Source of the DNA: Desulfobacter postgatei 2ac9
Lineage (GTDB): Bacteria; Desulfobacterota; Desulfobacteria; Desulfobacterales; Desulfobacteraceae
Length of the DNA stretch: 64,000 bases
Reading direction: 5' to 3'
Assembly (NCBI RefSeq): GCF_000233695.2
Contig: NZ_CM001488.1
Span: forward strand, 3,377,453 to 3,441,452
Below the pieces are notes generated by a model. That model saw only the letters and a list, made by a program, of their open reading frames with translations, was not told where the DNA came from and searched no databases. Positions 1 to 64,000 of the stretch are shown piece after piece. The position numbers were made by a program, and so were the translations under genes. Within the stretch, counting starts at the first letter, position 1. Each line of letters starts with the position of its first letter.

Positions 1-1371
1 CATCGGCTCATAAAGGGCATCTACGACATTCCTGTCAATCTCAGTATCTTCCCCGGTCATGGATAAATGGATCTCTTTACCCGATTTTCGGGAAAGATCG
101 CGGACCAGACGGATCATTTTCATAAATGTTGCCTGAATCGGGATCATACGCATGGACATGGCGATATTCTGCATATGGTTTACGATCTGTCCCAATTGGG
201 AAACAGTCTTACTAACAATGGCATCCTCTTTAGTCTGCTGTCGGAGCATGGATTGCGCAATAACAAGTTCTCCGGCATAATCCACGAGATCATCCAGTTT
301 CTGGGTGCTGACCCTTACTTGCACATCTATTTTCTTTTTAAGGCAAGACTGCTCCATCAGGGCTGAGGCAACCTGTTTAGGTTTCACCTTTTTTTCTTCA
401 ACCAGAATCTCCCCGAGTTTTTTTACCGAATGTTTATTTTGAATTTCAAGTGCCTGATCAAGGTCGGATTGACTTAGCTCTTTTTTACGGACAAGGATTT
501 CCCCCAAAGGCTCTTTTTCTCCTTTGGTAAGCGATATCTGAAGTTGCTTGAGCCGACTCCTTAAAGAATCGACATCAATATCATCATCCGACTCTCTGTA
601 GCCTGTCTGAATACCCTGCTTTACCTTGTCAAGAAGCGCCTTAAGGGTGTCTACAGACGCCAGAATGATATCTGTGACCGTATGGTTGATGATAAAATCA
701 CCACTTCGGGCACTGTCCAGCAAATTTTCGGTTGCGTGGGCAAGCGTGTTAATTTTAGTCAGGGATAAAAATCCGGCAACCCCTTTTATTGTATGAAACG
801 GCCGGAATATGTCATTGATGATATCGGTATTCACTGGATCATGTTCCAGTTCAATCAAGGAGACCTCAATGGTATCCAGATTTTCTTGCGCCTCTGAAAT
901 AAAATCAGTAAGGATTTCCATGTCATCATCGGAAATTTTTTCAGGTGCGTTTTGAATGTTATCATTGGCGTCTTTTTTTTCGACCTGCGCTGTTTGTTCT
1001 TTAACATCTCCTGACAAATTTTCTTCCAGCATCTCAAGTACATCTGCATAATCAAATGTAAATGGTTCACCTTTTTTTAAATAACACAATATGGATTTCA
1101 ACAGGGCAACGCCCTCTTCAACCGGTTTTGTATCATCAAGGTTTTTAAGGATCATCTTCTCTACATAGTTTTTGCAGCGTTTTGAAATGTCATAAAAAGT
1201 TGCAGGATCAATGCCTTTAGCAATATTGATCAGATCATCAAGATTGTTGAGCATTAGTCCCAGGTCAGGGATTTCACCTGGGCAAAAACCGGCAATCAGT
1301 ATAGATAGTTCGTTTAGCTTTACCGATAGCTCGCTGTATTCGTCAGTTGATATTATGGTTTCATAAGTCAT
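1..1371 (-). CDS. cheA: CheA chemotaxis histidine kinase (3' part beyond window)
   Basis: This is the first 457 codons of a CheA-type kinase that phosphorylates response regulators in response to chemoreceptor signals in the cytoplasm. The ATG at 1371 starts the frame, which stays open to base 1, so the C-terminus (catalytic and CheW-like domains) lies outside. Residues 1-130 form an unrecognised N-terminal region. An Hpt domain follows, with the phospho-acceptor motif FHTIKG (His about residue 193). Two short repeats with the core GEILV (residues 285-345) resemble the GspE/PilB N-terminal repeat. The P3 dimerisation helix (LDDLVDYAGELVIAQS) starts near residue 350 and the ATPase domain is just beginning at the edge. 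It is the last visible gene of a minus-strand chemotaxis cluster. The two GEILV repeats inside a CheA are less usual. The family assignment is secure. Confidence 0.9.
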   Translation of the reverse strand, partial: MTYETIISTDEYSELSVKLNELSILIAGFCPGEIPDLGLMLNNLDDLINIAKGIDPATFYDISKRCKNYVEKMILKNLDDTKPVEEGVALLKSILCYLKKGEPFTFDYADVLEMLEENLSGDVKEQTAQVEKKDANDNIQNAPEKISDDDMEILTDFISEAQENLDTIEVSLIELEHDPVNTDIINDIFRPFHTIKGVAGFLSLTKINTLAHATENLLDSARSGDFIINHTVTDIILASVDTLKALLDKVKQGIQTGYRESDDDIDVDSLRSRLKQLQISLTKGEKEPLGEILVRKKELSQSDLDQALEIQNKHSVKKLGEILVEEKKVKPKQVASALMEQSCLKKKIDVQVRVSTQKLDDLVDYAGELVIAQSMLRQQTKEDAIVSKTVSQLGQIVNHMQNIAMSMRMIPIQATFMKMIRLVRDLSRKSGKEIHLSMTGEDTEIDRNVVDALYEPM

Positions 1372-1411
1372 GTTTTTGTCCGGATTTTAAATTTTATTTT
1401 TAGGATAATCC

Positions 1412-4318
1412 CTAAGCAACGCTTTGGTTTTCATCTAATACCCTTCGGATTTCCAGCGCCATATCAGATATCACAACAGGTTTCATAAGAAGTCCTTTTA
1501 CCCCTATGGTCTCTATTGTAGCTTTGTTGATCCTTTCACTGAAGCCGGTAAGTATGATGACAGGGATATCCGGGTTAACGGCCAACAACTCTTTTGCCAA
1601 TTGATCTCCGGTCATGTTGGGCATGGTCATGTCTGTGATAACCAGATCAAATGTGTCGGCTTTTGCCTTGAACACTTCCAGGGCTTCAATACTTCCCGTA
1701 CGGGATGTTACGTGATAGCCAAGCCGTTCAAGTATGGTTTTCTCCATCTGAACAATCGGTTGTTCGTCATCAACCAAAAGAATATGTTCATTTCCCATCG
1801 GGTTGATTTTCATCTTTTTTTCGGTTGGGATTTCAACCGATGTTTCCATCAAAGGAAGATAAACATTAAACGTCGTTCCTTGTCCAATTTCACTGTACAC
1901 TTTTATTTCACCGCCATACGCATGGACAATTCCGTGAACAACAGAGAGGCCTAATCCGGTACCTTTACCTTTCTCCTTAGTGGTAAAGTACGGATCAAAT
2001 ATTCTTTTTTTGATGTCAGGGTCAATCCCTTTACCTGTATCGGAAACGGTGAGCATCACGTATCGGCCGGGTTTAAGTGAAACGGCCTGGATATCTTCCT
2101 GACTGAATTCTTTTTCACAAAGCCTTAATGATATTTCTCCATGGTCCGGCGCGATGGCATGATACGCATTGGTCATCAGGTTCATGGCGACCTGGTGCAG
2201 TTTTGTCGGGTCTGCCATTATATAACCGCATTGGGAATTGATCTCCTGATGGATTTTTATATTGCTCGGGATGGTTGACCGGCAGAGTTTCAACACCTCT
2301 CTAATAATAGTTTGAAATCGAACCGGCATGCTTTTATCTTCGGATTGACGGCTGAAAGAAAGAATTTGGTTGACAAGCTCGCTAGCCCTTCCGGCTGCTG
2401 TTAGAATCTCCCTGGCATTTTTATATTCAGTACTCTCTTTATAAAAATCTTCCATCAGCATTTGTGAAAACCCGATAATCGGAAAAAGGATATTGTTAAA
2501 ATCATGGGCAATACCGCCGGCCAGAGAACCAATGGCTTCCATTTTCTGGGCTTGCTGCACCTGTTTTTCCATTTTTTTCCGTTCGCTGATATCCCGTAAA
2601 ATAGCATTTATTTCCTGTGGACGGCCCAGATCGTTCCGGCTCAGGAACATTGAGAGTTCCACCCATATCCGTCGGCCATCGACAGCCAGCCTTTCGGACT
2701 CATAACCGGTTAACTCACCGGTTTCATACACATAACGCACCTTTCTTTCCTGCTCTGCCAAACGATCTTCAGGGCAGAAGCGTGTGATGGACGACCCCAG
2801 GGCATCTTCAGCCTTACAACCAAACATTCTTTCGGCGCTGGGGTTGAACACCGTGATCCTGCCATTCAGGTCAAAAGCAATCACCGCATCAACAGAGGCT
2901 GCTAATATGGCAGCGTATTGACTTTCAACGGTTTTACGGTGATTTTCATTTTCAATGACCCATAGAGCAAAGGCAATGTCGCCTGCCACTTCCTTTATGA
3001 GGTCGTGTTCTTCGGGGAGGTGGACAAACTCGATGGGGCAGGAGAGGCTGAGCCAGCCAAAGTTCCTGTCAGCGTGATTCAGCCCCACACAAAGCCCGGC
3101 CCGGCCGGCATAGAGAGAAATCAACGGACAGCCTTTGCAATATTCTGACGGGTTTTCTTTTACCTGAATATTGCCGGACGTGTGGAGCGCTTTGGCACAA
3201 GCCGGTATATCCCCGGCGAGCAGGAATTCGGCCATGGGGGTAAACCCGCCGTTAAACCCCGCATGATAAAATGGTTTCTTTGGCCGCCCGTCGACTGTCA
3301 GCGCGATCCATGCGTTATAAAAGCTGCGGGTTTCCACCAGCAGACGGCAGGCTTCATTCAGAAGGCGATCCGGATCCTTTTCTGCGACAATGAGCTGGTT
3401 GACGTTACGGATGGCTGCCAGCGCACGGTTCTGGTGGTCGAAGCGCTCTTGCAGTTTCACCCGGCTGCGGTTGACGCGATCCATGACGATCCCAACAAGC
3501 AAGGCCGCTGTTATGTAAAAGGATCGAAAAAACAGCTCTTTGGGGCTTGCCCCATGCACTGCAAGCCCCCAGAAAGTTTGTCCCTCAATAGGGAAAAAAA
3601 AGTAATTCGTGAGAACATCCAGTATCCACAAAACCACGCCAAAGAGTATGGCAGTGATATATATGACCATGCTATCGGCCTGGGCCCGTCGTGACGACAG
3701 GCCGAAAAAACGCCGGGCAGGCCCCAGGCTGAAGATGACATAGGCGATCATTAAAAAAAGATAGGCTGTCACCGTGTTTTTAATGCCCACCGTATGGAGC
3801 CAGGCCGGACTCACGTGGTCCTGTACCAGCAAGGGATCCCAGGGCGGTGGATTCAAAGAGACCAGCCATGGAAATAGCATCATAAAGCCCAGTTCACTAA
3901 TAATACGGAACGGAATTTCCACGGCAAACGAGGTCATATACCAGGGAGAGCTGCCGGAGCGGCGGTCGGCCCACCAGCCGTGCCAGACAATCCATAAGGT
4001 GAAGACCGGCACCGAGTAAAGGACCCCCCAGCCTCCCCCGTACCAGAGCCACCACATGGTTTGGCATCCGCCGGCCAGGGCGCAAAGCAGTCCGTAGCGC
4101 CAGCCCCAGGCCAAGGCAATGAGCAGGGGAAAGAATACCCCCAGCAGAATGCTGATTTTAAAATCGCCGGTTTTTAAAAATTCAATGTCCAGAAAATTAA
4201 CGCCGAATCCGATCAATCCGAATACAAGCGCCACGGTGACCTGGTAGGAACGCTTTCCAGGAAATTTAAGCCCGGGAATCTGATGCCAAAAATCGTTTCT
4301 ATGTCTATCATTGACCAT
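1412..4318 (-). CDS. Membrane-anchored hybrid sensor histidine kinase (GAF-PAS-HisKA-HATPase-REC)
   Basis: This protein of about 968 residues should sense an unknown signal and relay phosphate to its own receiver domain. The first 300 residues are strongly hydrophobic with several membrane spans. A GAF-like region with a Cys cluster (EYCKGCPL) comes next, then a PAS domain (ILAASVDAVIAFDLNGRITV). The HisKA box is GGIAHDFNN, and the ATPase G-box is DTGKGIDP with GTGLGLSVVHG. The C-terminal receiver domain contains LLVDDEQ, an acceptor Asp in ITDMTMP and a Lys in LMKPV. I prefer the ATG at 4318, which has GGGA upstream, over an upstream TTG at 4396 that has no ribosome site. It lies between the MCP and cheA on the same strand. 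The kinase architecture is certain, but the ligand is unknown. Confidence 0.88.
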   Translation of the reverse strand: MVNDRHRNDFWHQIPGLKFPGKRSYQVTVALVFGLIGFGVNFLDIEFLKTGDFKISILLGVFFPLLIALAWGWRYGLLCALAGGCQTMWWLWYGGGWGVLYSVPVFTLWIVWHGWWADRRSGSSPWYMTSFAVEIPFRIISELGFMMLFPWLVSLNPPPWDPLLVQDHVSPAWLHTVGIKNTVTAYLFLMIAYVIFSLGPARRFFGLSSRRAQADSMVIYITAILFGVVLWILDVLTNYFFFPIEGQTFWGLAVHGASPKELFFRSFYITAALLVGIVMDRVNRSRVKLQERFDHQNRALAAIRNVNQLIVAEKDPDRLLNEACRLLVETRSFYNAWIALTVDGRPKKPFYHAGFNGGFTPMAEFLLAGDIPACAKALHTSGNIQVKENPSEYCKGCPLISLYAGRAGLCVGLNHADRNFGWLSLSCPIEFVHLPEEHDLIKEVAGDIAFALWVIENENHRKTVESQYAAILAASVDAVIAFDLNGRITVFNPSAERMFGCKAEDALGSSITRFCPEDRLAEQERKVRYVYETGELTGYESERLAVDGRRIWVELSMFLSRNDLGRPQEINAILRDISERKKMEKQVQQAQKMEAIGSLAGGIAHDFNNILFPIIGFSQMLMEDFYKESTEYKNAREILTAAGRASELVNQILSFSRQSEDKSMPVRFQTIIREVLKLCRSTIPSNIKIHQEINSQCGYIMADPTKLHQVAMNLMTNAYHAIAPDHGEISLRLCEKEFSQEDIQAVSLKPGRYVMLTVSDTGKGIDPDIKKRIFDPYFTTKEKGKGTGLGLSVVHGIVHAYGGEIKVYSEIGQGTTFNVYLPLMETSVEIPTEKKMKINPMGNEHILLVDDEQPIVQMEKTILERLGYHVTSRTGSIEALEVFKAKADTFDLVITDMTMPNMTGDQLAKELLAVNPDIPVIILTGFSERINKATIETIGVKGLLMKPVVISDMALEIRRVLDENQSVA

Positions 4319-4482
4319 TACACATTGTCCCAAGACAGGATTAAGTATTTTACCATGAAGAGCATGAAGCGCATGAAGAATATACAGGAAAATCAATCGT
4401 CATGTCCGTCATGGTTCTAATCTGTACACACTGGACGGGCAGGATGGATAATTTTCCATCCTGCCGAGGTTATTTAACTGGT

Positions 4483-6801
4483 TTAAAAATCAGTAAAATC
4501 ATCATCGTCATCCAGCGGAATCACCTGGTTCGGCCTGACCTCTCGGGATGATGCCGGGGCCGGCACTTGTCTTTTCGGTCCAGCAATGGTTTTGATTTGC
4601 GTGCGTCCGGCTATGGATTCGTTTTGTCTGCCGCTGCCCTTGACTATGAGTACCAGGTCCCTCACATACTCCTTGAGTTGTTCGGCCTGGGCGCTCATTT
4701 CTTCTGATGCTGAAGCCGATTCTTCTGCATTGGCGGCATTTTGCTGTACTACCTGATCCATTTCCGTGATCGCTAAATTGACTTGTTCAATGCCGTTGGC
4801 CTGCTCATTGGACGTTTCGGATATCTCGGTCACGATCTCCCCGACTTTAGCAGAGCTTTGGGCCACTTTTGAAAAGGCCTCATAGGTGGTGGAGACAAGT
4901 TCAGATCCATGAGTGACTTTTTTTACGGTGTCTTCAATTAATGCTGCCGTGTTTTTGGCTGCTTCCGCTGCTCTCATGGCAAGATTTCTGACCTCATCGG
5001 CGACCACGGCAAATCCGGCGCCGGCTTCACCGGCACGGGCCGCTTCCACAGCCGCATTTAATGCCAGAAGATTGGTCTGGAATGCAATTTCATCAATGGT
5101 TTTGATGATTTTGGAGGTTTCCTCGCTGGCTTTTGAGATCTCACTCATGGAGAGATTCAAATTGTCCATGGAGTCATTGGCCGTTTTAACCACCTGATTG
5201 GCTTCTTTCATGAGGTGGTCTGCATGGCTTGCATTTTCGGAGTTCTTTTTGGTCATCGATGACATCTCTTCCATGGAGGAAGAGGTCTCTTCAATGGATG
5301 CCGCCTGTTGGGAGGCGCCTTCCGCCATGGACTGACTGGATGAAGAGACTTGCGTGGATGCAGACGCCACCTGATTGGCACCTTCATTCAGACCGGCAAT
5401 AATCCGGTTCACCGGTACGGTGATGCCCCGGGTAATAAAAAATGCGATGATGCATCCCACAATGAGCGCAGCGATCAAACCGATAGTCATAACCGTGGAT
5501 GCATTGCCAAGGGAGGCGACCGCCCCGGCGGCAACGCTGTTGGTTCCGGACATTCCGGCATCAGCCATGACCTTGCATGCGGCAATGGCCATTTCAGAGG
5601 CTTCCTGTCGCTGAAGGCCGATTTCCTGAAGCCGGGTCCAGTTGGTTAGAAAATCAGACATGGCTGTTTTATATGTGGTGCCGGCCTGCCGGACCGCTTC
5701 AATCTGGTTCAGGTTTTCTGCTGAACGTGTCGCGGCTTTGATGGCATCGAGTTTATCATTAATTTTGGAAAAATCTTCCATGGCTGTTTTTATTACAGCC
5801 GGGCTTCTCATGGCCTGGGCTTTAAATGTACCGATAAGCGCATCATTTCCCAGATTGATCACATCACCCACCAGGGTTATTTTATTCCGTCGATCCAGCA
5901 TATCCCGGCTTAATTTTTCCTGCTGTCCTTTGAGGAATTCATTACAGTTATTCATATAGACCGCTGCATTTTCGTCCATTTGGGTCTTGAGCCGGGCCAA
6001 TACACCCTGGTCCGCCAACAGCGACTTTCTGAATTCCGGAACAAAGGCCTTCATGGCCTCCTGGTAGTTTTTGCCGGCGGAAGCGGTGGCATCAATGCGC
6101 CGCAGGTCTGCTTCATCCCGGGTGATGGAACGAAGGTTCTCGAGCACCGTGAAGGCGCTGTCCAGTTTGCCGGCCGCCGCATCAATCATATCCGGTGTAT
6201 TATTGGCCTGGGCTTTATAATTCATCACCCGGACCTCAGCACCGATGTCAACCAAGTTACTCACATGGGTGACTTTTTGCTGCCGTTCGGCCAAGTCCCT
6301 TTCAAATTGCTGGTTTTGACTGGCCAGGAAGGCATTGCTGTTGGCCATGTATTGGGCTGCGGATTTATCCAGCACTCCGCGGTTCTTTGCCAGTTCGGCA
6401 CTCGTGTTCACGGTTTGTTCAATTAATGCCTTATAATCGTCAATGCCCTTGGCCGCCTCGGCCAACTCGCTCTTGAGCTTTTTAAGATTTACTGCTTTTT
6501 CATCCAGACGCCTTCCCGCTTCAAATGCTTTTTCCACAGCCGCCAGCTCTTCCCGGGCTTTTTGATAGAAAGCGTCGTCCTCGGTAAATCCATACCCGCG
6601 CATTTCAAACATCAGCCGGTTTACAGCCCCCCTGAGCGCCATGGCCATCTCCACTTGGGGTACGTATTCCTCAGCCAGCATTACACTCTGTGTTTTAACC
6701 GTGTTCATATTCCAGACCGCCATCCCGCCAAGCGCAATGGCAATAAGGATCAATAGCCCAAATCCTGCGGATATTTTAATTCCTAAACTCATATTTCTCA
6801 T
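4483..6801 (-). CDS. Methyl-accepting chemotaxis protein with long ligand-binding helical region
   Basis: This chemoreceptor of about 772 residues has an N-terminal membrane span ([16 protein letters not shown]) and an all-helical periplasmic region of about 400 residues built of two similar halves, both containing an 'FL..QQ..L.RD' segment. This fits a helical bimodular (HBM-type) sensor. A second span ([16 protein letters not shown]) is followed by a signalling coiled coil with the conserved hairpin tip ([20 protein letters not shown]). The HAMP segment is very short or missing. The tail ends in an acidic DDDDDFTDF motif that may tether adaptation enzymes. The ATG at 6801 has GGGA eight bases upstream, whereas the longer TTG start has none. 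CheW is encoded directly upstream, so receptor and coupling protein are probably co-expressed. Confidence 0.92.
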
Positions 6802-6848
6802 CTTTGCATTCCCTTTTATCATATGTTTTATTATTGGGTTCAAATCCG

Positions 6849-7361
6849 CTATGCGATACTTTGAAAATCTTGAATCTCTGCGCTGGAAAGAACCCGGTCA
6901 ATATTCAGCAAAATTTTGACCCCTCCATCGATTTTGGCCATACCCATGATATATTCAGTGTCCAGATGGGTGCCAAAGGCCGGGGTGTCTTCAATTTCAT
7001 CACCATGGATATTCAGGACTTCAGATACCGCATCCACCACGATGCCGATGAGAATCGTGGCATCGCTGGAGTCAATCTCCACGACGATAATGCAGGTTCG
7101 TTCCGTATATGGAATGCCGGCCATGCCGAATTTGGCTCTCAAGTCCACAATGGGGATCACTTTTCCTCTCAGGTTAATCACTCCTTTAACGAACTGCGGG
7201 GTCCGGGGAACCGATGTAATGGGCATCATTCCGATGATTTCCTTTACTTTTAGAATCCCGATGCCATATTCTTCTTTTTCCAGGGAAAAGGTCAGGTATT
7301 TCCCTATTTTTGTGTTGATCTCCCTGATGGCTTGGTCCATGAGGCTTATGTCCTGGGTCAT
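6849..7361 (-). CDS. cheW: CheW coupling protein
   Basis: CheW links chemoreceptors to CheA in the cytoplasm. The 170-residue protein has the usual CheW core: a [12 protein letters not shown] strand, then [16 protein letters not shown] and the VIPIVDLR beta motif. The last 30 residues are slightly longer than in a minimal CheW. The ATG at 7361 is preceded by a near-perfect AAGGAGG site. The MCP gene starts about 50 bases downstream and a receiver gene lies upstream, so the set looks like one transcription unit. No catalytic residues are expected. Confidence 0.93.
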
Positions 7362-7395
7362 TCACTTTCCTCCTTTTTGATAAATCGTATTTCTA

Positions 7396-7427
7396 AGGGC
7401 CATGGAAATTTTAAAATCCATGGCCCT
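7396..7427. other. Perfect 11-bp inverted repeat between receiver gene and cheW
   Basis: The arms AGGGCCATGGA and its exact complement flank a 10-base A/T loop. There is no T-run on either side, so it is not a standard rho-independent terminator. It may be an RNA-stabilising or attenuating hairpin in the intercistronic transcript. Confidence 0.55.
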
Positions 7428-7488
7428 AACGTTGAAATCTAATCATGCAAAAAAATTATGGCGTCAATCCGGGACTGATGCCTGGCGA

Positions 7489-7848
7489 CTATCCGTTTTT
7501 GGACAGATGTGCCAATAAGAGTTTAAGGTTTTGAGTTTCAATCGGCTTAACCATGTAATATAAAATTCCCTCTTTTCTGACACGTTGTTCTAATTCACGC
7601 GAATTCTCTCCGGTCATGGTGATAATGTTGATGTCCGGATCAATCTGTTTGAATTCAGGGATGAGATCATATCCCAGGTAGTCCGGCAGCATGATATCCA
7701 GTAAAATGACATCAAATGCGGTTTCTAAAACGTGGTGCAAAGCCTCTTTTCCATTGCCTGCTGTCTGATAGTCATATCCCCATCGTTCCAGTCTTCTTTG
7801 AATATAGGCGGCAACCTGGGGGTCATCCTCAACAATAAGAATTTTCAT
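7489..7848 (-). CDS. Single-domain response regulator (CheY-like receiver)
   Basis: This 119-residue stand-alone receiver domain carries the acidic pair E7-D8-D9, phospho-acceptor Asp51 in ILLDIMLP, a Thr in TMTGENS and the conserved Lys in MVKPI. No output domain is present, so it probably acts as a CheY-like or relay protein. The ATG has GGAGG seven bases upstream. It opens the chemotaxis cluster just downstream of a sigma-54-type promoter, and a sigma-54 activator gene precedes it. Whether it contacts the flagellar motor cannot be told from sequence. Confidence 0.9.
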   Translation of the reverse strand: MKILIVEDDPQVAAYIQRRLERWGYDYQTAGNGKEALHHVLETAFDVILLDIMLPDYLGYDLIPEFKQIDPDINIITMTGENSRELEQRVRKEGILYYMVKPIETQNLKLLLAHLSKNG

Positions 7849-7881
7849 ATAGCCTCCATATCCGTAATGGGAAGGGTTGTC

Positions 7882-7898
7882 AGCAATAACGATGCCAA
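7882..7898 (-). promoter_or_regulatory. Sigma-54-type promoter ahead of receiver-cheW-mcp cluster
   Basis: On the minus strand TGGCAT, five bases, then TTGCT matches the -24/-12 consensus with one change (TGGCAC to TGGCAT). The expected transcription start is about 20 bases upstream of the receiver ATG at 7848. The gene upstream encodes a sigma-54 activator, which supports the call. Confidence 0.55.
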
Positions 7899-8057
7899 CC
7901 TTCTTTTTTGTTGTAACTATTTAATAATATTTGATTTTTATTTTTATCCGGTCATCTGTTTGATTTAGACGAACGTGTCAATTTTGAAACAATAGCTGAA
8001 TTTTCTTATGGAACAAGCTGAATTTATGTGGATTTATGGGGATTTATAGGGTATGTG

Positions 8058-9656
8058 TCAATATCGAACATTTCGTTTCAATTTTAAACCATGTTTTTTC
8101 ATCCGGCGAAACAGGGTGCTGCGGGAGATACCAAGCTTTGCCGCCGCACAGGAACGATGCCAGTTCGTCGATTGCAGTGCATTGATAATCTGTTCTTTTT
8201 CAACTGTTTTTATGGCATGGGAAAGGTCAGTGTTCGTGTCTCCAGGCGGAATGGATTGCTTGAAATGATCAGACTGGATTGGCTTGACCGTCATATTTAA
8301 AATTTCAAATTCGCCGGTGGAAAAAAACCGTAACAGGGCGTTTTGCAGTTCACGGATATTTCCGGGCCAGTCGTGATTTAAAATTTGTGCAGCAATATGG
8401 TTGGGGATTTTTTTTAAAGGACTGTTTTTGGCGTATATGTCGGTAAAGTGATCAATCAAGAGCGGAATGTCTTCTTTTCGATCTTTCAAAGGCGGCAGGA
8501 AGATGGGGATGACCTGGATACGGTAATAAAAATCTTCCCGCATAAATCCTTCACCGACCAATTGTTTCAAATTTTTGTTGGTGGCGGCAATAATCCGGAA
8601 ATCCGATGTTTGCTTTGATTGGCTGCCAATGGGATAATATCCGCCGCCGTCAATGGCCCGCAGCAACTTGACCTGCATGCTTAGCGGCAGGTCTCCGATT
8701 TCATCCAGAAACAAGGTGCCGGTATCTGCCAGATCCAGATATCCGTGTTTGTCAAATACCGCACCGGTAAAGGCCCCTTTTTTATAGCCGAAAAATTCGC
8801 TTTCCATCAGCGGTTCAGGAATGGCGCCGCAGTTGATGGTGACAAAGGCGTCGGCATTCCGGAGACTCAAATCATGAATGGCTCTGGCAACCAGTTCTTT
8901 CCCTGTTCCGGACTCGCCGTAGATCGAAACATTGGCATCAGAGTTGGCAGCCGTCAGTATTTGATCATATACATGCTGCATTGCCGGGCTCATCCCGATA
9001 ATATTCTGAAACCGGTACCGCTCTTTTATGCTGGATCGCAACCGGATATTTTCCTGAGTAACCAGGTGCTCTTTTTCTTTTTCCCGGGTGATATCCCCCA
9101 GGATGGAGAAGAGGGCAGGCGAGCTGTTCCAGGGGATTTTGGTCTGATTCTCTTCCACCCATATCCGATTTCCCTGTTTTGAGTGCAGTTCGTACTCAAT
9201 CGCTTTGAGTTGTTCAGTAATCTGTATGCGTTGTATGATTTTTCCGACCCGTTCGCAAACAGCATTGATCAGGTCCTGTTCTTCCTTGAGGAACGGCGTT
9301 TCAAGGTTTTGGTGAGGCTTCCGGGTCAGGTATACGGTTAACGATCCTATCTTTTTTCCTGAAAATTTTATTGGCGCAGAAATTTTCCATTGGTTAGGCG
9401 CATGGGGACAATTTTTATATGTTTTATTCAAGACGACTGCTGTTGCGGCGGATATGTCCGGATACTGAAGGCTGAAGGGAATGATCTCTACCACCTGCTG
9501 CATCAGAAAATCAATGTCAAGATTCTCTGTTTCGGCTATTTTTGAAATCGTATATAAGCAGTGAAGTTCTTTTTTTCTTTTTTCAAGATCAAAAGTCGTT
9601 TTTTTTAACTGATCTTTAAGGCTATTGATTTGTTCAATCAATTCATTCTGATTCAT
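8058..9656 (-). CDS. Sigma-54-dependent transcriptional activator (AAA+ and Fis HTH)
   Basis: This enhancer-binding protein of 532 residues would open sigma-54 promoters by ATP hydrolysis. The N-terminal 200 residues form a coiled coil plus a GAF-like region and a short PAS-like linker (SPALFSILGDITREKEKE), without a receiver domain, so the input signal is probably cytoplasmic. The AAA+ domain has Walker A GESGTGKE, the sigma-54 contact loop GAFTGA, Walker B TLFLDEIGD and an arginine-finger region. The C-terminus is a Fis-type helix-turn-helix (ISRSTLFRRMKKHG). It lies upstream of a sigma-54-like promoter at 7882-7898 and is the likely regulator of the chemotaxis cluster. Confidence 0.93.
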   Translation of the reverse strand: MNQNELIEQINSLKDQLKKTTFDLEKRKKELHCLYTISKIAETENLDIDFLMQQVVEIIPFSLQYPDISAATAVVLNKTYKNCPHAPNQWKISAPIKFSGKKIGSLTVYLTRKPHQNLETPFLKEEQDLINAVCERVGKIIQRIQITEQLKAIEYELHSKQGNRIWVEENQTKIPWNSSPALFSILGDITREKEKEHLVTQENIRLRSSIKERYRFQNIIGMSPAMQHVYDQILTAANSDANVSIYGESGTGKELVARAIHDLSLRNADAFVTINCGAIPEPLMESEFFGYKKGAFTGAVFDKHGYLDLADTGTLFLDEIGDLPLSMQVKLLRAIDGGGYYPIGSQSKQTSDFRIIAATNKNLKQLVGEGFMREDFYYRIQVIPIFLPPLKDRKEDIPLLIDHFTDIYAKNSPLKKIPNHIAAQILNHDWPGNIRELQNALLRFFSTGEFEILNMTVKPIQSDHFKQSIPPGDTNTDLSHAIKTVEKEQIINALQSTNWHRSCAAAKLGISRSTLFRRMKKHGLKLKRNVRY

Positions 9657-9802
9657 TCGATCCGCGTGTTATTTTGAGTGTGAATAAAAACGAGAATTTA
9701 TTGTAGAGATCCAAGCACCTAAAGGCAAGTGTTTTAATGCGTTTTCAGGAAGTTTAAATCCGCTTTCAGAAATTCTAAATATAAATCTTTTTAGTTGAAA
9801 AA

Positions 9803-9879
9803 CTCGCACAAAGACACCAAGACACAAAGATTTTTTATTCAACTTTGTGGTCCTTTGTGCCTTTGAGGCTTTGTGCGAG
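9803..9879. repeat. Long imperfect inverted repeat (CTCGCACAAAG ... CTTTGTGCGAG)
   Basis: The outer arms CTCGCACAAAG and CTTTGTGCGAG are exact complements. The interior holds several further CAAAG/CTTTG units that also pair imperfectly. This intergenic palindrome (9657-9996 has no gene) looks like a dispersed repeat of the CTCGCAAAG type found in many proteobacterial genomes. Only one copy is in this window. Confidence 0.7.
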
Positions 9880-9907
9880 AATAAAATGAGAATTGCTGTC
9901 CGCTTTT

Positions 9908-9935
9908 CAGGAGACTTGGCAGATCTCCTGTTTTT
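9908..9935 (+). terminator. Hairpin with T-run in intergenic region
   Basis: The arms CAGGAGA and TCTCCTG flank a 9-base loop and are followed by TTTTT on the plus strand, which is terminator-like. No plus-strand gene ends upstream, so it may be an attenuator in the leader of the acyltransferase gene at 9997 or a chance structure. Confidence 0.35.
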
Positions 9936-9996
9936 GTGTTAATAAACGTCGGGTTATACTTTTTTTGTTCCGGCTTCTGGTGATCGGAGGAAGTGA

Positions 9997-10692
9997 ATGG
10001 TGAAAAAGAAATTCAGGCGTTTTTTGTACCATTATCTGTTTCCCTACGCAGGGTTGTTTCTTGTCAGGCTTTTGTCAGCCACCTACCGGATTAGAATTGT
10101 CGATCCGGACAATGAACAGAACATTTTAAAGGCTGGTGGGCGACTGGTTTATGCCTCATGGCACCAGCGGTTTTTTCCGGGGATAACCTTTTTTTCGAAC
10201 CGAAAGCCCATTGCCATTATGATTTCCCAGAGTAGAGACGGTGAAATGGCGGCCCGGACTGTGACCATTCTGGGTTGGCGGGCCGTGAGGGGGTCTTCAT
10301 CCCATGGGGGGGACCAGGCCCTTGAAACCATGAAAATCCTGGCCAGGCAGGGCTACAAAATCGGCCATATCGTGGACGGCCCCCAGGGACCGTTCGGCGT
10401 GGTCAAACCTGGTCTGATTCGCATTGCCCAGTATGCGCAACTGCCCATTGTTCCCGTCATTATGTCCGGGCAGAACCTGTGGGCGTTCAATTCCTGGGAC
10501 CGTTTCATGGTGCCCAAACCCTTTTCCCGGGTAATCATCCGGTTTGGCTCTCCTATTCATGTGCCCCGGGATATGGGGAAGGACGGATTTGGGCAGATGC
10601 AGGCGCATGTGACCCAAACCCTTAAGCAACTTTATGCGGATACAGACGCTGTCTGGCAGGATGAGGTACGTCTCAGAGAAATTTTTGGTTGA
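9997..10692 (+). CDS. DUF374-family lysophospholipid acyltransferase-like protein
   Basis: This 231-residue protein belongs to the DUF374/LPLAT group, which is related to glycerolipid and lipid A acyltransferases acting at the inner membrane. The visible family signatures are a histidine in YASWHQRFFP, then SQSRDGE, the GxxxVRGSSSxGG region and VDGPQGP. The N-terminus has a short hydrophobic segment (LFPYAGLFLVRLL). The ATG follows a GGAGG site at good distance. The substrate is not defined for this family, though lipid A or phospholipid acylation is the usual suggestion. It stands alone, convergent with the reductase activator gene. Confidence 0.82.
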   Translation: MVKKKFRRFLYHYLFPYAGLFLVRLLSATYRIRIVDPDNEQNILKAGGRLVYASWHQRFFPGITFFSNRKPIAIMISQSRDGEMAARTVTILGWRAVRGSSSHGGDQALETMKILARQGYKIGHIVDGPQGPFGVVKPGLIRIAQYAQLPIVPVIMSGQNLWAFNSWDRFMVPKPFSRVIIRFGSPIHVPRDMGKDGFGQMQAHVTQTLKQLYADTDAVWQDEVRLREIFG

Positions 10693-10698
10693 TCCGTT

Positions 10699-11451
10699 TC
10701 ACTGTTTTTCAGCCATGATCATGGCTGCGCCCAAGGCGCCCATCATCTGGGGGTGATTGGGGACAAGGACCTCTTTTTCCAGGGCATCTGCCACCATTTG
10801 CACCATACATGGGTTTTGTGCCACCCCGCCGGAGAATACAACGGGCCCTTGGGCTCCCACGCGGTTCAGCATGCCCACGGCACGTTTGACCACACTTAAG
10901 TGAAGACCCCGGGCGATCTCCTGTCGATCCTGGCCCTTGGCAATGAGCGATGTCACTTCAGACTCTGCAAAGACGGTGCACATGCTGTTGATCTGAAGAT
11001 CTTTTTGGGCAGCAAGGGCGGCCGGACCAAACTCATCCAGGGAAAACCCCAGATTCTGTGCCATGATTTCAAGAAACTTGCCCGTACCCGCAGCACACCG
11101 GTCATTCATTTCAAATTTCACCACCCGACCCTGTTCATTGAGCCGGATGGACTTACTGTCCTGGCCGCCAATATCAAGAATGGCAAGGGCTTCGGGGAAT
11201 TCAAGGCGAACGCCTGCAGCATGGGCTTTGATTTCCGTGACTGTTGATGCATCTTCAAACGCCACCTCAAAAAGGTTGCGTCCGTAACCTGTGGCCATGA
11301 TCTTGTCAAATTTTACCCCATCCATCACTTTTTTGGCCTGGGAAATGGGGTCAAATCCGGTATCTGTCTGGCGGGTTTCAATCACCTTTTTGTTTTCAAC
11401 CACTACCAGTTCAATGCTTCTGGAACCGATATCAATGCCTGCGCAAATCAT
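10699..11451 (-). CDS. ATPase activator of double-cubane/2-hydroxyacyl-CoA-dehydratase-type reductase
   Basis: This 250-residue ASKHA-fold ATPase belongs to the BadF/BadG/BcrA/BcrD (HgdC) family. A dimer holds one [4Fe-4S] cluster and injects low-potential electrons into its partner at the cost of ATP. It shows the phosphate loop AGIDIGSRS, the second nucleotide motif ILDIGGQDSK, and the two cluster cysteines in NDRCAAGTGKF and INSMCTVFAESEV. The ATG follows AAGGA and starts eight bases after the stop of the partner gene, so the two form an operon. With only one dehydratase-type subunit next to it, the pair resembles the DCCP reductase system (DCCP-R), not a two-subunit hydroxyglutaryl-CoA dehydratase. 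Confidence 0.9.
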   Translation of the reverse strand: MICAGIDIGSRSIELVVVENKKVIETRQTDTGFDPISQAKKVMDGVKFDKIMATGYGRNLFEVAFEDASTVTEIKAHAAGVRLEFPEALAILDIGGQDSKSIRLNEQGRVVKFEMNDRCAAGTGKFLEIMAQNLGFSLDEFGPAALAAQKDLQINSMCTVFAESEVTSLIAKGQDRQEIARGLHLSVVKRAVGMLNRVGAQGPVVFSGGVAQNPCMVQMVADALEKEVLVPNHPQMMGALGAAMIMAEKQ

Positions 11452-11459
11452 TTTTTTCC

Positions 11460-12740
11460 TTAGTCAGAGATTTGTTCTATAAAGGCTTCCACCCGGGTTT
11501 TAAGCTGCCCGACATCCTCCATGCCGTAATCGGTTTCAATCCTCATGCAGGGAATGCCTATTTTTTCAAGTTTATTTTCCACAGGGATGGATTCCATAAT
11601 ATAAGGCTGACAGAACTGCAGACCGTAATGGATCACACCGTCTGCACCATAGGCCTTGACCATTTCAACAATATGGTCGCTCCGGTCCTGGTTGGGGGTA
11701 AAAATAGCGCAGTCCACCTTGAAATATCGGTCTGTGATAGCCTCCATCAATTCATCCAGGTTTTTTCCTGAATCCTCGGTCAGATTCCGGGTGCCTCTTT
11801 CGCCCACGCAGGACTCTTCGCCTACGATTACGGCACCGGAGGTTTCAATTATCCAGGGCAGTTTCCAGTTGGGTACGGCCATGGGACAGCCGGAGATGAG
11901 AATCCTCGGGGTTTTTGAAGGGAATACGCCCTGATTTTTCTTAATTCGCACCTCAAGTTCGTCACAGATTTTGTTTACCGATTCGGTGAACCTGGCTGGA
12001 TTGTCGTAAAAGAACACTTGATTGGCCAGAAGGGCGTCAAGTCCTGAAATGGGAGCCGGGTCCGCCTTTCTTAATGTTGCCAGCCGGTGCAGGGCTGCTC
12101 GTTTGGCATTGACCACCTTAATTCCTTCCTTAAGGGATTCTACGGTGATCTTATTTCCCGTTAATTTCTCGACTGCTATTTTGAACCGTTCATATTCTGC
12201 TTTGAGAAGCGAGCGTCCCTGGCTGGATTTGACCTGGGGAAGGTCCATGACATAAAGGTTGTCCACTATACCGGCAAAGGTTTCATAGGCTTTTTTCTTT
12301 CCGTCACAGGTATTTTCTCCCACGATCATGTCTGCGCTTTCAAGGTAGGGACAAACCCTACCAAGCTTGAAACCAAAGGAGGACTTGATCAATGAACAGG
12401 TGTTTCTGGGTAAATGTTTTTCCACCTCCTCAACGGCAAAGTCCGCACCGGAACATAACCCTACCAGGGTGGCACCGCCTGCAAGCGCAATCTCTTCGGG
12501 AACAAATACGCAATAGCTGCCAATGATTTTACGGTTCTGCTTTTTTTCGTCCAAAAGCTCCTTGATTCTCAACCCATGAACCTCGCTCATGACAAAATCA
12601 AAATAACCCATGCCTTCGGGTCGATTTTTCTGGGCCAGGTAAATCTCCTGATACCCTTGTCCCAGAACGCCGAGCAATGCGTCGTGGGCATCCAAATCCA
12701 TGCCAAGGCTTTTCCACATGGGGGTGTAATCTTCGCTCAT
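11460..12740 (-). CDS. Double-cubane-cluster-type anaerobic reductase (HgdB/BcrC family, YjiM-like)
   Basis: This 426-residue protein belongs to the 2-hydroxyglutaryl-CoA dehydratase D-component family (PF06050). Conserved cysteines lie in SYCVFVPEE, GLCSGADF, NTCSLIKSS, GRVCPYLE, GENTCDGKKK, SGCPMAVP and GEESCVGERG. This number is consistent with more than one 4Fe-4S centre, as in the double-cubane proteins that use ATP-driven electrons to reduce small molecules. It is followed at once by its activator ATPase. No second dehydratase subunit or CoA-transferase is nearby, so a role in amino-acid fermentation is unlikely. The physiological substrate is unknown. The ATG has GGAG upstream. Confidence 0.85.
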   Translation of the reverse strand: MSEDYTPMWKSLGMDLDAHDALLGVLGQGYQEIYLAQKNRPEGMGYFDFVMSEVHGLRIKELLDEKKQNRKIIGSYCVFVPEEIALAGGATLVGLCSGADFAVEEVEKHLPRNTCSLIKSSFGFKLGRVCPYLESADMIVGENTCDGKKKAYETFAGIVDNLYVMDLPQVKSSQGRSLLKAEYERFKIAVEKLTGNKITVESLKEGIKVVNAKRAALHRLATLRKADPAPISGLDALLANQVFFYDNPARFTESVNKICDELEVRIKKNQGVFPSKTPRILISGCPMAVPNWKLPWIIETSGAVIVGEESCVGERGTRNLTEDSGKNLDELMEAITDRYFKVDCAIFTPNQDRSDHIVEMVKAYGADGVIHYGLQFCQPYIMESIPVENKLEKIGIPCMRIETDYGMEDVGQLKTRVEAFIEQISD

Positions 12741-12926
12741 TGTTGTACGCTCCTTTTTATGACATCAATATTTTTTTGTTCCCGCCACAGATAAAATGCC
12801 CTTTTTAAGTTGTTACGGACTCAATCTATGCTGAAAGTGTTCAGTATAAGGATGGCAAACGTTCGAATCAAAGCGAAAATATAAATAGAAAAGGTGAACT
12901 TGAATTGATATTTTTGATAAAAGATA

Positions 12927-12959
12927 CGGGGGCAGGATATGGATTATGTCCTGTCCCCG
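12927..12959 (-). terminator. Probable terminator of the Fe-S oxidoreductase gene
   Basis: Eleven-base arms (CGGGGGCAGGA and TCCTGTCCCCG, one wobble pair) enclose an 11-base loop, 47-80 bases past the stop of the minus-strand gene. The trailing sequence is U-rich but interrupted. The rest of 12741-13006 shows no gene. Confidence 0.5.
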
Positions 12960-13006
12960 AAATTTTTGTATTGTTTTATCGAAGAGTTAAATTTTCGTGA
13001 ACTGCT

Positions 13007-14335
13007 TTAATACTCGTCTTCTAGTTCTTGGCCTTCCGGCATGTTAAGTGCTTTCAGGTCCGGCCCCAGATATAGCCGTTCCGTTGCACCAAGCACACCT
13101 AATGAAAACGCAATCAGTGTCCATAAATGAATGGTATGGTATTTACATTCATAGTGATCCGCCAGCTTATGGACTTGATCGTGGCAGTTGTGACAGGGGG
13201 TGACACAGTAGTCTGCACCGGTGGCCAGGATCTGATCTTTTTTGATTTCACCGTATTTCAAACGTTCTTCGTTATAGCCGGATTGAAGGTATCCACCACC
13301 GCCGCCGCAACAGAAATTGTTGGAATAGTTCGGCTGCATGTCAATGAAGTTTTCTTCACCAACACAGGCTTTGATAACATAGCGCAAATCTGCGGCTAAT
13401 GGATCACCAAAGCTTTTTCGAACCTGTTGACAGGGGTCCTGGCATGTAAATGTGACTTTTAAGTCTTTGTTCCAGTCGGAACTGGGTTTGAGTTTACCTT
13501 CCCGTATCCATTTGGCATAATATGGAACAATGGGTGCAATTTCAAGACCGGTCTTATCTATATTGTATTTTTGCTGGCCCTTCCATATGGCATAGGTGGC
13601 GTGGCCGCATTCGGTGTTTAAATACACCTTACAACCCAGCTCCTTGGCAGATTCAATGGAGTTTCTTGCGGTTTTTTCCCAGCTTTCATCATCTGCAAGG
13701 AACATACAGTAATTTTCTCCACCCCAGCCCCGTGTGCCATAGGTCCAGTCTGCGCCGACAATGTGCAGAATTTTCCACAACGGAATCATCTCCTCGGGTT
13801 CCGTGCCTGGTTCACGGGAATTCTGGCTTAAAAAGAAGTGTGCTCCTTCTTTATTGACCGGTGCTTCAAGATCTTCCCAGCCCGGCTGGTTTTCATGAAC
13901 TTCATCAAGAATGTCGCCAACCACCCATTCAAAGTCCTCTTCGGAAATACCCATGGCGCTGCCGCTGGTGTTTCTCATGGCCATATCACATGAACCTAGA
14001 ATGCCTTTGGGTCTTTCTTCCCGGGGCCACGAGGCGCGGGCCTCAAACACCATTGCCGCAATATCAATATTCATCGGGCAGACATAAACACACCGCTGGC
14101 ACTGGGAGCATAACCACACCCATGGGTGCATGTGCAGTTCCTCGTCCATGCCCAAAGCCACCATCCTGACAAATTTGCGCGGATCCATATCCCGAAGCCC
14201 TGTTGCCGGGCAACCGGAAGCGCATGCGCCGCATGTCAGGCAGGTATTTAGATTGACACCATTAGGCAGTTTGTTCATCAGTTTTTCTTTAAACACTGCC
14301 TTTTTTCCTTTATCAAGTTTTACCGCCTCGGTCAT
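13007..14335 (-). CDS. HdrC/TmcB/DsrK-like iron-sulfur oxidoreductase with CCG domain
   Basis: This 442-residue cytoplasmic electron-transfer protein begins with two [4Fe-4S] motifs (CLTCGACASGCPA and CSQCQRCVYVCPM). It then carries a cysteine-rich CCG domain (QDPCQQVRK, CCGGGGGY, CHNCHDQ) of the kind that binds a non-cubane cluster in heterodisulfide reductase HdrB/HdrD and in DsrK/TmcB. Only one clear CCG copy is visible. No membrane partner or cytochrome is encoded alongside, unlike in Tmc, Qrc or Dsr operons, so it may work with distant partners. The ATG is preceded by AAGGAGG. The family level is certain, but the exact complex is not. Confidence 0.82.
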   Translation of the reverse strand: MTEAVKLDKGKKAVFKEKLMNKLPNGVNLNTCLTCGACASGCPATGLRDMDPRKFVRMVALGMDEELHMHPWVWLCSQCQRCVYVCPMNIDIAAMVFEARASWPREERPKGILGSCDMAMRNTSGSAMGISEEDFEWVVGDILDEVHENQPGWEDLEAPVNKEGAHFFLSQNSREPGTEPEEMIPLWKILHIVGADWTYGTRGWGGENYCMFLADDESWEKTARNSIESAKELGCKVYLNTECGHATYAIWKGQQKYNIDKTGLEIAPIVPYYAKWIREGKLKPSSDWNKDLKVTFTCQDPCQQVRKSFGDPLAADLRYVIKACVGEENFIDMQPNYSNNFCCGGGGGYLQSGYNEERLKYGEIKKDQILATGADYCVTPCHNCHDQVHKLADHYECKYHTIHLWTLIAFSLGVLGATERLYLGPDLKALNMPEGQELEDEY

Positions 14336-14426
14336 AATGTCCTCCTTTGAAGGGTATTTTTTACATCAGTATCTCGATTAGAGTATTGTTTTTAAATTCA
14401 ATATGTTGCCGCTAACAGTCAGCGTA

Positions 14427-14912
14427 TCAACCGGGCACAAGCCCGCAGAAGACTTTTCTGAGGTATTCCTGGGGAATGGGTGTCAGGAACTGATCATCAA
14501 AAGCCGGTTTCCGGTTCGGCGACCGGGCTGTTTGAAAATCAAAGGGTGCCGGGTTGTCACAAATGGTGAAGGCGGTCATTTTTATTTCAGTATTGTGGGG
14601 CTGTTTTTTTGAATTATTATTCAGCCAGACATCACAGCTTTCGTGATCCCCGATATGCATGATGTAAATGATCTGTTTGGTGCGGATGCAGATCAGACGG
14701 TATCCCGCACCAAGGTCATATTTCCAGCAATTTTTCACCCGGGCATCTGAACGCGCCCTGAACAGTCCTGACGCCTGGGATGTCCGGCCTTGGATCATGG
14801 CCTCAATGATTTTTCTGGCGCGGCCTGCTGCAATGGATGGTGCATTGGCCTGACCTTCCATTGCAGTAAGCTGCCTTTCCAGTTTGGGATGAAGGTGGAC
14901 TTCAAAAGCCAT
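14427..14912 (-). CDS. RelE/ParE-like orphan protein with C-terminal extension
   Basis: Residues 1-95 resemble the RelE/ParE toxin fold: an N-terminal FEVHLHPKLERQL helix, then GAGYRLICIRTKQIIYIMHIGDHESCD, which matches the typical 'YRLLY...I.IIRIGHRREVY' strands. About 65 further residues without recognisable features follow. No antitoxin gene lies next to it, so it may be a solitary mRNA-interferase homologue or a diverged protein. It starts with an ATG behind GGAGG and ends in front of the Fe-S oxidoreductase gene. The function is inferred from fold similarity only. Confidence 0.5.
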   Translation of the reverse strand: MAFEVHLHPKLERQLTAMEGQANAPSIAAGRARKIIEAMIQGRTSQASGLFRARSDARVKNCWKYDLGAGYRLICIRTKQIIYIMHIGDHESCDVWLNNNSKKQPHNTEIKMTAFTICDNPAPFDFQTARSPNRKPAFDDQFLTPIPQEYLRKVFCGLVPG

Positions 14913-14925
14913 ACATACCCTCCGG

Positions 14926-15237
14926 TTAACTGCCGCATGTCCCGCCGCTGCACCCCTTGCATCCGGCTGCCGGTTTCAGGGCGGATTCAAGGCGAAAGCC
15001 GGTGCCTGCAAAATCAATATCCACAGGGCCGGCCTTTTCCAAAAGGTTTTGATCCATAATGTATTCCACCTCATCAAAGGTAAATACGGCATCTGTATCT
15101 TTTTTTTCGTCCAAAGCCATAGCAAGGCTTGGCCCGCCGCATCCGGCGCTGTTGAGAAAAATTCTGATGGGCGTAATTTCTTTGCCTTCAAAGTACATCC
15201 TCACCTGTTCCTGCGCAGGTTTAGTGACATTGATCAT
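14926..15237 (-). CDS. IscA/HesB-family protein
   Basis: This 103-residue protein has the A-type Fe-S carrier fold. A cysteine lies in NSAGCGGPSLAM and the C-terminal cysteine-rich tail (GCKGCSGGTCGS) replaces the usual CxC. Such proteins deliver iron or clusters to Fe-S enzymes, or are uncharacterised relatives common in Desulfobacterota. It directly precedes the RelE-like gene on the same strand. The ATG lies behind AAAGGAG. Confidence 0.8.
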   Translation of the reverse strand: MINVTKPAQEQVRMYFEGKEITPIRIFLNSAGCGGPSLAMALDEKKDTDAVFTFDEVEYIMDQNLLEKAGPVDIDFAGTGFRLESALKPAAGCKGCSGGTCGS

Positions 15238-15579
15238 CTGACAGACTCCTTTATTTTGTCATCATACCCCTTCATTTCTAGTCAGTAACAATTATCCAAC
15301 CTAAACCAGAAACGATTCAAGACCTATATAAAATAGGGGTTTTTGGCAAATTGATAATTCTTATGTGCTTGTATTTCTATTATCGGGATATTCAATTTTG
15401 CCCATTGGAAGAGGTGTTATCATGTTTTGATGGAAGCCATCCCCCTTTGTGCTGCACTATGATAAAAGCATAAATTAAAAGTTACTGGAACGTTACCATC
15501 ATAGTTTGAAACAGTAATAGTCTTCTGATATAAGTACTCAACGTAATATTAATTCATTTGGAAAAATCAAGTAACTGAA
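15238..15579. other. Intergenic region, nothing recognised
   Basis: This AT-rich 342-base divergent spacer lies between the IscA-like gene (minus) and the zinc-ribbon gene (plus). It probably holds promoters for both. No convincing gene, hairpin or repeat was seen. Confidence 0.5.
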
Positions 15580-15594
15580 TTGAAAGGATTGGAC

Positions 15595-15789
15595 TTGGAA
15601 CTGGATAAAATAGAAACGATACAGGGCGATTTAAAATTTAAATCATATTTTTGTCCTCATTGTCGGAAATTTTTGATGAAAGGGGGTGTAAGACGGTTAA
15701 AAATGACATGTCCACACTGTCACAAATTTATTGATGCTGATGAGAATGAACTGTTAAGTATGGACAATTTTGCCGGGGAATTAGGGTAG
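15595..15789 (+). CDS. Small double-CPHC zinc-ribbon protein
   Basis: This protein of about 64 residues has two CPHC knuckles (YFCPHCRKFL and MTCPHCHKFI), a treble-clef or Com-like zinc ribbon expected to bind nucleic acid or protein. Three in-frame TTG codons (15580, 15589, 15595) could start it. I choose 15595 because AAAGGA sits six bases upstream. It precedes the helicase gene by about 100 bases on the same strand and may belong to that unit. Its function is unknown. Confidence 0.6.
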   Translation: MELDKIETIQGDLKFKSYFCPHCRKFLMKGGVRRLKMTCPHCHKFIDADENELLSMDNFAGELG

Positions 15790-15888
15790 CGCACAATTGA
15801 ATACAGAATGTGACGAATCCTTTCCAATCTGACGTCTTTCAAAATTGTCGGTCAGCAACACCGGGAGACAAAAAAACAGGGAGGAGTG

Positions 15889-18264
15889 TTGGCAAAATCA
15901 AAAGCTGAGAAGCGCAAACAAAAACGCAAGCAAAAGCAGGTGCAGGTCCGGCTGGCCAAGGCCGGAAAGGCAGTCGCTGATAAAGGCTGGTTTTACTATG
16001 AAGACGCCCTTTATTATTATGAGATCGCTGACCCTTCCCAGGCGCTCAAGTCCATAAAAAACGCAGTCAAGTTGCTTCCCAAAGAAGAGGTGGTGATTCT
16101 CCTTATGGGGCGGATCGGCCAGGAATTAGGCGACGCGCAGGTACAGCTGGATGCCATGGACTGCCTTGAGAAAATCGGAAAAATGACGGATTCCATGCGG
16201 TATGAACGGGTCATTTTTTTGATAAATTCCCGAAAATACGAGCGTTGCTTAAAAACCGCTGAAGATCTGCTCCAAAATTTCACATTGCTTAAAATTGACG
16301 ATAAGCGAAGAAAAAGGACCACCATCAAAGATATCATTGCCTATTGCAAAGAGGTAATTGCCGAAACCCGGGAGCGCGAGGAAAGCATCCGGCGAATGGC
16401 GGAAAGTTACAAACCGCAGGACGGTTTGGCGGAGGCGGGCGCCAAACACATGACAGATATGGCTGACCCGCCGACCCCAACACCCGAACCATCAACGGTT
16501 CCGCCTGTTGATAGCAAGGCGTCTGAAAAACCGGCATCGGTTCCCGTGACCGTGAACATTGACAAAGATGCGTTTGTAAAGGCCCTTGCCGTAACTGAAA
16601 CCGCCGGGCCGGATCTGTATGAACTGGCACTGATGAGTCATAAAATCCGGTTTGCAGAATCCTTTGAAACCCTGATCTGCCTGCCGGGACTTACGGAAAT
16701 CCAATCGTTCTGGTACCAGGAGGAGACCGCCAAAAAAGTACTCAAGCAATTCCGGGGAAGGGCGCTGCTCTCCGATGAAGTGGGATTGGGTAAAACCATT
16801 GAGGCGTTGATCATCCTGTCGGAATATTTGCGCCGGGGCATGGTGAAAACCGCGCTGATCCTCACCCCGACCCCTCTGGTCTCCCAGTGGCAGACGGAAA
16901 TGGCATCCAAATTCAACCTCAATGTGCCGTCAACCGACAGTCCGGAATTCAAATCCGGAGACAATAATTTTTGGGAACAAAAGGTTGTGGTGGCGTCCAT
17001 CAACCAGGCCAAGTCAAAGAAAAACTGGGATTTGATCACCAGCCGGGAGTATGACATGGTGATTGTTGACGAGGCCCATCATCTAAAAAATAAATCCACC
17101 TTGAATTTCAAGTTGGTCAATGCCCTGAAGAAAAAATTTATCCTTTTACTGACAGCCACGCCTGTGGAAAACAACCTCATGGAGTTGTACAATCTGATCA
17201 CCCTGCTCAAGCCGGGGCAGCTTGAGACGGCGACCTCCTTCAGGGAGCGGTTCATGAAGCGCGGCGACCCCACTGACCCCCAGAACAGGGAAATGCTCAA
17301 AAATCTGTTAAGCCAGGTGATGATCCGCAATACCCGGGCCCTGGCAGGGATTCACATTCCGCCCAGGTTTGCCACCACTATCCGCATTGCGCCCACAAAG
17401 GACGAGGCCGCTTTTTATGAACGCCTTCAGACCCTTTTGCACCTGCTTAATGATCAGAACAAGGGGCGGTCCAAACTGATGATTAAAAATCTGCTGGCCC
17501 AGGCCGGATCATCTCCCAGGGCGGTGGAAGCCACCCTGGAACGGATGATTGACAACGGGTCCTGGCTGCTGGAGACTGAAAAAGAGATTAAAGCGGTTCG
17601 AAACCTGTGCCGGACAACGGTGGATACCCCTAAGAACATGGCGTTACTCAAACTGGTCAAAGCGGACAGTGAAAAGCTTATTGTCTTTGTAAAATACACG
17701 GCGACCCTGGAGCATCTGGCTGAATTTCTGGAGTGGAATAATGTCTCCTTTGTTCTTTTCCACGGCGGCATGAGTAATGAGAAAAAGGATGCGGCTATTG
17801 AGGGGTTTAAGGAGAATGTCCAGGTGCTGGTCACCACGGAAATCGGTGGGGAGGGACGCAATATCCAGTTTTGCTCCCGGATGGTCAATTACGATCTGCC
17901 CTGGAATCCAATGAAAATTGAACAACGAATCGGCCGTATCCACCGCATCGGCCAGGAAAAAGAAGTGCAGATCTATAATTTTTGTGCCCAAGGCTCCATT
18001 GAGGATTACATCCTGGATATCCTGGACCGGAAAATCAATATGTTTGAGATGGTCATCGGAGAGATTGACATGATCCTGGGCAGGGTTACAGGGGAAAAAG
18101 AGTTTTCCGATATGGTCTGCGACATCTGGGTGGGGTCTCAAACCCCGGAAGAGCGGGACCAATCCTTTGCCAAATTGGGAACAAAACTGAAACGGGCCAA
18201 AACAGGATATGTGAAAACAAAGGAACTGGACGGCAAGCTTTTTGGAGACAGCTATGAACTTTGA
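15889..18264 (+). CDS. SNF2/RapA-type DEAH helicase with N-terminal helical repeat region
   Basis: This superfamily 2 ATPase of about 791 residues should translocate on DNA or remodel nucleoprotein. Residues 1-30 are very basic (KAEKRKQKRKQKQ), and residues 45-170 look like TPR-type helices. A Pro-rich linker lies near 185-215. The motor starts near 290 with Q/I motif DEVGLGKTIEAL, motif II IVDEAHHLKN, motif III LLTATP, motif V TEIGGEGRNIQ and motif VI EQRIGRIHRIGQ. The GTG at 15886 or TTG at 15889 both follow GGGAGGA, and TTG has better spacing. The downstream gene overlaps its end, so the two products probably act together. Similar helicase pairs occur in defence loci, but no nuclease or methylase is present here. 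Confidence 0.88.
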   Translation: MAKSKAEKRKQKRKQKQVQVRLAKAGKAVADKGWFYYEDALYYYEIADPSQALKSIKNAVKLLPKEEVVILLMGRIGQELGDAQVQLDAMDCLEKIGKMTDSMRYERVIFLINSRKYERCLKTAEDLLQNFTLLKIDDKRRKRTTIKDIIAYCKEVIAETREREESIRRMAESYKPQDGLAEAGAKHMTDMADPPTPTPEPSTVPPVDSKASEKPASVPVTVNIDKDAFVKALAVTETAGPDLYELALMSHKIRFAESFETLICLPGLTEIQSFWYQEETAKKVLKQFRGRALLSDEVGLGKTIEALIILSEYLRRGMVKTALILTPTPLVSQWQTEMASKFNLNVPSTDSPEFKSGDNNFWEQKVVVASINQAKSKKNWDLITSREYDMVIVDEAHHLKNKSTLNFKLVNALKKKFILLLTATPVENNLMELYNLITLLKPGQLETATSFRERFMKRGDPTDPQNREMLKNLLSQVMIRNTRALAGIHIPPRFATTIRIAPTKDEAAFYERLQTLLHLLNDQNKGRSKLMIKNLLAQAGSSPRAVEATLERMIDNGSWLLETEKEIKAVRNLCRTTVDTPKNMALLKLVKADSEKLIVFVKYTATLEHLAEFLEWNNVSFVLFHGGMSNEKKDAAIEGFKENVQVLVTTEIGGEGRNIQFCSRMVNYDLPWNPMKIEQRIGRIHRIGQEKEVQIYNFCAQGSIEDYILDILDRKINMFEMVIGEIDMILGRVTGEKEFSDMVCDIWVGSQTPEERDQSFAKLGTKLKRAKTGYVKTKELDGKLFGDSYEL

Positions 18265-19309
18265 CAAACATGAGCAGATTGATGCCATGGATTTCGCCTG
18301 CCGGTTTTTTAAAGCCCGGGGAGGGGTTGTGGAAGATCAGGGCCTGACCCGGGAAATCCTGCTGCCTGAAGCGGCAGCCCAAACCCTTGGCATGGATGAA
18401 TTTTTCCGGGTGGGGCCTGAAGCGGTTGCGGCGGAGGATCGGTCAAAGGTCTATGCCGTGCAACTGCATACCCCGTTGCTTGACCGGATGCTCACCCTGG
18501 CAGGAGAATCCGTTCCCTTTGCCCGGGCCGAACTAAAATTTGATTATATCAAAACCCAGGGGTTTGATCGGCTGATCGAAGACCGGTTTCAATTCCACAA
18601 ATCCAAGATTCGGGTAATGAAGACCGGAGAGGCAAGAACCCGGTATCTTGTACTGACCTGTCGGTATACTGCCCAAAGTGATGAGATAAAACAAGGCCTT
18701 GTGGAGATTTGCGTCAACCTGGATACCGGCGTGGTTATCCCGGACATGGCCCAGGGCCTTTCCCATGTTCAAAAGGACTTCACCGTCAAAAAAGCCCGGG
18801 GGTTAAACGAAAAGGAGATTGAAGCGATCCGGACGGTTGTCTCCCGATATGGGCAAGAGCTGGTGCAAGAGCGCCTGGCCTCATTTGTGGAGAGCATGAA
18901 CCGGCGGTTTCAAAGGGATACGGCAAGTCTTGACGCATATTACCAGGCCCTTGAAAAGGAGATGCGGCAAAACCTTAGCAGAAGCGGCCTTTCCCAGGAC
19001 CTGGTCAGGGAACGGGAAGAAAAAATCGCCATGATTCCAGACGAACTTGCCGCCAAGAAAAAAGATCTGCTTAACAAATACGGGATCCGTATTGATTTTA
19101 AACCGGCGGCAGCCATGTACCTGACCTCTGCCTGTGTCACGGTGTTTGTCAGGCTTATATCCGGCCGAAATAATGCCGATTTTACAATGATTTACAATCC
19201 CGTGACAAAGGATATGGATCCGGTTGCCTGCCAATCCTGCGGTGCCGGTACCTACGATATAGGGTTGTCCCCCAATCTGAACATTAACTGCCTCAACTGT
19301 TTGGGGTAA
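18254..19309 (+). CDS. Unknown helicase partner with C-terminal zinc ribbon
   Basis: This 351-residue protein is not recognised. Residues 1-200 are mixed alpha/beta, and 200-290 form a long charged helical stretch (coiled-coil-like, rich in E/R/K). The last 50 residues hold two CxxC pairs (CQSCGAG and CLNCLG) that would make a zinc ribbon. The ATG at 18254 has GGAG six bases upstream and lies 11 bases inside the helicase gene, so translation is coupled. The coupling suggests that the product binds the helicase or its substrate. No catalytic motif was found. Confidence 0.75.
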   Translation: MNFDKHEQIDAMDFACRFFKARGGVVEDQGLTREILLPEAAAQTLGMDEFFRVGPEAVAAEDRSKVYAVQLHTPLLDRMLTLAGESVPFARAELKFDYIKTQGFDRLIEDRFQFHKSKIRVMKTGEARTRYLVLTCRYTAQSDEIKQGLVEICVNLDTGVVIPDMAQGLSHVQKDFTVKKARGLNEKEIEAIRTVVSRYGQELVQERLASFVESMNRRFQRDTASLDAYYQALEKEMRQNLSRSGLSQDLVREREEKIAMIPDELAAKKKDLLNKYGIRIDFKPAAAMYLTSACVTVFVRLISGRNNADFTMIYNPVTKDMDPVACQSCGAGTYDIGLSPNLNINCLNCLG

Positions 19310-19330
19310 CGCCGCTCTTTTTTTTTGCAG

Positions 19331-21853
19331 TTAATCCAGAATTCTTCGAATGGTTTGTGCAATTTCGGTGGTGGTCACAGGCTTCATGACCACTGCGGCG
19401 ATGTCGGTGTGCTTAAGAAAATCAGCATTTGGTTGGCTGTTGTGTCCTGTGCAGACAATCACCGGAATATCCGGGCGGATTTTTTTTATTGCGGCGCAAA
19501 GTTCAAGGCCGTTTATGTGCGGCATGGTCATATCCGTGATGATCAAATCAAACCGGGAAGGTGATGCCGTGAATGTGGTCAGGGCTTCTTCCGGATCCTG
19601 ATTGGTTTTTACCGTGTAACCCAGGTTCGTCAACATCGCCTCCAGTATCTGTGTCAGCCCTTTTTCGTCGTCCACTATAAGAATGCTTTCTGTCCCTCCG
19701 GGTACGGACCCGCTATCAGCGGCTACCTCGTCTGCCGGGGGCATGGGGCTTGCCGGTAAAAGTACAGTGAATACAGTGCCGCATCCCATTTCACTTTTAA
19801 CGGATATGACACCGCCATGGTTGTGAACAATGCCGTGAACCATGGCCAGTCCCATGCCCGATCCTTTGCCGACCTCCTTGGTGGTGAAGTAGGGATCAAA
19901 AATTCTGTCCTGGATGGCCGGATCAATTCCTGTGCCTGTGTCTTCAATGGTGAGCCGGACAGCCTCGGTTGCAGAGAACGCCTCGAGTTCGGGCATGGTT
20001 AAATCATGGGCGTCTGCCATTTCCAGGCAAATGGTCAGGGTGCCGCCGCCGGGTTCCATGGCCTGGGCCGCATTGTTGCACAGGTTGATAATGATCTGCT
20101 GGATCTGTGTGGGATTGGCATTGATTGTCTGTATCGGTTCATGGTTTTGGTAGAGGATTTCAATGGACGAGGGAATGGATGCCCTTAAAAGCCGGACCGT
20201 ATCGGTCACGAGTTTGGCCGGATTTAAAGGCTGTTTCCTCTGTTCTCTCTGCCGGCTGAAACTGAGCAGTTGCAGGACAACGTCCTTGGCCCTCAGGCAG
20301 GCGGTTTCAATCTCATTAATGCGTGACCGGACTCGATTTTCTTGGGGCAGGTCCAGCATTGCCAGTTGGGCATTTCCCAGAATGATTCCCAAAATATTGT
20401 TAAAATCGTGGGCAATGCCGCCTGCCAGTGTGCCGATGGACTCCATTTTGCCGGCCTGAATGAGTTGGCGTTGCAGGGCTTCCCTCTCTTGTTCCGCTTT
20501 TTTATGCGCTGTGATGTCGGTTGCCGAACCCACAATGGCCACGGTCCTGCCGTTTTCCACAACCGGGTTTTCACGAATTTCCACGATGACTTTACGTCCT
20601 CTATTTCCTCTTAGTTCCAGTTCGTATGGGGGCTGGCGCTGCCCGGTTCTGATGGCCTTTTCACTATATTCAAGACCTTTGAGATTGATGGGATTGTCCG
20701 TAACAAATTCAGTCCATCGTTTCATGGCCTCTTGGGGTTCGCATTGCAGAATCTGTCTGCATCGGCGGCTGATATAGGTAATTTCATGGTCAGGGGTATG
20801 GGCGTAATACATGTTGGTGCTGTTTTCGAGGATGTTTCGAAGTTTTGATTCGCTTTCACGCAGGGCTTTTTCCGTGGCAATTCTTTCCCGGGTCTCTTTT
20901 GTAAGCCTGTGGCTTCGGAAGAGTATAATAAAGATAATGCCAAGAGAGAACAAAAGAACCAGAAAGATATATCGAAACACATCTTCGCGGTTGACCCCAT
21001 AGTCGTATTTGACTGACAGCCACTGGTTGCGAATCTCACTTTTTTTTTGGGGAGAGATGGCTGCAAGCGCTTTGTTCAGGATTGTGAGAAACTCCTGATG
21101 CCTCTTTGGCACGGCCATATACAGCTGATAATTGTCATAGGGTGTCGGTGCTGCGATTTTAAGATTTGTCAGTCCGGTTTGATGAATCAAATAGGTGGCG
21201 GCTGCAAGGTTTTCTATGGTGGCATCTGCCCGTGAAAAGGAGACCGCTTCAAGCCCCTGTAACGGGGATTGCACATAAAGGGGTGAAAAGTCAATTCCGT
21301 CCCTGGAAAGCCATTCTTGTGCAAGGGTTTGGGGTACCATGGCCAGGGTTTTTCCATGAAGGTCTTCAATGCCGCCCATAAAGGGGCTGTTGTCACGGGT
21401 GACGATAACCAGCGGGAACGTCAGATAGGGCACAGAAAAATCAAGATAGGTTTCCCGTTCAGTTGTTTTTGCAATGCAGGGTATCAGGTCAATTTCTCCT
21501 TGCTGGACACTTTCCAATACCTCGGTCCAGGGGAGGTCTGCCAGGATGCGTAATTTAAGCCCTAATTGGTCCGCTAACTGGATGATGTAATCGGCTGAGA
21601 TGCCTTTTAATTGATCCTTTTCATAATAGTGAAATGGCGGAAAAGATCGGGGGCCTGCAATGGTGATCGTGGGATGTCTGTCAAGCCAGGTCTTTTCAGC
21701 CGGGGTTAACTGAATGCCGGCGGCTGCATTATTCATTGAATTTTGGGCATGGGAATACCCAGCAATAGTGAATGATAATCCCATGATGAGTGCCGGTATC
21801 AGTATAAGCCTTGTGAAAAAATGGTGAACGTCAAGTTTCAATAATTTATCCAT
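19331..21853 (-). CDS. Hybrid sensor kinase with periplasmic solute-binding domain (SBP3-PAS-HisKA-HATPase-REC)
   Basis: This protein of about 840 residues has a signal segment (LILIPALIMGLSFTIAGYS) and a family-3 solute-binding domain (about 45-270, beginning LDRHPTITIAGPRSFPPFHY) of the kind that binds amino acids. One membrane span (YIFLVLLFSLGIIFIILF) follows, then a PAS domain. The HisKA box is GTLAGGIAHDFNN, the ATPase motif is DTGTGIDP with GSGMGLAMVHG, and the C-terminal receiver domain has IVDDEKG and ITDMTMP. The ATG at 21853 gives a proper signal peptide and is preferred over the upstream TTG. It is convergent with the helicase unit. The ligand could be an amino acid, which is an inference from the domain. 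Confidence 0.9.
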   Translation of the reverse strand: MDKLLKLDVHHFFTRLILIPALIMGLSFTIAGYSHAQNSMNNAAAGIQLTPAEKTWLDRHPTITIAGPRSFPPFHYYEKDQLKGISADYIIQLADQLGLKLRILADLPWTEVLESVQQGEIDLIPCIAKTTERETYLDFSVPYLTFPLVIVTRDNSPFMGGIEDLHGKTLAMVPQTLAQEWLSRDGIDFSPLYVQSPLQGLEAVSFSRADATIENLAAATYLIHQTGLTNLKIAAPTPYDNYQLYMAVPKRHQEFLTILNKALAAISPQKKSEIRNQWLSVKYDYGVNREDVFRYIFLVLLFSLGIIFIILFRSHRLTKETRERIATEKALRESESKLRNILENSTNMYYAHTPDHEITYISRRCRQILQCEPQEAMKRWTEFVTDNPINLKGLEYSEKAIRTGQRQPPYELELRGNRGRKVIVEIRENPVVENGRTVAIVGSATDITAHKKAEQEREALQRQLIQAGKMESIGTLAGGIAHDFNNILGIILGNAQLAMLDLPQENRVRSRINEIETACLRAKDVVLQLLSFSRQREQRKQPLNPAKLVTDTVRLLRASIPSSIEILYQNHEPIQTINANPTQIQQIIINLCNNAAQAMEPGGGTLTICLEMADAHDLTMPELEAFSATEAVRLTIEDTGTGIDPAIQDRIFDPYFTTKEVGKGSGMGLAMVHGIVHNHGGVISVKSEMGCGTVFTVLLPASPMPPADEVAADSGSVPGGTESILIVDDEKGLTQILEAMLTNLGYTVKTNQDPEEALTTFTASPSRFDLIITDMTMPHINGLELCAAIKKIRPDIPVIVCTGHNSQPNADFLKHTDIAAVVMKPVTTTEIAQTIRRILD

Positions 21854-22151
21854 ATATATGCTGCCTGTGTTTTCTCCAAAGGCTACCGTCAACTGTCTTA
21901 AACTGACATTAATATGTATCTGAACGAAAGAAGGGCGTCAAACAACTTATGACAGCTGAATTAAAAAATGTTAGAAATTGGTTTGGGGCAGGTGTTTATC
22001 GGGTTTTTTGTTCAAAGCAATTGCCTGAAAGGTTGAAGAATAGAACTGTAGCCATGATGCAAAGTCCTGGGTTTAGGAATGAGACGCAAACCCGTGTTTA
22101 GACGAAAAGTTGCCCGGATGCAAGGCCGCAGATGGGTGTCTTTTTTTTTGT

Positions 22152-22508
22152 TCAATCCTCTCTTGATTGTGTTTCAAAGTTGACGTTCAGATAAATTTCA
22201 GACAGCAACACGTCACAATTAACGGATTCCATATTTAACATCTGGTCTGGACTTTCATATGAGCGATATTCCCATTTGCCGTTATCGCTGCGTATATATT
22301 GCTCAATATGAGGAGAATTATCAGCTTTAAACGTATTCCTTAATTCTCCTGCCAGATTGATATTAATACGGTTGTGATTTATTCCGGCGCCAACCATAGC
22401 AAAAACGTCACCGTCAAAAAATTCATGCTTGATATCAAGCGAGCTTCTTTCAAGCGCAAGATATTCCGCCGGTGTCATCTTGTTTTTTTTCTGCCGTTTT
22501 ACAGTCAT
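22152..22508 (-). pseudogene. Uma2-family nuclease gene with large internal in-frame deletion
   Basis: This 118-residue frame matches both ends of the intact Uma2 protein encoded at 44192-44788. Shared N-terminal motifs are PAEYLALERSSLDIKHEFF and INHNRININL, and shared C-terminal motifs are EQYIR and LLSEIYLNV. About 80 central residues are absent, including the segment with the PDLTI and VIVIEILS strands that carry the PD-(D/E)xK active site. Translation signals remain intact (GGAGCG before the ATG). A non-catalytic remnant is the simplest reading. A short regulatory product cannot be excluded. Confidence 0.8.
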
Positions 22509-22557
22509 AATGACGCTCCTTTGTAAGTCAGATCTACAAATTGCAAGTCATTATCAA

Positions 22558-23742
22558 TCACCTGAACAGGCGTTTGAAAAATCCGGCTTTTTCGATCGTA
22601 ACCGGAGAGATCAGGTTTACCTTGCCAATGGACTGGTTATCCAGGAAAAATTCCACTTCACCCAGTGTCTGGCCCTGTTCTATGCCGCCGCTGATCTCCT
22701 TGGGCAGGCGGATTTCATTTTTCACTGCCGCTTTTTTCTCTCTGGGTAACGGATAGGAAAAATCAGCTGCTGCCACAGCCTGGACTGTCGTGACCATGCC
22801 GTCAGGGACCTGAAGCGCCTCCCCGAAAGCCTGATCCTTCTTGGATAGGACTGCCATCTGGTATTGGGCCATATATTTCTTAAACCGCTCAATGGCCACG
22901 GCATCCCTGATTTTGGCCCTGGGGCTTCCGAGAACCGCTACAATAAGTCTGAGACCGTCTTTTTTTGCGGTTGCCACAATGTTGAATCCGGCCTTGGAAT
23001 AATACCCGGTTTTTAATCCGTCCGTACCCGGAAGCTTGCCGATAATCTTGTTGTGGTTGTGCATGATGAATGCGCCGCCCCGGAAAGGCTCAATCTGGAG
23101 GGCTGTCCATTCCAGCAGCTTGGGATATTTGAGCAGGTCACGGGCCAGAATCATCAGGTCATGGCAGGAGCTGACATCTGCCTGATCCTCCGAAGACGGG
23201 GGCAGGCCGTGTACGCTGTGGAATTCGGAATCGTTCATGCCCAGGCGTTTCGCCTTCTTGTTCATTTCTTCGACAAAGGCGTCCGTTGTTCCCGCAAGAT
23301 GTTCCGCCACTGCATAGGCGGCATCATTTCCCGAGGCCACCATGATGGCCTTCATCAACTCTTCCAGGGTAAAGACTTCGCCCTCTTTGAGATAGACCTG
23401 GCTGCCGCCCATTTTTGAGGCCGCCCCGGATACCGTGATTGTCTCATTCAACTGGGCGGCCCCGGATTCAAGCTTTTCCATGATGATGGCGGCGGTCATG
23501 AGTTTGGTCACGCTGGCCAGGGGGTGTTGCAGATGAGGATTCACCTCTTCGAGCACCTGTCCGGTGCTGGCTTCCATAACAATCAACGCCTGGAAAGGAG
23601 TTTCTTTTTCCTGGGCTGGAGAGGCGCTTTCAGCTTTTTTCTGCACAGCTTTGGATGTATTGTTTGATTTTTTGTTATCTTTGCCCTGAACTGCAGGTGC
23701 CATCATCAGGAGGATCAATACGCACATTAACCATTTTTTCAC
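22558..23742 (-). CDS. dacA: D-alanyl-D-alanine carboxypeptidase (PBP5 family)
   Basis: This 394-residue periplasmic enzyme trims the terminal D-Ala from peptidoglycan stem peptides. It starts with a signal peptide (LMCVLILLMMAPAVQG). The peptidase S11 motifs are SVTK (catalytic Ser), SGN in VASGNDAAYA and KTG in DGLKTGYYS. A PBP5-type C-terminal beta domain follows, but the usual amphipathic membrane anchor is short (GFFKRLFR). A GTG start at 23742 overlaps the tex stop by four bases (GTGA), so translation is coupled to tex. Confidence 0.93.
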   Translation of the reverse strand: MKKWLMCVLILLMMAPAVQGKDNKKSNNTSKAVQKKAESASPAQEKETPFQALIVMEASTGQVLEEVNPHLQHPLASVTKLMTAAIIMEKLESGAAQLNETITVSGAASKMGGSQVYLKEGEVFTLEELMKAIMVASGNDAAYAVAEHLAGTTDAFVEEMNKKAKRLGMNDSEFHSVHGLPPSSEDQADVSSCHDLMILARDLLKYPKLLEWTALQIEPFRGGAFIMHNHNKIIGKLPGTDGLKTGYYSKAGFNIVATAKKDGLRLIVAVLGSPRAKIRDAVAIERFKKYMAQYQMAVLSKKDQAFGEALQVPDGMVTTVQAVAAADFSYPLPREKKAAVKNEIRLPKEISGGIEQGQTLGEVEFFLDNQSIGKVNLISPVTIEKAGFFKRLFR

Positions 23743-25886
23743 GATTTAATGTCCTTTCTATTTTTTTTCATGGAAAGAGATATCCTTTTTCTGGGGATAT
23801 CCACCTCAAGAACACGAACTTTGACCTGCTGCCGTACGTTGACAACCTCATTGGGATCTTTGACAAACCGGTCAGCCAGCTGGCTGATATGAACAAGGCC
23901 GTCCTGGTGTACCCCGATATCCACAAAGGCCCCGAACGCGGTGACATTGGTTACAATGCCCGGAACAACCATGTCCTGCACCAGGTCTTTGATTTCATGG
24001 ATATTTTTGTCGAAGGAGAATGCCTGGAACCGCTGTCTCGGGTCCCGGCCCGGGGCTGCCAGTTCAGCAAGGATGTCCTTTAGCGTGGGAATGCCTATGG
24101 TCGCCGTTACATAGGGAGCAAGGTCGATATTTTGCACCGGGGCTTTTGTTGTCATCATCTCTTCAACACGGCAGCCAAGGTTCTTGGCCATCTGTTTTAC
24201 AACGGGGTAGGACTCGGGATGAATGCCGCTGCGGTCCAGGGGATTTTTTCCGTTTTGGATTCTTAAAAATCCTGCGGCCTGTTCAAATGCTTTTTTGCCC
24301 AGGCGGGGCACCTTGAGAAAATCGGTTCTGGATGTAAATGCGCCGTTTTCGTCCCTGTATTTGACCATGTTGGCGGCGATGCCGGCATTCAGGCCGGACA
24401 CCCGGGATAAAAGCTGCTTTGAGGCTGTGTTGGCTTCCACACCCACCTGGTTGACACATGACACTACCACATCGTCCAGGGCTGTCTGGAGCATGTTCTG
24501 GTCCACATCGTGCTGATATTGTCCCACCCCGATGGATTTGGGCTCCACCTTGACCAGTTCTGCCAAGGGGTCCATGAGCCGTCTGCCGATTGAAACAGCC
24601 CCCCTGACCGTGATGTCGTGGTCCGGGAACTCCTCCCTGGCGTTTTCGGAAGCGGAATAAATGGACGCCCCGCTTTCATCCACCATGATCACATCCACAT
24701 CTTCGGGCAGAGTCAGCTCCCTGATGAAGCTTTCGGTTTCCCGGCCTGCCGTGCCGTTGCCCACGGCGATAGCCCCGATTTTGTATCGGTTGACAAGTTC
24801 GGGGATAAGCTGTGAAGCGGTTTGTTTTCCGTTTGGGGTGTGGGGATGGATCACATCATGGTGAACCAGCTTTCCCGTGGCATCCAGGCAGGCGATTTTG
24901 CACCCGGTGCGGAACCCCGGATCAATCGCGAGTACGGGTCTGCCGCCAAGGGGAGGGGAGAGGAGTACCTGCCGCAGATTGTCCGAGAAAACGGCGACTG
25001 CCTTTTCATCGGCCTTTTGTTTGAGCATCCGCAAGGCCTCATTTTCAATGGATTTGGACAGCAGTCGTTTGTATGCGTCTTCGGCGGCCGCAAGGATCTG
25101 CTCCCGGCTGCCGGGGCAAAGCTTTCTTTTGCCCGGGTAAATGCCATGGATGATATTCAACGCTTTTTCTTCATCGGGCAGAACATGAACACGCAGAATT
25201 TTTTCCCCGGCTCCTCTGAGCATGGCAAGTATACGGTGGGACGGCGCTTTAAATGCCGGCTCCTCCCAGTCAAAATAGTCCTTGAACTTGGCCCCGTCTT
25301 CATCTTTGCCCTTGATAACCGTCGCGTGGATCATGGCGGTTTTGATAAACAGATCCCTGATTTCTGAACGGATTGTCGCATCTTCGTTAATGATTTCGGC
25401 AATGATATCCCTGGCTCCGGCCCATGCCTCTTGCGGGTTTGCCACATCAGGACCGATAAATTTGCTTGCTTCTTTTTCAAGGTTCATGCCGGTTTCAGGT
25501 TCCAGAATCATCATGGCGAGGGGCTCCAGTCCCTTTTCCCGGGCAATTGTGGCACGGGTCCGCTTTTTGGGCCGGTACTTTTCGTACACATCCTCCAGCC
25601 GGGTCATGGCGTCTGCATTCTCAATCTGCCGCCCCAGCTCTTCGGTATAAAGCTGCCGTTCCTCCAAAGATTTGATAATGGCCTGTTTTCTGGCTTCCAG
25701 CGCGTTCAACGCCGTTGCCCTGTCCCGGATATCAGATATGGCCACCTCATCCAGGCTGCCTGTGCGTTCTTTTCTGTATCTTGCTATAAAAGGAACTGTG
25801 GCCCCCTGGTCCAGTAGATCCAGAACTGCTGCCACCTGATTTTCTTTCAGGCCGGTATCCCGGCTTATCGTTATTTTGATATTCAT
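23739..25886 (-). CDS. tex: Tex family RNA-binding transcription accessory protein
   Basis: This 715-residue cytoplasmic protein has the Tex domain order: an N-terminal helical region (ENQVAAVLDLLDQGATVPFI), a YqgF/RNase H-like domain (VLAIDPGFRTGCKIACLD), helix-hairpin-helix motifs (GLNAGIAANMVKYRD) and a C-terminal S1 domain (VVPGIVTNVTAFGAFVDIGV). Tex binds nucleic acid and affects transcription and ribosomal RNA handling. The ATG is at 25886. Its stop overlaps the dacA start. Confidence 0.95.
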   Translation of the reverse strand: MNIKITISRDTGLKENQVAAVLDLLDQGATVPFIARYRKERTGSLDEVAISDIRDRATALNALEARKQAIIKSLEERQLYTEELGRQIENADAMTRLEDVYEKYRPKKRTRATIAREKGLEPLAMMILEPETGMNLEKEASKFIGPDVANPQEAWAGARDIIAEIINEDATIRSEIRDLFIKTAMIHATVIKGKDEDGAKFKDYFDWEEPAFKAPSHRILAMLRGAGEKILRVHVLPDEEKALNIIHGIYPGKRKLCPGSREQILAAAEDAYKRLLSKSIENEALRMLKQKADEKAVAVFSDNLRQVLLSPPLGGRPVLAIDPGFRTGCKIACLDATGKLVHHDVIHPHTPNGKQTASQLIPELVNRYKIGAIAVGNGTAGRETESFIRELTLPEDVDVIMVDESGASIYSASENAREEFPDHDITVRGAVSIGRRLMDPLAELVKVEPKSIGVGQYQHDVDQNMLQTALDDVVVSCVNQVGVEANTASKQLLSRVSGLNAGIAANMVKYRDENGAFTSRTDFLKVPRLGKKAFEQAAGFLRIQNGKNPLDRSGIHPESYPVVKQMAKNLGCRVEEMMTTKAPVQNIDLAPYVTATIGIPTLKDILAELAAPGRDPRQRFQAFSFDKNIHEIKDLVQDMVVPGIVTNVTAFGAFVDIGVHQDGLVHISQLADRFVKDPNEVVNVRQQVKVRVLEVDIPRKRISLSMKKNRKDIKS

Positions 25887-26036
25887 GCAGTTGTATTACA
25901 GCGGACCAGGGCAAAAAGTCAATGGATAGGATACCCGAGAGGCGGGTAATCCCATTCGAGGCTCTGAACACGCGATTGGCGTAACAAATGCGCCCTGTTG
26001 TCATCGATTATGTTTTTTTGGGCATTGTGACCTGTT

Positions 26037-27956
<1,920 letters not shown>

Positions 27957-28493
27957 CTAGGACTGATTATTTACCCGGCAGCTGTAGATTGCCTTTCCGT
28001 CCCCTGGTTCGTAGAAATCATCCAGTACGGCTTCGCACCGGTATCCGCATCGTTCATAAAACATCCGGGTGGATGCATAGCCTTGCTGGGTTGAGGTTTC
28101 CACGTATACCCGCATACCTCCCTTTTCCCGGATCAACCGCTCCATCTCCCTTAGGATGCACTTTCCCAGGCCCTTTCCCTGGAACTTAGGTGCAACGGCG
28201 ATCCAGTATATGTCATAGCTGGTAAGGGTGCAGGGGATGGGGCCGAAACATCCGTACCCGGCCAGGTTGCCTTCTTTTTGCGCCATCACAAAATGATAGC
28301 CGCTCTCATCTCCCGATTTCAGGCACTCTTCCACAAGTTCCGCTGCAATGCTGATTTCATCGGGCCTGAAAAATCCGGTTTCCGTTACAAGGGTACGGAC
28401 ACTCTCAACATCAGACGCACGGGGCGTATATCGCAACCGGACATCTTTGGGAAAGGCATGGACCCCGACGGTTGGTGTTCTGCTCCCGGACAT
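27957..28493 (-). CDS. GNAT-family N-acetyltransferase (operon with KamA and ATP-grasp ligases)
   Basis: This 178-residue acyl-CoA-dependent N-acyltransferase has the GNAT core: an NLAGYGCFGPIPCT strand, then YWIAVAPKFQGKGLGKCIL, which holds the acetyl-CoA loop (Q/R-x-x-G-x-G/A form), and VYVETSTQQGYASTRMFYERCGY. The ATG at 28493 follows GGGAAATAG and starts five bases after the previous stop. As the last gene of a kamA, ATP-grasp, ATP-grasp, GNAT operon, it probably acetylates the ligase product or beta-lysine itself. It is not closely like AblB by length. The substrate is an inference. Confidence 0.85.
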   Translation of the reverse strand: MSGSRTPTVGVHAFPKDVRLRYTPRASDVESVRTLVTETGFFRPDEISIAAELVEECLKSGDESGYHFVMAQKEGNLAGYGCFGPIPCTLTSYDIYWIAVAPKFQGKGLGKCILREMERLIREKGGMRVYVETSTQQGYASTRMFYERCGYRCEAVLDDFYEPGDGKAIYSCRVNNQS

Positions 28494-28497
28494 GAGG

Positions 28498-29523
28498 CTA
28501 TTTCCCGGCCCGGATTACAGCATCCATAATCCTGGCAATGGCTGTGGTATATGAAATCCCGGCTCTGTCCAGGGCAGCCGTAAACCCAGCATCCGGGGAG
28601 ATGCAGGGGTTTGCGTTGACTTCCAGGATATGGGGATCTTTGTTGTCATCCACCCTGAAATCCACCCGGGCAAACCCTGCCAGGGAAAAGAGATCCCAGC
28701 AGGAAAGCGCGAGATCGGAAAGACGAGACAGCAGCTCCCTGTCGGTTTCAGAAAAGTCAAAACTGCGCAGGGTATGCTGGTATTCATAGGCCTCGGGGCA
28801 CCATTTTGCCCGATAGCCCACGATTTTCGGTTCATCCTGACCAAAATTCAGGAACCGGATTTCTGCAGGCGGCAGCACCCGGACCTCTTTTCCATCCCCA
28901 AGCAGGGAGAGGTTAAATTCCCGGCCATTGATGAATGCTTCGGCAAAACAGGCACGCCCCAACCCTTGTGCCGCTTTTTCCAGCAGAGGTCCCAGCCTGT
29001 CCGGCAGGGCTGTGATGATATTTTCCTTTTCCAGTCCAAGAGATCCGTGTTCCCAGAGGGACTTGATGATCCAGGGACCGTCGGTTACTCCTTTTTTTAA
29101 ATGTATCAATGCCCGGGATTGTACGGCCATACCGGCCTGGTATGGGCCGACCCAGTCCGGCGTCGGCAGCCCGGCCTGTCGCATCCGCTCCTTGGCCGCT
29201 GTCTTGTGGGAGGTCAGGTAAATGGCATCCGCCGGACAGCCGGTATAGGGAATGCCAAGACTGTCAAGCAGATACGGCACCACATGAATCAGTCGGCCTT
29301 CTCCTTCCAGGGATTCAACCAGATTGAATACCGCTCCGGGCTGAAGCGTCGTAAGATCGCGCTTAAAATGTTCAAGGTCCAACCCGCAGGGAACAGGTAC
29401 CGGATTAAAGTCAAGGTCCGTGAGGGCTTTTGAAACCGCAGCCACCTGGTCCAGGACATCAAGCTCATCCGGCTGGCTCTCCTGGGCCACAGCGTTATAA
29501 ACAACAGCAATGATTTTTTTCAT
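28498..29523 (-). CDS. ATP-grasp ligase, D-Ala-D-Ala ligase-like (second of pair)
   Basis: This ATP-grasp enzyme of 341 residues joins a carboxylate to an amine through an acyl phosphate. Visible motifs are the ATP-binding strand GPWIIKSLWEHGSLGL, FINGREFNLSLLG and the Mg-binding end FRVDDNKDPHILEVNANP. The ATG at 29523 overlaps the stop of the other ligase (ATGA) and follows GGGAGG. An upstream in-frame start is less likely. Two adjacent, only moderately similar ligases point to two successive amide bonds on a small molecule. MurC-F or ddl context is absent, so a cell-wall role is not supported. Confidence 0.85.
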   Translation of the reverse strand: MKKIIAVVYNAVAQESQPDELDVLDQVAAVSKALTDLDFNPVPVPCGLDLEHFKRDLTTLQPGAVFNLVESLEGEGRLIHVVPYLLDSLGIPYTGCPADAIYLTSHKTAAKERMRQAGLPTPDWVGPYQAGMAVQSRALIHLKKGVTDGPWIIKSLWEHGSLGLEKENIITALPDRLGPLLEKAAQGLGRACFAEAFINGREFNLSLLGDGKEVRVLPPAEIRFLNFGQDEPKIVGYRAKWCPEAYEYQHTLRSFDFSETDRELLSRLSDLALSCWDLFSLAGFARVDFRVDDNKDPHILEVNANPCISPDAGFTAALDRAGISYTTAIARIMDAVIRAGK

Positions 29524-30515
29524 TTGCCGACGCCGCCTCCCATCCGCCGGCATGCGGAGTTAAGGATGCATTCGATCAACCGGACATAGGATGTCCCAAA
29601 ATAGTCGCACAGGATGGGTAAATCGGAATATTCAGGGCGCAACCCGGCCAGGGGATTGACCTCAATGAAGCTTGGCTTTCCTTCAAGATCACACCGGATG
29701 TCGATCCGTCCACCGTCACGGCACCCCAGCGCGTTCCAGGAATCAAACGCCAGGCGCTCCACCTCCCGGATCAGGGGGTCTTCCTTGGCTGCCATCGGGT
29801 GGAGGGCCACCCGGCCTTTCCAGTTTTCTTTGTTCTCCAGGGAATAGGTTTGCCCCTTGGCCGCCTCGGTAAAAACAATCTCCATGGTTCCCATGATCCG
29901 GGCATCCGGTCCGGTCCCGGTCACTCCCACGGTAAATTCCCTGCCCGGAAGAAACTGTTCCACCAGTACGGGTTGATGAAATTGACGGATCAGATCCCGG
30001 CAAATTCCGGCAAGTACTCCGGAATCTTCAATTATTGACTTTTCCGTTATGCCCATACCCGTACCCTCGGCCACGGGTTTGGCAAAAAAAGGCGGAGTAA
30101 AGGGAATCGGCTGGGGCAGGGCGCCGTTAACCACCACGAATGGCGATGTTGCCAGGCCCGCATCCCTGATAATCTGTTTGGTCAACGCCTTGTTCAGGCA
30201 AAGACCCATCACCACAGGATCGGAAAAAGTATAAGGAATTCCGTACACATCCAGAATCGCCGGAACCTGTGCTTCACGGGCCGCTCCCTTGAGTCCTTCG
30301 GCAATGTTGAAAACAAGATCCCAGGTTTCCCCTTTTACCAGCGCTTTCATCAGCGCTTTGGCATGGCCGATGCGGACCGGGACATGGCCGAGTTCCAACA
30401 GCACACCCTCAATGGCCTCAATGGTTTCAACAACATCCAGTTCAGCAGTTTCCAGTTCATTGTACCCCATGTCAAGATACTCCTGACGCAAATCATAGGT
30501 CATTCCGATTTTCAA
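29520..30515 (-). CDS. ATP-grasp ligase, D-Ala-D-Ala ligase-like (first of pair)
   Basis: This 331-residue ATP-grasp ligase starts with TTG, supported by GAGGA six bases upstream. The N-terminal domain (MTYDLRQEYL, then LVFNIAEGLKGAAREAQVPA) matches D-Ala-D-Ala ligase-type folds. ATP motifs are PFFAKPVAEGTGMGI and QFLPGREFTVGVTG, and the metal-binding end is CDLEGKPSFIEVNPLAGL. It is the second gene of the kamA operon, 52 bases downstream of kamA, and is translationally coupled to the next ligase. The substrate may be a beta-amino acid supplied by KamA (inference). Confidence 0.86.
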   Translation of the reverse strand: MKIGMTYDLRQEYLDMGYNELETAELDVVETIEAIEGVLLELGHVPVRIGHAKALMKALVKGETWDLVFNIAEGLKGAAREAQVPAILDVYGIPYTFSDPVVMGLCLNKALTKQIIRDAGLATSPFVVVNGALPQPIPFTPPFFAKPVAEGTGMGITEKSIIEDSGVLAGICRDLIRQFHQPVLVEQFLPGREFTVGVTGTGPDARIMGTMEIVFTEAAKGQTYSLENKENWKGRVALHPMAAKEDPLIREVERLAFDSWNALGCRDGGRIDIRCDLEGKPSFIEVNPLAGLRPEYSDLPILCDYFGTSYVRLIECILNSACRRMGGGVGK

Positions 30516-30567
30516 GTTGTTTCCTCGCTTTTTTTATACGGCTGTGCCGCCGAAATTGGGTTTTGGC

Positions 30568-31893
30568 TTATTTCAATACGTCTTCAGCAGGGGCTGAAAC
30601 CGGATCGGGGTACAAGAAGGTGCGGTTCTCATAATTGATCATGACCAGGTTGTCGGTGGTATGGCCTTGAATATAGTCAGGCATGAGCGGAATTTTTCCA
30701 CCACCGCCAGGGGCGTCCACCACATAGGTCGGAACAGCGTACCCGCTGGTAAACCCCCGCAGGCTGCGGATGATTTCCAGGCCCTTTTCAATGGAGGTCC
30801 TGAAATGGCCGGAACCGGTGATGGGATCGCACTGGTACAGATAATAGGGACGGACCCGCATTTTCATCAGGCCGTGCATCAGGGATGCCATGGTCTTGGC
30901 CGAATCATTGATGCCTTTGAGCAGAACGGTCTGGGATCCAAGCGGGATACCTGCATCCGCAAGCCTTGCACAGGCTTTGGCGGTCTCGGGTGTACATTCG
31001 TCAGCATGGGTGAAATGCAGACTCATCCACAGGGGATGGTATTTTTTCAACATTTTTACCAGATTGGGCGTGATGCGCTGGGGAAGAACCGCAGGGACTT
31101 TGGTCCCAATGCGGATCACCTCCACATGGTCAATCTGCCTCAGCCTTGACAATACCCATTCCAGGCGGTCATCTGCCAATGTCAGCGGGTCTCCCCCGGA
31201 CAACAGGACGTCACGGACGGCAGGCGTTTTTTCAATGTATTTTAAGGCCTTTTCCCACCGTACCCGGCTGGGATGTATGGTGCCGTGGCCTACCACCCGG
31301 GAACGGGTGCAGTACCGGCAATAGGTGGAACAAAAATCCGACAACAGAAACAGGACCCGGTCCGGATACCTGTGGACAAGGCCGGGAACAGGACTTTGTT
31401 GGTCTTCGCCCAGGGGATCGTCGGATTCTCCCGGCATCTGAAGCCATTCGTTCACGTTGGGAACAACACATTTGCGCAGGGGGTGGTCCGGGTCATCCGG
31501 TGAAATCAGGCTCAGGTAATAGGGCGTGATGCTCAACGGAAGCTGGGAGGTCCTGTTGACCAGGGTCTCTTCCTGGGACAGGGTAAGGAACCGGCTGAGT
31601 TTTTCGTGGCTCTGGATACGGTTTTGCAGCTGCCACTGCCAGTTGTTCCATTCTTTATCGGAAATCAGAGGATAAAATTTTTTCCGAAAGGCTTTTGTTT
31701 TTATGGTTGTTTTCCCATGATGGGAAACCAGACTTGTTTTCTTTTCGGGGATCCGGGGTGTGGGTGTTAATAAAGACCGGAGAGATTCTCCGGCCAAGGA
31801 CAAAGGGTCATCTTCTTCCGATTTCCGAATACTGGGAGGCTTGTCATCTTCGACCAAAATATTTGGCCTGGCGGCTTTTTGGTTATTATTCAT
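30568..31893 (-). CDS. kamA: Lysine 2,3-aminomutase (radical SAM, PLP)
   Basis: This 441-residue radical SAM enzyme interconverts L-alpha-lysine and beta-lysine. It carries the cluster motif CSTYCRYCTR (C-x3-C-x2-C) and the PLP lysine in DAPGGGGKIPL. The two aspartates that hold the lysine side-chain amine (CDPITGSGHFR and VVDAPGG) are both present, which favours lysine over glutamate as substrate. The ATG at 31893 is preceded by GGAAGGA. An upstream in-frame ATG would place the start too near the promoter. The 5' leader begins just after a sigma-54 promoter. Downstream genes encode two ligases and an acetyltransferase, so beta-lysine is probably built into a larger product. Confidence 0.9.
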   Translation of the reverse strand: MNNNQKAARPNILVEDDKPPSIRKSEEDDPLSLAGESLRSLLTPTPRIPEKKTSLVSHHGKTTIKTKAFRKKFYPLISDKEWNNWQWQLQNRIQSHEKLSRFLTLSQEETLVNRTSQLPLSITPYYLSLISPDDPDHPLRKCVVPNVNEWLQMPGESDDPLGEDQQSPVPGLVHRYPDRVLFLLSDFCSTYCRYCTRSRVVGHGTIHPSRVRWEKALKYIEKTPAVRDVLLSGGDPLTLADDRLEWVLSRLRQIDHVEVIRIGTKVPAVLPQRITPNLVKMLKKYHPLWMSLHFTHADECTPETAKACARLADAGIPLGSQTVLLKGINDSAKTMASLMHGLMKMRVRPYYLYQCDPITGSGHFRTSIEKGLEIIRSLRGFTSGYAVPTYVVDAPGGGGKIPLMPDYIQGHTTDNLVMINYENRTFLYPDPVSAPAEDVLK

Positions 31894-31956
31894 TTTTTCC
31901 TTCCAAATACAGATCATTTTAGGTGAGGTCATATTGTTCAGCCGTTTTACGTTCAA

Positions 31957-31973
31957 AGCAATCCTCGTGCCAA
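31957..31973 (-). promoter_or_regulatory. Consensus sigma-54 promoter of the kamA operon
   Basis: The minus strand reads TGGCACGAGGATTGCT: a perfect -24 box (TGGCAC), five bases, then the -12 box TTGCT. The expected start of transcription is about 50 bases upstream of the kamA ATG. The promoter implies control by a sigma-54 activator, often tied to nitrogen, osmotic or envelope signals. Confidence 0.8.
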
Positions 31974-32169
31974 GTTTTCAAGCAAAGAGATTTTTTACCT
32001 TGTTTGATCAAAGCCTTTTAAATGGCGGATGAATAACCCACTTTTAATTTTTTGGCTAAGCTGATAAGGGACTTGGTGTGAAGTGACAAAGCAAGATGTC
32101 GAAAACTGCGATAAGCTGTGGGAAGGGCTAAACACCCTTTGATCCGGAGATGAAGGAAGGGCGATAAGA

Positions 32170-34566
32170 ATGACGGAATCATTTTTACATGAAGACAATG
32201 AAGTATTTCTGAAAAAGATACCTGACAAGCTTCCCATCCTTCCTTTACGGAATACGGTTGCATACCCGTTTATGCCCCTGCCGTTGTCGATAAATATTCC
32301 CGGATCAATGAAGCTGATTGAAGACGCTTTTAAAGGCGATCATTTAATCGGGCTTGCAGCAATGAAAGACAGCTCGGTCATAGAACCCATGCCGGAACAA
32401 ATTCATGAGATCGGCACCGTTTGCATACTGAACAGGATCGTTCATCTGGGCGACGACAGTCTGCAGATATTTCTTTATGGGTTTGAACGGTTCCGCATTA
32501 CCTCCTGGCATGAGACAGAACCGTATTTGAAAGCAGGGATTTTATTGCACCCGGACACTCTCGAACACGATAATGAGCTTGAAGCTGCTTTCAGAACCCT
32601 GCAGACGCTTTCCAAGGAATTCATTTCACTTCTTCCGAATATTCCGGCTGCTGCGCATGATTACATTGATAAAATAAAAGATCCCCGTCATCTTTTGTAT
32701 CTGGTGGCATCCAATATCCAGATTAAACTCAAGGATGCGCAGGAACTGCTTGAAACGGACAGCGTGAAGGATAAGTTGCACCTGCTGATTTTTCATTTAT
32801 CGCATGAAAAGGAGATCCTTAAGCTGAAGCAGAAGATCCAATCGGATGTCAACCGATCCATGGAAAAAAAACATCATGAGTACTATCTTCGCCAGCAGCT
32901 CAAAGCGATTCAAAAAGAGTTGGGAGAATCGGAGGAAAGCCAGTCTGACGTCGATGAATATACTGAGAAGATAGAAAAAGCCGGCCTTCCGGATGAAGCC
33001 AAACAGGAGGCGTTGCGCGAGTTGAAACGAATGGGCGAGATGTCTCGGAACTCGGCGGAATACGGCGTCATAAAAACCTATCTGGACTGGATCGTCGATT
33101 TACCCTGGCAGATACGGACAGAAGATGAACTGGACATCAATCACGCACGGACTGTTTTGGATGATGATCACTATGACCTGGCAGACGTCAAAAATAGAAT
33201 CCTGGAATATCTGGCTGTCCGACAGCTGGTAAATACCCGCCGGATTCAGTCGGAACCCGACACCATCGGAAATGAAAACCAGGCCATGGGCGCTATTTTG
33301 TGTTTTGCCGGACCGCCGGGCGTCGGGAAAACGAGTCTCGGGCAAAGTATCGCCCGTTCTCTTGGAAGAAAATTCACGCGCATGAGTCTGGGAGGAATGA
33401 GGGACGAGGCCGAAATCCGCGGTCACAGACGAACCTATATCGGTGCCATGCCCGGCCGGATCATACAGGCAATTAAACGGGCAGGCTCGCGTAATCCTGT
33501 TTTTATGCTGGATGAAGTGGATAAGATCGGCAGCGACTGGCGCGGTGATCCGAGCAGTGCCCTCCTTGAAGTACTCGACCCTGCACAGAACAATACTTTC
33601 CGTGATCATTATCTGAATGTGGATTTTGACCTGAGCGATGTGATTTTCATCACGACCGCGAATCAGCTCGAGGCCATCCCCCCGCCCCTGAAGGACCGCA
33701 TGGAAATCATCCAGCTGGAGGGTTATACGGAATATGAAAAAATCATGATTGCAAAAAATTATTTGGTCCATCGTCAGTTGAATCAAAACGGCCTGACCGC
33801 TAAAGAAGTATCGTTTAGCATAGACGCTTTAAAAAAAATCGTTCAAAGCTATACCCGGGAGGCGGGGGTCAGGAATCTGGAACGTGAAATCGGAACCATT
33901 TGCCGCCGGATCGCCGTAAAAATTGTCAGCCGGGAAATAACGGATATTGCCGTAACCTCCGACCATGTCCGGGAGTTCCTGAAAAAGGAAAAATTTGAAT
34001 CCGAATCTTCCGAGCCTTTCAAAATACCGGGAATCGCCACCGGCCTTTCAGTGACAACGGTTGGGGGGGATATCCTTTTCATCGAGGCAACCTGGATGAA
34101 AGGCAAAGGGACGTTTCTCATCACCGGACAGCTGGGGGATGTGATGCGGGAAAGCGCTCAGATCGCCCACAGTTATATTCGGTCCAAAGCCGAAGAGCTC
34201 GGGATTGATCCTGATGTATTTAAACATACCGATGTTCACATCCATGTTCCGGCCGGTGCAATTCCAAAAGATGGTCCATCTGCAGGTATTACCATCCTTG
34301 CGGCAATGGCGAGTCTGTTCAGCGGTCGGATTATCAGCAGGCATATCGGTATGACGGGAGAGATCACGCTCAGGGGCCGGGTCCTGCCTGTGGGCGGGAT
34401 CAAGATGAAAGTCCTTGCGGCGCATCGGGCCGGCCTGACAAAGGTGATCCTGCCCAAACGCAATGAAAGTGATGTAAATGAGTTGCCGGAAGAGGTGCGT
34501 CAATCCATTGAATTTTTACCTGTTGAATGGATTGATGAAGCGTTGAATATCATCTTGGTGCAGTGA
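32170..34566 (+). CDS. lon: Lon ATP-dependent protease
   Basis: This 798-residue cytoplasmic AAA+ protease degrades damaged and regulatory proteins. It has a LON substrate domain (LPILPLRNTVAYPFMPLPLS), a helical region and an ATPase with Walker A FAGPPGVGKTS and Walker B PVFMLDEVDKIG. The serine-lysine dyad protease is seen in KDGPSAGIT (Ser) and VGGIKMKVLAAHRAG (Lys). It is a full-length LonA-type enzyme. The ATG lies after GGAAGGGCG. It is divergent from the kamA operon and next to stress genes, but none of the heat-shock-like repeats found at 36-52 kb lies in front of it. Confidence 0.96.
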   Translation: MTESFLHEDNEVFLKKIPDKLPILPLRNTVAYPFMPLPLSINIPGSMKLIEDAFKGDHLIGLAAMKDSSVIEPMPEQIHEIGTVCILNRIVHLGDDSLQIFLYGFERFRITSWHETEPYLKAGILLHPDTLEHDNELEAAFRTLQTLSKEFISLLPNIPAAAHDYIDKIKDPRHLLYLVASNIQIKLKDAQELLETDSVKDKLHLLIFHLSHEKEILKLKQKIQSDVNRSMEKKHHEYYLRQQLKAIQKELGESEESQSDVDEYTEKIEKAGLPDEAKQEALRELKRMGEMSRNSAEYGVIKTYLDWIVDLPWQIRTEDELDINHARTVLDDDHYDLADVKNRILEYLAVRQLVNTRRIQSEPDTIGNENQAMGAILCFAGPPGVGKTSLGQSIARSLGRKFTRMSLGGMRDEAEIRGHRRTYIGAMPGRIIQAIKRAGSRNPVFMLDEVDKIGSDWRGDPSSALLEVLDPAQNNTFRDHYLNVDFDLSDVIFITTANQLEAIPPPLKDRMEIIQLEGYTEYEKIMIAKNYLVHRQLNQNGLTAKEVSFSIDALKKIVQSYTREAGVRNLEREIGTICRRIAVKIVSREITDIAVTSDHVREFLKKEKFESESSEPFKIPGIATGLSVTTVGGDILFIEATWMKGKGTFLITGQLGDVMRESAQIAHSYIRSKAEELGIDPDVFKHTDVHIHVPAGAIPKDGPSAGITILAAMASLFSGRIISRHIGMTGEITLRGRVLPVGGIKMKVLAAHRAGLTKVILPKRNESDVNELPEEVRQSIEFLPVEWIDEALNIILVQ

Positions 34567-34593
34567 CATTCAATCCATATTTTGCCGTATTCT

Positions 34594-35427
34594 TCAATTT
34601 TTCGGTATCATTTTTTCCGCGATGCGGATAAACGCATCCGTGATAGGAGATTGCGCGTGTAAGTGTTGAAATGAAACGCCCTGATCCCCACACGTTACCA
34701 TGTCCGGGTCAAACGGAATTCTGCCCAGAAACCTGAGCCCATAGGTTTTTGCGGTTTTTTCTCCTCCGCCGGTTCCGAAAATATCAACATTCTTCCCGCA
34801 ATGAGGACAGATAAACCCACTCATATTTTCAATAATCCCCAAAATGCCCATATGAACCTTTCGACAAAAACTGATGGATTTGCGGATATCTGCCAGTGCC
34901 ACTTCCTGGGGAGTCGTAACGATAATGGCCTGGGCGTCCGGGATCAACTTGGCAACGGTCAAGGGCTCATCCCCAGTTCCAGGCGGGGAGTCAATGACCA
35001 GAAAATCCAAGACACCCCAGCCGACTTCCCCGATAAACTGCCTTATGACGGTATGTTTGACAGGTCCCCGCCAGATAATGGCGTCGTCCTTGTTCTGGGT
35101 CAGGATTTCCATGGATACAACCTTTAAATTATCTCCATAGCGCATGGGCACCATCTTTTTATCAAGGTCGACCGAGAGGATACCAGATAGTCCAAGCATC
35201 TGGGGGACATCCGGTCCGTGGATATCAACATCCAGCAATCCCACTTTATACCCCATATTTGCAAGTGCAATGGCAAGATTGACGGATACGCTTGTTTTCC
35301 CGACGCCTCCCTTACCGCTCATCACAATGAATTTCCTGCTGATTTTTTTTAACGCGTCTGGGGCAAGGCCGTCCGGTTTCTGATTCGGCATATGACTTGC
35401 AATCCCGCTTCTTGAAGAGTGTTTCAT
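34594..35427 (-). CDS. mrp: Mrp/NBP35-type P-loop Fe-S carrier ATPase
   Basis: This 277-residue P-loop ATPase carries Fe-S clusters. The deviant Walker A is SGKGGVGKTSVSVNLA, the switch region is DVDIHGPDVPQML and Walker B is FLVIDSPPGTGD. The cluster-binding pair CPHC (FICPHCGKN) is present. The ATG at 35427 follows GAGGGGA. The first 30 codons and the upstream flank recur as a broken copy at about 49776-49854. Some Mrp proteins also act in flagellar or nitrogenase maturation, but the cluster carrier role is best supported. Confidence 0.9.
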   Translation of the reverse strand: MKHSSRSGIASHMPNQKPDGLAPDALKKISRKFIVMSGKGGVGKTSVSVNLAIALANMGYKVGLLDVDIHGPDVPQMLGLSGILSVDLDKKMVPMRYGDNLKVVSMEILTQNKDDAIIWRGPVKHTVIRQFIGEVGWGVLDFLVIDSPPGTGDEPLTVAKLIPDAQAIIVTTPQEVALADIRKSISFCRKVHMGILGIIENMSGFICPHCGKNVDIFGTGGGEKTAKTYGLRFLGRIPFDPDMVTCGDQGVSFQHLHAQSPITDAFIRIAEKMIPKN

Positions 35428-35530
35428 ATTTTCCCCTCTGTTACAGATTTTACGATATGACCTTGTTCTGTTTAGCTATGTAAAGCAAATTTTATATCAA
35501 ACTATATTAAAAAATAAATCATATGTAATT

Positions 35531-35735
35531 TCAGCTTATTACACAAAAATAAGACATTAGGCGTCTTTTTTTTGGGGATTGTTTTTTATCCAGCCTGTGC
35601 AGGGTCAGCAGGCGATTTAGCTGCCGGGCAGTAATGCCGGCTTTCTGGGCGGTCTCGTTTGTTTGGCCGTTCGTTTGCTTTATCAGACTGGTCAGGTAGG
35701 AAATTTTACAGGTGTTGACCGCTATCCCCGGACTT
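35531..35735 (-). pseudogene. Relic of a Fis-type helix-turn-helix (sigma-54 activator C-terminus)
   Basis: A minus-strand frame encodes SYLTSLIKQTNGQTNETAQK and GITARQLNRLLTLHRL, matching the C-terminal DNA-binding helices of NtrC-type activators. No AAA+ domain lies upstream. It fills the middle of the 405-base gap between mrp and hsp20. It is only a gene remnant, and the start is not definable. Confidence 0.6.
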
Positions 35736-35832
35736 ACATATAAATTTGATCAAAGTCAATCGCCCGGGTCAGAATTCCATACTTCCGGCCCGGGACGTAT
35801 TTTCGGTATTACTGCGTACAGGCGGCAATAAT

Positions 35833-36273
35833 CTATTTCACGGCAATTTCAATTAGCTTGGGTTTTGATTTTTCCGTTTTAGGCAGGCGAAGTGTTAATA
35901 CGCCCTCCTTGAATTGGGCTTCAATCTGTTCTTCGGCCACATTGTCCGGCATGGAAAAACTGCGCAGAAAGCTGCCGTAATGCCGCTCAATCCTGTGGTA
36001 CTTTACACTTTTATCCTCTTTTTCCCGTTTCCGTTCTCCCCTGATGTTGAGAACCCCGTTATCAATGGTAATCTTGATATCTTCCCGTTTGATTTCAGGG
36101 ATCTCCACCTTGATGGTAAAATCCAAATCGGTTTCGGCAATGTCCGCGCGAGGAGCCCAGTCTCCAGAAGTCAACAGTTCCTGATTACCCAATGAAGGCC
36201 GGTTCGAATGCGTCAAGTATTTGGTGAACATATCATCGATTTCCCGGAACGGATCCCATTTGGTCAGTTTCAT
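35833..36273 (-). CDS. Hsp20/alpha-crystallin small heat-shock protein
   Basis: This 146-residue holdase chaperone prevents aggregation of unfolded proteins in the cytoplasm. The alpha-crystallin domain runs from about residue 40 (WAPRADIAETDLDFTIKVEI) to 140, with GVLNIRGERK and the terminal strand GVLTLRLPK. A frameshifted second copy sits at 48901-49341. The ATG follows AAGGAG. It lies just downstream of the CBM48 gene on the same strand, and the heat-shock-like repeat at 36727-36839 probably drives both. Confidence 0.93.
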   Translation of the reverse strand: MKLTKWDPFREIDDMFTKYLTHSNRPSLGNQELLTSGDWAPRADIAETDLDFTIKVEIPEIKREDIKITIDNGVLNIRGERKREKEDKSVKYHRIERHYGSFLRSFSMPDNVAEEQIEAQFKEGVLTLRLPKTEKSKPKLIEIAVK

Positions 36274-36339
36274 TTTTGTCTCCTTTTATTTAAGTAAATA
36301 CAGGTCATTTGTTATTTTGTTACGGTTTTCGTTCAGACA

Positions 36340-36648
36340 CTAAATAACAATCACCGAGTTATCACAATTCCCGTAAACGCTATGAATATACGCGTCGGCT
36401 TTTGCATCGTTGAACCAGTTCACCCCATCCGAAAGGTATCTGAACTGATATTTTTTATTGAGATCAAGGTTCACCGTAGCAGTAAAGGTGCCGTTTTTGT
36501 CCTTTTTCATGGGCGTTGCACATTTGTCCCATTGATTGAATTCACCCACCACGTGCATTTCTTTTGCACCACCTCCCATCTCTTTTTGAGCCAGGAAAGT
36601 TACCTTGCACTGTGATTTGTTTTTTAGATATTGTTTTTTGATCGTCAT
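36340..36648 (-). CDS. CBM48/AMPK-type glycogen-binding domain protein
   Basis: This 102-residue protein consists of a single carbohydrate-binding module of the isoamylase N-terminal/AMPK-beta type: VTFLAQKEMGGGAKEMHVVG, then EFNQWDKCATPMKK and YQFRYLSDGVNWFND. It should bind alpha-glucans such as glycogen. No catalytic domain is attached. The ATG at 36648 follows AAGGAGG and is preferred over an upstream start. It is followed by hsp20. A relic of the same gene lies at 45570-45607. A link between glycogen and stress is suggested by context. Confidence 0.85.
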   Translation of the reverse strand: MTIKKQYLKNKSQCKVTFLAQKEMGGGAKEMHVVGEFNQWDKCATPMKKDKNGTFTATVNLDLNKKYQFRYLSDGVNWFNDAKADAYIHSVYGNCDNSVIVI

Positions 36649-36726
36649 AATTTTCCTCCTTATCTTTTCCAAATTGATTAAGAGTCTGGATTCCCAGTTG
36701 TAACAGGTTTACAGGATTTACGGAAA

Positions 36727-36839
36727 AGAGGTCTTTCTGGAAATTCTTAAATAAGAATAGATGGTTTATGATTGCAAATCAATACTATAGAAGACTATAA
36801 AAAAAATCATTAATCAACTACTAAAAATAGGGGATTATT
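36727..36839 (-). promoter_or_regulatory. Repeat copy 1: sigma-32-like promoter module upstream of CBM48-hsp20
   Basis: On the minus strand a -35-like TTGATTTG is followed by a -10-like CCATCTATTC. This copy shares the outer AATAATCCCCTATTTTTA box and the A/T-rich spacer with copies at 37557, 45608 and 51478. It sits about 80 bases upstream of the CBM48 start. This copy has the weakest -10 box of the four. Confidence 0.55.
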
Positions 36840-37099
36840 CAGTTGGTTTCGCTTCGGCAGTCTGGCCGAAAAGGTGTTCCGGCACTGGGCACTGCCCGGT
36901 ACCGGTCATAAGTCTGAGGCAGGGGTTTGCAACGTCCGGAAGCAAGGCCTTCGCCGAAACCTTTGCCCCGGCATTTAACCTAAAGGAGTCTATCCTATGA
37001 CAATTGTTTCGGGCTGTATATTCAACCGGAAGCTGTGGGGTCTCATCTTCTCCGTTTTCGGACATCGGATGTCCGATCCCTCCCCCAATGCCTCCGGCG
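36840..37099. other. Spacer downstream of the dnaK relic
   Basis: This 260-base stretch follows the broken dnaK on the minus strand. A frame of about 75 codons is open (starting MSENGEDETPQLPVE), but it has no recognisable similarity, and its ribosome site is distant. It is probably decayed sequence. Confidence 0.3.
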
Positions 37100-37523
<424 letters not shown>

Positions 37524-37556
37524 TTATGGGGTTATCTTCACTATCGCCGATATATA

Positions 37557-37644
37557 AAAGAGGTAGGTCTTGAAATTTTTAAATGAGAACAGGGGGAATT
37601 ATAATTACAAGTCAAAATATTTAATAATACCCTACTATACCCCA
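37557..37644 (-). promoter_or_regulatory. Repeat copy 4: sigma-32-like promoter module upstream of dnaK relic
   Basis: The minus strand shows TTGACTTG, then 11 bases, then CCCCCTG. This is the spacing of sigma-32 promoters (TTGAAA-type -35, CCCC-type -10). It lies about 50 bases ahead of the former dnaK start, which fits a heat-shock promoter. The outer half of the repeat is cut near 37645 by the IS4-type element. Confidence 0.6.
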
Positions 37645-37655
37645 GTGATGTCCGG

Positions 37656-38290
37656 TTAGGTTTTTGCATCACGTGATTTTATTGGTTCTTTGAAATTATT
37701 GTCCTCAATCGGTTCAGAGTTGCCTTGGCCGTTAAATAATTCATTCAAAATTTTAGTTCGTAATTGCCGAACCCTTTTGATGGAGACTTTCTCATTGAAT
37801 TCTTCATGGCAATATATCGCCATCAGCAGATATGTTATAAGACCACCCAAAATTTGAACCATCAGACCATACTTACTTCTGGCAATCAGGTGATAAACTT
37901 TAAGGTGCTCCTTCCACCATTTAAAGAAGGATTCTACACTCCACCTGAGTTTATAAATCGTTGCTATTTGTTCTGCAGTCAGCTTACGACGATCAGTAGC
38001 AACATAATATTTTGTCCCGAAAATCTGATAACCAACAACACGGACAGGTTCCCGGGTTTGATTTTGCCCCGGAGTTCCAAGAAGCACTAATGCATCATAA
38101 AAAATATAACTGCCTTTTTCCGTTGGATATTGTTCAATGATTGTCCTTGTCGTTTTGGACTTGATCCGACAAACAAAATGTTTGTTTTTGCCCTGAAGCA
38201 AATCAAAAATGTCATGGGATTGGTAACCCCGGTCCATAACGCCGGTTTGTCCTTCAGTAAGAATTTGATCAATGAAAAGGCGTTCAGCTC
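37656..38290 (-). mobile_element. 5'-truncated IS4-family transposase
   Basis: The C-terminal two thirds of a DDE transposase are present: a second-Asp region (TGVMDRGYQSHDIFDLLQ), then YYVATDRRKLTAEQIATIYK and the Y-(2)-R-(3)-E-(6)-K type signature YKLRWSVESFFKWWKE. The N-terminal part is gone. At about 38280-38295 the coding sequence runs into an oppositely oriented recombinase fragment. The frame stays open beyond that point only by chance. The element cannot move by itself. Confidence 0.8.
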
Positions 38291-38693
38291 CGTGATTGAT
38301 TTTAATGCCGGACTGATACGGGTACTGGGCAAGGGAAACAAAACGCGCATCATACCAGTGGGCAAAAGTGCCCTTGATGCCATCCAAACCTACCGGGCTG
38401 ATCTTAAGAAAAATTATTCTGCCGTATTTTTAAATAAAAATTTTGGAAGGCTTGGCAGGCCGTCCATTCGACGTATTCTGGATAAGGTGGTCTTGGAATG
38501 CGGGTTAGGCTTAAAAATATCACCCTACACCTTACGGCATACCTTTGCCACTCATATGCTGGATTCCGGTGCAGATCTTCGGGGTATTCAGGAGATATTG
38601 GGCCATGCCAGCCTGTCTACTACCCAGGTGTACACTCATGTGAGCATGGATCGCCTGATGGCGGTGTACGACAAAGCCCATCCACGAAGTTAG
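38289..38693 (+). pseudogene. 5'-truncated XerC/D-type tyrosine recombinase
   Basis: The catalytic C-terminal part is complete: KGNKTRIIPVG, SPYTLRHTFATHML (R-x-x-R/H box), LGHASLSTTQVYTHVS with the nucleophile Tyr, ending in KAHPRS. The N-terminal DNA-binding domain and the first active-site Arg region are missing because the IS4-type sequence replaces them. It has no ribosome site of its own. It may be the remains of an integrase. Confidence 0.8.
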
Positions 38694-38708
38694 GGCGATT
38701 GGCTTTAA

Positions 38709-38840
38709 TTACATCAATGAGTCGGCGGCTTTGAAAATTTTGATACGGATGGCGGCTGTATTTGGCCGCCCTTTAAAACAATCCACAACAGATTCAACTG
38801 CGAGTGTCTGATAAGCCTGCTTTTTAAATTTTAGCTTCAT
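38709..38840 (-). pseudogene. N-terminal relic of a type III restriction enzyme Res subunit
   Basis: A 43-residue frame starts [20 protein letters not shown] and continues CFKGRPNTA, the usual beginning of type III restriction helicase-nuclease subunits (YQ-x-x-AV-x-x-VVD-x-F). It then stops, and the recombinase fragment lies next to it. It sits right after the broken AlbA_2 gene, which is a common neighbour between mod and res. No mod gene is visible. Confidence 0.6.
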
Positions 38841-38892
38841 TTTAAGTCACTTAGCATATTTTATTCTGCATTTATTCTGCAAAACATGTATT

Positions 38893-40555
38893 TTATTCTG
38901 CAATTTTCCATTGGGGGGTCTTTTTAGAACCCTCATTTTGAATTTTTCCTGATCTTCGAAGTTTCGTAAGAAGATTGGCAATTTTTTTCTTTTTTTGTTC
39001 ATTGTCCAAAACATTGCTTAATTTATTCAGAAGCAATTTATCTATCTCCCCACGAGACGCTTTGTTAAATTTTTTCAAATAATCGGTGATCAGTTTGCAG
39101 TAATAATCGTCATCCTGAGCTCTTGTTTTGATGTAATCGGCTTTAGTGGCAGTCACTTTGGCCACCGTAGCAGATACATGTAAATGAGGTTTACGCCCCT
39201 CGATTAACCCTGCCTTCGCAGGTGCTTAATCATATCATCCGACAATGGCAACCTTTTTTGAACTCTGTCTAATGCCAGGACTTGATCAAGGGGTAAATTT
39301 ATCTTTTGAATAAGCATCCGGCTATACGCCGGATCAACTATTTTTCCATGAATTCTAAGCCTAACCGCATTGGATTCACTTAAATCAAAATCAGGCATTG
39401 GAAAAAAACGACGTGCCTGGGCAACGTGGATGGAATGAATACTATACCCCATGGTATCTATCATATTCAATTCAATTCAGCCATTGCCTGGGCCAGAAAA
39501 GGATTGCGATACCGACGCGGCGTTTTATTTCCGATAATATAGTCTTCGGGCAGCCCTTCAAAAAATCGGCCTTCATTTTCAAAATACAGACAATCCGGCT
39601 GTTCCGTCACAATGATACGTCCGTTACGAGAGTAATCCTGGTGAGCGATACAATTGTGCAGTGCTTCTAGAACAATACGTTGGTCGTACTTGGAAACCTC
39701 GACGGCAAACAGTTGATCATCCGGGAGAATGCGGACCTGAATATTTCGTATCTTTCGATATACACTTGTTGTATTCAGGAAAAAAGGCAGTCCGAAATGT
39801 TCATACGCCCGTTCAAGCCCTTCAAGTTTCCAGGTGATCTGCCCTGGATGCGGGGACAGCAGATACGCTGATTCCGGTTTTCCCAACAAAAGTATTGTTG
39901 TGCGTGTAATTCTGCCATCCTGGGTTAATTTGGCCCGGTCAAGAAACGTTTTCATGGGCCAGCCCATAACCCCTTCGCTGGAAAATCGATTTGCATATTT
40001 TTGTGCAAACGACTCACGTGCTTTTTGCAGGGCATCCGTGTCAAGGTGATCAAAAGTTCCATCAGGGATGATCTGGGCAGACCAGTCTTCAATCATCGTC
40101 TGTTGACGGATATTATCAACTTTATCAAGTCCCAGATGGGTTAAGCTTTCACCGGCACGGGCATAATAATGGCCTTTCCATGCAATGGGCATTCCCAAAG
40201 GCGCGGCAGGCACTTCAAAGAGCACGACACGTCCCTGAGAGTGCTGCAGCTCATAAATGTTTCGAAACGTGATGCTTGGCTCTGTGCTGTCCGCAATCTG
40301 CATTTTTGTGCTTTGCAGTCGTTCAGAATCCAGGCGGTAATTAGACCCCACCACAGAACGGGTTTTATTGTTAACGCCAAAAATCAGCCAGGCACGTTCC
40401 AATCCGCGCAAATTTACTTCGTTGGCCAAAGCAGAAAAATAAGAGCCGATTTTATCAGTTTTATAATCGTTGCCGGCTTCTTTAAACTCAACAATTTCAC
40501 TTTCCCATTCATCAATCAAGGTACCAAGCAATGCCGTCAATTCGGACTGTTTCAT
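38893..40555 (-). pseudogene. AlbA_2 (Schlafen-type) ATP-binding regulator, two frameshifts
   Basis: Three consecutive frames (40555-39467, 39470-39204, 39165-38893) join into one protein of about 550 residues. It has an N-terminal AlbA_2 domain (EIVEFKEAGNDYKTDKIG, then LERAWLIFGVNN), a GHKL-like C-terminal part (VLEALHNCIAHQDYS) and a terminal winged helix. The first break at about 39470 is a five-base tandem duplication (TTGAATTGAA). The second at about 39209 looks like loss of one G in a G-run. Proteins of this type often lie inside type III restriction loci, which fits the Res relic downstream. The ATG follows AAGGTGA. Confidence 0.85.
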
Positions 40556-40967
40556 TCAAGTTCACCTTTTTAAAATTGTTTTGTCATCCGTGTGCGGACT
40601 CATGAGTTTAAAAATTTGTTCTACGTTTATTTTTACACTGTCGTCCTTAAAGCCGAAATACCCCGGATTATCCCTGTCACTTCGGGGGCATTATATCTTT
40701 ACAGAAATTTTTTATGTTGCTACTCATTATATTTGAGGCCATGCTCTTTTGAAAGATTAAGAATTTTTTACCTGGAAACCACCGAAAAAAAGGTAACGAC
40801 TAATCTGAAGAACTGAAAACTAAATGGGGTGACCATATGAGTTCTGCATCAGTTAGATATTTTATTATCACAGATGAATCCGAAATTTTCCGAGTCTCAA
40901 TCAATAAGTTCAAACGTCTTTTAAAAGCAACAAGTGAAGAAAAATTAGAAAGATTTGCCGGAAAGCG
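40509..40967. repeat. Direct duplication, copy A
   Basis: This segment covers the first 15 codons of the AlbA_2 gene, its upstream region and the first 44 codons of the gene at 40837. Bases 40509-40693 and 40858-40967 recur almost unchanged at 45008-45296, where the 165 bases in between are missing. The very high identity points to a recent event. Confidence 0.9.
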
Positions 40968-41289
40968 TGTGCGTGTTGCAGAAATTTGTGTAAAGCTTGA
41001 GAACCGAAAGCCAATTGAGGTTATACGTGCTATTTATTATTATTTGCACTTCAATGAAAAAGGCATCCTTGATGAAGAGTATTTAATAAAAAGTCGCGAT
41101 ATTGTATTCGCTGCTGGTGATGAGATTTCCAGCATATTCATAGAAAAAGAACAAAGAAATGTAATAAATGCACAGCAGGAGTTTGCAAAAAGGCAACGTG
41201 ATCATGCTGTTTGGTGGAAACCTAATATGCAACTTGAACGTAATATCTTAGATGCTTCGATTGATGAGTTTAAGTGTAAAAGCTTATAA
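40837..41289 (+). CDS. Hypothetical protein (first gene of small accessory cluster)
   Basis: This 150-residue soluble, charged protein is not recognised. It starts MSSASVRYFIITDESEIFRV and has a central EICVKLENRKPIEVIRAIYY segment and a C-terminal WWKPNMQLERN. A GGGGTGA site precedes the ATG. It heads a run of small plus-strand genes to 43411. A truncated copy of its N-terminus (about 36 codons) is found in the duplicated segment at 45191-45296. Codon use is more A/T-rich than in the core genes, which suggests transfer. Confidence 0.7.
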   Translation: MSSASVRYFIITDESEIFRVSINKFKRLLKATSEEKLERFAGKRVRVAEICVKLENRKPIEVIRAIYYYLHFNEKGILDEEYLIKSRDIVFAAGDEISSIFIEKEQRNVINAQQEFAKRQRDHAVWWKPNMQLERNILDASIDEFKCKSL

Positions 41290-41310
41290 TTATATAGGAT
41301 AAAAAGTATA

Positions 41311-41508
41311 ATGACTGGCGGACAAAATAGAACGCAAATCAAAACCGGACAAACCGTATCCATTGTATTAAAAAAAGACCAAAGAACAGGCGTTCTGACC
41401 CAAGGCGTCGTAAAAAATATTTTAACAAAATCGTCTTTTCATCCCCATGGTATAAAAGTCCGATTGGAAAATGGCCTTGTTGGCAGAGTTAAGGCCATTC
41501 ACGGTTAA
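41311..41508 (+). CDS. YwbE-family protein (DUF2196)
   Basis: This 65-residue protein matches the YwbE family over its whole length: RTQIKTGQTVSIVLKKDQRTG and HPHGIKVRLENGLVGRVK are family hallmarks. The predicted fold is a small beta-barrel. Its function is unknown. It starts about 20 bases after the previous gene and follows AGGATAAAAAG. Confidence 0.85.
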   Translation: MTGGQNRTQIKTGQTVSIVLKKDQRTGVLTQGVVKNILTKSSFHPHGIKVRLENGLVGRVKAIHG

Positions 41509-41523
41509 AAGCTCAGATTCACC

Positions 41524-41970
41524 ATGTATTTTAAAGTCACATATTCAGCCATTTATAACTGGAAAGGTTCAGGGACCGAACAGGAACAGAACGATCCAGG
41601 CCTTATGGATTCATTCTGTCATTTGATCATTGCTCAAGAAGCAACAACCGAGGCCACCTGGATAATCTTAATCGATCAAGGCGAAGATACAGGTGTACCG
41701 ACAACTAACTGTATTCAATACATTATTCCAAGAATTTGTGAAAGATTTAAATTGAAGATAGCCAACCTACGTGCTTTTGAAGTCTGGCCGTACCATCAAG
41801 GAGACCCCAGGCTGAAATATACAGAAGTTGTGATATCGGATATAAGTTTTGACGATGACAATGAGCGGGTGCTTCGAAATTCCTGGAGACCAACCGATGA
41901 TAAGGATGCCAAGATCCTGGATCAACTAATTGAGACGGTTGGTGATAAAGTCATCCGGGAGGAAGTTTAA
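41524..41970 (+). CDS. Hypothetical protein
   Basis: This 148-residue acidic soluble protein is not recognised. Notable segments are WIILIDQGEDTGVPTTNCIQ, which suggests tight packing, and VVISDISFDDDNE. There are no membrane segments. The ribosome site is weak, so it may rely on coupling to the YwbE gene 15 bases upstream. Its stop overlaps a possible 24-codon frame. Confidence 0.65.
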   Translation: MYFKVTYSAIYNWKGSGTEQEQNDPGLMDSFCHLIIAQEATTEATWIILIDQGEDTGVPTTNCIQYIIPRICERFKLKIANLRAFEVWPYHQGDPRLKYTEVVISDISFDDDNERVLRNSWRPTDDKDAKILDQLIETVGDKVIREEV

Positions 41971-42044
41971 TGAATTTTTCCAGCTGCCAGGAATGGTGCT
42001 GGACAAGAGACGGGTGGTTACATTTAAATGTGTCGGGAAATTGA
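41970..42044 (+). CDS. Possible 24-residue coupled peptide
   Basis: The ATG overlaps the previous stop (TAATG) and is preceded by GGGAGGAAG at ideal spacing. The peptide is MNFSSCQEWCWTRDGW plus eight residues. It could be a real small protein or the start of a decayed gene. There is no homology to judge. Confidence 0.3.
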   Translation: MNFSSCQEWCWTRDGWLHLNVSGN

Positions 42045-42056
42045 GGGACAGAATCA

Positions 42057-42317
42057 ATGGACAAAATTGACCCTAAATTATATAGACTGCCAGCGCGAAC
42101 AGTTTTGCTCAAGGATGATCACGATAACTTTGTCCTTTATATCGACAGAAAAAGCCGGATCATCATGAAGGATGCCTCTGTCATCCTTGAGAAAGCTGAG
42201 AAGATAAGGAAGACTGCCCCAGGTGTCACAATCAAACTGGAAACGACAGCGCCTGTTTGCAGCAAATCAACAAAGTTTCTTTCAGACAATGGAATTGAGA
42301 TCATTTCAAAAAAATAA
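42057..42317 (+). CDS. Hypothetical protein
   Basis: This 86-residue protein is not recognised. The first half is beta-rich (ARTVLLKDDHDNFVLYIDRK). The second half has a helix (KDASVILEKAEKIRKTAPG) and a TTAPVCSKSTKFL segment. GGGACAG precedes the ATG. The stop overlaps the next start (TAATG), so it is expressed with the DUF3820 gene. Confidence 0.65.
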   Translation: MDKIDPKLYRLPARTVLLKDDHDNFVLYIDRKSRIIMKDASVILEKAEKIRKTAPGVTIKLETTAPVCSKSTKFLSDNGIEIISKK

Positions 42318-42535
42318 TGCAACCAGTCATCCCAGATAAAAACGAATTCATCTCGCTTACTACGATGAAAATGCCTTTTGGCAAATATAAAGGTCTCCGT
42401 CTTGTGGATCTGCCGGAACCTTATCTGGTCTGGTTTTCCCGTAAAGGGTTTCCAGAGGGTAAATTGGGTAGACTGCTGCGGACCGTCTATGAAATCAAAC
42501 TCAACGGCCTGGAATATCTGTTCAAACAGAAATGA
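42317..42535 (+). CDS. DUF3820 family protein
   Basis: This 72-residue protein carries the DUF3820 signature: MKMPFGKYKGLRLVDLPEPY, then LVWFSRKGFPEGKLG. The same motif occurs in exonuclease-like and PARP-like families as a small putative nucleic-acid-binding module. The ATG overlaps the previous stop, and its own stop overlaps the next ATG (ATGA). Confidence 0.8.
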   Translation: MQPVIPDKNEFISLTTMKMPFGKYKGLRLVDLPEPYLVWFSRKGFPEGKLGRLLRTVYEIKLNGLEYLFKQK

Positions 42536-42873
42536 AGCTCTATACCGCTCAATACAAATATTGTGGTGATGATCGGCTTGATATTACCGTAAAAGGCAAA
42601 GATTCAATTTCAATAGGCTGTTTATTTGCGCCCACCTGGAAAATGGTCATGGGATCAAAAGAAGGAAAAATTTCATCGGATGAATACAAATAAATGTATC
42701 GGGAGCTGCCGCAAAAATTTTACCGGGAAATTTTAGGCATCTGGAATGATATTCTGGGCCGGGAAGAGCTAACGCTTGTTTGCTTCTGTGCATCCGGGAC
42801 GGACTGTCATCGGTATCTTCTGGCAGGACACCTGGAAACACTTGGTGCTGAATATAATGGGGAACGGATTTAA
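42532..42873 (+). pseudogene. DUF488-like protein interrupted by one in-frame TAA
   Basis: One reading frame of 113 codons runs from ATG 42532 to TAA 42871 but has a TAA at 42691-42693. Before it come MKLYTAQYKYCGDDRLDITV and APTWKMVMGSKEGKISSDEY. After it come YRELPQKFYREILGIWND and TLVCFCASGTDCHRYLLAGH, the cysteine motif of DUF488-type proteins. Both halves fit one protein, so a single nonsense change is the simplest explanation. The start overlaps the DUF3820 stop, and the end overlaps the GIY-YIG start. Confidence 0.8.
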
Positions 42874-43139
42874 TGCCTGACAAAAATTGGTCGTCATATC
42901 TCCTGAAATGTTCAGATGGCTCTCTGTACTGGGGCGTCACTAAAAATATGGAAAATCGGCTGATAAAGCATAACGAAGGGACTGCTTCAAAATATACAAG
43001 ATCTCGCCTGCCGGTAAAATTGGCTGCCATCAAAGGACATTTTACCAAACGTGAGGCCTTCCATCTGGAATATCAAATCAAAAACACGCCAACTCACAAA
43101 AAAATAGCAACGCTGAATGACTGGAAACCTGAAAATTGA
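42873..43139 (+). CDS. GIY-YIG nuclease family protein (UPF0213-like)
   Basis: This 88-residue single-domain GIY-YIG protein has the Y-L-L-K-C and Y-W-G-V-T segments that stand for the GIY...YIG strands, followed by an Arg in [21 protein letters not shown] and the Glu in [11 protein letters not shown]. The family cuts or repairs DNA, but many single-domain members are uncharacterised. The ATG overlaps the previous stop (TAATG). Confidence 0.88.
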
Positions 43140-43411
43140 ATGCTGTCAAAATCCCGTATGACCAGCTGAGCCCCGAGGCTTTGCATGGTGTCATTGAAGA
43201 ATTTGTAACAAGGGATGGCACTGACTATGGTGAGGTGGAAATTCCCCTGGAAACAAAAATTGCCCAGGTGCTGGCCGTGGTGGTTTTTGCTATGGGCAAC
43301 AATACTTTTGGTAGTGGTGGTGGTACTGGGCGGGGTGAGCTCTCCGCAATCATGGTATTTATGTGGGGTGTAACCCTTGATAGTAAAGGCGTTAACTATT
43401 TTTGTTATTGA
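43136..43411 (+). CDS. YheU-like protein with replaced C-terminus
   Basis: Residues 1-45 match the UPF0270/YheU family ([20 protein letters not shown], then [13 protein letters not shown] and KIAQVL). The expected tail with an 'AVIVFD' strand is replaced by an unrelated Gly-rich and hydrophobic stretch ([20 protein letters not shown]). A recombination or frameshift near 43270 is likely, so the protein may not work. It starts with TTG and overlaps the GIY-YIG stop. Confidence 0.6.
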
Positions 43412-43571
43412 ATGCTGCCTTCAGAAAGGTTTGAGTGGACCTATATATAATGGCTTGATTTTATCAGAATACCTCGGCCAGATTTACATGTTACCGCACC
43501 GGGATTATTCGACATTATCTGCATCGACATGCAATGCATCCACACATTTTAATTCTTCCAGAATTTTTGAT

Positions 43572-44147
43572 TTACGCTTGAACTTCTTTTAACGCCCGGT
43601 AAATGGTCTGCCGGGACACTCCAAACTGTTCAGCCAGAGCGTTCTTTTCTTGCCCTTGCTCCACCAGATCAGCAATCTGACATTTATCGGCCAGGGTCAA
43701 TTTTGGAGCCCTGCCGAACTTCACGCCTTTTGCCAGGGCTTTTTTTATCCCTTCAGTTTGCCGTTCCCGGATCAGGGAACGCTCGAATTCCGCAACGGCT
43801 CCCATGATCTGAAGCATCAGCATAGACATGGGATTGTCCTCTCCGGTAAATTCCAAGCCTTCCTTGTGAAATTTGACAACAATCCCCTGACTGGTCAGGC
43901 CTTGAACCATGGCCTGGAGGTCGGCAAGGCTCCGGGCTAACCGGTCCATAGAATGGACGTGCAGCCGGTCCCCTTCCCGAAGGTAATCCAGGCAAGCCTG
44001 AAGTTGGGGCCGGTTGGTGTCTTTGCCTGTTTGTTTATCCTCAAAAATTTTATCCAGAGGTACACCGTCAAGTTGCCGGTCTGTTTTTTGGTTTGTTGAT
44101 GATACCCTTGTATAGCCTATTTCCGCTTTATGTCCTTTGGGGTACAT
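43572..44147 (-). CDS. Serine recombinase (resolvase/invertase family)
   Basis: This 191-residue site-specific recombinase has the catalytic Ser region (IGYTRVSSTNQKTDRQLD), the GDRLHVHSMDRLARS motif with the active-site Arg, the long E helix (GAVAEFERSLIRERQTEGI) and a C-terminal Hin-type helix-turn-helix (LAEQFGVSRQTIYRAL). It is complete and preceded by AAGGGA. It lies between the accessory cluster and a Uma2 gene and inside the duplicated boundaries (40.5 and 45.3 kb), so it may be the recombinase of a former mobile unit. Confidence 0.92.
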   Translation of the reverse strand: MYPKGHKAEIGYTRVSSTNQKTDRQLDGVPLDKIFEDKQTGKDTNRPQLQACLDYLREGDRLHVHSMDRLARSLADLQAMVQGLTSQGIVVKFHKEGLEFTGEDNPMSMLMLQIMGAVAEFERSLIRERQTEGIKKALAKGVKFGRAPKLTLADKCQIADLVEQGQEKNALAEQFGVSRQTIYRALKEVQA

Positions 44148-44191
44148 TATCTAATCCCTTCTATTGAAAAATTCTGCTGTTCCTGCTGATT

Positions 44192-44788
44192 TTAAATTTT
44201 GCGAGGCTCATCTTCAAACTCAACATTCAAATAGATTTCAGATAACGGCAGTTCAAAATTAACGGATTCCAGCTTCAAAATCTGCTCTAACCCATCGTAT
44301 GATTGATAACCCCACATATCGTTTTGGCGTATATATTGCTCAACCCAACATTCATGTTGGGAAACAAGGATATATTCTTGAAGCGTAGGAATTGCCCGAT
44401 AATAAGCAAACTTTTTCGTCCTATCAAAACGTTCGGTTGAATCTGAAAGAATTTCAATAACGATAACAGGATTTGTTAGGGTATCAAACTTATCATCTTC
44501 AAATCTTGCATCCCCACAGGAAATAGTAAGATCAGGATAGGTATAATTTCCTGCTGTTTTAACCCGCATGTCATTAGAAAATACTTCGCACTGAGCCGGG
44601 TTTGTTTCAAAATTGATCCCTAATTTTTTTGTCAAATTCACATTTATGCGGTTGTGGTTCCTGCTGGCCCCAACCATAGCGAAAACCTCACCATTAAAAA
44701 ATTCATGCTTAATATCCAGAGAGGTCCTTTCCATCTCCAAATATTCAGCCGGTGACATCAAATTTTTTTCTTGCGGCTGTGCTGGCAT
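44192..44788 (-). CDS. Uma2 family endonuclease (PD-(D/E)xK)
   Basis: This 198-residue DUF820/Uma2 protein has the usual start (MSPAEYLEMERTSLDIKHEF, then VGASRNHNRINVNL) and the nuclease core: Asp in YTYPDLTISCG, Glu in NPVIVIEILSDST and Lys in TKKFAYYRAIP. Such genes occur in many copies, mostly on mobile DNA, and their natural role is unclear. The ATG follows GGAGATAG. A version lacking the core lies at 22152-22508. Confidence 0.9.
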   Translation of the reverse strand: MPAQPQEKNLMSPAEYLEMERTSLDIKHEFFNGEVFAMVGASRNHNRINVNLTKKLGINFETNPAQCEVFSNDMRVKTAGNYTYPDLTISCGDARFEDDKFDTLTNPVIVIEILSDSTERFDRTKKFAYYRAIPTLQEYILVSQHECWVEQYIRQNDMWGYQSYDGLEQILKLESVNFELPLSEIYLNVEFEDEPRKI

Positions 44789-44926
44789 ATTCTATCTCCT
44801 GTTTGTGTACCAAAAACTTTAAGAATTTATATAACATCATGTAACAAAAATTAAAAATAACTTTTTGATACATGATTGTTCTCGGTTACAACTCATGTTC
44901 CAAAAACTGTAGTTTGGATTACAGAT

Positions 44927-45052
44927 CTATTTTTTAGATTGCTCAGCTTTCAACTTCTGATACTCTTCGCCCATTTCCTCCAGGGCTTTTTCAAATGCTT
45001 TACCCATATCAATCAAGGTACCAAGCAATGCCGTCAATTCGGACTGTTTCAT
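44927..45052 (-). CDS. Chimeric 41-residue frame sharing its start with the AlbA_2 gene
   Basis: The first 15 codons (MKQSELTALLGTLID) are identical to the AlbA_2 protein start, because they lie in the duplication. The rest (MGKAFEKALEEMGEEYQKLK and a short tail) is a charged helix of other origin. It may be the tail of a coiled-coil protein captured by recombination. It may be translated from the copied ribosome site, but it is more likely a by-product. Confidence 0.35.
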   Translation of the reverse strand: MKQSELTALLGTLIDMGKAFEKALEEMGEEYQKLKAEQSKK

Positions 45053-45296
45053 TCAAGCTTGCCTTTTTTAAATTGTTTTTACATCCGTGTGCGGACTCAT
45101 GAGTTTAAAAATTTGTTCTACGTTTATTTTTACACTGTCGTCCTTAAAGCCGAAATACCCCGGATTATCCCTGTCACTTCGGGGGCATTATTTTATTATC
45201 ACAGATGAATCCGAAATTTTCCGAGTCTCAATCAATAAGTTCAAACGTCTTTTAGAAGCAACAAGTGAAGAAAAATTAGAAAGATTTGCCGGAATG
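45008..45296. repeat. Direct duplication, copy B (with internal 165-base deletion)
   Basis: It matches 40509-40693 joined to 40858-40967. The join lies in the short A/T tract TATTTTATTATCA. It carries the start of the AlbA_2 gene (minus) and a frameless N-terminal piece of the gene at 40837 (plus). Past 45296 the sequence switches to a glgA relic. Confidence 0.9.
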
Positions 45297-45419
45297 CGCC
45301 CCCGCCAACTCACCGGCCCTCGCCTTCAGAAAGCTGGACATGGTGCTCATTTTTTTCGGCAGATAAGACACTTCCGGCGTTACGAATAGAATTCTGGGCT
45401 GTTTAAAAATATGATGCAT
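45296..45419 (-). pseudogene. glgA: N-terminal relic of glycogen synthase
   Basis: A frame of about 41 codons starts after a good AGGAGA site and encodes KQPRILFVTPEVSYLPKKM and FLKARAGELAGA, the start of GlgA (…VTPEV.YLP…AKAGGLADV). It is cut off by the duplicated segment. It lies behind a PiT relic on the same strand. Confidence 0.7.
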
Positions 45420-45431
45420 CGGGTTCTCCTA

Positions 45432-45560
45432 TCATTCAAATATTTTGAAAATCAGGTAACCCAGGGCCGGAATACCGGCTGCCCCAGGAATGGTAAGGAC
45501 CCTGGCCAGAACAATATTCCCCGTCACTCCCCACTTGAACGACAATCGCGCAATGTTCAT
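45432..45560 (-). pseudogene. C-terminal relic of a PiT-type phosphate permease
   Basis: A 42-residue frame contains KWGVTGNIVLARVLTIPGAA and a hydrophobic end (LGYLIFKIF). This resembles the last membrane helix of PiT family transporters. It ends 13 bases before the glgA relic start, so a pit-glgA order once existed here. The identification rests on a short match. Confidence 0.45.
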
Positions 45561-45569
45561 TTGAAAGAG

Positions 45570-45607
45570 TTCACCCATCGATAAGGTATCTGAACTGATG
45601 TCTTTTT
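45570..45607 (-). pseudogene. Short relic of the CBM48 gene
   Basis: Twelve codons (KRHQFRYLIDG and stop) match the YQFRYLSDG segment of the protein at 36340-36648, and the DNA is close to 36421-36455. It sits beside repeat copy 2, as the intact gene sits beside copy 1. Confidence 0.6.
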
Positions 45608-45695
45608 AAAAAATAGAGGGGTTATGATTACAAATCAACACGACAAAAGACTATAAAAAACCATATAAACAAACTATTTAAAATAGGGGATTATT
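45608..45695 (-). promoter_or_regulatory. Repeat copy 2: sigma-32-like promoter module
   Basis: The minus strand reads TTGATTTG, then nine bases, then CCCCTCTATT, after a conserved outer AATAATCCCCTATTTTAA box. It is the best match to a sigma-32 promoter among the four copies, but what follows is only relic sequence (CBM48, PiT, GlgA pieces). Confidence 0.6.
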
Positions 45696-47460
45696 CGAGG
45701 GAGAGCAGGAATGACCGAAGATTGATTTTTTTATTTTTCAGGTTTGTTTTTGCCCGGATATTATCCCGGTGGCGAGAGACGGTGTGAAAAGAGCAGTTCA
45801 GGATTTGCGATATTTCTTTGTTGGATTTTCCCGATTTAATAAGGTGGGCTACATGAATTTCCGTAGGGGTTAAATTGATCAGTTTATCTGATAATTTTTT
45901 TGAAAACGGGGAAAGGATATTTTTTAAACGCAATTCCAGAATCTGGATTATTTCTCGCTGATCTTCCTGTGTCAGGGTGTTTTTCAGATTTTGAATAATA
46001 GGGGTAAGCACTATTTGATAGTTGGCGAATATATTTTGTCCAATTTCCTCTTTATCCAGTTCTCTTCTTTTCAGCAGCACTTTCAATGCGGCATTCATCT
46101 CTTTCAGTTCAGCAGCCTTTTGTTCTAATTTCAGCTCGGTTTGCCTGTGCGCAGTAATGTCGATCTGATATTCTAAGACCCGGCAGAGTTGTCCGTTAGG
46201 CTCAAATATCGGGAATGCATATGTTTCCATGTTCAGCTGATTTCCCTGATCATCGTAATGTAACAGTTCTCCAATAAAGGGTTTGCCCGTTCGCTTGATT
46301 TCCTGAACCGGGCATGGATGATCATCATCGGTACAAGGCGTGCTCCGATGGTGGGCGACCGCATGGCATTTGAGCCCTATAACCTTTTCCCCGCCGTAAG
46401 CATTATTGGCCAGTTCAATGGTATAGTCGCTTGCGTTTATCACGACAAACGGGTTTGTTATCGAATTAATGGTTGTTCTCAGGAACATCTCACTGTGCTT
46501 CACTGCCTCTGTCAATCGGACTCGCTCTATAATACGCCCCAATCTTTCCGATATAGTATTCAGCAAACAAGACTCTTCTATCAAAAATGATCCTTCATTA
46601 AATGCCGGTCGATTCTCTGTGTAGCACACCGTCATCTGCCCCGCCTTCTTTCCCTGAATGACAATATCACTGGTCTGCATCCATTGCGTTTTCCTAAAAC
46701 CCTTGGTCTGAAAGATCTGCCCTTCCAGCTCAATGCAAGCTTCCGCGATTCCGGGGAATTGCCACGCCTGGGGAATCATCAAAACTGTTGTTTTCAATAC
46801 CTCGTTTAAACTGATCTCCGGTTTCTCCAACAGGTCGGAAAATCGGAATAAAAGATTCAGCTTCTTGATCCGTTCTTTTAATGCATACTCTAAACGTTTG
46901 GACTCGCTGATGTCAGTTAGCGTAACCTGGCAGACGGAAGATTGTCCGGCGTTCTTCGCAATCATAAAATCCAGCCGCGTCCAGAACAGCGATTTGTCAT
47001 TTCTCAGCATTTGCAGTTCAATGGTCTGGGGTTGACCGGTTTCAAAAACGATTTTCCAGTGGCGGTGGTATCTAAGATAATCCTCACTTAAGATAAACTC
47101 AGAGATCGGCCTGTTGATCAGGTCTCTTCGGATCCGGCCGAGCAGGGTGACGGCAGTGAGATTGACATCCTGGATGAATCCTTTTTCATTAACAACACAA
47201 TAGCCCACCGGTGCGAGATTATAAAGGTCGAAATAACGTTTGCGGGAGAGCTCCAGTTCCTCTTGGGCCGCACAGAGTTCATCATTTTGCATTTGCAGCT
47301 CAATCTTGTGTACCTCCAGTTCGTGAATCAGTTCACCGATTTCTTCGCGTGACAAGGTTGTAAAATCGTCCGGCAAGGCCCCTGTTTCTTGTTTAATTTT
47401 TTTTTCAGCCCGGCGTCTAAGTTCAGAGGCGCTATCGGGTTGGTTATCCTTGTTATTCAA
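45691..47460 (-). CDS. PAS-domain sensor with LuxR-type DNA-binding end
   Basis: This protein of about 589 residues has an N-terminal coiled coil (ELEVHKIELQMQNDELCAAQ), a PAS domain (LYNLAPVGYCVVNEKGFIQD), a GAF-like part (about 215-325), a second PAS (INSITNPFVVINASDYTIEL) with a cysteine/histidine segment, a helical linker and a C-terminal LuxR/GerE helix-turn-helix (LTPTEIHVAHLIKSGKSNKE). It should be a cytoplasmic one-component regulator. The TTG at 47460 has AGGGA upstream and overlaps the end of the CheB/CheR relic by four bases. A longer start would lie inside that relic. Confidence 0.82.
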   Translation of the reverse strand: MNNKDNQPDSASELRRRAEKKIKQETGALPDDFTTLSREEIGELIHELEVHKIELQMQNDELCAAQEELELSRKRYFDLYNLAPVGYCVVNEKGFIQDVNLTAVTLLGRIRRDLINRPISEFILSEDYLRYHRHWKIVFETGQPQTIELQMLRNDKSLFWTRLDFMIAKNAGQSSVCQVTLTDISESKRLEYALKERIKKLNLLFRFSDLLEKPEISLNEVLKTTVLMIPQAWQFPGIAEACIELEGQIFQTKGFRKTQWMQTSDIVIQGKKAGQMTVCYTENRPAFNEGSFLIEESCLLNTISERLGRIIERVRLTEAVKHSEMFLRTTINSITNPFVVINASDYTIELANNAYGGEKVIGLKCHAVAHHRSTPCTDDDHPCPVQEIKRTGKPFIGELLHYDDQGNQLNMETYAFPIFEPNGQLCRVLEYQIDITAHRQTELKLEQKAAELKEMNAALKVLLKRRELDKEEIGQNIFANYQIVLTPIIQNLKNTLTQEDQREIIQILELRLKNILSPFSKKLSDKLINLTPTEIHVAHLIKSGKSNKEISQILNCSFHTVSRHRDNIRAKTNLKNKKINLRSFLLSLE

Positions 47461-48555
47461 AATGTATCCCTGGTACGGTAGGGTATGATGCGCATGTTGA
47501 ACCATCTCCCTTCATCGGTTTGCACTTCGGTTTCAACGGGTGTCAAATACTGCAGGACCTTTTCCAGATCTCTAATCATGTTGTCGTATTTCAGGTTACT
47601 GGCAACATGCCGGATAGGCCTGCCGATATCTGTGGGAATGAGGTTGACTATCATCGTGGCTTCAGGTGTAAACCGCCGAACCTGCATGTTATTGTCCACA
47701 AAAATATTCTGGATTTCCTCATTGGTTGATTTGAGCTCTTCATTTGACGATTCCAGCTCTTTGATAGTTGTCTGATGACTTTCCCTGGTTGTCTGCAGCT
47801 TCCGTTCCAATTCAGCAATGCGCGTTGACGCAAGCGAGGAGTCATCTTTACCGGCGTGGTCCCCTGTTTCGTCCATGGATTCGGATTCGATATCCTCAAA
47901 AACCACAAGTAACCGTCCGGCAAGCTCATCGGGTTTCTTTAAAGGGCAAACATGCAGATTGATCAGTTGATAATTTCCGTTGGTCTTTACAGACAGTCTT
48001 TTCTTGGTTGCTTTAGCAGCCGATGATCGGGCAACCCTAAGGGTGGCTGACAGTTCTATGTGCAGTCCCTCACGCACCATATCCAGAATGTTGTTGGTGA
48101 CAGGGCCGCTCGGTGTCTCAAGGTATTTACCGGTCCGGCCGTGTATATTTATAATGTCGCCATCGGGAAAACGGCGGGTCCTTGATAACATTCTGGACGG
48201 AAAAGACCACACAATCCCGAATTTCCTTTCGTATACGGTAAAAATCTCCCTCTTGAATGAAGAAACGATTCACACGCTCCTCGCCCAGATCCGCTTTGAT
48301 ACTGCACGGATAGACACCTTGACGGGCTTTGCTGATGGCCCGGTTGTCAATATGCGTACCAAATATTTGCAGGTTTATCCGGTTTGAAGTCTTGTCAAGG
48401 ACCTCTTTAAAAGCCATCCTGCTTGTTGGCGGAACCTTTGTAAAAAATGCCTTTAATGCTTCCAACCCCCCGGCGGACGCCCTCAATCCCACAACAGGAA
48501 ATGATTTTAGTGTTGATTTTGTTTCAATACTGCCGGTTGCTTTTTCCCCTAGGTT
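47457..48555 (-). pseudogene. Broken CheB/CheR-PAS fusion gene
   Basis: Three pieces of one large fusion protein remain in order. A CheB methylesterase start (VVGLRASAGGLEALKAFFTK) joins directly to a CheR segment (LQIFGTHIDNRAISKARQGV, then EIRDCVVFSVQNVIKDPPFS). A frameshift and gap lead to the late CheR/PAS part (GRTGKYLETPSGP, ESSNEELKSTNEEIQN, RRFTPEATMIVNLIPTDIG). Most of both catalytic domains is deleted. The remaining 3' end is translationally coupled to the PAS-LuxR gene. Confidence 0.85.
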
Positions 48556-48619
48556 TCATGACTTTTTGATTTCGATTGCGACAATTGGGTTTTTATCCCT
48601 TTCTTTTTAGGCCCTGTAA

Positions 48620-48661
48620 CCTATTTTAGCACTTCACACTTCACTATACCAAAATTATAGG
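48620..48661 (-). pseudogene. Possible groEL 3'-end remnant
   Basis: About 22 bases (TTCACTATACCAAAATTATA on the plus strand) resemble the 3' end of groEL at 26046-26066. The match is short and may be chance. The rest of 48556-48900 shows no gene, except that 48808-48900 is similar to the 3' flank of the intact hsp20 (35742-35832). Confidence 0.25.
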
Positions 48662-48900
48662 ACGGCACAATATTTTTCCGGCCACGGAAGTTTAAAATAA
48701 AAAGGGATCTCTATCACGGATAGGTTTGTCCGAACCCGAGAGCAGGAATCGCGCATCTACTTCTCAACTGTCCGATACCAGGCTATAGTTGCTCCGAAAC
48801 CGGTTTGAATAATTGATCAAGGTGGGGCCGCCCGGGTCAGAACGCCCTTCTTCCGGCCCGGGTCGTATTTACACCAATGTTGCGTATAGGCGGTAATAAT

Positions 48901-49341
48901 CTATTTAACAGCGATTTGAATCTGTTTTGGTTTTGATTTTTCTGTTTTCGGTAGGTGAAGCGTCAATACCCCACCCTCAAACTGGGCGTCAACCTGTTCT
49001 TCCGTCACATTGTCCGGCAGGGAAAACTGCTCAGGAACTTACCGTAATGCCGCTCGATTCTGTGGTATTTAGTGTTTTTTTTCCTCTTTTTTATGTTTCC
49101 GTTCACCGCTGATATTGAGTACGCCGTTATCAATGGTGATCTTGATATCCTCCCGTTTGATTTCGGGGATCTCCATCTTGATGGTAAACTCCGAATCAGT
49201 CTCGGCAATGTCCGCACGGGGAGCCCAGTCCCCGGACGCTAAAAGTTCCTGGGTGCCGATTGAAGGTTGGTTCAAATGCGTAAGGTACTTGCTGAAAATA
49301 TTATCGATTTCCCGAAACGGGCCCCATTTGGTCAATTTCAT
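48901..49341 (-). pseudogene. Second hsp20 copy with two frameshifts
   Basis: The first 90 codons are about 85% like the intact Hsp20 at 35833-36273 (MKLTKWGPFREIDNIFSKYL, WAPRADIAETDSEFTIKMEI). A frameshift in an A-run near 49075 and another near 49035 break the frame. The rest (LPDNVTEEQVDAQFEGGVLT, then LHLPKTEKSKPK) is still readable to a matching stop. Shared flanks show that it derives from gene duplication. Confidence 0.92.
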
Positions 49342-49756
49342 ATCTTGTCTCGTTTTTTTTCATCCGCAGTTCACAGACCTGTCGTGTTTTTAAAGTGTCG
49401 AGGTCTTTCAAATGCTGGTAGTAGATAATATGGTCTTTTAAAACAATATAATCCGTTATGTGTTTATCCAGAAGAGATGAGCTTTCCATCGACAGCATAT
49501 CTGCAATGGTTATATTGGCAGGCATTATAATTCCGTTTAAATCAATGGTAAAATCACCAACCGGTGTTGTGTCATAGAGTCGCGTATAGTATATCTTTGA
49601 TGTCATAAGCTCCAGTTGGGATCGGAGTAGTTCTTTATTCTGCATCTCCAGTTCAATTCTCAGAGTTTGAAGATTCTGAATGAGTTTAAGCCTGTCTTCT
49701 GAATCAGCAAGTGGCGTGGCAAAATTCGGACTCGTCATTAATAATTCTTCTTTCAA
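49301..49756 (-). pseudogene. Truncated PAS-domain protein
   Basis: The frame starts with TTG and has a coiled coil (LQTLRIELEMQNKELLRSQL) and a PAS beginning (YDTTPVGDFTIDLNGIIM), like the N-terminal part of the regulator at 45691-47460. After about 138 codons it runs into the start of the broken hsp20 in another frame, so the remaining domains are lost. No effector domain remains. Confidence 0.65.
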
Positions 49757-49775
49757 CGATAATTGGTTGAAATTT

Positions 49776-49854
49776 TTAACGCTTTTGCGGCAAGGTCATC
49801 CGGCTTCTGACCAGGCATATGACTTGCGATGCGGCTTCTTGAAGAGTGTTTCAT
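49776..49854 (-). pseudogene. 5' relic of mrp
   Basis: The sequence MKHSSRSRIASHMPGQKPDD and its ribosome site copy the start of the intact mrp (35427, MKHSSRSGIASHMPNQKPDG). The copy ends after about 26 codons and merges with the PAS relic. It gives an independent sign that the mrp-hsp20 region was duplicated. Confidence 0.85.
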
Positions 49855-49867
49855 GTTTTTCCCTCTG

Positions 49868-51262
49868 TTACGAAATTAAACCAAGAAATAATCGGGCGTA
49901 TTCTTTGAACCCTTTTTGCTTGTCCTGCATGTGCATGCAGTTTATCGCCAGAGGTGTCGTAGACGCAGACTTCCATGCTTTTATAGGCCTTGCATTTTTA
50001 CGAGTAAAAATGGCTGTTTTAACGAGAAAATTGATGTCACCGATAACCGGTTGAAAATAAATAAAACCATCTTTGACAGTAACGTGCATTTTCAATCCCT
50101 GCGTTTTTACCATTTCCCATGCGATGTAAGGCGTTAGATAATAATTGATATTTTTATTTAAAAATTGAATCTGGTGGTTTTCAATTCCATTTAGTTGAAA
50201 GCTTTCAATCATTACATCCTGTCCCAAAATTGGATCAAAGGCAGCCATACCGCCTTTTTGCGGCGAATCCGGATTATTGGGAACCACCTCCATCAACATA
50301 TTATAATGCTCATTATTTTTTTTCAGTGCCAGTGCCAGTGCTTCATGGTCAATAGAGCCGGTTAAATAATCAAGATCTTCGATATTATAAGATATCTTGA
50401 TTTCCATATTCTTTAATATATCGCCAAATTGATCACAGGTCAGATAGTTGCGGTTTTGGTTTTCCGTCATGTGGAAAATTTGGTTAAACATGGTTTGTTG
50501 AATGGCGATGTGACCATGATTATGAAGCCGTTTGGGTGTATGACGGTCATAAAAAACCTCTTTGTTTTTCAGATTTATTCCATGATACGATTCCTGAATC
50601 ATGAACAAAACATTCTGTCTTGCAAACCCATAAAATTTATTAGTGATGAACTCATCAATGATGATGTCCGCCGTGGATTCATTTAAAATGATCAGCATGG
50701 TTTGTTTTGAAAGAACTTCCTGGGGGTCATACCCAAAACGTTTTGACAACATATAAAGATCATAGGCGTATTGGAGCATATGCCTAACCCCCAGCGACAG
50801 GGGCAAAAGGTCCAATGGATTACAACAGGGATACATCCGGATAAGGCTTTCTGAAGTCATGGTACCTTCGCCTTTTTCCTGGTTGATGAGTGCAGCGATC
50901 TTATCAATCGAGAGATCTTTTTGCACATTGATTAAGAATTTTGTTCCTAATTTTAATCGTGTCGCCTCCCCGGCTGCGAAATGTTCAGCAAAGACCTTAC
51001 CCTCTATGAGACATTTAATCGCTTTGATATAATCCCCTTTAGTGAGTGTTTTATCATCCAGCTCAATAAGATTCTTTGGATTCTCCAATGCGTCGATATG
51101 TTCATAAGCATTGATATTGGCAAGATCATTTTCAAAGTCAGATATATTATCGTAGTCCTTGAGTTTATAACTTGCAGCTTCAAGACAACTATCTATATAA
51201 CTTAAATGATCCGGAAACAGAGAAAAATATAAGTTGGATTTATCTAACACCGATTGATTCAT
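49868..51262 (-). CDS. UDPGP-like nucleotidyltransferase-family protein (tentative)
   Basis: This 464-residue soluble protein is tentatively placed in the UTP-sugar-1-phosphate uridylyltransferase group. Supporting segments are AEHFAAGEATRLKLGTKFLI (like the GGxGTRLG loop but with altered glycines), MLIILNES, NVLFMIQESYHGINL, LHNHGHIAIQQT and VVPNNPDSPQKGGMAAFDP. The P-loop-like glycines are partly replaced, so activity is uncertain. The ATG follows AAGGAG. A heat-shock-like repeat lies about 220 bases upstream. With the glgA and CBM48 traces nearby, a glucan link is possible but unproven. Confidence 0.5.
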   Translation of the reverse strand: MNQSVLDKSNLYFSLFPDHLSYIDSCLEAASYKLKDYDNISDFENDLANINAYEHIDALENPKNLIELDDKTLTKGDYIKAIKCLIEGKVFAEHFAAGEATRLKLGTKFLINVQKDLSIDKIAALINQEKGEGTMTSESLIRMYPCCNPLDLLPLSLGVRHMLQYAYDLYMLSKRFGYDPQEVLSKQTMLIILNESTADIIIDEFITNKFYGFARQNVLFMIQESYHGINLKNKEVFYDRHTPKRLHNHGHIAIQQTMFNQIFHMTENQNRNYLTCDQFGDILKNMEIKISYNIEDLDYLTGSIDHEALALALKKNNEHYNMLMEVVPNNPDSPQKGGMAAFDPILGQDVMIESFQLNGIENHQIQFLNKNINYYLTPYIAWEMVKTQGLKMHVTVKDGFIYFQPVIGDINFLVKTAIFTRKNARPIKAWKSASTTPLAINCMHMQDKQKGFKEYARLFLGLIS

Positions 51263-51477
51263 TATTACTCCTTGCTGTTTTTTTATGAGAACGTCGGGGT
51301 AAGTTACCCAAGTCTTTCAAGCTTTGTTGTGGACTATGCCTGGCAGTTCATATGTCAGGTCAGCCCATGGCTGTTTAAAGAATTATGAGATATTGATTCT
51401 TCAAAAATGATTCAAAATATGACGTTTCCGATGTAAGAGGCTTTCAGGGTCTACAAGAAAAAGGTTCGTCTGCAAGT
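51263..51477. other. Leader of the UDPGP-like gene
   Basis: No gene is seen between the start at 51262 and the repeat at 51478. Likewise 51576-51789 holds no recognisable gene. This part is AT-rich and probably decayed. Confidence 0.4.
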
Positions 51478-51575
51478 TTTTCAATAAAAAAATAGGGGAA
51501 TTTTAATTACAAGTCAATACGATGGAAAACCATAAAAAAACATATAAATCGACTATTAAAAATAGGTGATTATTT
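51478..51575 (-). promoter_or_regulatory. Repeat copy 3: sigma-32-like promoter module
   Basis: The minus strand has TTGACTTG, then 11 bases, then CCCCTATTTT, following the shared outer CACCTATTTTTAATAG box. It is in the right orientation for the gene starting at 51262, with a leader of about 215 bases. Confidence 0.58.
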
Positions 51576-51789
51576 GAAAGCAACAGGAAGGCAGGAAGGT
51601 ACCACCAACATTTGTGCAACCAAGTGTCTTTTGATGTAGCCATGTCGTACGAATAAGCTGCCTGCGATATCTCCTTTTAAATTAGGGCAACTGTATACTT
51701 GAGTTTTCTGATTTTTTATCTTGATAATTTGAAAAACTTCAATTTTCCATTTGTCAAGCCGCGACTTTTAGTTCACAGGGCAAACGCAT

Positions 51790-52024
51790 TTAAATTGTAT
51801 TGACTCCAAGCACTTTTATGAGGTAAGAATTATCCCATCCTGCTTGCAGGTGTTTGACATTTACGCTCTTTTTCATACTGTTTTCCTGCTTCAACAGGTT
51901 TGTGGCAATGTGGCGTACCATTGCAAAATTTTCAGCTGCATTACCGGCTTGCTTTCGACACTCATCCTCCCTGAACGCGACATCAAGCACCCAATGCAAT
52001 TTATTTTCGATTCCCCAGTGTGCT
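51790..52024 (-). mobile_element. C-terminal relic of an ISAs1-family transposase
   Basis: The frame encodes AHWGIENKLHWVLDVAFRED and RHIATNLLKQENSMKKSV, typical for the end of ISAs1 transposases. Stops interrupt the sequence upstream and the catalytic domain is missing. It is not functional. Confidence 0.85.
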
Positions 52025-52172
52025 CATACTCTTAAAGAGCTTTGTCCCCTATCCAGTCGGTTTGAAAATTGTGGCTCACAGCCCATTTTTTTTGAAATCC
52101 AAGTGTTGTGAACAAAAGGTTAGGCAGAAAGAGTAATTTGAATGACGGTTTCATCCATGAAGGAGGGTTATC

Positions 52173-52364
52173 ATGCCTATTTTTGAATATACGTGTAAAA
52201 AATGTGGGAAAGAGTTTGAGAGAGTTGTTTTTTCAGGTGAAGAAAAAGAGATCATTTGTCCTGAATGCAAAAGCAAGGATGTAAAGAAAAATATGAGTGC
52301 ATCCACTTTTATGGGCGCCAGCATGGGCTCCTGTGCAACGCCTTTCCCCAATGGCCCTTCATGA
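52173..52364 (+). CDS. FmdB-family zinc-ribbon protein
   Basis: This 63-residue protein begins MPIFEYTCKKCGKEFERVVF and has a second CPEC knuckle. It is a putative regulatory zinc ribbon found in many anaerobes. It ends in a Ser/Gly/Ala-rich tail (STFMGASMGSC). A strong AAGGAGG precedes the ATG. Its target is unknown. Confidence 0.88.
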   Translation: MPIFEYTCKKCGKEFERVVFSGEEKEIICPECKSKDVKKNMSASTFMGASMGSCATPFPNGPS

Positions 52365-52524
52365 GCGCAGTAAATGAATCTTCAGTTTGAAGATTAAAGA
52401 GAGTCATGATAACAGGGGAGAGGGCATAGCCGCTCCCCCTTAGGCTCAGTGGTCCCTTGAGTATTTGTGGTACTTTCTTCGCAGAATTTGTTTTCAAAAT
52501 GCCCCTGCAAGAGCAGCACAATAG

Positions 52525-52845
52525 TCAGAAATCCTCAATCGTCAGGATCATGAAAATATATTCACCATCATTAATATTGATGGTCAGATTCGCACCTCTT
52601 ACCTGGGCATAATAAATCCAAGCAGGTATCTTTTGTGTGCCGCATTCACGGGTTGGATAAAATTCGCCCGTCTTCCCATTTTTCCAGGACAGAATCATGC
52701 AATTTTTGTATTTTTTTAGTGCAATTTTTTTTGCTAAATCTTTCGCCTGTTGAAGATTAAGTTCGGGATCATCTATTGTTTCTTCTATCACTTCATGAAC
52801 AGCATTGCCTATGTCAGAAAAAATTTGTGTCATTTTATTATCCAT
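52525..52845 (-). CDS. AF1514/DUF5619-like small protein
   Basis: This 106-residue protein resembles the AF1514 family: LQQAKDLAKKIALKKYKNCM, ILSWKNGKTGEFYPTRECG, IPAWIYYAQVRGANLTINI and a final FMILTIEDF strand. The family is small and uncharacterised and is found in sulfate reducers and archaea. The ATG has only a weak ribosome site. It precedes 13 bases of spacer to the aminotransferase gene end on the same strand. Confidence 0.55.
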   Translation of the reverse strand: MDNKMTQIFSDIGNAVHEVIEETIDDPELNLQQAKDLAKKIALKKYKNCMILSWKNGKTGEFYPTRECGTQKIPAWIYYAQVRGANLTININDGEYIFMILTIEDF

Positions 52846-52857
52846 TCTATATTGCGG

Positions 52858-53709
52858 TCAAATTACGGACGGTGAATTACATGATCTGCCAACCTGATCT
52901 GCCATTGCCGACATTAAGGCCCTGGTGCCGGGTCCGGGCATGCCTGTTCCGATAATATGGTCATCCACCTGGATTACAGGGACGATACCTTTGTTGGTTC
53001 CGGTGATGAACAGTTCAGAGGCAGACAGCAGGGTGTCCAGGGAAAGGTCCTGTTCAGATACGGGAAACAGCTTTTCCCCAAGTGCCAGAACGGTTTTTCG
53101 GGTAATGCCCTTGAGCACCCCTTTTTCAGGTGTGACCAAGGTGCCGTCAACCAGGGCAAACAGATTACTGGTGGTGCCTTCGAGAACCATTTTGTCCGGG
53201 GTCATATACAACGCCTCCACAGCGCCTTGTGCCTTTGCCTTTTTCAAGGCTAAAACAGCAGGGATGTAATTGGTGGCCTTGGCATCGGCGATCGAACGCT
53301 GCTGGACAAAGGTGATCACCTTTACGCCTTTTGTATACCACTGGGCAGGCAGGGCCGGGATATCAGTTACCAGAACAATGAGTCTGGGATTATCCGCCGG
53401 GCTGAAAAAATCAGGGCTGGATCCACCCGTCACAAGGATGCGGATATTGGCCTCATCCATAGGGGCGTTTTTTTCAAGTACTTCAAAAACGATTTTCTTG
53501 ATTTCCGCTTTGGTCCATACCGGTGTAAGGCCAACTTTTTCAGCCGATGACAAAAGCCGGTCAATATGCGCATCAAGACAGTAGGGATGGCCTCCGATGG
53601 TTTTGATGATGTCGCAAACTGCATAGCCCCTGAGCACAGCCAGATCATCCACGGGAATCACCGCCTTGTCCCAGGGCAAAAATTTTCCGTCCACATAAAC
53701 TGTTTTCAA
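52858..53709 (-). CDS. Class IV aminotransferase (branched-chain or D-amino-acid type)
   Basis: This 283-residue PLP enzyme has fold-type IV features: the N-terminal strand VYVDGKFLPWDKAVIPVDDL, the PLP lysine in SIADAKATNYIPAVLALKKA, the Glu-bearing segment VLEGTTSNLFAL and the phosphate loop GITRKTVL. It moves amino groups between amino acids and keto acids. The exact substrate (branched-chain, D-Ala or aminodeoxychorismate) cannot be settled. It starts with TTG after AAAGGG. Confidence 0.85.
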   Translation of the reverse strand: MKTVYVDGKFLPWDKAVIPVDDLAVLRGYAVCDIIKTIGGHPYCLDAHIDRLLSSAEKVGLTPVWTKAEIKKIVFEVLEKNAPMDEANIRILVTGGSSPDFFSPADNPRLIVLVTDIPALPAQWYTKGVKVITFVQQRSIADAKATNYIPAVLALKKAKAQGAVEALYMTPDKMVLEGTTSNLFALVDGTLVTPEKGVLKGITRKTVLALGEKLFPVSEQDLSLDTLLSASELFITGTNKGIVPVIQVDDHIIGTGMPGPGTRALMSAMADQVGRSCNSPSVI

Positions 53710-53858
53710 TGAAAAAGCCCTTTGTAAAATTGAAAAATAGAGCCAGGTATAGTAAAAATTAAATTTAATATAAGCACCCCCCGGGCAGTTTCAATTGGAA
53801 AACGAAAATAGTGCCGGGGTGGAAAACAAGTATTTTGGGTTTCAAGGAGAAAGATAGC

Positions 53859-54599
53859 ATGGGATTCATTGCAGGCATTCAATACAATATTAGGGGGGTT
53901 GCCCTGGCGTTAAAAACACCGTCGCTTTTGATGCTCGGACTGATAAGATTTGCAGTGGTTTTGTTGTTGGCCCTTGTTTTGTCGGGCATGGTGCTTTACT
54001 GGCACAATGACATTTTTTCCATGATATGGCAGATGCCCGAGTCCCGGTGGTTGATCTGGCTGTGGCACATAGTGTCCTGGATTTTGACATTTACTCTGAT
54101 GGCATTTTCCATGCTGATCTCCTATCTGATTTCCCAGATTTTTTTCTGTGTTTTCATCATGGATTATATGTCCCGGATCACAGAACGCATGGTACTTGGA
54201 CAGGAAGCCCCGGGTGCCCACACATCCATATTCGGTTTGTTTTTGTATCTGATTCGTCAGGAAATTCCTAGAGCCGTGGTGCCCGTACTGATATCGGTTA
54301 CACTGATGATTATCGGGCTGTTTACCCCTGTAAGCCTTGTCATCATTGGTCTCTCAGCGGTGGTGGCAGGTATTTTTCTGGCTTGGGACAATACGGACCT
54401 TGTCCCTGCCAGACGCATGGTGCCGTTTAGGGAGCGATTTGCATTCCTAAGAAAAAACCTGTTTTTTCACATCGGGTTCGGCCTTTTGTTTCTTGTGCCC
54501 TGGCTCAACATCCTTTTCCTTTCATTTGCACCGGTCGGCGCTACCTTATATTATATAGAGAAAGAAAGAAAAAAACATGGCCTTGGATTTGATTTGTAA
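53859..54599 (+). CDS. EI24/CysZ-like membrane protein
   Basis: This 246-residue protein with four to six membrane spans (LIRFAVVLLLALVLSGMVLY, TFTLMAFSMLISYLISQIFF and others) has the EI24 domain signatures of CysZ: an extended amphipathic middle part and the end LNILFLSFAPVGATLYYIE. CysZ-like proteins allow sulfate entry, which would fit a sulfate reducer, but the family is broad. The ATG at 53859 follows AAGGAG and is preferred over a longer start. It overlaps the CULT-domain gene by 23 bases. Confidence 0.75.
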   Translation: MGFIAGIQYNIRGVALALKTPSLLMLGLIRFAVVLLLALVLSGMVLYWHNDIFSMIWQMPESRWLIWLWHIVSWILTFTLMAFSMLISYLISQIFFCVFIMDYMSRITERMVLGQEAPGAHTSIFGLFLYLIRQEIPRAVVPVLISVTLMIIGLFTPVSLVIIGLSAVVAGIFLAWDNTDLVPARRMVPFRERFAFLRKNLFFHIGFGLLFLVPWLNILFLSFAPVGATLYYIEKERKKHGLGFDL

Positions 54600-54972
54600 A
54601 AAAACAGACCGGCAAACACAGGAAAAAAGTAGCCCGGAAGTGCAACCGGACATAGAGCCGGTTATTTTGTGCAAAAACTGTAATGCATTTGTTACAAAAC
54701 CTGAATTTGCCGTTCGTACGGGAGAGGGGTTTGCCCAAACCTTTGCCAATCCATCCGGACATGTATTTGAGATCGGATGTTTTGCCCAAGCGCCCGGTTG
54801 TTCCCAAGGATCGGAGCGATCCAGCGACTTTACATGGTATCCGGGATATGACTGGTGCATTGGCATATGCCGTAGCTGTACTTTCCATCTCGGATGGATT
54901 TTTCTGCCTGTCCGACAAGGCACGGGTTCAAAATTTTACGGCCTGATTCTGGACCATCTTATTTTTCCATAA
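54577..54972 (+). CDS. Bacterial cereblon-type CULT-domain protein
   Basis: This 131-residue protein carries a complete CULT domain, the ligand-binding fold of cereblon. Two CxxC zinc knuckles (LCKNCNAF and ICRSCTFH) and the aromatic cage FTWYPGYDWCIG plus LGWIF are present. The three Trp and the final Phe match the tri-Trp pocket of human cereblon (W380, W386, W400, F402) by motif. Residues 1-28 are a polar extension. It overlaps the preceding EI24/CysZ-like gene, so the two are co-translated. Bacterial members are studied structurally, but their role is unknown. Confidence 0.85.
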   Translation: MALDLICKKTDRQTQEKSSPEVQPDIEPVILCKNCNAFVTKPEFAVRTGEGFAQTFANPSGHVFEIGCFAQAPGCSQGSERSSDFTWYPGYDWCIGICRSCTFHLGWIFLPVRQGTGSKFYGLILDHLIFP

Positions 54973-55417
54973 TAAGTAATCATTTTACATGTGATTTATT
55001 ATCTGCTATAGAATCTTTGGTTAAATAAAATATAGGTAGATAGCAGTTCCACCGTGCCTTGAGGGTACCTAATTTTGACTGCTCAATGCCAGATCGAGCA
55101 GCATTAAATAAGATAGGGATATTGGCTATGAGTTTTCGAAAAAAACTTGTTCTCAAGAATTTTGCTGTTCCGATAATTTCTTTGGAAGATATCAATACTC
55201 CTTTTTGTGATACCCGCAGCCGACAATTTTATGACCATTTCGCTGTCACACCGTTGTTATACAGATACACAGCTGTTTACAGCGCTGTACAGAAGGGTAT
55301 TGGCACAATCCGTTGATGATCTAGGCAAGAAAGCATCCATTGCCTGTTTTTGTATCTGATACACGTTTACAGGAGATGGATACACATGGATATTAACTGA
55401 TAACGTTAAGGTTACAC
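54973..55417. other. Intergenic region before the hdrA operon
   Basis: This stretch of 445 bases has no gene that I can support. An 85-codon plus-strand frame (from 55059) and a 71-codon minus-strand frame have no recognisable similarity and poor ribosome sites. It should hold the promoter of the hdrA-metF operon. Confidence 0.4.
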
Positions 55418-58400
55418 ATGCAAAAAATTAAACAAGACGAAAAACGCGTGCTCGTCATTGGCGGTGGCGTTGGCGGCATCAAGGCGGCCCTTGATCTTTC
55501 CGAGTCCCGGAAAAAGGTCCTGCTCATTGATTCCGACTATGCCATTGGTGGATTAATGACCCAGCTGGACCGCACTTTTCCAACCAACAATTGCGATTTG
55601 TGTACAGTTTCTCCCCATCTGTCCGCAACAACAAGGGAAAAGTTTCTTCAGGTCAGCCCGATGACAGAGCTAACCAGCCTGTCCGGAGAGGCCGGTGATT
55701 TTACGGCCACATTAAAAACCGCTCCCCGGTTCATTGACATTGACAAATGTACAGCTTGCGGGGAATGTTTGAAAAAATTTCCAGAAGCCGTCCGCTTTAC
55801 CCCGGGACTTGACCCAAGGGCGCCTACCTGTATGCGGTATCCCCAGGCCACACCCTATGCTTATTCCATTGATATGGAAAAGATAGATGATGTGGAGGCG
55901 CTTAAGGGAGTTTGTAAGGCCGGGGCTATCATAGCCGATGACAGTGAACAGGAAATCCAGATTAAGGTCGCATCCGTTGTCTTAAGTGTGGGTGCAGAGC
56001 TGTTCGATCCGAGTGTGTTGGATAATTTCGGGGGCGGAAAATTTGCCAATGTGGTTACCGGCCTTGAATATGAACGGATTATGTCTGCATCCGGGCCTTA
56101 CCAGGGCAATCTGGTGAAAAAATCAGACCAGCAGCCGCCGAAAAAAGTGGCCTGGATCCAGTGTGTCGGCTCCAGGGGCATTAACCGGCACGATGTTTCT
56201 TACTGTTCTAGCGTATGCTGCATGTATGCCCTTAAAGAGGCCATGGTCACCAAAGAGCGTTTTGGTAAGGACATTGAAACCACCATCTTCTTTATGGATA
56301 TGCGGACTTTTGGCAAGGACTATGAGCCTTACTATAATCGCGCCAAAGAAGATTTCGGCATTCGTTTAATCCGTTGCAAGCCACATACCATCATTGAACT
56401 GCCGGATAAATCGCTTCAGATCACCTATGCCAAAGAAGAACTGTCAGCCATGATAAAAGAAGATTTTGACATGGTTGTACTCTCTACCGGTTTCAGGCCT
56501 ACCCAGAAAACCATTGATCTGGCCGGAACGCTTGGCATTGACTTGAACGAACACAATTTTGCAAAAGCCGGCACCATGGATCCTGTGACCACCTCTAAAG
56601 ACGGTGTATATGTTTGTGGTGTTTTTGAAAGCCCCAAAGATATTCCCGAAACCCTGGTTCAGGCATCTGCTGCGGCTTCCTTGGCAGGTGCGGCTATAGA
56701 GAGTGAGGAATGCGTTGAAGATGCAAGTCCGTATCCGCCCCAAAGAGATGTTGACGGTGAAGATCCTAAAATTGGTGTCTTTATTGTTGACTGTGACGGG
56801 GAAATCGGTCAGGCCATGGATATCAATAAAATCCTGGAAAATGCGAAAAGCAACCCTGACGTGGCAGTGGCAGAAGCGTTTAAACTCAGCTGTTCCTTTG
56901 AGGCTATGGAAAAGATTGAAAACCTGATCAAGGAACAAGCACTGAACCGTGTGGTTATTGGTTCCGGTTCCCCAAGGGTTCAGGAGATCATGTTCCAGGA
57001 TATGCTCAGACGCGCAGGGCTCAACCCCTACCTGCTTGAGCTTGTCAATTTGAGAGATCAGGCTGCCTGGGCGCACAATGACGCTCCGGCCAAAGCCCTT
57101 GAAAAAGCCTTCCAGCTGGTTCAGGTCGGTATATCCGGTGTCAGAAAAGCCAAAGCTCTGCCTGAAAATATACTCCCCACAAGCCAGAACGCCCTTGTTG
57201 TGGGCGGCGGAGTAACCGGTATGACGTCTGCCCTTGAACTGGCTGACCAGGGTACTTTTACCTACTTGGTGGAAAAAGCCCCGGTACTTGGCGGTCAGGC
57301 CCTGAACCTGTCCAAAACCATCGAAGGTGATGATGTGGCAGCCTTTGTCAAGGATCTTGTGAGCAAGGTGTCTGCCAATGAAAATATCAAGGTGTTCACT
57401 GATGCTGTCGTTGCAGAGCACAACGGCGTGCCCGGTCGTTTTACCACCGGCATTAAAACCTCAGCTGATGCGTATGAACAGATTGATCACGGGGTCACCA
57501 TCCTTGCCACAGGCGCAACACCCAACCGTCCTGCCGTGTATGGCCTCGGTGAGTTTGATAAGGTTATGACCCAGCTTGATCTTGACAGCATCCTTGAAAA
57601 CGATGAGAGCAAAATCAAGGCCATGGAACAGGTGGTTATGATTCAGTGTGCCGGTTCCAGGGAAGCGGACAACCCCAACTGCTCAAGGCTCTGTTGCCAG
57701 GCAGCCGTTAAAAACGCCCTGCGTCTTCTGGAAGTCAATCCTGACATTAATGTTTTTGTACTTTACAGGGATATCCGTACTTACGGATTCCAGGAAGATT
57801 ATTACAAAACAGCCCGGGATAAAGGTGTGAAGTTCATTCGTTTTGATCTTGATCACCGTCCCGTTGTCCGGGAAGAAGCAGGCAAGACCATTGTCCGTAC
57901 CCATGATTTTGTTCTGGGGCAGGATATTGATATTGAAGCTGACTGCGTGGCTTTAAGTACCGGTCTGGTTGCCAATTCTGATACCAACAAAGAACTTGCA
58001 CGTCTGTTTAATCTTCCTAAGACTGAAGACGGCTTTTTCTTAGAAGACCATGTGAAACTCAAACCCGTTGACATGGCCCTTCGCGGGTTCTTTGTGGCTG
58101 GTACGGCCCACTCTCCCAAGGTGATTCGTGAAAGCATCACCCAGGCCCATGCCGTTGCAGGCAGAGCCAGAACCATGTTGGCCAATAAAGAGATTACCCT
58201 AGGGGCTGCCTATGCCACGGTAGATCCGATTAAGTGTGCCGTCTGTCTGATCTGTGTCAGAGTCTGTCCTTTTAATGTTCCTTTTATCAATAATGAACGG
58301 CATTCAGAAATTAGTCCGGCCAAGTGTCACGGTTGCGGCATCTGTGTTGCCGAGTGTCCGGCCAAAGCCATTCAGTTAAGGGGCTGGGAAGATGACCAGA

Positions 58401-58441
58401 TGCTGGCTAAACTTGATGGTTTATTTGAGAGGTATAACTAA
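55418..58441 (+). CDS. hdrA: HdrA-type flavin Fe-S protein, duplicated two-module form
   Basis: This 1007-residue cytoplasmic electron-bifurcation-type subunit is built of two HdrA-like modules. Each has an FAD Rossmann motif (VLVIGGGVGGIKAALDLS near residue 10 and ALVVGGGVTGMTSALELA near 590) and a Cys pair region (CSSVCCMYALKEA and CSRLCCQAAVKNA). The first module carries a ferredoxin-like CTACGECLKK, and the C-terminus carries two 4Fe-4S motifs (CAVCLICVRVCPFN and CHGCGICVAECPAK). The following genes encode MvhD, MetV and MetF, so it should feed electrons for methylene-tetrahydrofolate reduction or, in reverse, C1 oxidation. A TAAGG site precedes the ATG. Confidence 0.93.
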   Translation: MQKIKQDEKRVLVIGGGVGGIKAALDLSESRKKVLLIDSDYAIGGLMTQLDRTFPTNNCDLCTVSPHLSATTREKFLQVSPMTELTSLSGEAGDFTATLKTAPRFIDIDKCTACGECLKKFPEAVRFTPGLDPRAPTCMRYPQATPYAYSIDMEKIDDVEALKGVCKAGAIIADDSEQEIQIKVASVVLSVGAELFDPSVLDNFGGGKFANVVTGLEYERIMSASGPYQGNLVKKSDQQPPKKVAWIQCVGSRGINRHDVSYCSSVCCMYALKEAMVTKERFGKDIETTIFFMDMRTFGKDYEPYYNRAKEDFGIRLIRCKPHTIIELPDKSLQITYAKEELSAMIKEDFDMVVLSTGFRPTQKTIDLAGTLGIDLNEHNFAKAGTMDPVTTSKDGVYVCGVFESPKDIPETLVQASAAASLAGAAIESEECVEDASPYPPQRDVDGEDPKIGVFIVDCDGEIGQAMDINKILENAKSNPDVAVAEAFKLSCSFEAMEKIENLIKEQALNRVVIGSGSPRVQEIMFQDMLRRAGLNPYLLELVNLRDQAAWAHNDAPAKALEKAFQLVQVGISGVRKAKALPENILPTSQNALVVGGGVTGMTSALELADQGTFTYLVEKAPVLGGQALNLSKTIEGDDVAAFVKDLVSKVSANENIKVFTDAVVAEHNGVPGRFTTGIKTSADAYEQIDHGVTILATGATPNRPAVYGLGEFDKVMTQLDLDSILENDESKIKAMEQVVMIQCAGSREADNPNCSRLCCQAAVKNALRLLEVNPDINVFVLYRDIRTYGFQEDYYKTARDKGVKFIRFDLDHRPVVREEAGKTIVRTHDFVLGQDIDIEADCVALSTGLVANSDTNKELARLFNLPKTEDGFFLEDHVKLKPVDMALRGFFVAGTAHSPKVIRESITQAHAVAGRARTMLANKEITLGAAYATVDPIKCAVCLICVRVCPFNVPFINNERHSEISPAKCHGCGICVAECPAKAIQLRGWEDDQMLAKLDGLFERYN

Positions 58442-58869
58442 TGAGCAATTTTGAACCTGAAATCGTTGCCTTCTGCTGTCATTATTGTGCATATACCGCA
58501 GCAGATATGGCCGGCACCAGGCGGATTTCATATCCGTCCAATGTAAAAATCATACGGGTGCCCTGCACCGGTAAAGTGGACGCCATTCACCTGATGAAAG
58601 CCCTTGAAAAAGGCGCTGACGGTGTATATGTGGCAGGCTGTCTGGAAGGGGATTGCCATTTTAAAAACGGCAATATTCGTGCAGCGGCCCACGTGGAAAA
58701 AATTAAAAAAACCCTGGAAGATCTGGGGTGGGAACCCGAACGTGTGGCCATGATGAATTTTTCCGCAGCTATGGGTGAAAAATTTGCCCAGGCCGCCGAA
58801 GAATTTACAGAAAAAATTAAAGCCCTAGGGCCAAGCCCAGCCAGTCAGGCAACAAGTCAGGCCGTTTAA
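58441..58869 (+). CDS. mvhD: MvhD-type hydrogenase/Hdr electron-transfer subunit
   Basis: This 142-residue [2Fe-2S] protein links HdrA to its electron donor or acceptor. Cysteines lie in FCCHYCAYTAAD, IRVPCTGKVD and AGCLEGDCHF, as usual for MvhD/FrhD-delta domain proteins. The ATG overlaps the hdrA stop (TAATG). There is no hydrogenase gene nearby, so its partner is the HdrA-MetVF complex. Confidence 0.92.
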   Translation: MSNFEPEIVAFCCHYCAYTAADMAGTRRISYPSNVKIIRVPCTGKVDAIHLMKALEKGADGVYVAGCLEGDCHFKNGNIRAAAHVEKIKKTLEDLGWEPERVAMMNFSAAMGEKFAQAAEEFTEKIKALGPSPASQATSQAV

Positions 58870-58979
58870 GAAAAGTGGCCGATGCAATTTTTGGATTTGT
58901 TGCATACACTTGTCTTGTCTAACATAATGAAAGAGATTTAATGGGTTATTTTTTATATAAAAATTTTGGAGATTAAAAC

Positions 58980-59672
58980 ATGATAACAGCAGAACAAAAA
59001 CCCCTGCAGGAAATTCTCGGGTACATTGCGCCCTATGAAAAAATACTTGTGGTCGGCTGTAACGAATGTGTTACCGTTTGTGCAGCAGGCGGCAGAAAAG
59101 AGGTGGGGCTTCTGTCTTCCGCCATTCGCCTGAACAGTGCCAAAGCGGGCAAAAAGATCGAAGTTCTGGAACACACCCTGGAACGCCAATGTGACCCGGA
59201 ATATGTTGACCAGCTCGCGGAATTCACCGGCCAAGTGGACGCCATTGTTTCCCTGGCCTGTGGATGCGGGGTTCAGACCGTTGCTGCCCAGTATCCGATT
59301 CCGGTTTTTCCGGGTGTCAATACCACGTTCATGGGCGCGTCCGAAAGCCAGGGCATCTGGGTTGAGCGCTGTATGGGTTGTGGTGACTGCATGCTGGGGA
59401 TCACCGGCGGCATCTGTCCTGTTGCACGATGTGCAAAAAGCATAATGAACGGCCCCTGCGGTGGCTCGCGCAACGGGAAATGTGAGATCAGCCCGGATGT
59501 GGATTGTGCATGGCAATTGATCTGGAATCGCCTGGTTGAACTGGGTCTCCAGGATCGGTATGAAGAACTGGTTGCGGCAAAGGATTGGCGGCCTGCCGGA
59601 GGCGGCGGTCCTAGAAAAATTATCAGGGAGGACTTGGCGTCATCCAAAATTATCACGGAGGACAATGCATAA
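58980..59672 (+). CDS. metV: MetV, Fe-S partner of methylene-tetrahydrofolate reductase
   Basis: This 230-residue protein has an N-terminal VVGCNECVTVCAAGGRKE segment and a C-terminal zinc/Fe-S-type module (CMGCGDCMLGITGGICP, then CAKSIMNGPCGGSRNGKCEI). This arrangement is typical of the MetV subunit that supports MetF in acetogens and sulfate reducers. The ATG follows GGAG. Its stop overlaps the metF start. Confidence 0.9.
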   Translation: MITAEQKPLQEILGYIAPYEKILVVGCNECVTVCAAGGRKEVGLLSSAIRLNSAKAGKKIEVLEHTLERQCDPEYVDQLAEFTGQVDAIVSLACGCGVQTVAAQYPIPVFPGVNTTFMGASESQGIWVERCMGCGDCMLGITGGICPVARCAKSIMNGPCGGSRNGKCEISPDVDCAWQLIWNRLVELGLQDRYEELVAAKDWRPAGGGGPRKIIREDLASSKIITEDNA

Positions 59673-60595
59673 TGAAAACTGAAAGCAGACTGGAAAAAGT
59701 ACTGGCCTCAGGCCAGTTGGCAGTAACCTCTGAAGTGGGTCCTCCCAGAGGCTGCAATGTTGATGTTATCAAAGAAAAAGCCAACATGATCAAAGATTAT
59801 GTAGACGGCATCAACATTACAGACAATCAGACCGCCATGGTTCGGATGTCCTCCATTGCCGGCGGCATCGTTATTAAACAAATGGGACTTGACCCCATTA
59901 TCCAAATGGTATCCCGGGACAGAAACCGTCTTGCCATGCAGTCTGACATCCTTGGTGCTTATGCCCTTGGTTGCAACACCATGCTTTGCCTCTCCGGAGA
60001 TCATCCTCAGTTTGGCGACCACCCCATGGCAAAACCCGTGTATGACATTGACTCCATAAACATGATTAAAATGGTCAAAGATATGCGGGATGAAGGCAAG
60101 TTCCAGGGGGGAGCAGATATCACGGAACCGCCCAAAATGTTCATTGGTGCGGCTGCCAACCCCTTTGCCGATCCCTTTGAACTGCGTGTTATGCGCCTGG
60201 CCAAGAAAGTGGCTGCCGGCGTGGATTTCATTCAGACCCAGTGTATCTTTAACACAGCTAAGTTTGAAGAGTGGATGAAACAGGTGGTTGATCGTGGCCT
60301 GGATGAAAAAGTGGCTATCCTTGCCGGTATCACGCCTATGAAATCCCTTGGTATGGCCAAATACATGAAGAGCAAGGTACCCGGTATGGATATACCTGAT
60401 GAGGTTATCGACCGTCTTGCCGGTGTGGATAAAGAAAAACAAGCCGAAGAAGGCATCAAGATGGCTATTGAGCAGATGCAACGCCTCAAGGAATGCAAAG
60501 GCGTAAAAGGTTTCCATATTATGGCCATTGAATGGGAACAAAAGGTTCCTGAGCTGGTCAAAGGTGCGGGGCTTTACCCCAGACCTGAGGTTTAA
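59672..60595 (+). CDS. metF: Methylene-tetrahydrofolate reductase MetF
   Basis: This 307-residue flavin TIM-barrel enzyme interconverts methylene- and methyl-tetrahydrofolate, the last C1 step on the methyl branch of the Wood-Ljungdahl pathway. Visible parts are TSEVGPPRGCNVDVI with the catalytic Glu, GCNTMLCLSGDHP, the FIGAAANPFADP loop and the substrate region FIQTQCIFN. The ATG overlaps the metV stop behind GGAGG. A terminator follows at 60663-60708. No separate folate methyltransferase is in the window. Confidence 0.95.
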   Translation: MKTESRLEKVLASGQLAVTSEVGPPRGCNVDVIKEKANMIKDYVDGINITDNQTAMVRMSSIAGGIVIKQMGLDPIIQMVSRDRNRLAMQSDILGAYALGCNTMLCLSGDHPQFGDHPMAKPVYDIDSINMIKMVKDMRDEGKFQGGADITEPPKMFIGAAANPFADPFELRVMRLAKKVAAGVDFIQTQCIFNTAKFEEWMKQVVDRGLDEKVAILAGITPMKSLGMAKYMKSKVPGMDIPDEVIDRLAGVDKEKQAEEGIKMAIEQMQRLKECKGVKGFHIMAIEWEQKVPELVKGAGLYPRPEV

Positions 60596-60662
60596 CCACA
60601 ACATACTGGTGTAGCTGTTTTTGCCGATACAAGGTAGATCCGCTATATAGATTTATAAAATA

Positions 60663-60708
60663 AAAACAGACCGGGCAGAATTTATTGTCCGGTCTGTTTT
60701 TTATTTTA
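60663..60708 (+). terminator. Rho-independent terminator of the hdrA-mvhD-metVF operon
   Basis: Twelve-base perfect arms (AAAACAGACCGG and CCGGTCTGTTTT) with a 14-base loop are followed by a long T-run. It lies 67 bases past metF. Confidence 0.93.
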
Positions 60709-60786
60709 TATGAATATGGTATTTATATATCATATGAAAAAAGGTTTATATAAAACAATAGATATAGTTCAAGGAGTTGTTTTTTA

Positions 60787-61203
60787 ATGGAAAGCCAGGA
60801 TTTTTGGAACGTTCACTCTCTTACATTAATTGAAATGGCCTACGAATCAAGTTCCAGAGAGCGGATTGACAATCCGGATGGATATGGAACCCGGACTGGG
60901 GTATGTGGAGACACTGTAGAGTTCTTTATCATGGTTGACGACAATAATTGCCTTAGTTCTATTTCCTTTGACTTCAACGGCTGCGTATATACGGCAGCAT
61001 GTTGCAATACAGTGGTACACCTGGCCCAGGGGCATTCCGTTGATAATGTTTGGAATATTACTGACGATATGGTGAAAGCCTATCTTCAGACCTTGCCTGA
61101 AGACCATTATCATTGCGCCGAACTTTGTGTTGGTGCTTTTTATCTGGCATTGACCGACTACCAGAATAAAAGATCAATGAAAAAAAGTTGTAAACAGGTT
61201 TAA
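60787..61203 (+). CDS. IscU/NifU-N-type Fe-S scaffold-like protein
   Basis: This 138-residue protein is similar to the IscU scaffold. Cluster ligands are in TGVCGDTVEF, NGCVYTAACCNT and HCAELCVGAF. The usual LPPVK chaperone-binding motif is not seen, so it may be a specialised scaffold. An AAGGAG site lies ten bases before the ATG. An inverted repeat follows it. Confidence 0.85.
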   Translation: MESQDFWNVHSLTLIEMAYESSSRERIDNPDGYGTRTGVCGDTVEFFIMVDDNNCLSSISFDFNGCVYTAACCNTVVHLAQGHSVDNVWNITDDMVKAYLQTLPEDHYHCAELCVGAFYLALTDYQNKRSMKKSCKQV

Positions 61204-61268
61204 TTTTTTCTTTGTAGCATCTCGTAATAGCGCTTTATCAAGCAATAATATGTGAAACTGCATTCAGG

Positions 61269-61304
61269 CACCATAATGTTTCAGATAAACATTATGGTGT
61301 TTGA
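61269..61304 (+). terminator. Hairpin after the IscU-like gene
   Basis: Perfect 13-base arms (CACCATAATGTTT and its complement) flank a five-base loop. The T-run after it is short and broken. It is a probable terminator 65 bases past the stop. Confidence 0.6.
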
Positions 61305-61367
61305 GTATTTGACAATCATAAAACTATTATTAACATAGAAACCATATAAAAATTCGGGAGATTGCAT

Positions 61368-61754
61368 ATGGCCAAAAAAATGACCATTTCTGATGCCGTT
61401 GAGGTGTTTGATTTATATGACCTGTATGAAGAAATTATTGACGCTTATGAAGCCGATTTCTATACCCGGTCCGAGATGGAAGCCGATCTTAGGGACCTGA
61501 TTGAAGAACACGATGAAATCTATGAGTTTTCCGCAGATGAGGATGACGGTTATGCTGAAAGCTTTGAACGTAATCTCAAAGAGGCCATTAGTATGATTTT
61601 CGATGATCACGGGCTTGATCTCGATCTTGATGATCAGTTCATGGATGAGGATGATATTGATGTGTATGATGATGAACCCATGGTCGGCACTCCTGTTCGG
61701 GATGAAGATGAAGATGAAGATGCTTTTGGGGAAGACGAAGATGAAATGTTTTAA
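61368..61754 (+). CDS. Highly acidic hypothetical protein
   Basis: This 128-residue protein of unknown function begins with an amphipathic helical part (DAVEVFDLYDLYEEIIDAYE, then ADLRDLIEEHDEIYEF) and ends in about 40 residues that are mostly Asp and Glu. The tail may bind metal or basic proteins or may mimic DNA. The ATG at 61368 follows GGGAG at seven bases. An upstream TTG is less likely. It is followed by the MBL-fold gene after 17 bases. Confidence 0.7.
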   Translation: MAKKMTISDAVEVFDLYDLYEEIIDAYEADFYTRSEMEADLRDLIEEHDEIYEFSADEDDGYAESFERNLKEAISMIFDDHGLDLDLDDQFMDEDDIDVYDDEPMVGTPVRDEDEDEDAFGEDEDEMF

Positions 61755-61771
61755 GATAAAGGACTGAGTGT

Positions 61772-62473
61772 TTGGATATTCAACAGTTTAAATACGGTGC
61801 AGACAATCTGGGTTACCTGATTTACAGCGAAAAATTCTGCATTGCCATCGACCCTGGGGCCCCGGATGACATGGCAAAATTTGCCATAGAAAAAAACATT
61901 CCCATTGACATTGTCACCAATACCCACAACCATGCCGACCACACTAAGGGAAACAGTGCCCTTTTAAAGAAAACTAACGCGCGTTTTATTGACTGTACAA
62001 CGCTTTCACAGGGACAGGTTCTTGACCTTAAAGATGCAACCGGACTTGAGGTCATGCTGACCCCCGGGCATACCATGGATTCCCTTTGTTTCAAAGGAGA
62101 TGGGTTTATTGTAACCGGTGATACGTTATTCAACGCCACGGTCGGCAATTGTTTTTCAGGGGATCTTGAATCTTTTTTTAATTCTTTAAAGCAGTTGATG
62201 GCCCTGCCCGGCAATACTCTGGTTTATGCCGGACACGATTATGTTCTTCAGTCTTTAAAGTATGCCAAAATTATTGAACCGAATAACCCGAATTTGAACG
62301 GGTATGCGGCTGCATATAATCCGGATCATGTTGTTTCCCGTCTGTCTGAAGAACTTAAGGTAAACCCCTATCTGCGTTTTAATACCTCATCCATGATTGA
62401 ACGGCTTAAAGAAAAAAATTTGCCAAGAGAAACTCAATTCCAAAGATTTTCTTCTGTTATGGAAGTATTCTAA
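61772..62473 (+). CDS. MBL-fold metallo-hydrolase (glyoxalase II-like)
   Basis: This 233-residue zinc hydrolase of the glyoxalase II subgroup has the metal motif TNTHNHADHTKG, further ligands in LTPGHTMDS and VTGDTLF, and the late His in VYAGHDY. It probably hydrolyses a thioester such as S-lactoylglutathione or an analogue, but bacteria of this kind often lack glutathione, so the substrate is open. A TTG start follows AAGGAC. Confidence 0.88.
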   Translation: MDIQQFKYGADNLGYLIYSEKFCIAIDPGAPDDMAKFAIEKNIPIDIVTNTHNHADHTKGNSALLKKTNARFIDCTTLSQGQVLDLKDATGLEVMLTPGHTMDSLCFKGDGFIVTGDTLFNATVGNCFSGDLESFFNSLKQLMALPGNTLVYAGHDYVLQSLKYAKIIEPNNPNLNGYAAAYNPDHVVSRLSEELKVNPYLRFNTSSMIERLKEKNLPRETQFQRFSSVMEVF

Positions 62474-62489
62474 CTATTCGGTTAAAAAA

Positions 62490-63329
62490 TTGCTTGATAA
62501 AAATAAAAAGCCGACAGCCTGTCATTCTGATCCGGGTTTTGCTCTGGGGCGACATATTACCATTGAATATTACGATTGCGCATCCGACGTCCTGCTTGAC
62601 AAGAACGGGGTAGAATCAATCCTGCTTAGGGCTGCCCGGGAAAGCGGGGCAAAAATTGTCAGCAGTTCCTTTCATCAGTTTGAACCCCAGGGAGTCTCCG
62701 GGGTCGTGATTATTGCAGAATCTCATTTTACGGTTCATGCCTGGCCTGAGCATAATTATGCAGCAGTAGATATTTTTACATGTGCTGATAATATTGATCT
62801 GGATACAGCCATTCATTCCATCAAAGTACAATTTTCATCCCAGCGGTTCTTTATCTCTTCGGATCAAAACAGGGGGATACTGCAGCCTATGCTCGGAAGC
62901 TGTATGGCAAACAGTGATGAAAAGGTGATGGATAGGAGAACACTTCCCATGGCCTGGAAAAAAGTGTGTGAAAACACAAATCCCTGGGGAATGTCCACAT
63001 CCGTTGATGTATATGACTGCAGTTCTGATATGATAAAAGATCCGGACTGTATAAAAAAAATTGTCAGCAGGCTGTGTGAAAAGCTTGGTATTGTTGACAC
63101 GGAAAATATATCTTCGGTTCATTATGATGAAACCGAAACGGCTGCCGGTTTCTCCATGACACGATCCATTCAAACCTCCGGGATATCGGGGTATTTTGCC
63201 CATGCAACCCATACCGCATATCTGGATATTTTTTCCTGTAATACATATGAGCCCCGTGAATTGGCAGAATTTGCTCTGTCATATTTTGGGGGTAGCCACT
63301 ACAAGATGCGGGTGGCTTTAAGACAATAG
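62490..63329 (+). CDS. speD: S-adenosylmethionine decarboxylase, tandem-domain form
   Basis: This protein of about 279 residues makes decarboxylated SAM for spermidine synthesis. The first domain has the self-cleavage site AESHFTVHAWPE (the Ser becomes the pyruvoyl group) and the Cys in AAVDIFTC. The second domain repeats the fold (YFAHATHTAYLDIFSC) but lacks the Glu-Ser cleavage site. This fused active-plus-inactive design resembles eukaryotic AdoMetDC. The start is not clear. TTG at 62490 is chosen because it lies after the MBL stop. The frame is open further upstream. speE follows 34 bases downstream. Confidence 0.82.
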   Translation: MLDKNKKPTACHSDPGFALGRHITIEYYDCASDVLLDKNGVESILLRAARESGAKIVSSSFHQFEPQGVSGVVIIAESHFTVHAWPEHNYAAVDIFTCADNIDLDTAIHSIKVQFSSQRFFISSDQNRGILQPMLGSCMANSDEKVMDRRTLPMAWKKVCENTNPWGMSTSVDVYDCSSDMIKDPDCIKKIVSRLCEKLGIVDTENISSVHYDETETAAGFSMTRSIQTSGISGYFAHATHTAYLDIFSCNTYEPRELAEFALSYFGGSHYKMRVALRQ

Positions 63330-63363
63330 ATTGGGAATCGATAGGCTGTTACGGAATAGATAA

Positions 63364-64000
63364 ATGACAAATTCAGGCAATATACATAAAGGCTGGTTTT
63401 CAGAAATTTGCCCCATGTGGGAGGGCATTGCCGTTTCCTTGAAGGTGGAAAAGCTTCTTTACAGTAAAAAAAGCAGGTTTCAGCAAATTGACCTTTATCA
63501 GACCCGTTCCCACGGCCGGATGCTGGTGCTTGACGGTATTATTCAGTTAACGGAACAAGATGAGTTCAGTTACCATGAAATGATGGCGCACCTGCCGCTG
63601 TTATCCCACCCAAACCCTGAACATGTGCTTGTTGTCGGTGGGGGAGACGGCGGTGTTTTGCGTGAGATTAATCGTCATGATGATGTCCGCTTTATTGATT
63701 TTTGTGAAATTGATCAAGAGGTTGTTAATGTTTCAAAACAATTTCTGCCATCCATAGCTTGTGGATTTAACGACCCCAGGGTTACTGTTCATATAAGAGA
63801 CGGGGCCGCCTTTGTCCGGGAATGCTCTGGTTGTTATGATGTCATTATTGTTGATTCCTCGGACCCGGTTGGCCCTGGAGAAATTTTGTTTAAAAGTCAG
63901 TTCTACCGGGATTTAAAGCATGCGCTTAAGCCCGGTGGTCTGATTGCCACCCAGGGCGAAAACTTTTTCCTTCATCCGGACTGGGTTGAAAAACTGATGG
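63364..64000 (+). CDS. speE: Spermidine synthase (3' end beyond window)
   Basis: The first 212 codons of a polyamine aminopropyltransferase are present. SpeE joins the aminopropyl group from decarboxylated SAM to putrescine. It shows the N-terminal beta domain (SRFQQIDLYQTRSHGRMLVL), the active-site strand with YHEMMAHLPL, the SAM loop VVGGGDGGVLREI, the acidic ends EIDQEVV and RDGAAF, and VDSSDPVGPGE. The ATG at 63364 follows GGAATAG. The frame is open to the last base. Confidence 0.93.
   Translation, partial: MTNSGNIHKGWFSEICPMWEGIAVSLKVEKLLYSKKSRFQQIDLYQTRSHGRMLVLDGIIQLTEQDEFSYHEMMAHLPLLSHPNPEHVLVVGGGDGGVLREINRHDDVRFIDFCEIDQEVVNVSKQFLPSIACGFNDPRVTVHIRDGAAFVRECSGCYDVIIVDSSDPVGPGEILFKSQFYRDLKHALKPGGLIATQGENFFLHPDWVEKLM

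Follow-up and report, generated by a model that had tools for sequence, protein, structure and literature searches.

Among the known systems closest to the locus reported here is the AblA/AblB pathway of methanogens and some bacteria, in which a KamA-type lysine 2,3-aminomutase and an acetyltransferase produce Nε-acetyl-β-lysine. The N-acetylglutaminylglutamine amide pathway, which yields an acetylated short peptide by means of a ligase and a GNAT function and also includes a hydrolase, offers a second point of comparison. In Thioflavicoccus and rhizobial clusters, a KamA-family gene likewise adjoins an ATP-grasp ligase gene, with one annotated ligase and other partner genes. In the window, that is, the whole 64-kb stretch of Desulfobacter postgatei 2ac9 DNA that was analyzed, genes for KamA, two D-Ala-D-Ala-ligase (Ddl)-like ATP-grasp enzymes (Lig1 and Lig2), and a GNAT acetyltransferase follow a σ54-type promoter (Table 1), and all of these elements, as listed by a sequence-only reading of the same DNA, were confirmed to be present. 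In contrast to AblA/AblB, the locus has two additional ATP-grasp ligases, its GNAT is distinct from AblB, and its KamA falls under the AblA cut-off; some relatives of the cluster also carry a deacetylase. The idea of an acetylated short peptide and the ligase and GNAT functions are shared with the N-acetylglutaminylglutamine amide pathway, whereas the locus would use β-lysine in place of glutamine and has ligases of the Ddl fold; none of the ligase, synthase, and peptidase families of that pathway was among the matches listed for the four proteins at an E value of 0.001.

Table 1. Features of the candidate operon and its upstream region in the window.
Feature	Position	Strand	Basis
kamA, lysine 2,3-aminomutase-like radical SAM enzyme, 441 aa	30568-31893	minus	TIGR00238, TIGR03820, 2a5h, residues
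Lig1, D-Ala-D-Ala-ligase-fold ATP-grasp ligase, 331 aa, TTG start	29520-30515	minus	PF07478, AF2/Foldseek, alignment A1
Lig2, second distinct Ddl-fold ATP-grasp ligase, 341 aa	28498-29523	minus	PF07478, AF2/Foldseek, tree
GNAT N-acetyltransferase, 178 aa	27957-28493	minus	PF00583, 2r7h
σ54-type (-24/-12) promoter TGGCACGAGGATTGCT	31957-31972	minus	exact consensus
Ribosome-binding site GGAAGG before kamA ATG	31899-31904	minus	sequence

The likely start of kamA is the ATG at 31891-31893, with GGAAGG upstream; the open reading frame list had placed it at a TTG at 31956, abutting the promoter. The TTG start of Lig1 is preceded by AGGAA, and Met is nearly invariant at this position in 30 aligned rows. 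Lig1 and Lig2 overlap by ATGA (29520-29523), and the spacing from Lig2 to the GNAT gene is 4 nt. The earlier description of the genes as lying without gaps is slightly inaccurate, as KamA and Lig1 are 52 nt apart. This layout, as read from the sequence, suggests that the four genes constitute one biosynthetic operon.

The sequence-only reading had staked its proposal on the genes being conserved together in other genomes, and this proved to be the case. In a survey of 395 genomes of the phylum, in which a close Lig1 orthologue was defined by at least 399 bits, 82 close Lig1 loci were found, with Lig2 within 1.5 kb in 76, KamA in 74, and both in 68. This close version of the cluster was held by 81 of the 395 genomes, about a fifth, and to our knowledge no product of such a pathway is known. 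Lig1 or Lig2 occurred in 144 genomes and both in 133, and KamA of at least 530 bits was present in 131 of 140 Lig1 genomes versus 13 of 255 others; these co-occurrence figures cover matches down to about 204 bits for Lig2 and about 530 bits for KamA. Some observations count against the link with β-lysine. At a threshold of 1e-100, KamA-family matches occurred in as many as 227 of the 395 genomes, and L165, from a genome without Lig1, retains both lysine-binding aspartates. At divergent Lig1 loci, KamA was not within 1.5 kb in 27 of 44, which leaves room for other amino-acid substrates of the ligases at these loci. The genes were transcribed in the orders KamA-Lig1-Lig2-GNAT, Lig1-Lig2-GNAT-KamA (L107, L162, and L163), and deacetylase-Lig1-Lig2-KamA (L106), and their linkage thus survives reshuffling of the order. 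All four gene types were seen in 36, and Lig2-GNAT fusions in 6, of 57 chosen loci, a non-random set that includes cut contigs and unusual-looking loci and in which a domain was counted from 90 bits (GNAT from 70). Seven of 48 loci with Lig2, including L098, L099, and L116, had no GNAT, some of them on cut contigs.

The gene set was also found, with fusions and altered order, in metagenome-assembled genomes labelled Bacteroidetes and Nitrospirae. Around genome G449, which carries a Bacteroidetes-labelled locus (L047), 53 of 247 surveyed genomes matched at 1e-60; only G449 itself exceeded 400 bits, and the other 52 lay at 206-290 bits. Among the 15 loci L131-L145, the 14 besides that of G449 contained Lig1 in all cases, Lig2 in 13, and GNAT in 12; flanks of 1.5 kb are too short to judge KamA, which was present in both of the two loci taken with longer flanks. 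The distance correlations between the four genes were 0.70-0.87, values that do not separate joint inheritance from species history. The travelling together of the four genes through many bacteria points to a small molecule.

The sequence TGGCACGAGGATTGCT was the only exact match in 64 kb to the σ54 -24/-12 consensus, against 0.02 expected from shuffles, bearing out the claim of a perfect promoter before the operon. Its start lies 79 nt upstream of the KamA ATG; the corresponding sites of L055 and L036 lie at 80 and 78 nt, with differing spacers and an ATG after a Shine-Dalgarno-like stretch, and rpoN is encoded in the genome. Good sites (at least 13 of 15) were found in 6 of 32 rows and were lacking in 26, a score that for L037 was also reached by 6% of random stretches; row L046 was discounted on account of its truncated contig. 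The suggested σ54 control is consistent with the site kept in close relatives and the presence of rpoN, but the strict site is not shared cluster-wide, and σ54 control as a rule for all such clusters was rejected. A gene for an NtrC-type σ54 activator lay between Lig1 and KamA at L098, L099, and L116, all three loci read in one other family, and no σ54 site scoring at least 13 was found there on the right strand. In D. postgatei 2ac9, the operon is predicted to be transcribed from the σ54 promoter.

KamA scored 357 bits against TIGR00238 (cut-off 199), and its only solved relative was 2a5h (E 5e-136). All 32 KamA rows, the window's among them, retain the CxxxCxxC motif of the Fe-S cluster, Arg134, Lys337, Asp293, and Asp330; in the Clostridium lysine 2,3-aminomutase, Asp293 and Asp330 are lysine-specific, Arg134 serves the carboxylate, and Lys337 holds PLP. 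Both lysine-binding aspartates, which the first reading had already recognized in the window, were also present in 13 of 13 KamA rows from 12 further unlinked or divergent loci. In a distant Bradyrhizobium KamA-like protein neither aspartate was aligned, and an EpmB-like paralogue encoded elsewhere in the D. postgatei genome (360 bits against TIGR03821) has Asp and Glu at the two lysine positions. An EpmB identity of KamA itself was set aside, given its 260 bits against TIGR03821 (cut-off 369) and the separate EpmB-like gene. The assignment of KamA as a lysine-type 2,3-aminomutase, predicted to convert L-lysine to β-lysine, is thus supported.

Our preferred reading, to which we give a probability of roughly 50%, is that of a σ54-driven operon making an acetylated β-lysine peptide, reversibly capped in relatives and probably intracellular. 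With KamA supplying β-lysine, Lig1 and Lig2 would form amide bonds via acyl phosphates to give a β-lysine-containing di- or tripeptide, and GNAT would acetylate a free amine of this peptide, with the ω-amine as the most likely target. The product would be reversibly capped in many relatives, where a GNAT-deacetylase fusion could strip the acetyl group again. The product is thus most likely a reversibly N-acetylated β-lysine peptide, and it may serve as a compatible or stress solute. We infer its identity and role, the substrates, and the order of steps, as distinct from the enzyme families, the KamA residues, the layout, the co-conservation, and the σ54 site, all of which are read from sequence. 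The interpretation offered by the sequence-only reading is supported in part.

Among the recurring flank families examined, no single transporter type recurred beside the clusters, suggesting that the product probably stays intracellular. One recurring family comprised histidine kinases (five members, the window's among them) and another σ54 activators with a CBS-domain response regulator; an aminotransferase, a DJ-1/PfpI protein, and a flavodoxin-like protein formed flank families only of the near-identical L041, L043, L044, and L052. Heat-shock-like neighbours, groEL, lon, and hsp20, were identified by eye near the operon. It is possible, though unlikely, that the β-lysine peptide is not a solute but a metal-binding, signalling, or defensive compound, perhaps exported. 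The patchy distribution of the cluster would suit such a role, as would a Thioflavicoccus plasmid with KamA and ATP-grasp genes beside diaminopropionate/diaminobutyrate genes, a Bradyrhizobium locus with such genes beside a γ-glutamyltransferase and a 7TM protein, and a pair of ABC ATPases in the flank of L050, whose scanned member is of the oligopeptide type. However, the ABC ATPases found in five flanks differ in kind, and the presence of a deacetylase in related clusters indicates intracellular turnover.

This deacetylase, of the acetylpolyamine amidohydrolase type and fused to a GNAT-like domain, joins the cluster in 14 of the 57 chosen loci. Its closest solved relatives are the acetylpolyamine amidohydrolases 9gkz and 6phr, from which it differs by the fused GNAT-like N-terminal domain. 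A His-His dyad, the metal ligands DxH and Asp, and the catalytic Tyr were invariant in 14 of 14 sequences, all from related clusters. The window operon contains no deacetylase, and the genome has only a general homologue, located elsewhere. The fusion in related clusters, which could not be seen from the window alone, speaks for an amine that is acetylated reversibly. AcuA and AcuC act on acetyl-CoA synthetase by switching through protein lysine acetylation, and GNAT together with the fusion protein might similarly switch the ligases or KamA rather than modify a metabolite. We consider this distinctly unlikely: GNAT and an HDAC-family protein do occur together and fused in 9 of the 57 loci, but acetylpolyamine amidohydrolases, whose substrates are small amines, are the nearest relatives of the HDAC domain, and the window operon has its GNAT without an adjoining deacetylase.

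The best solved relative of the operon GNAT was 2r7h (E 2.3e-43), a "putative D-alanine N-acetyltransferase" from a Desulfovibrio, for which we know of no established activity. The predicted GNAT acetyltransferase is real and is not AblB, as it scored 20.6 bits against TIGR03827 (cut-off 205); no AblB was found in the genome with this model at a threshold of 0.001. A plain Nε-acetyl-β-lysine pathway, with ligases of another step merely sharing the operon, would be consistent with the presence of a GNAT and with the 491.3 bits of KamA against the AblA equivalog TIGR03820, a score below the cut-off of 525.4. On these cut-offs and the AblB search, it was set aside as improbable; furthermore, Lig1, Lig2, and GNAT are linked without KamA in the stretch at L105, L108, L114, and L115.

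Both Ddl-like ligases proved to be real, distinct, and conserved. Lig1 and Lig2 scored 72 and 65 bits against PF07478, and they fell far below the cut-offs of the Ddl models TIGR01205 (93 and 80 bits; cut-off 246) and PRK01372 (121 and 91 bits; cut-off 243). AF2 models (pLDDT 89 for Lig1 and 91 for Lig2) had Ddl as the best Foldseek match, and the metal-binding Glu and Asn, invariant as E285/N287 in Lig1 and E301/N303 in Lig2, agreed with a Ddl-type ATP-grasp fold; the models did not reveal the substrates of either ligase. The alignments, A1 and A2, comprised 30 chosen rows each, with duplicates and cut rows excluded (for Lig1, L015/L029, L034, and L051-L053). In the tree, Lig2 formed its own branch (support 99/98), and the very long branches of the five Ddl rows prevented Lig1 from emerging as a closed group. 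The solved structures nearest in sequence and in fold are Ddl and Van ligases, which would fit additional cell-wall ligases of the D-Ala-D-Ala or D-Ala-D-X type. This identity is very improbable and was set aside on the cut-off scores and on a true Ddl of 312 bits encoded separately in the genome; the occurrence of Lig1 with KamA, and the N-terminal region and acceptor-loop end of both ligases, unlike those of Ddl by eye, also speak against it. A role of KamA in lysine fermentation, whose first step is catalyzed by the same kind of enzyme, is hardly credible for an operon with ligases and GNAT instead of fermentation genes.

A 2009 survey of ATP-grasp/GNAT amidoligase neighbourhoods by Iyer and others may list this association, and an earlier description is possible. 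In the parts of the literature that were searched (including PMC12316311, PMC4641369, and PMC8305402), we found no description of the cluster or pathway. The acetylated β-lysine peptide reading could tentatively, and with more doubt than confidence, be extended to a widespread undescribed pathway, in which an N-acetylated β-lysine tripeptide would represent a new class of intracellular solute, deacetylated by the bifunctional acetyltransferase-deacetylase and tied in sulfate reducers to σ54-linked nitrogen or stress signals. If the product is indeed a new β-lysine solute, it would supply a missing piece in the response of sulfate reducers and their neighbours to salt or nitrogen supply, and it would yield two peptide ligases with unusual specificity.

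The four genes of the operon lie on the minus strand behind a σ54-type site (table below). The perfect σ54 promoter claimed for it in the sequence-only reading was recovered, and nowhere else in the window is the consensus matched exactly; 0.02 such matches were expected. The same reading had described the genes as following one another without gaps, which held for Lig1 and Lig2, joined by an ATGA overlap, and nearly so for Lig2 and GNAT, spaced by 4 nt, but not for KamA and Lig1, which are separated by 52 nt. The ORF list starts KamA at a TTG at 31956, adjoining the promoter; judged from the sequence, the true start is likely the ATG entered in the table.

Coordinates of the σ54-type site and the four operon genes (window numbering)
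Feature	Position	Strand	Basis or remark
σ54-type site	31957-31972	-	sequence
kamA	30568-31893	-	likely ATG 31891-31893, GGAAGG ahead
lig1	29520-30515	-	sequence
lig2	28498-29523	-	sequence
gnat	27957-28493	-	sequence

KamA scored 357 bits against TIGR00238 (cut-off 199) in NCBIfam, and fell below the cut-offs for the AblA equivalog (491 against 525), glutamate 2,3-aminomutase (419 against 650) and EpmB (260 against 369). When aligned with 2a5h, the solved enzyme from Clostridium, the window KamA shows all three cysteines together with Arg134, Lys337, Asp293 and Asp330, so that both lysine aspartates reported earlier are indeed there. All seven residues were retained in 32 of 32 KamA rows, the window among them. 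A further 12 unlinked or divergent loci supplied 13 rows, all with the seven residues; one of these loci (L165) is from a genome without Lig1. The EpmB-like paralogue of the D. postgatei genome has Glu at position 330; the distantly related KamA-like protein of a Bradyrhizobium aligns with neither aspartate. Given these residues, lysine is well supported as the predicted substrate of KamA.

Profile searches placed Lig1 and Lig2 among the Ddl-fold ATP-grasp enzymes, and Ddl was the best Foldseek match of both predicted structures (pLDDT 89 and 91, respectively). Both scored far under the Ddl cut-offs; the genome carries one separate Ddl (312 bits). Lig2 formed its own branch in the tree (support 99/98), with Lig1 apart from it, the boundary of Lig1 being blurred by long Ddl branches. 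Each ligase had its own invariant residues in the alignments; examples from the acceptor-loop end are S297-D298-L299 of Lig1 and P306-C307 of Lig2, with P310-D311 of Lig2 nearly invariant. Each profile gave ~350-550 bits with its own family and ~70-145 with the other, and the two ligases look like enzymes of different specificities. Two tandem Lig1-like domains occupy a single reading frame in each of L100 (4760-6799) and L101 (4640-6748), in whose genomes Lig2 lies with GNAT on another contig (L158, L160).

The identity of GNAT as AblB was ruled out (20.6 bits against a cut-off of 205), and a profile search found no AblB in the D. postgatei genome; the best solved relative of GNAT is 2r7h. 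A chosen set of 57 loci was read at length: 14 of them carried a fusion of a GNAT-like with an HDAC-family domain, which in 9 cases was additionally fused to the last GNAT, and six other loci carried a Lig2~GNAT fusion. The HDAC domain most resembles acetylpolyamine amidohydrolases, and its metal ligands and catalytic tyrosine are invariant (14/14). No deacetylase was found in the window operon, the genome holding only a general homologue elsewhere. In L157 (42-4604), the GNAT~deacetylase gene lies between two kamA genes, with the ligases on a separate contig. No GNAT was found within the stretch in 7 of 48 loci with Lig2. The GNAT frame of L043 (7325-8053) contains an internal insert of short repeats, e.g., CMGHTLQAE and CMGHIVQAG.

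In a sample of 59 genomes, the window's own and its relatives, Lig1 was matched at 1e-20 in 26, of which 14, counting the window's own, showed at least 52% identity; among the 19 genomes of the genus, this identity was reached only in the window's genome and G013. A genome-contig scan gave 21 loci, labelled Desulfobacteraceae, other Deltaproteobacteria, Bacteroidetes, Flavobacteriales, Lentisphaerae, Nitrospirae, Myxococcales and Proteobacteria; because all come from records titled MAGs, some labels may be binning errors. KamA adjoined Lig1 in 20 of the 21, the exception being L048. In a phylum sample of 395 genomes, Lig1 (1e-60) occurred in 140 and Lig2 (at least about 204 bits) in 137, with 133 common to both. 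KamA of at least 530 bits was found in 131 of the 140 Lig1 genomes versus 13 of the 255 others; weaker family matches were frequent (227/395 at 1e-100). Counts of this kind are inflated by shared ancestry. Among the 82 Lig1 loci scoring 399 bits or more, Lig2 lay within 1.5 kb at 76, KamA at 74 and both at 68, which for these three genes bears out the expectation that they are kept together elsewhere. KamA lay within 8 kb in 14 of 16 loci of 322-344 bits, and within 1.5 kb in one. At 44 loci of 230-285 bits, Lig2 lay within 1.5 kb in 40 and KamA in only 17, and 40 of the 44 genomes carried KamA of at least 530 bits at some place. The tightest pair is Lig1 and Lig2, which KamA joins at 74 of the 82 close loci.

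The core of the σ54 site recurs in L055 and L036 at the same distance from kamA as in the window, 80 nt and 78 nt, respectively, though the spacers differ. A score of at least 13 of 15 was reached in 6 of 32 rows, one row being void. In L098, L099 and L116, all of one other family, Lig1 and KamA are separated by the gene of a response regulator that has a σ54-activator domain; no site of at least 13 was found on their coding strand. Genes for σ54 activators were likewise located close to the cluster in L034, L036, L053, L056 and L064 (confirmed for L036 and L056), such genes being common. The D. postgatei genome contains rpoN. The window encodes a σ54 activator with a Fis-type HTH at 8058-9656, some 18-22 kb from the operon, and, consecutively at 10699-14335, a BadF/BcrA-type ATPase, a 2-hydroxyglutaryl-CoA dehydratase D-component and an Fe-S/CCG protein. 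NifA is a σ54 activator. In Paraburkholderia phymatum nodules, the D-alanine-D-alanine ligase gene Bphy_7633 and matE Bphy_7634 are listed as down in a nifA mutant, at log2 about -8 (PMC8305402, Table 1).

KamA-family genes adjoin other kinds of ATP-grasp genes elsewhere, so the linkage of aminomutase and peptide ligase may be a wider habit. On a Thioflavicoccus mobilis plasmid (L172, 6025-11506), a KamA gene faces a D-Ala-D-Ala-ligase-like gene, the latter forming a row with genes for ornithine cyclodeaminase, SbnA and diaminobutyrate transaminase; the whole resembles a further unusual cluster for diamino-acid peptides. A Bradyrhizobium barranii plasmid from a soybean isolate (L168, 4198-8963) carries in a row genes for a KamA-like protein without the lysine aspartates, a γ-glutamyltransferase, a 7TM protein and an ATP-grasp enzyme; in another record of this strain (L169), no KamA gene is listed at that place. 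In L170 (7195-8421) and L171 (4529-5785), both on rhizobial plasmids, the neighbour of the KamA gene is annotated as acetyl-CoA carboxylase biotin carboxylase family.

A search of titles and abstracts, covering mainly open-access papers, found no paper on this cluster. A solute role is only weakly suggested, by patchy presence and by no single transporter type recurring. We have fair confidence in peptide bonds to β-lysine, on the basis of gene linkage, and likewise in acetylation of the peptide, on that of the Lig2~GNAT fusions and a deacetylase of the small-amine type; the confidence that β-lysine belongs to the pathway is good. In the simplest reading, the product would be a small β-lysine-containing peptide capped with a removable acetyl group.
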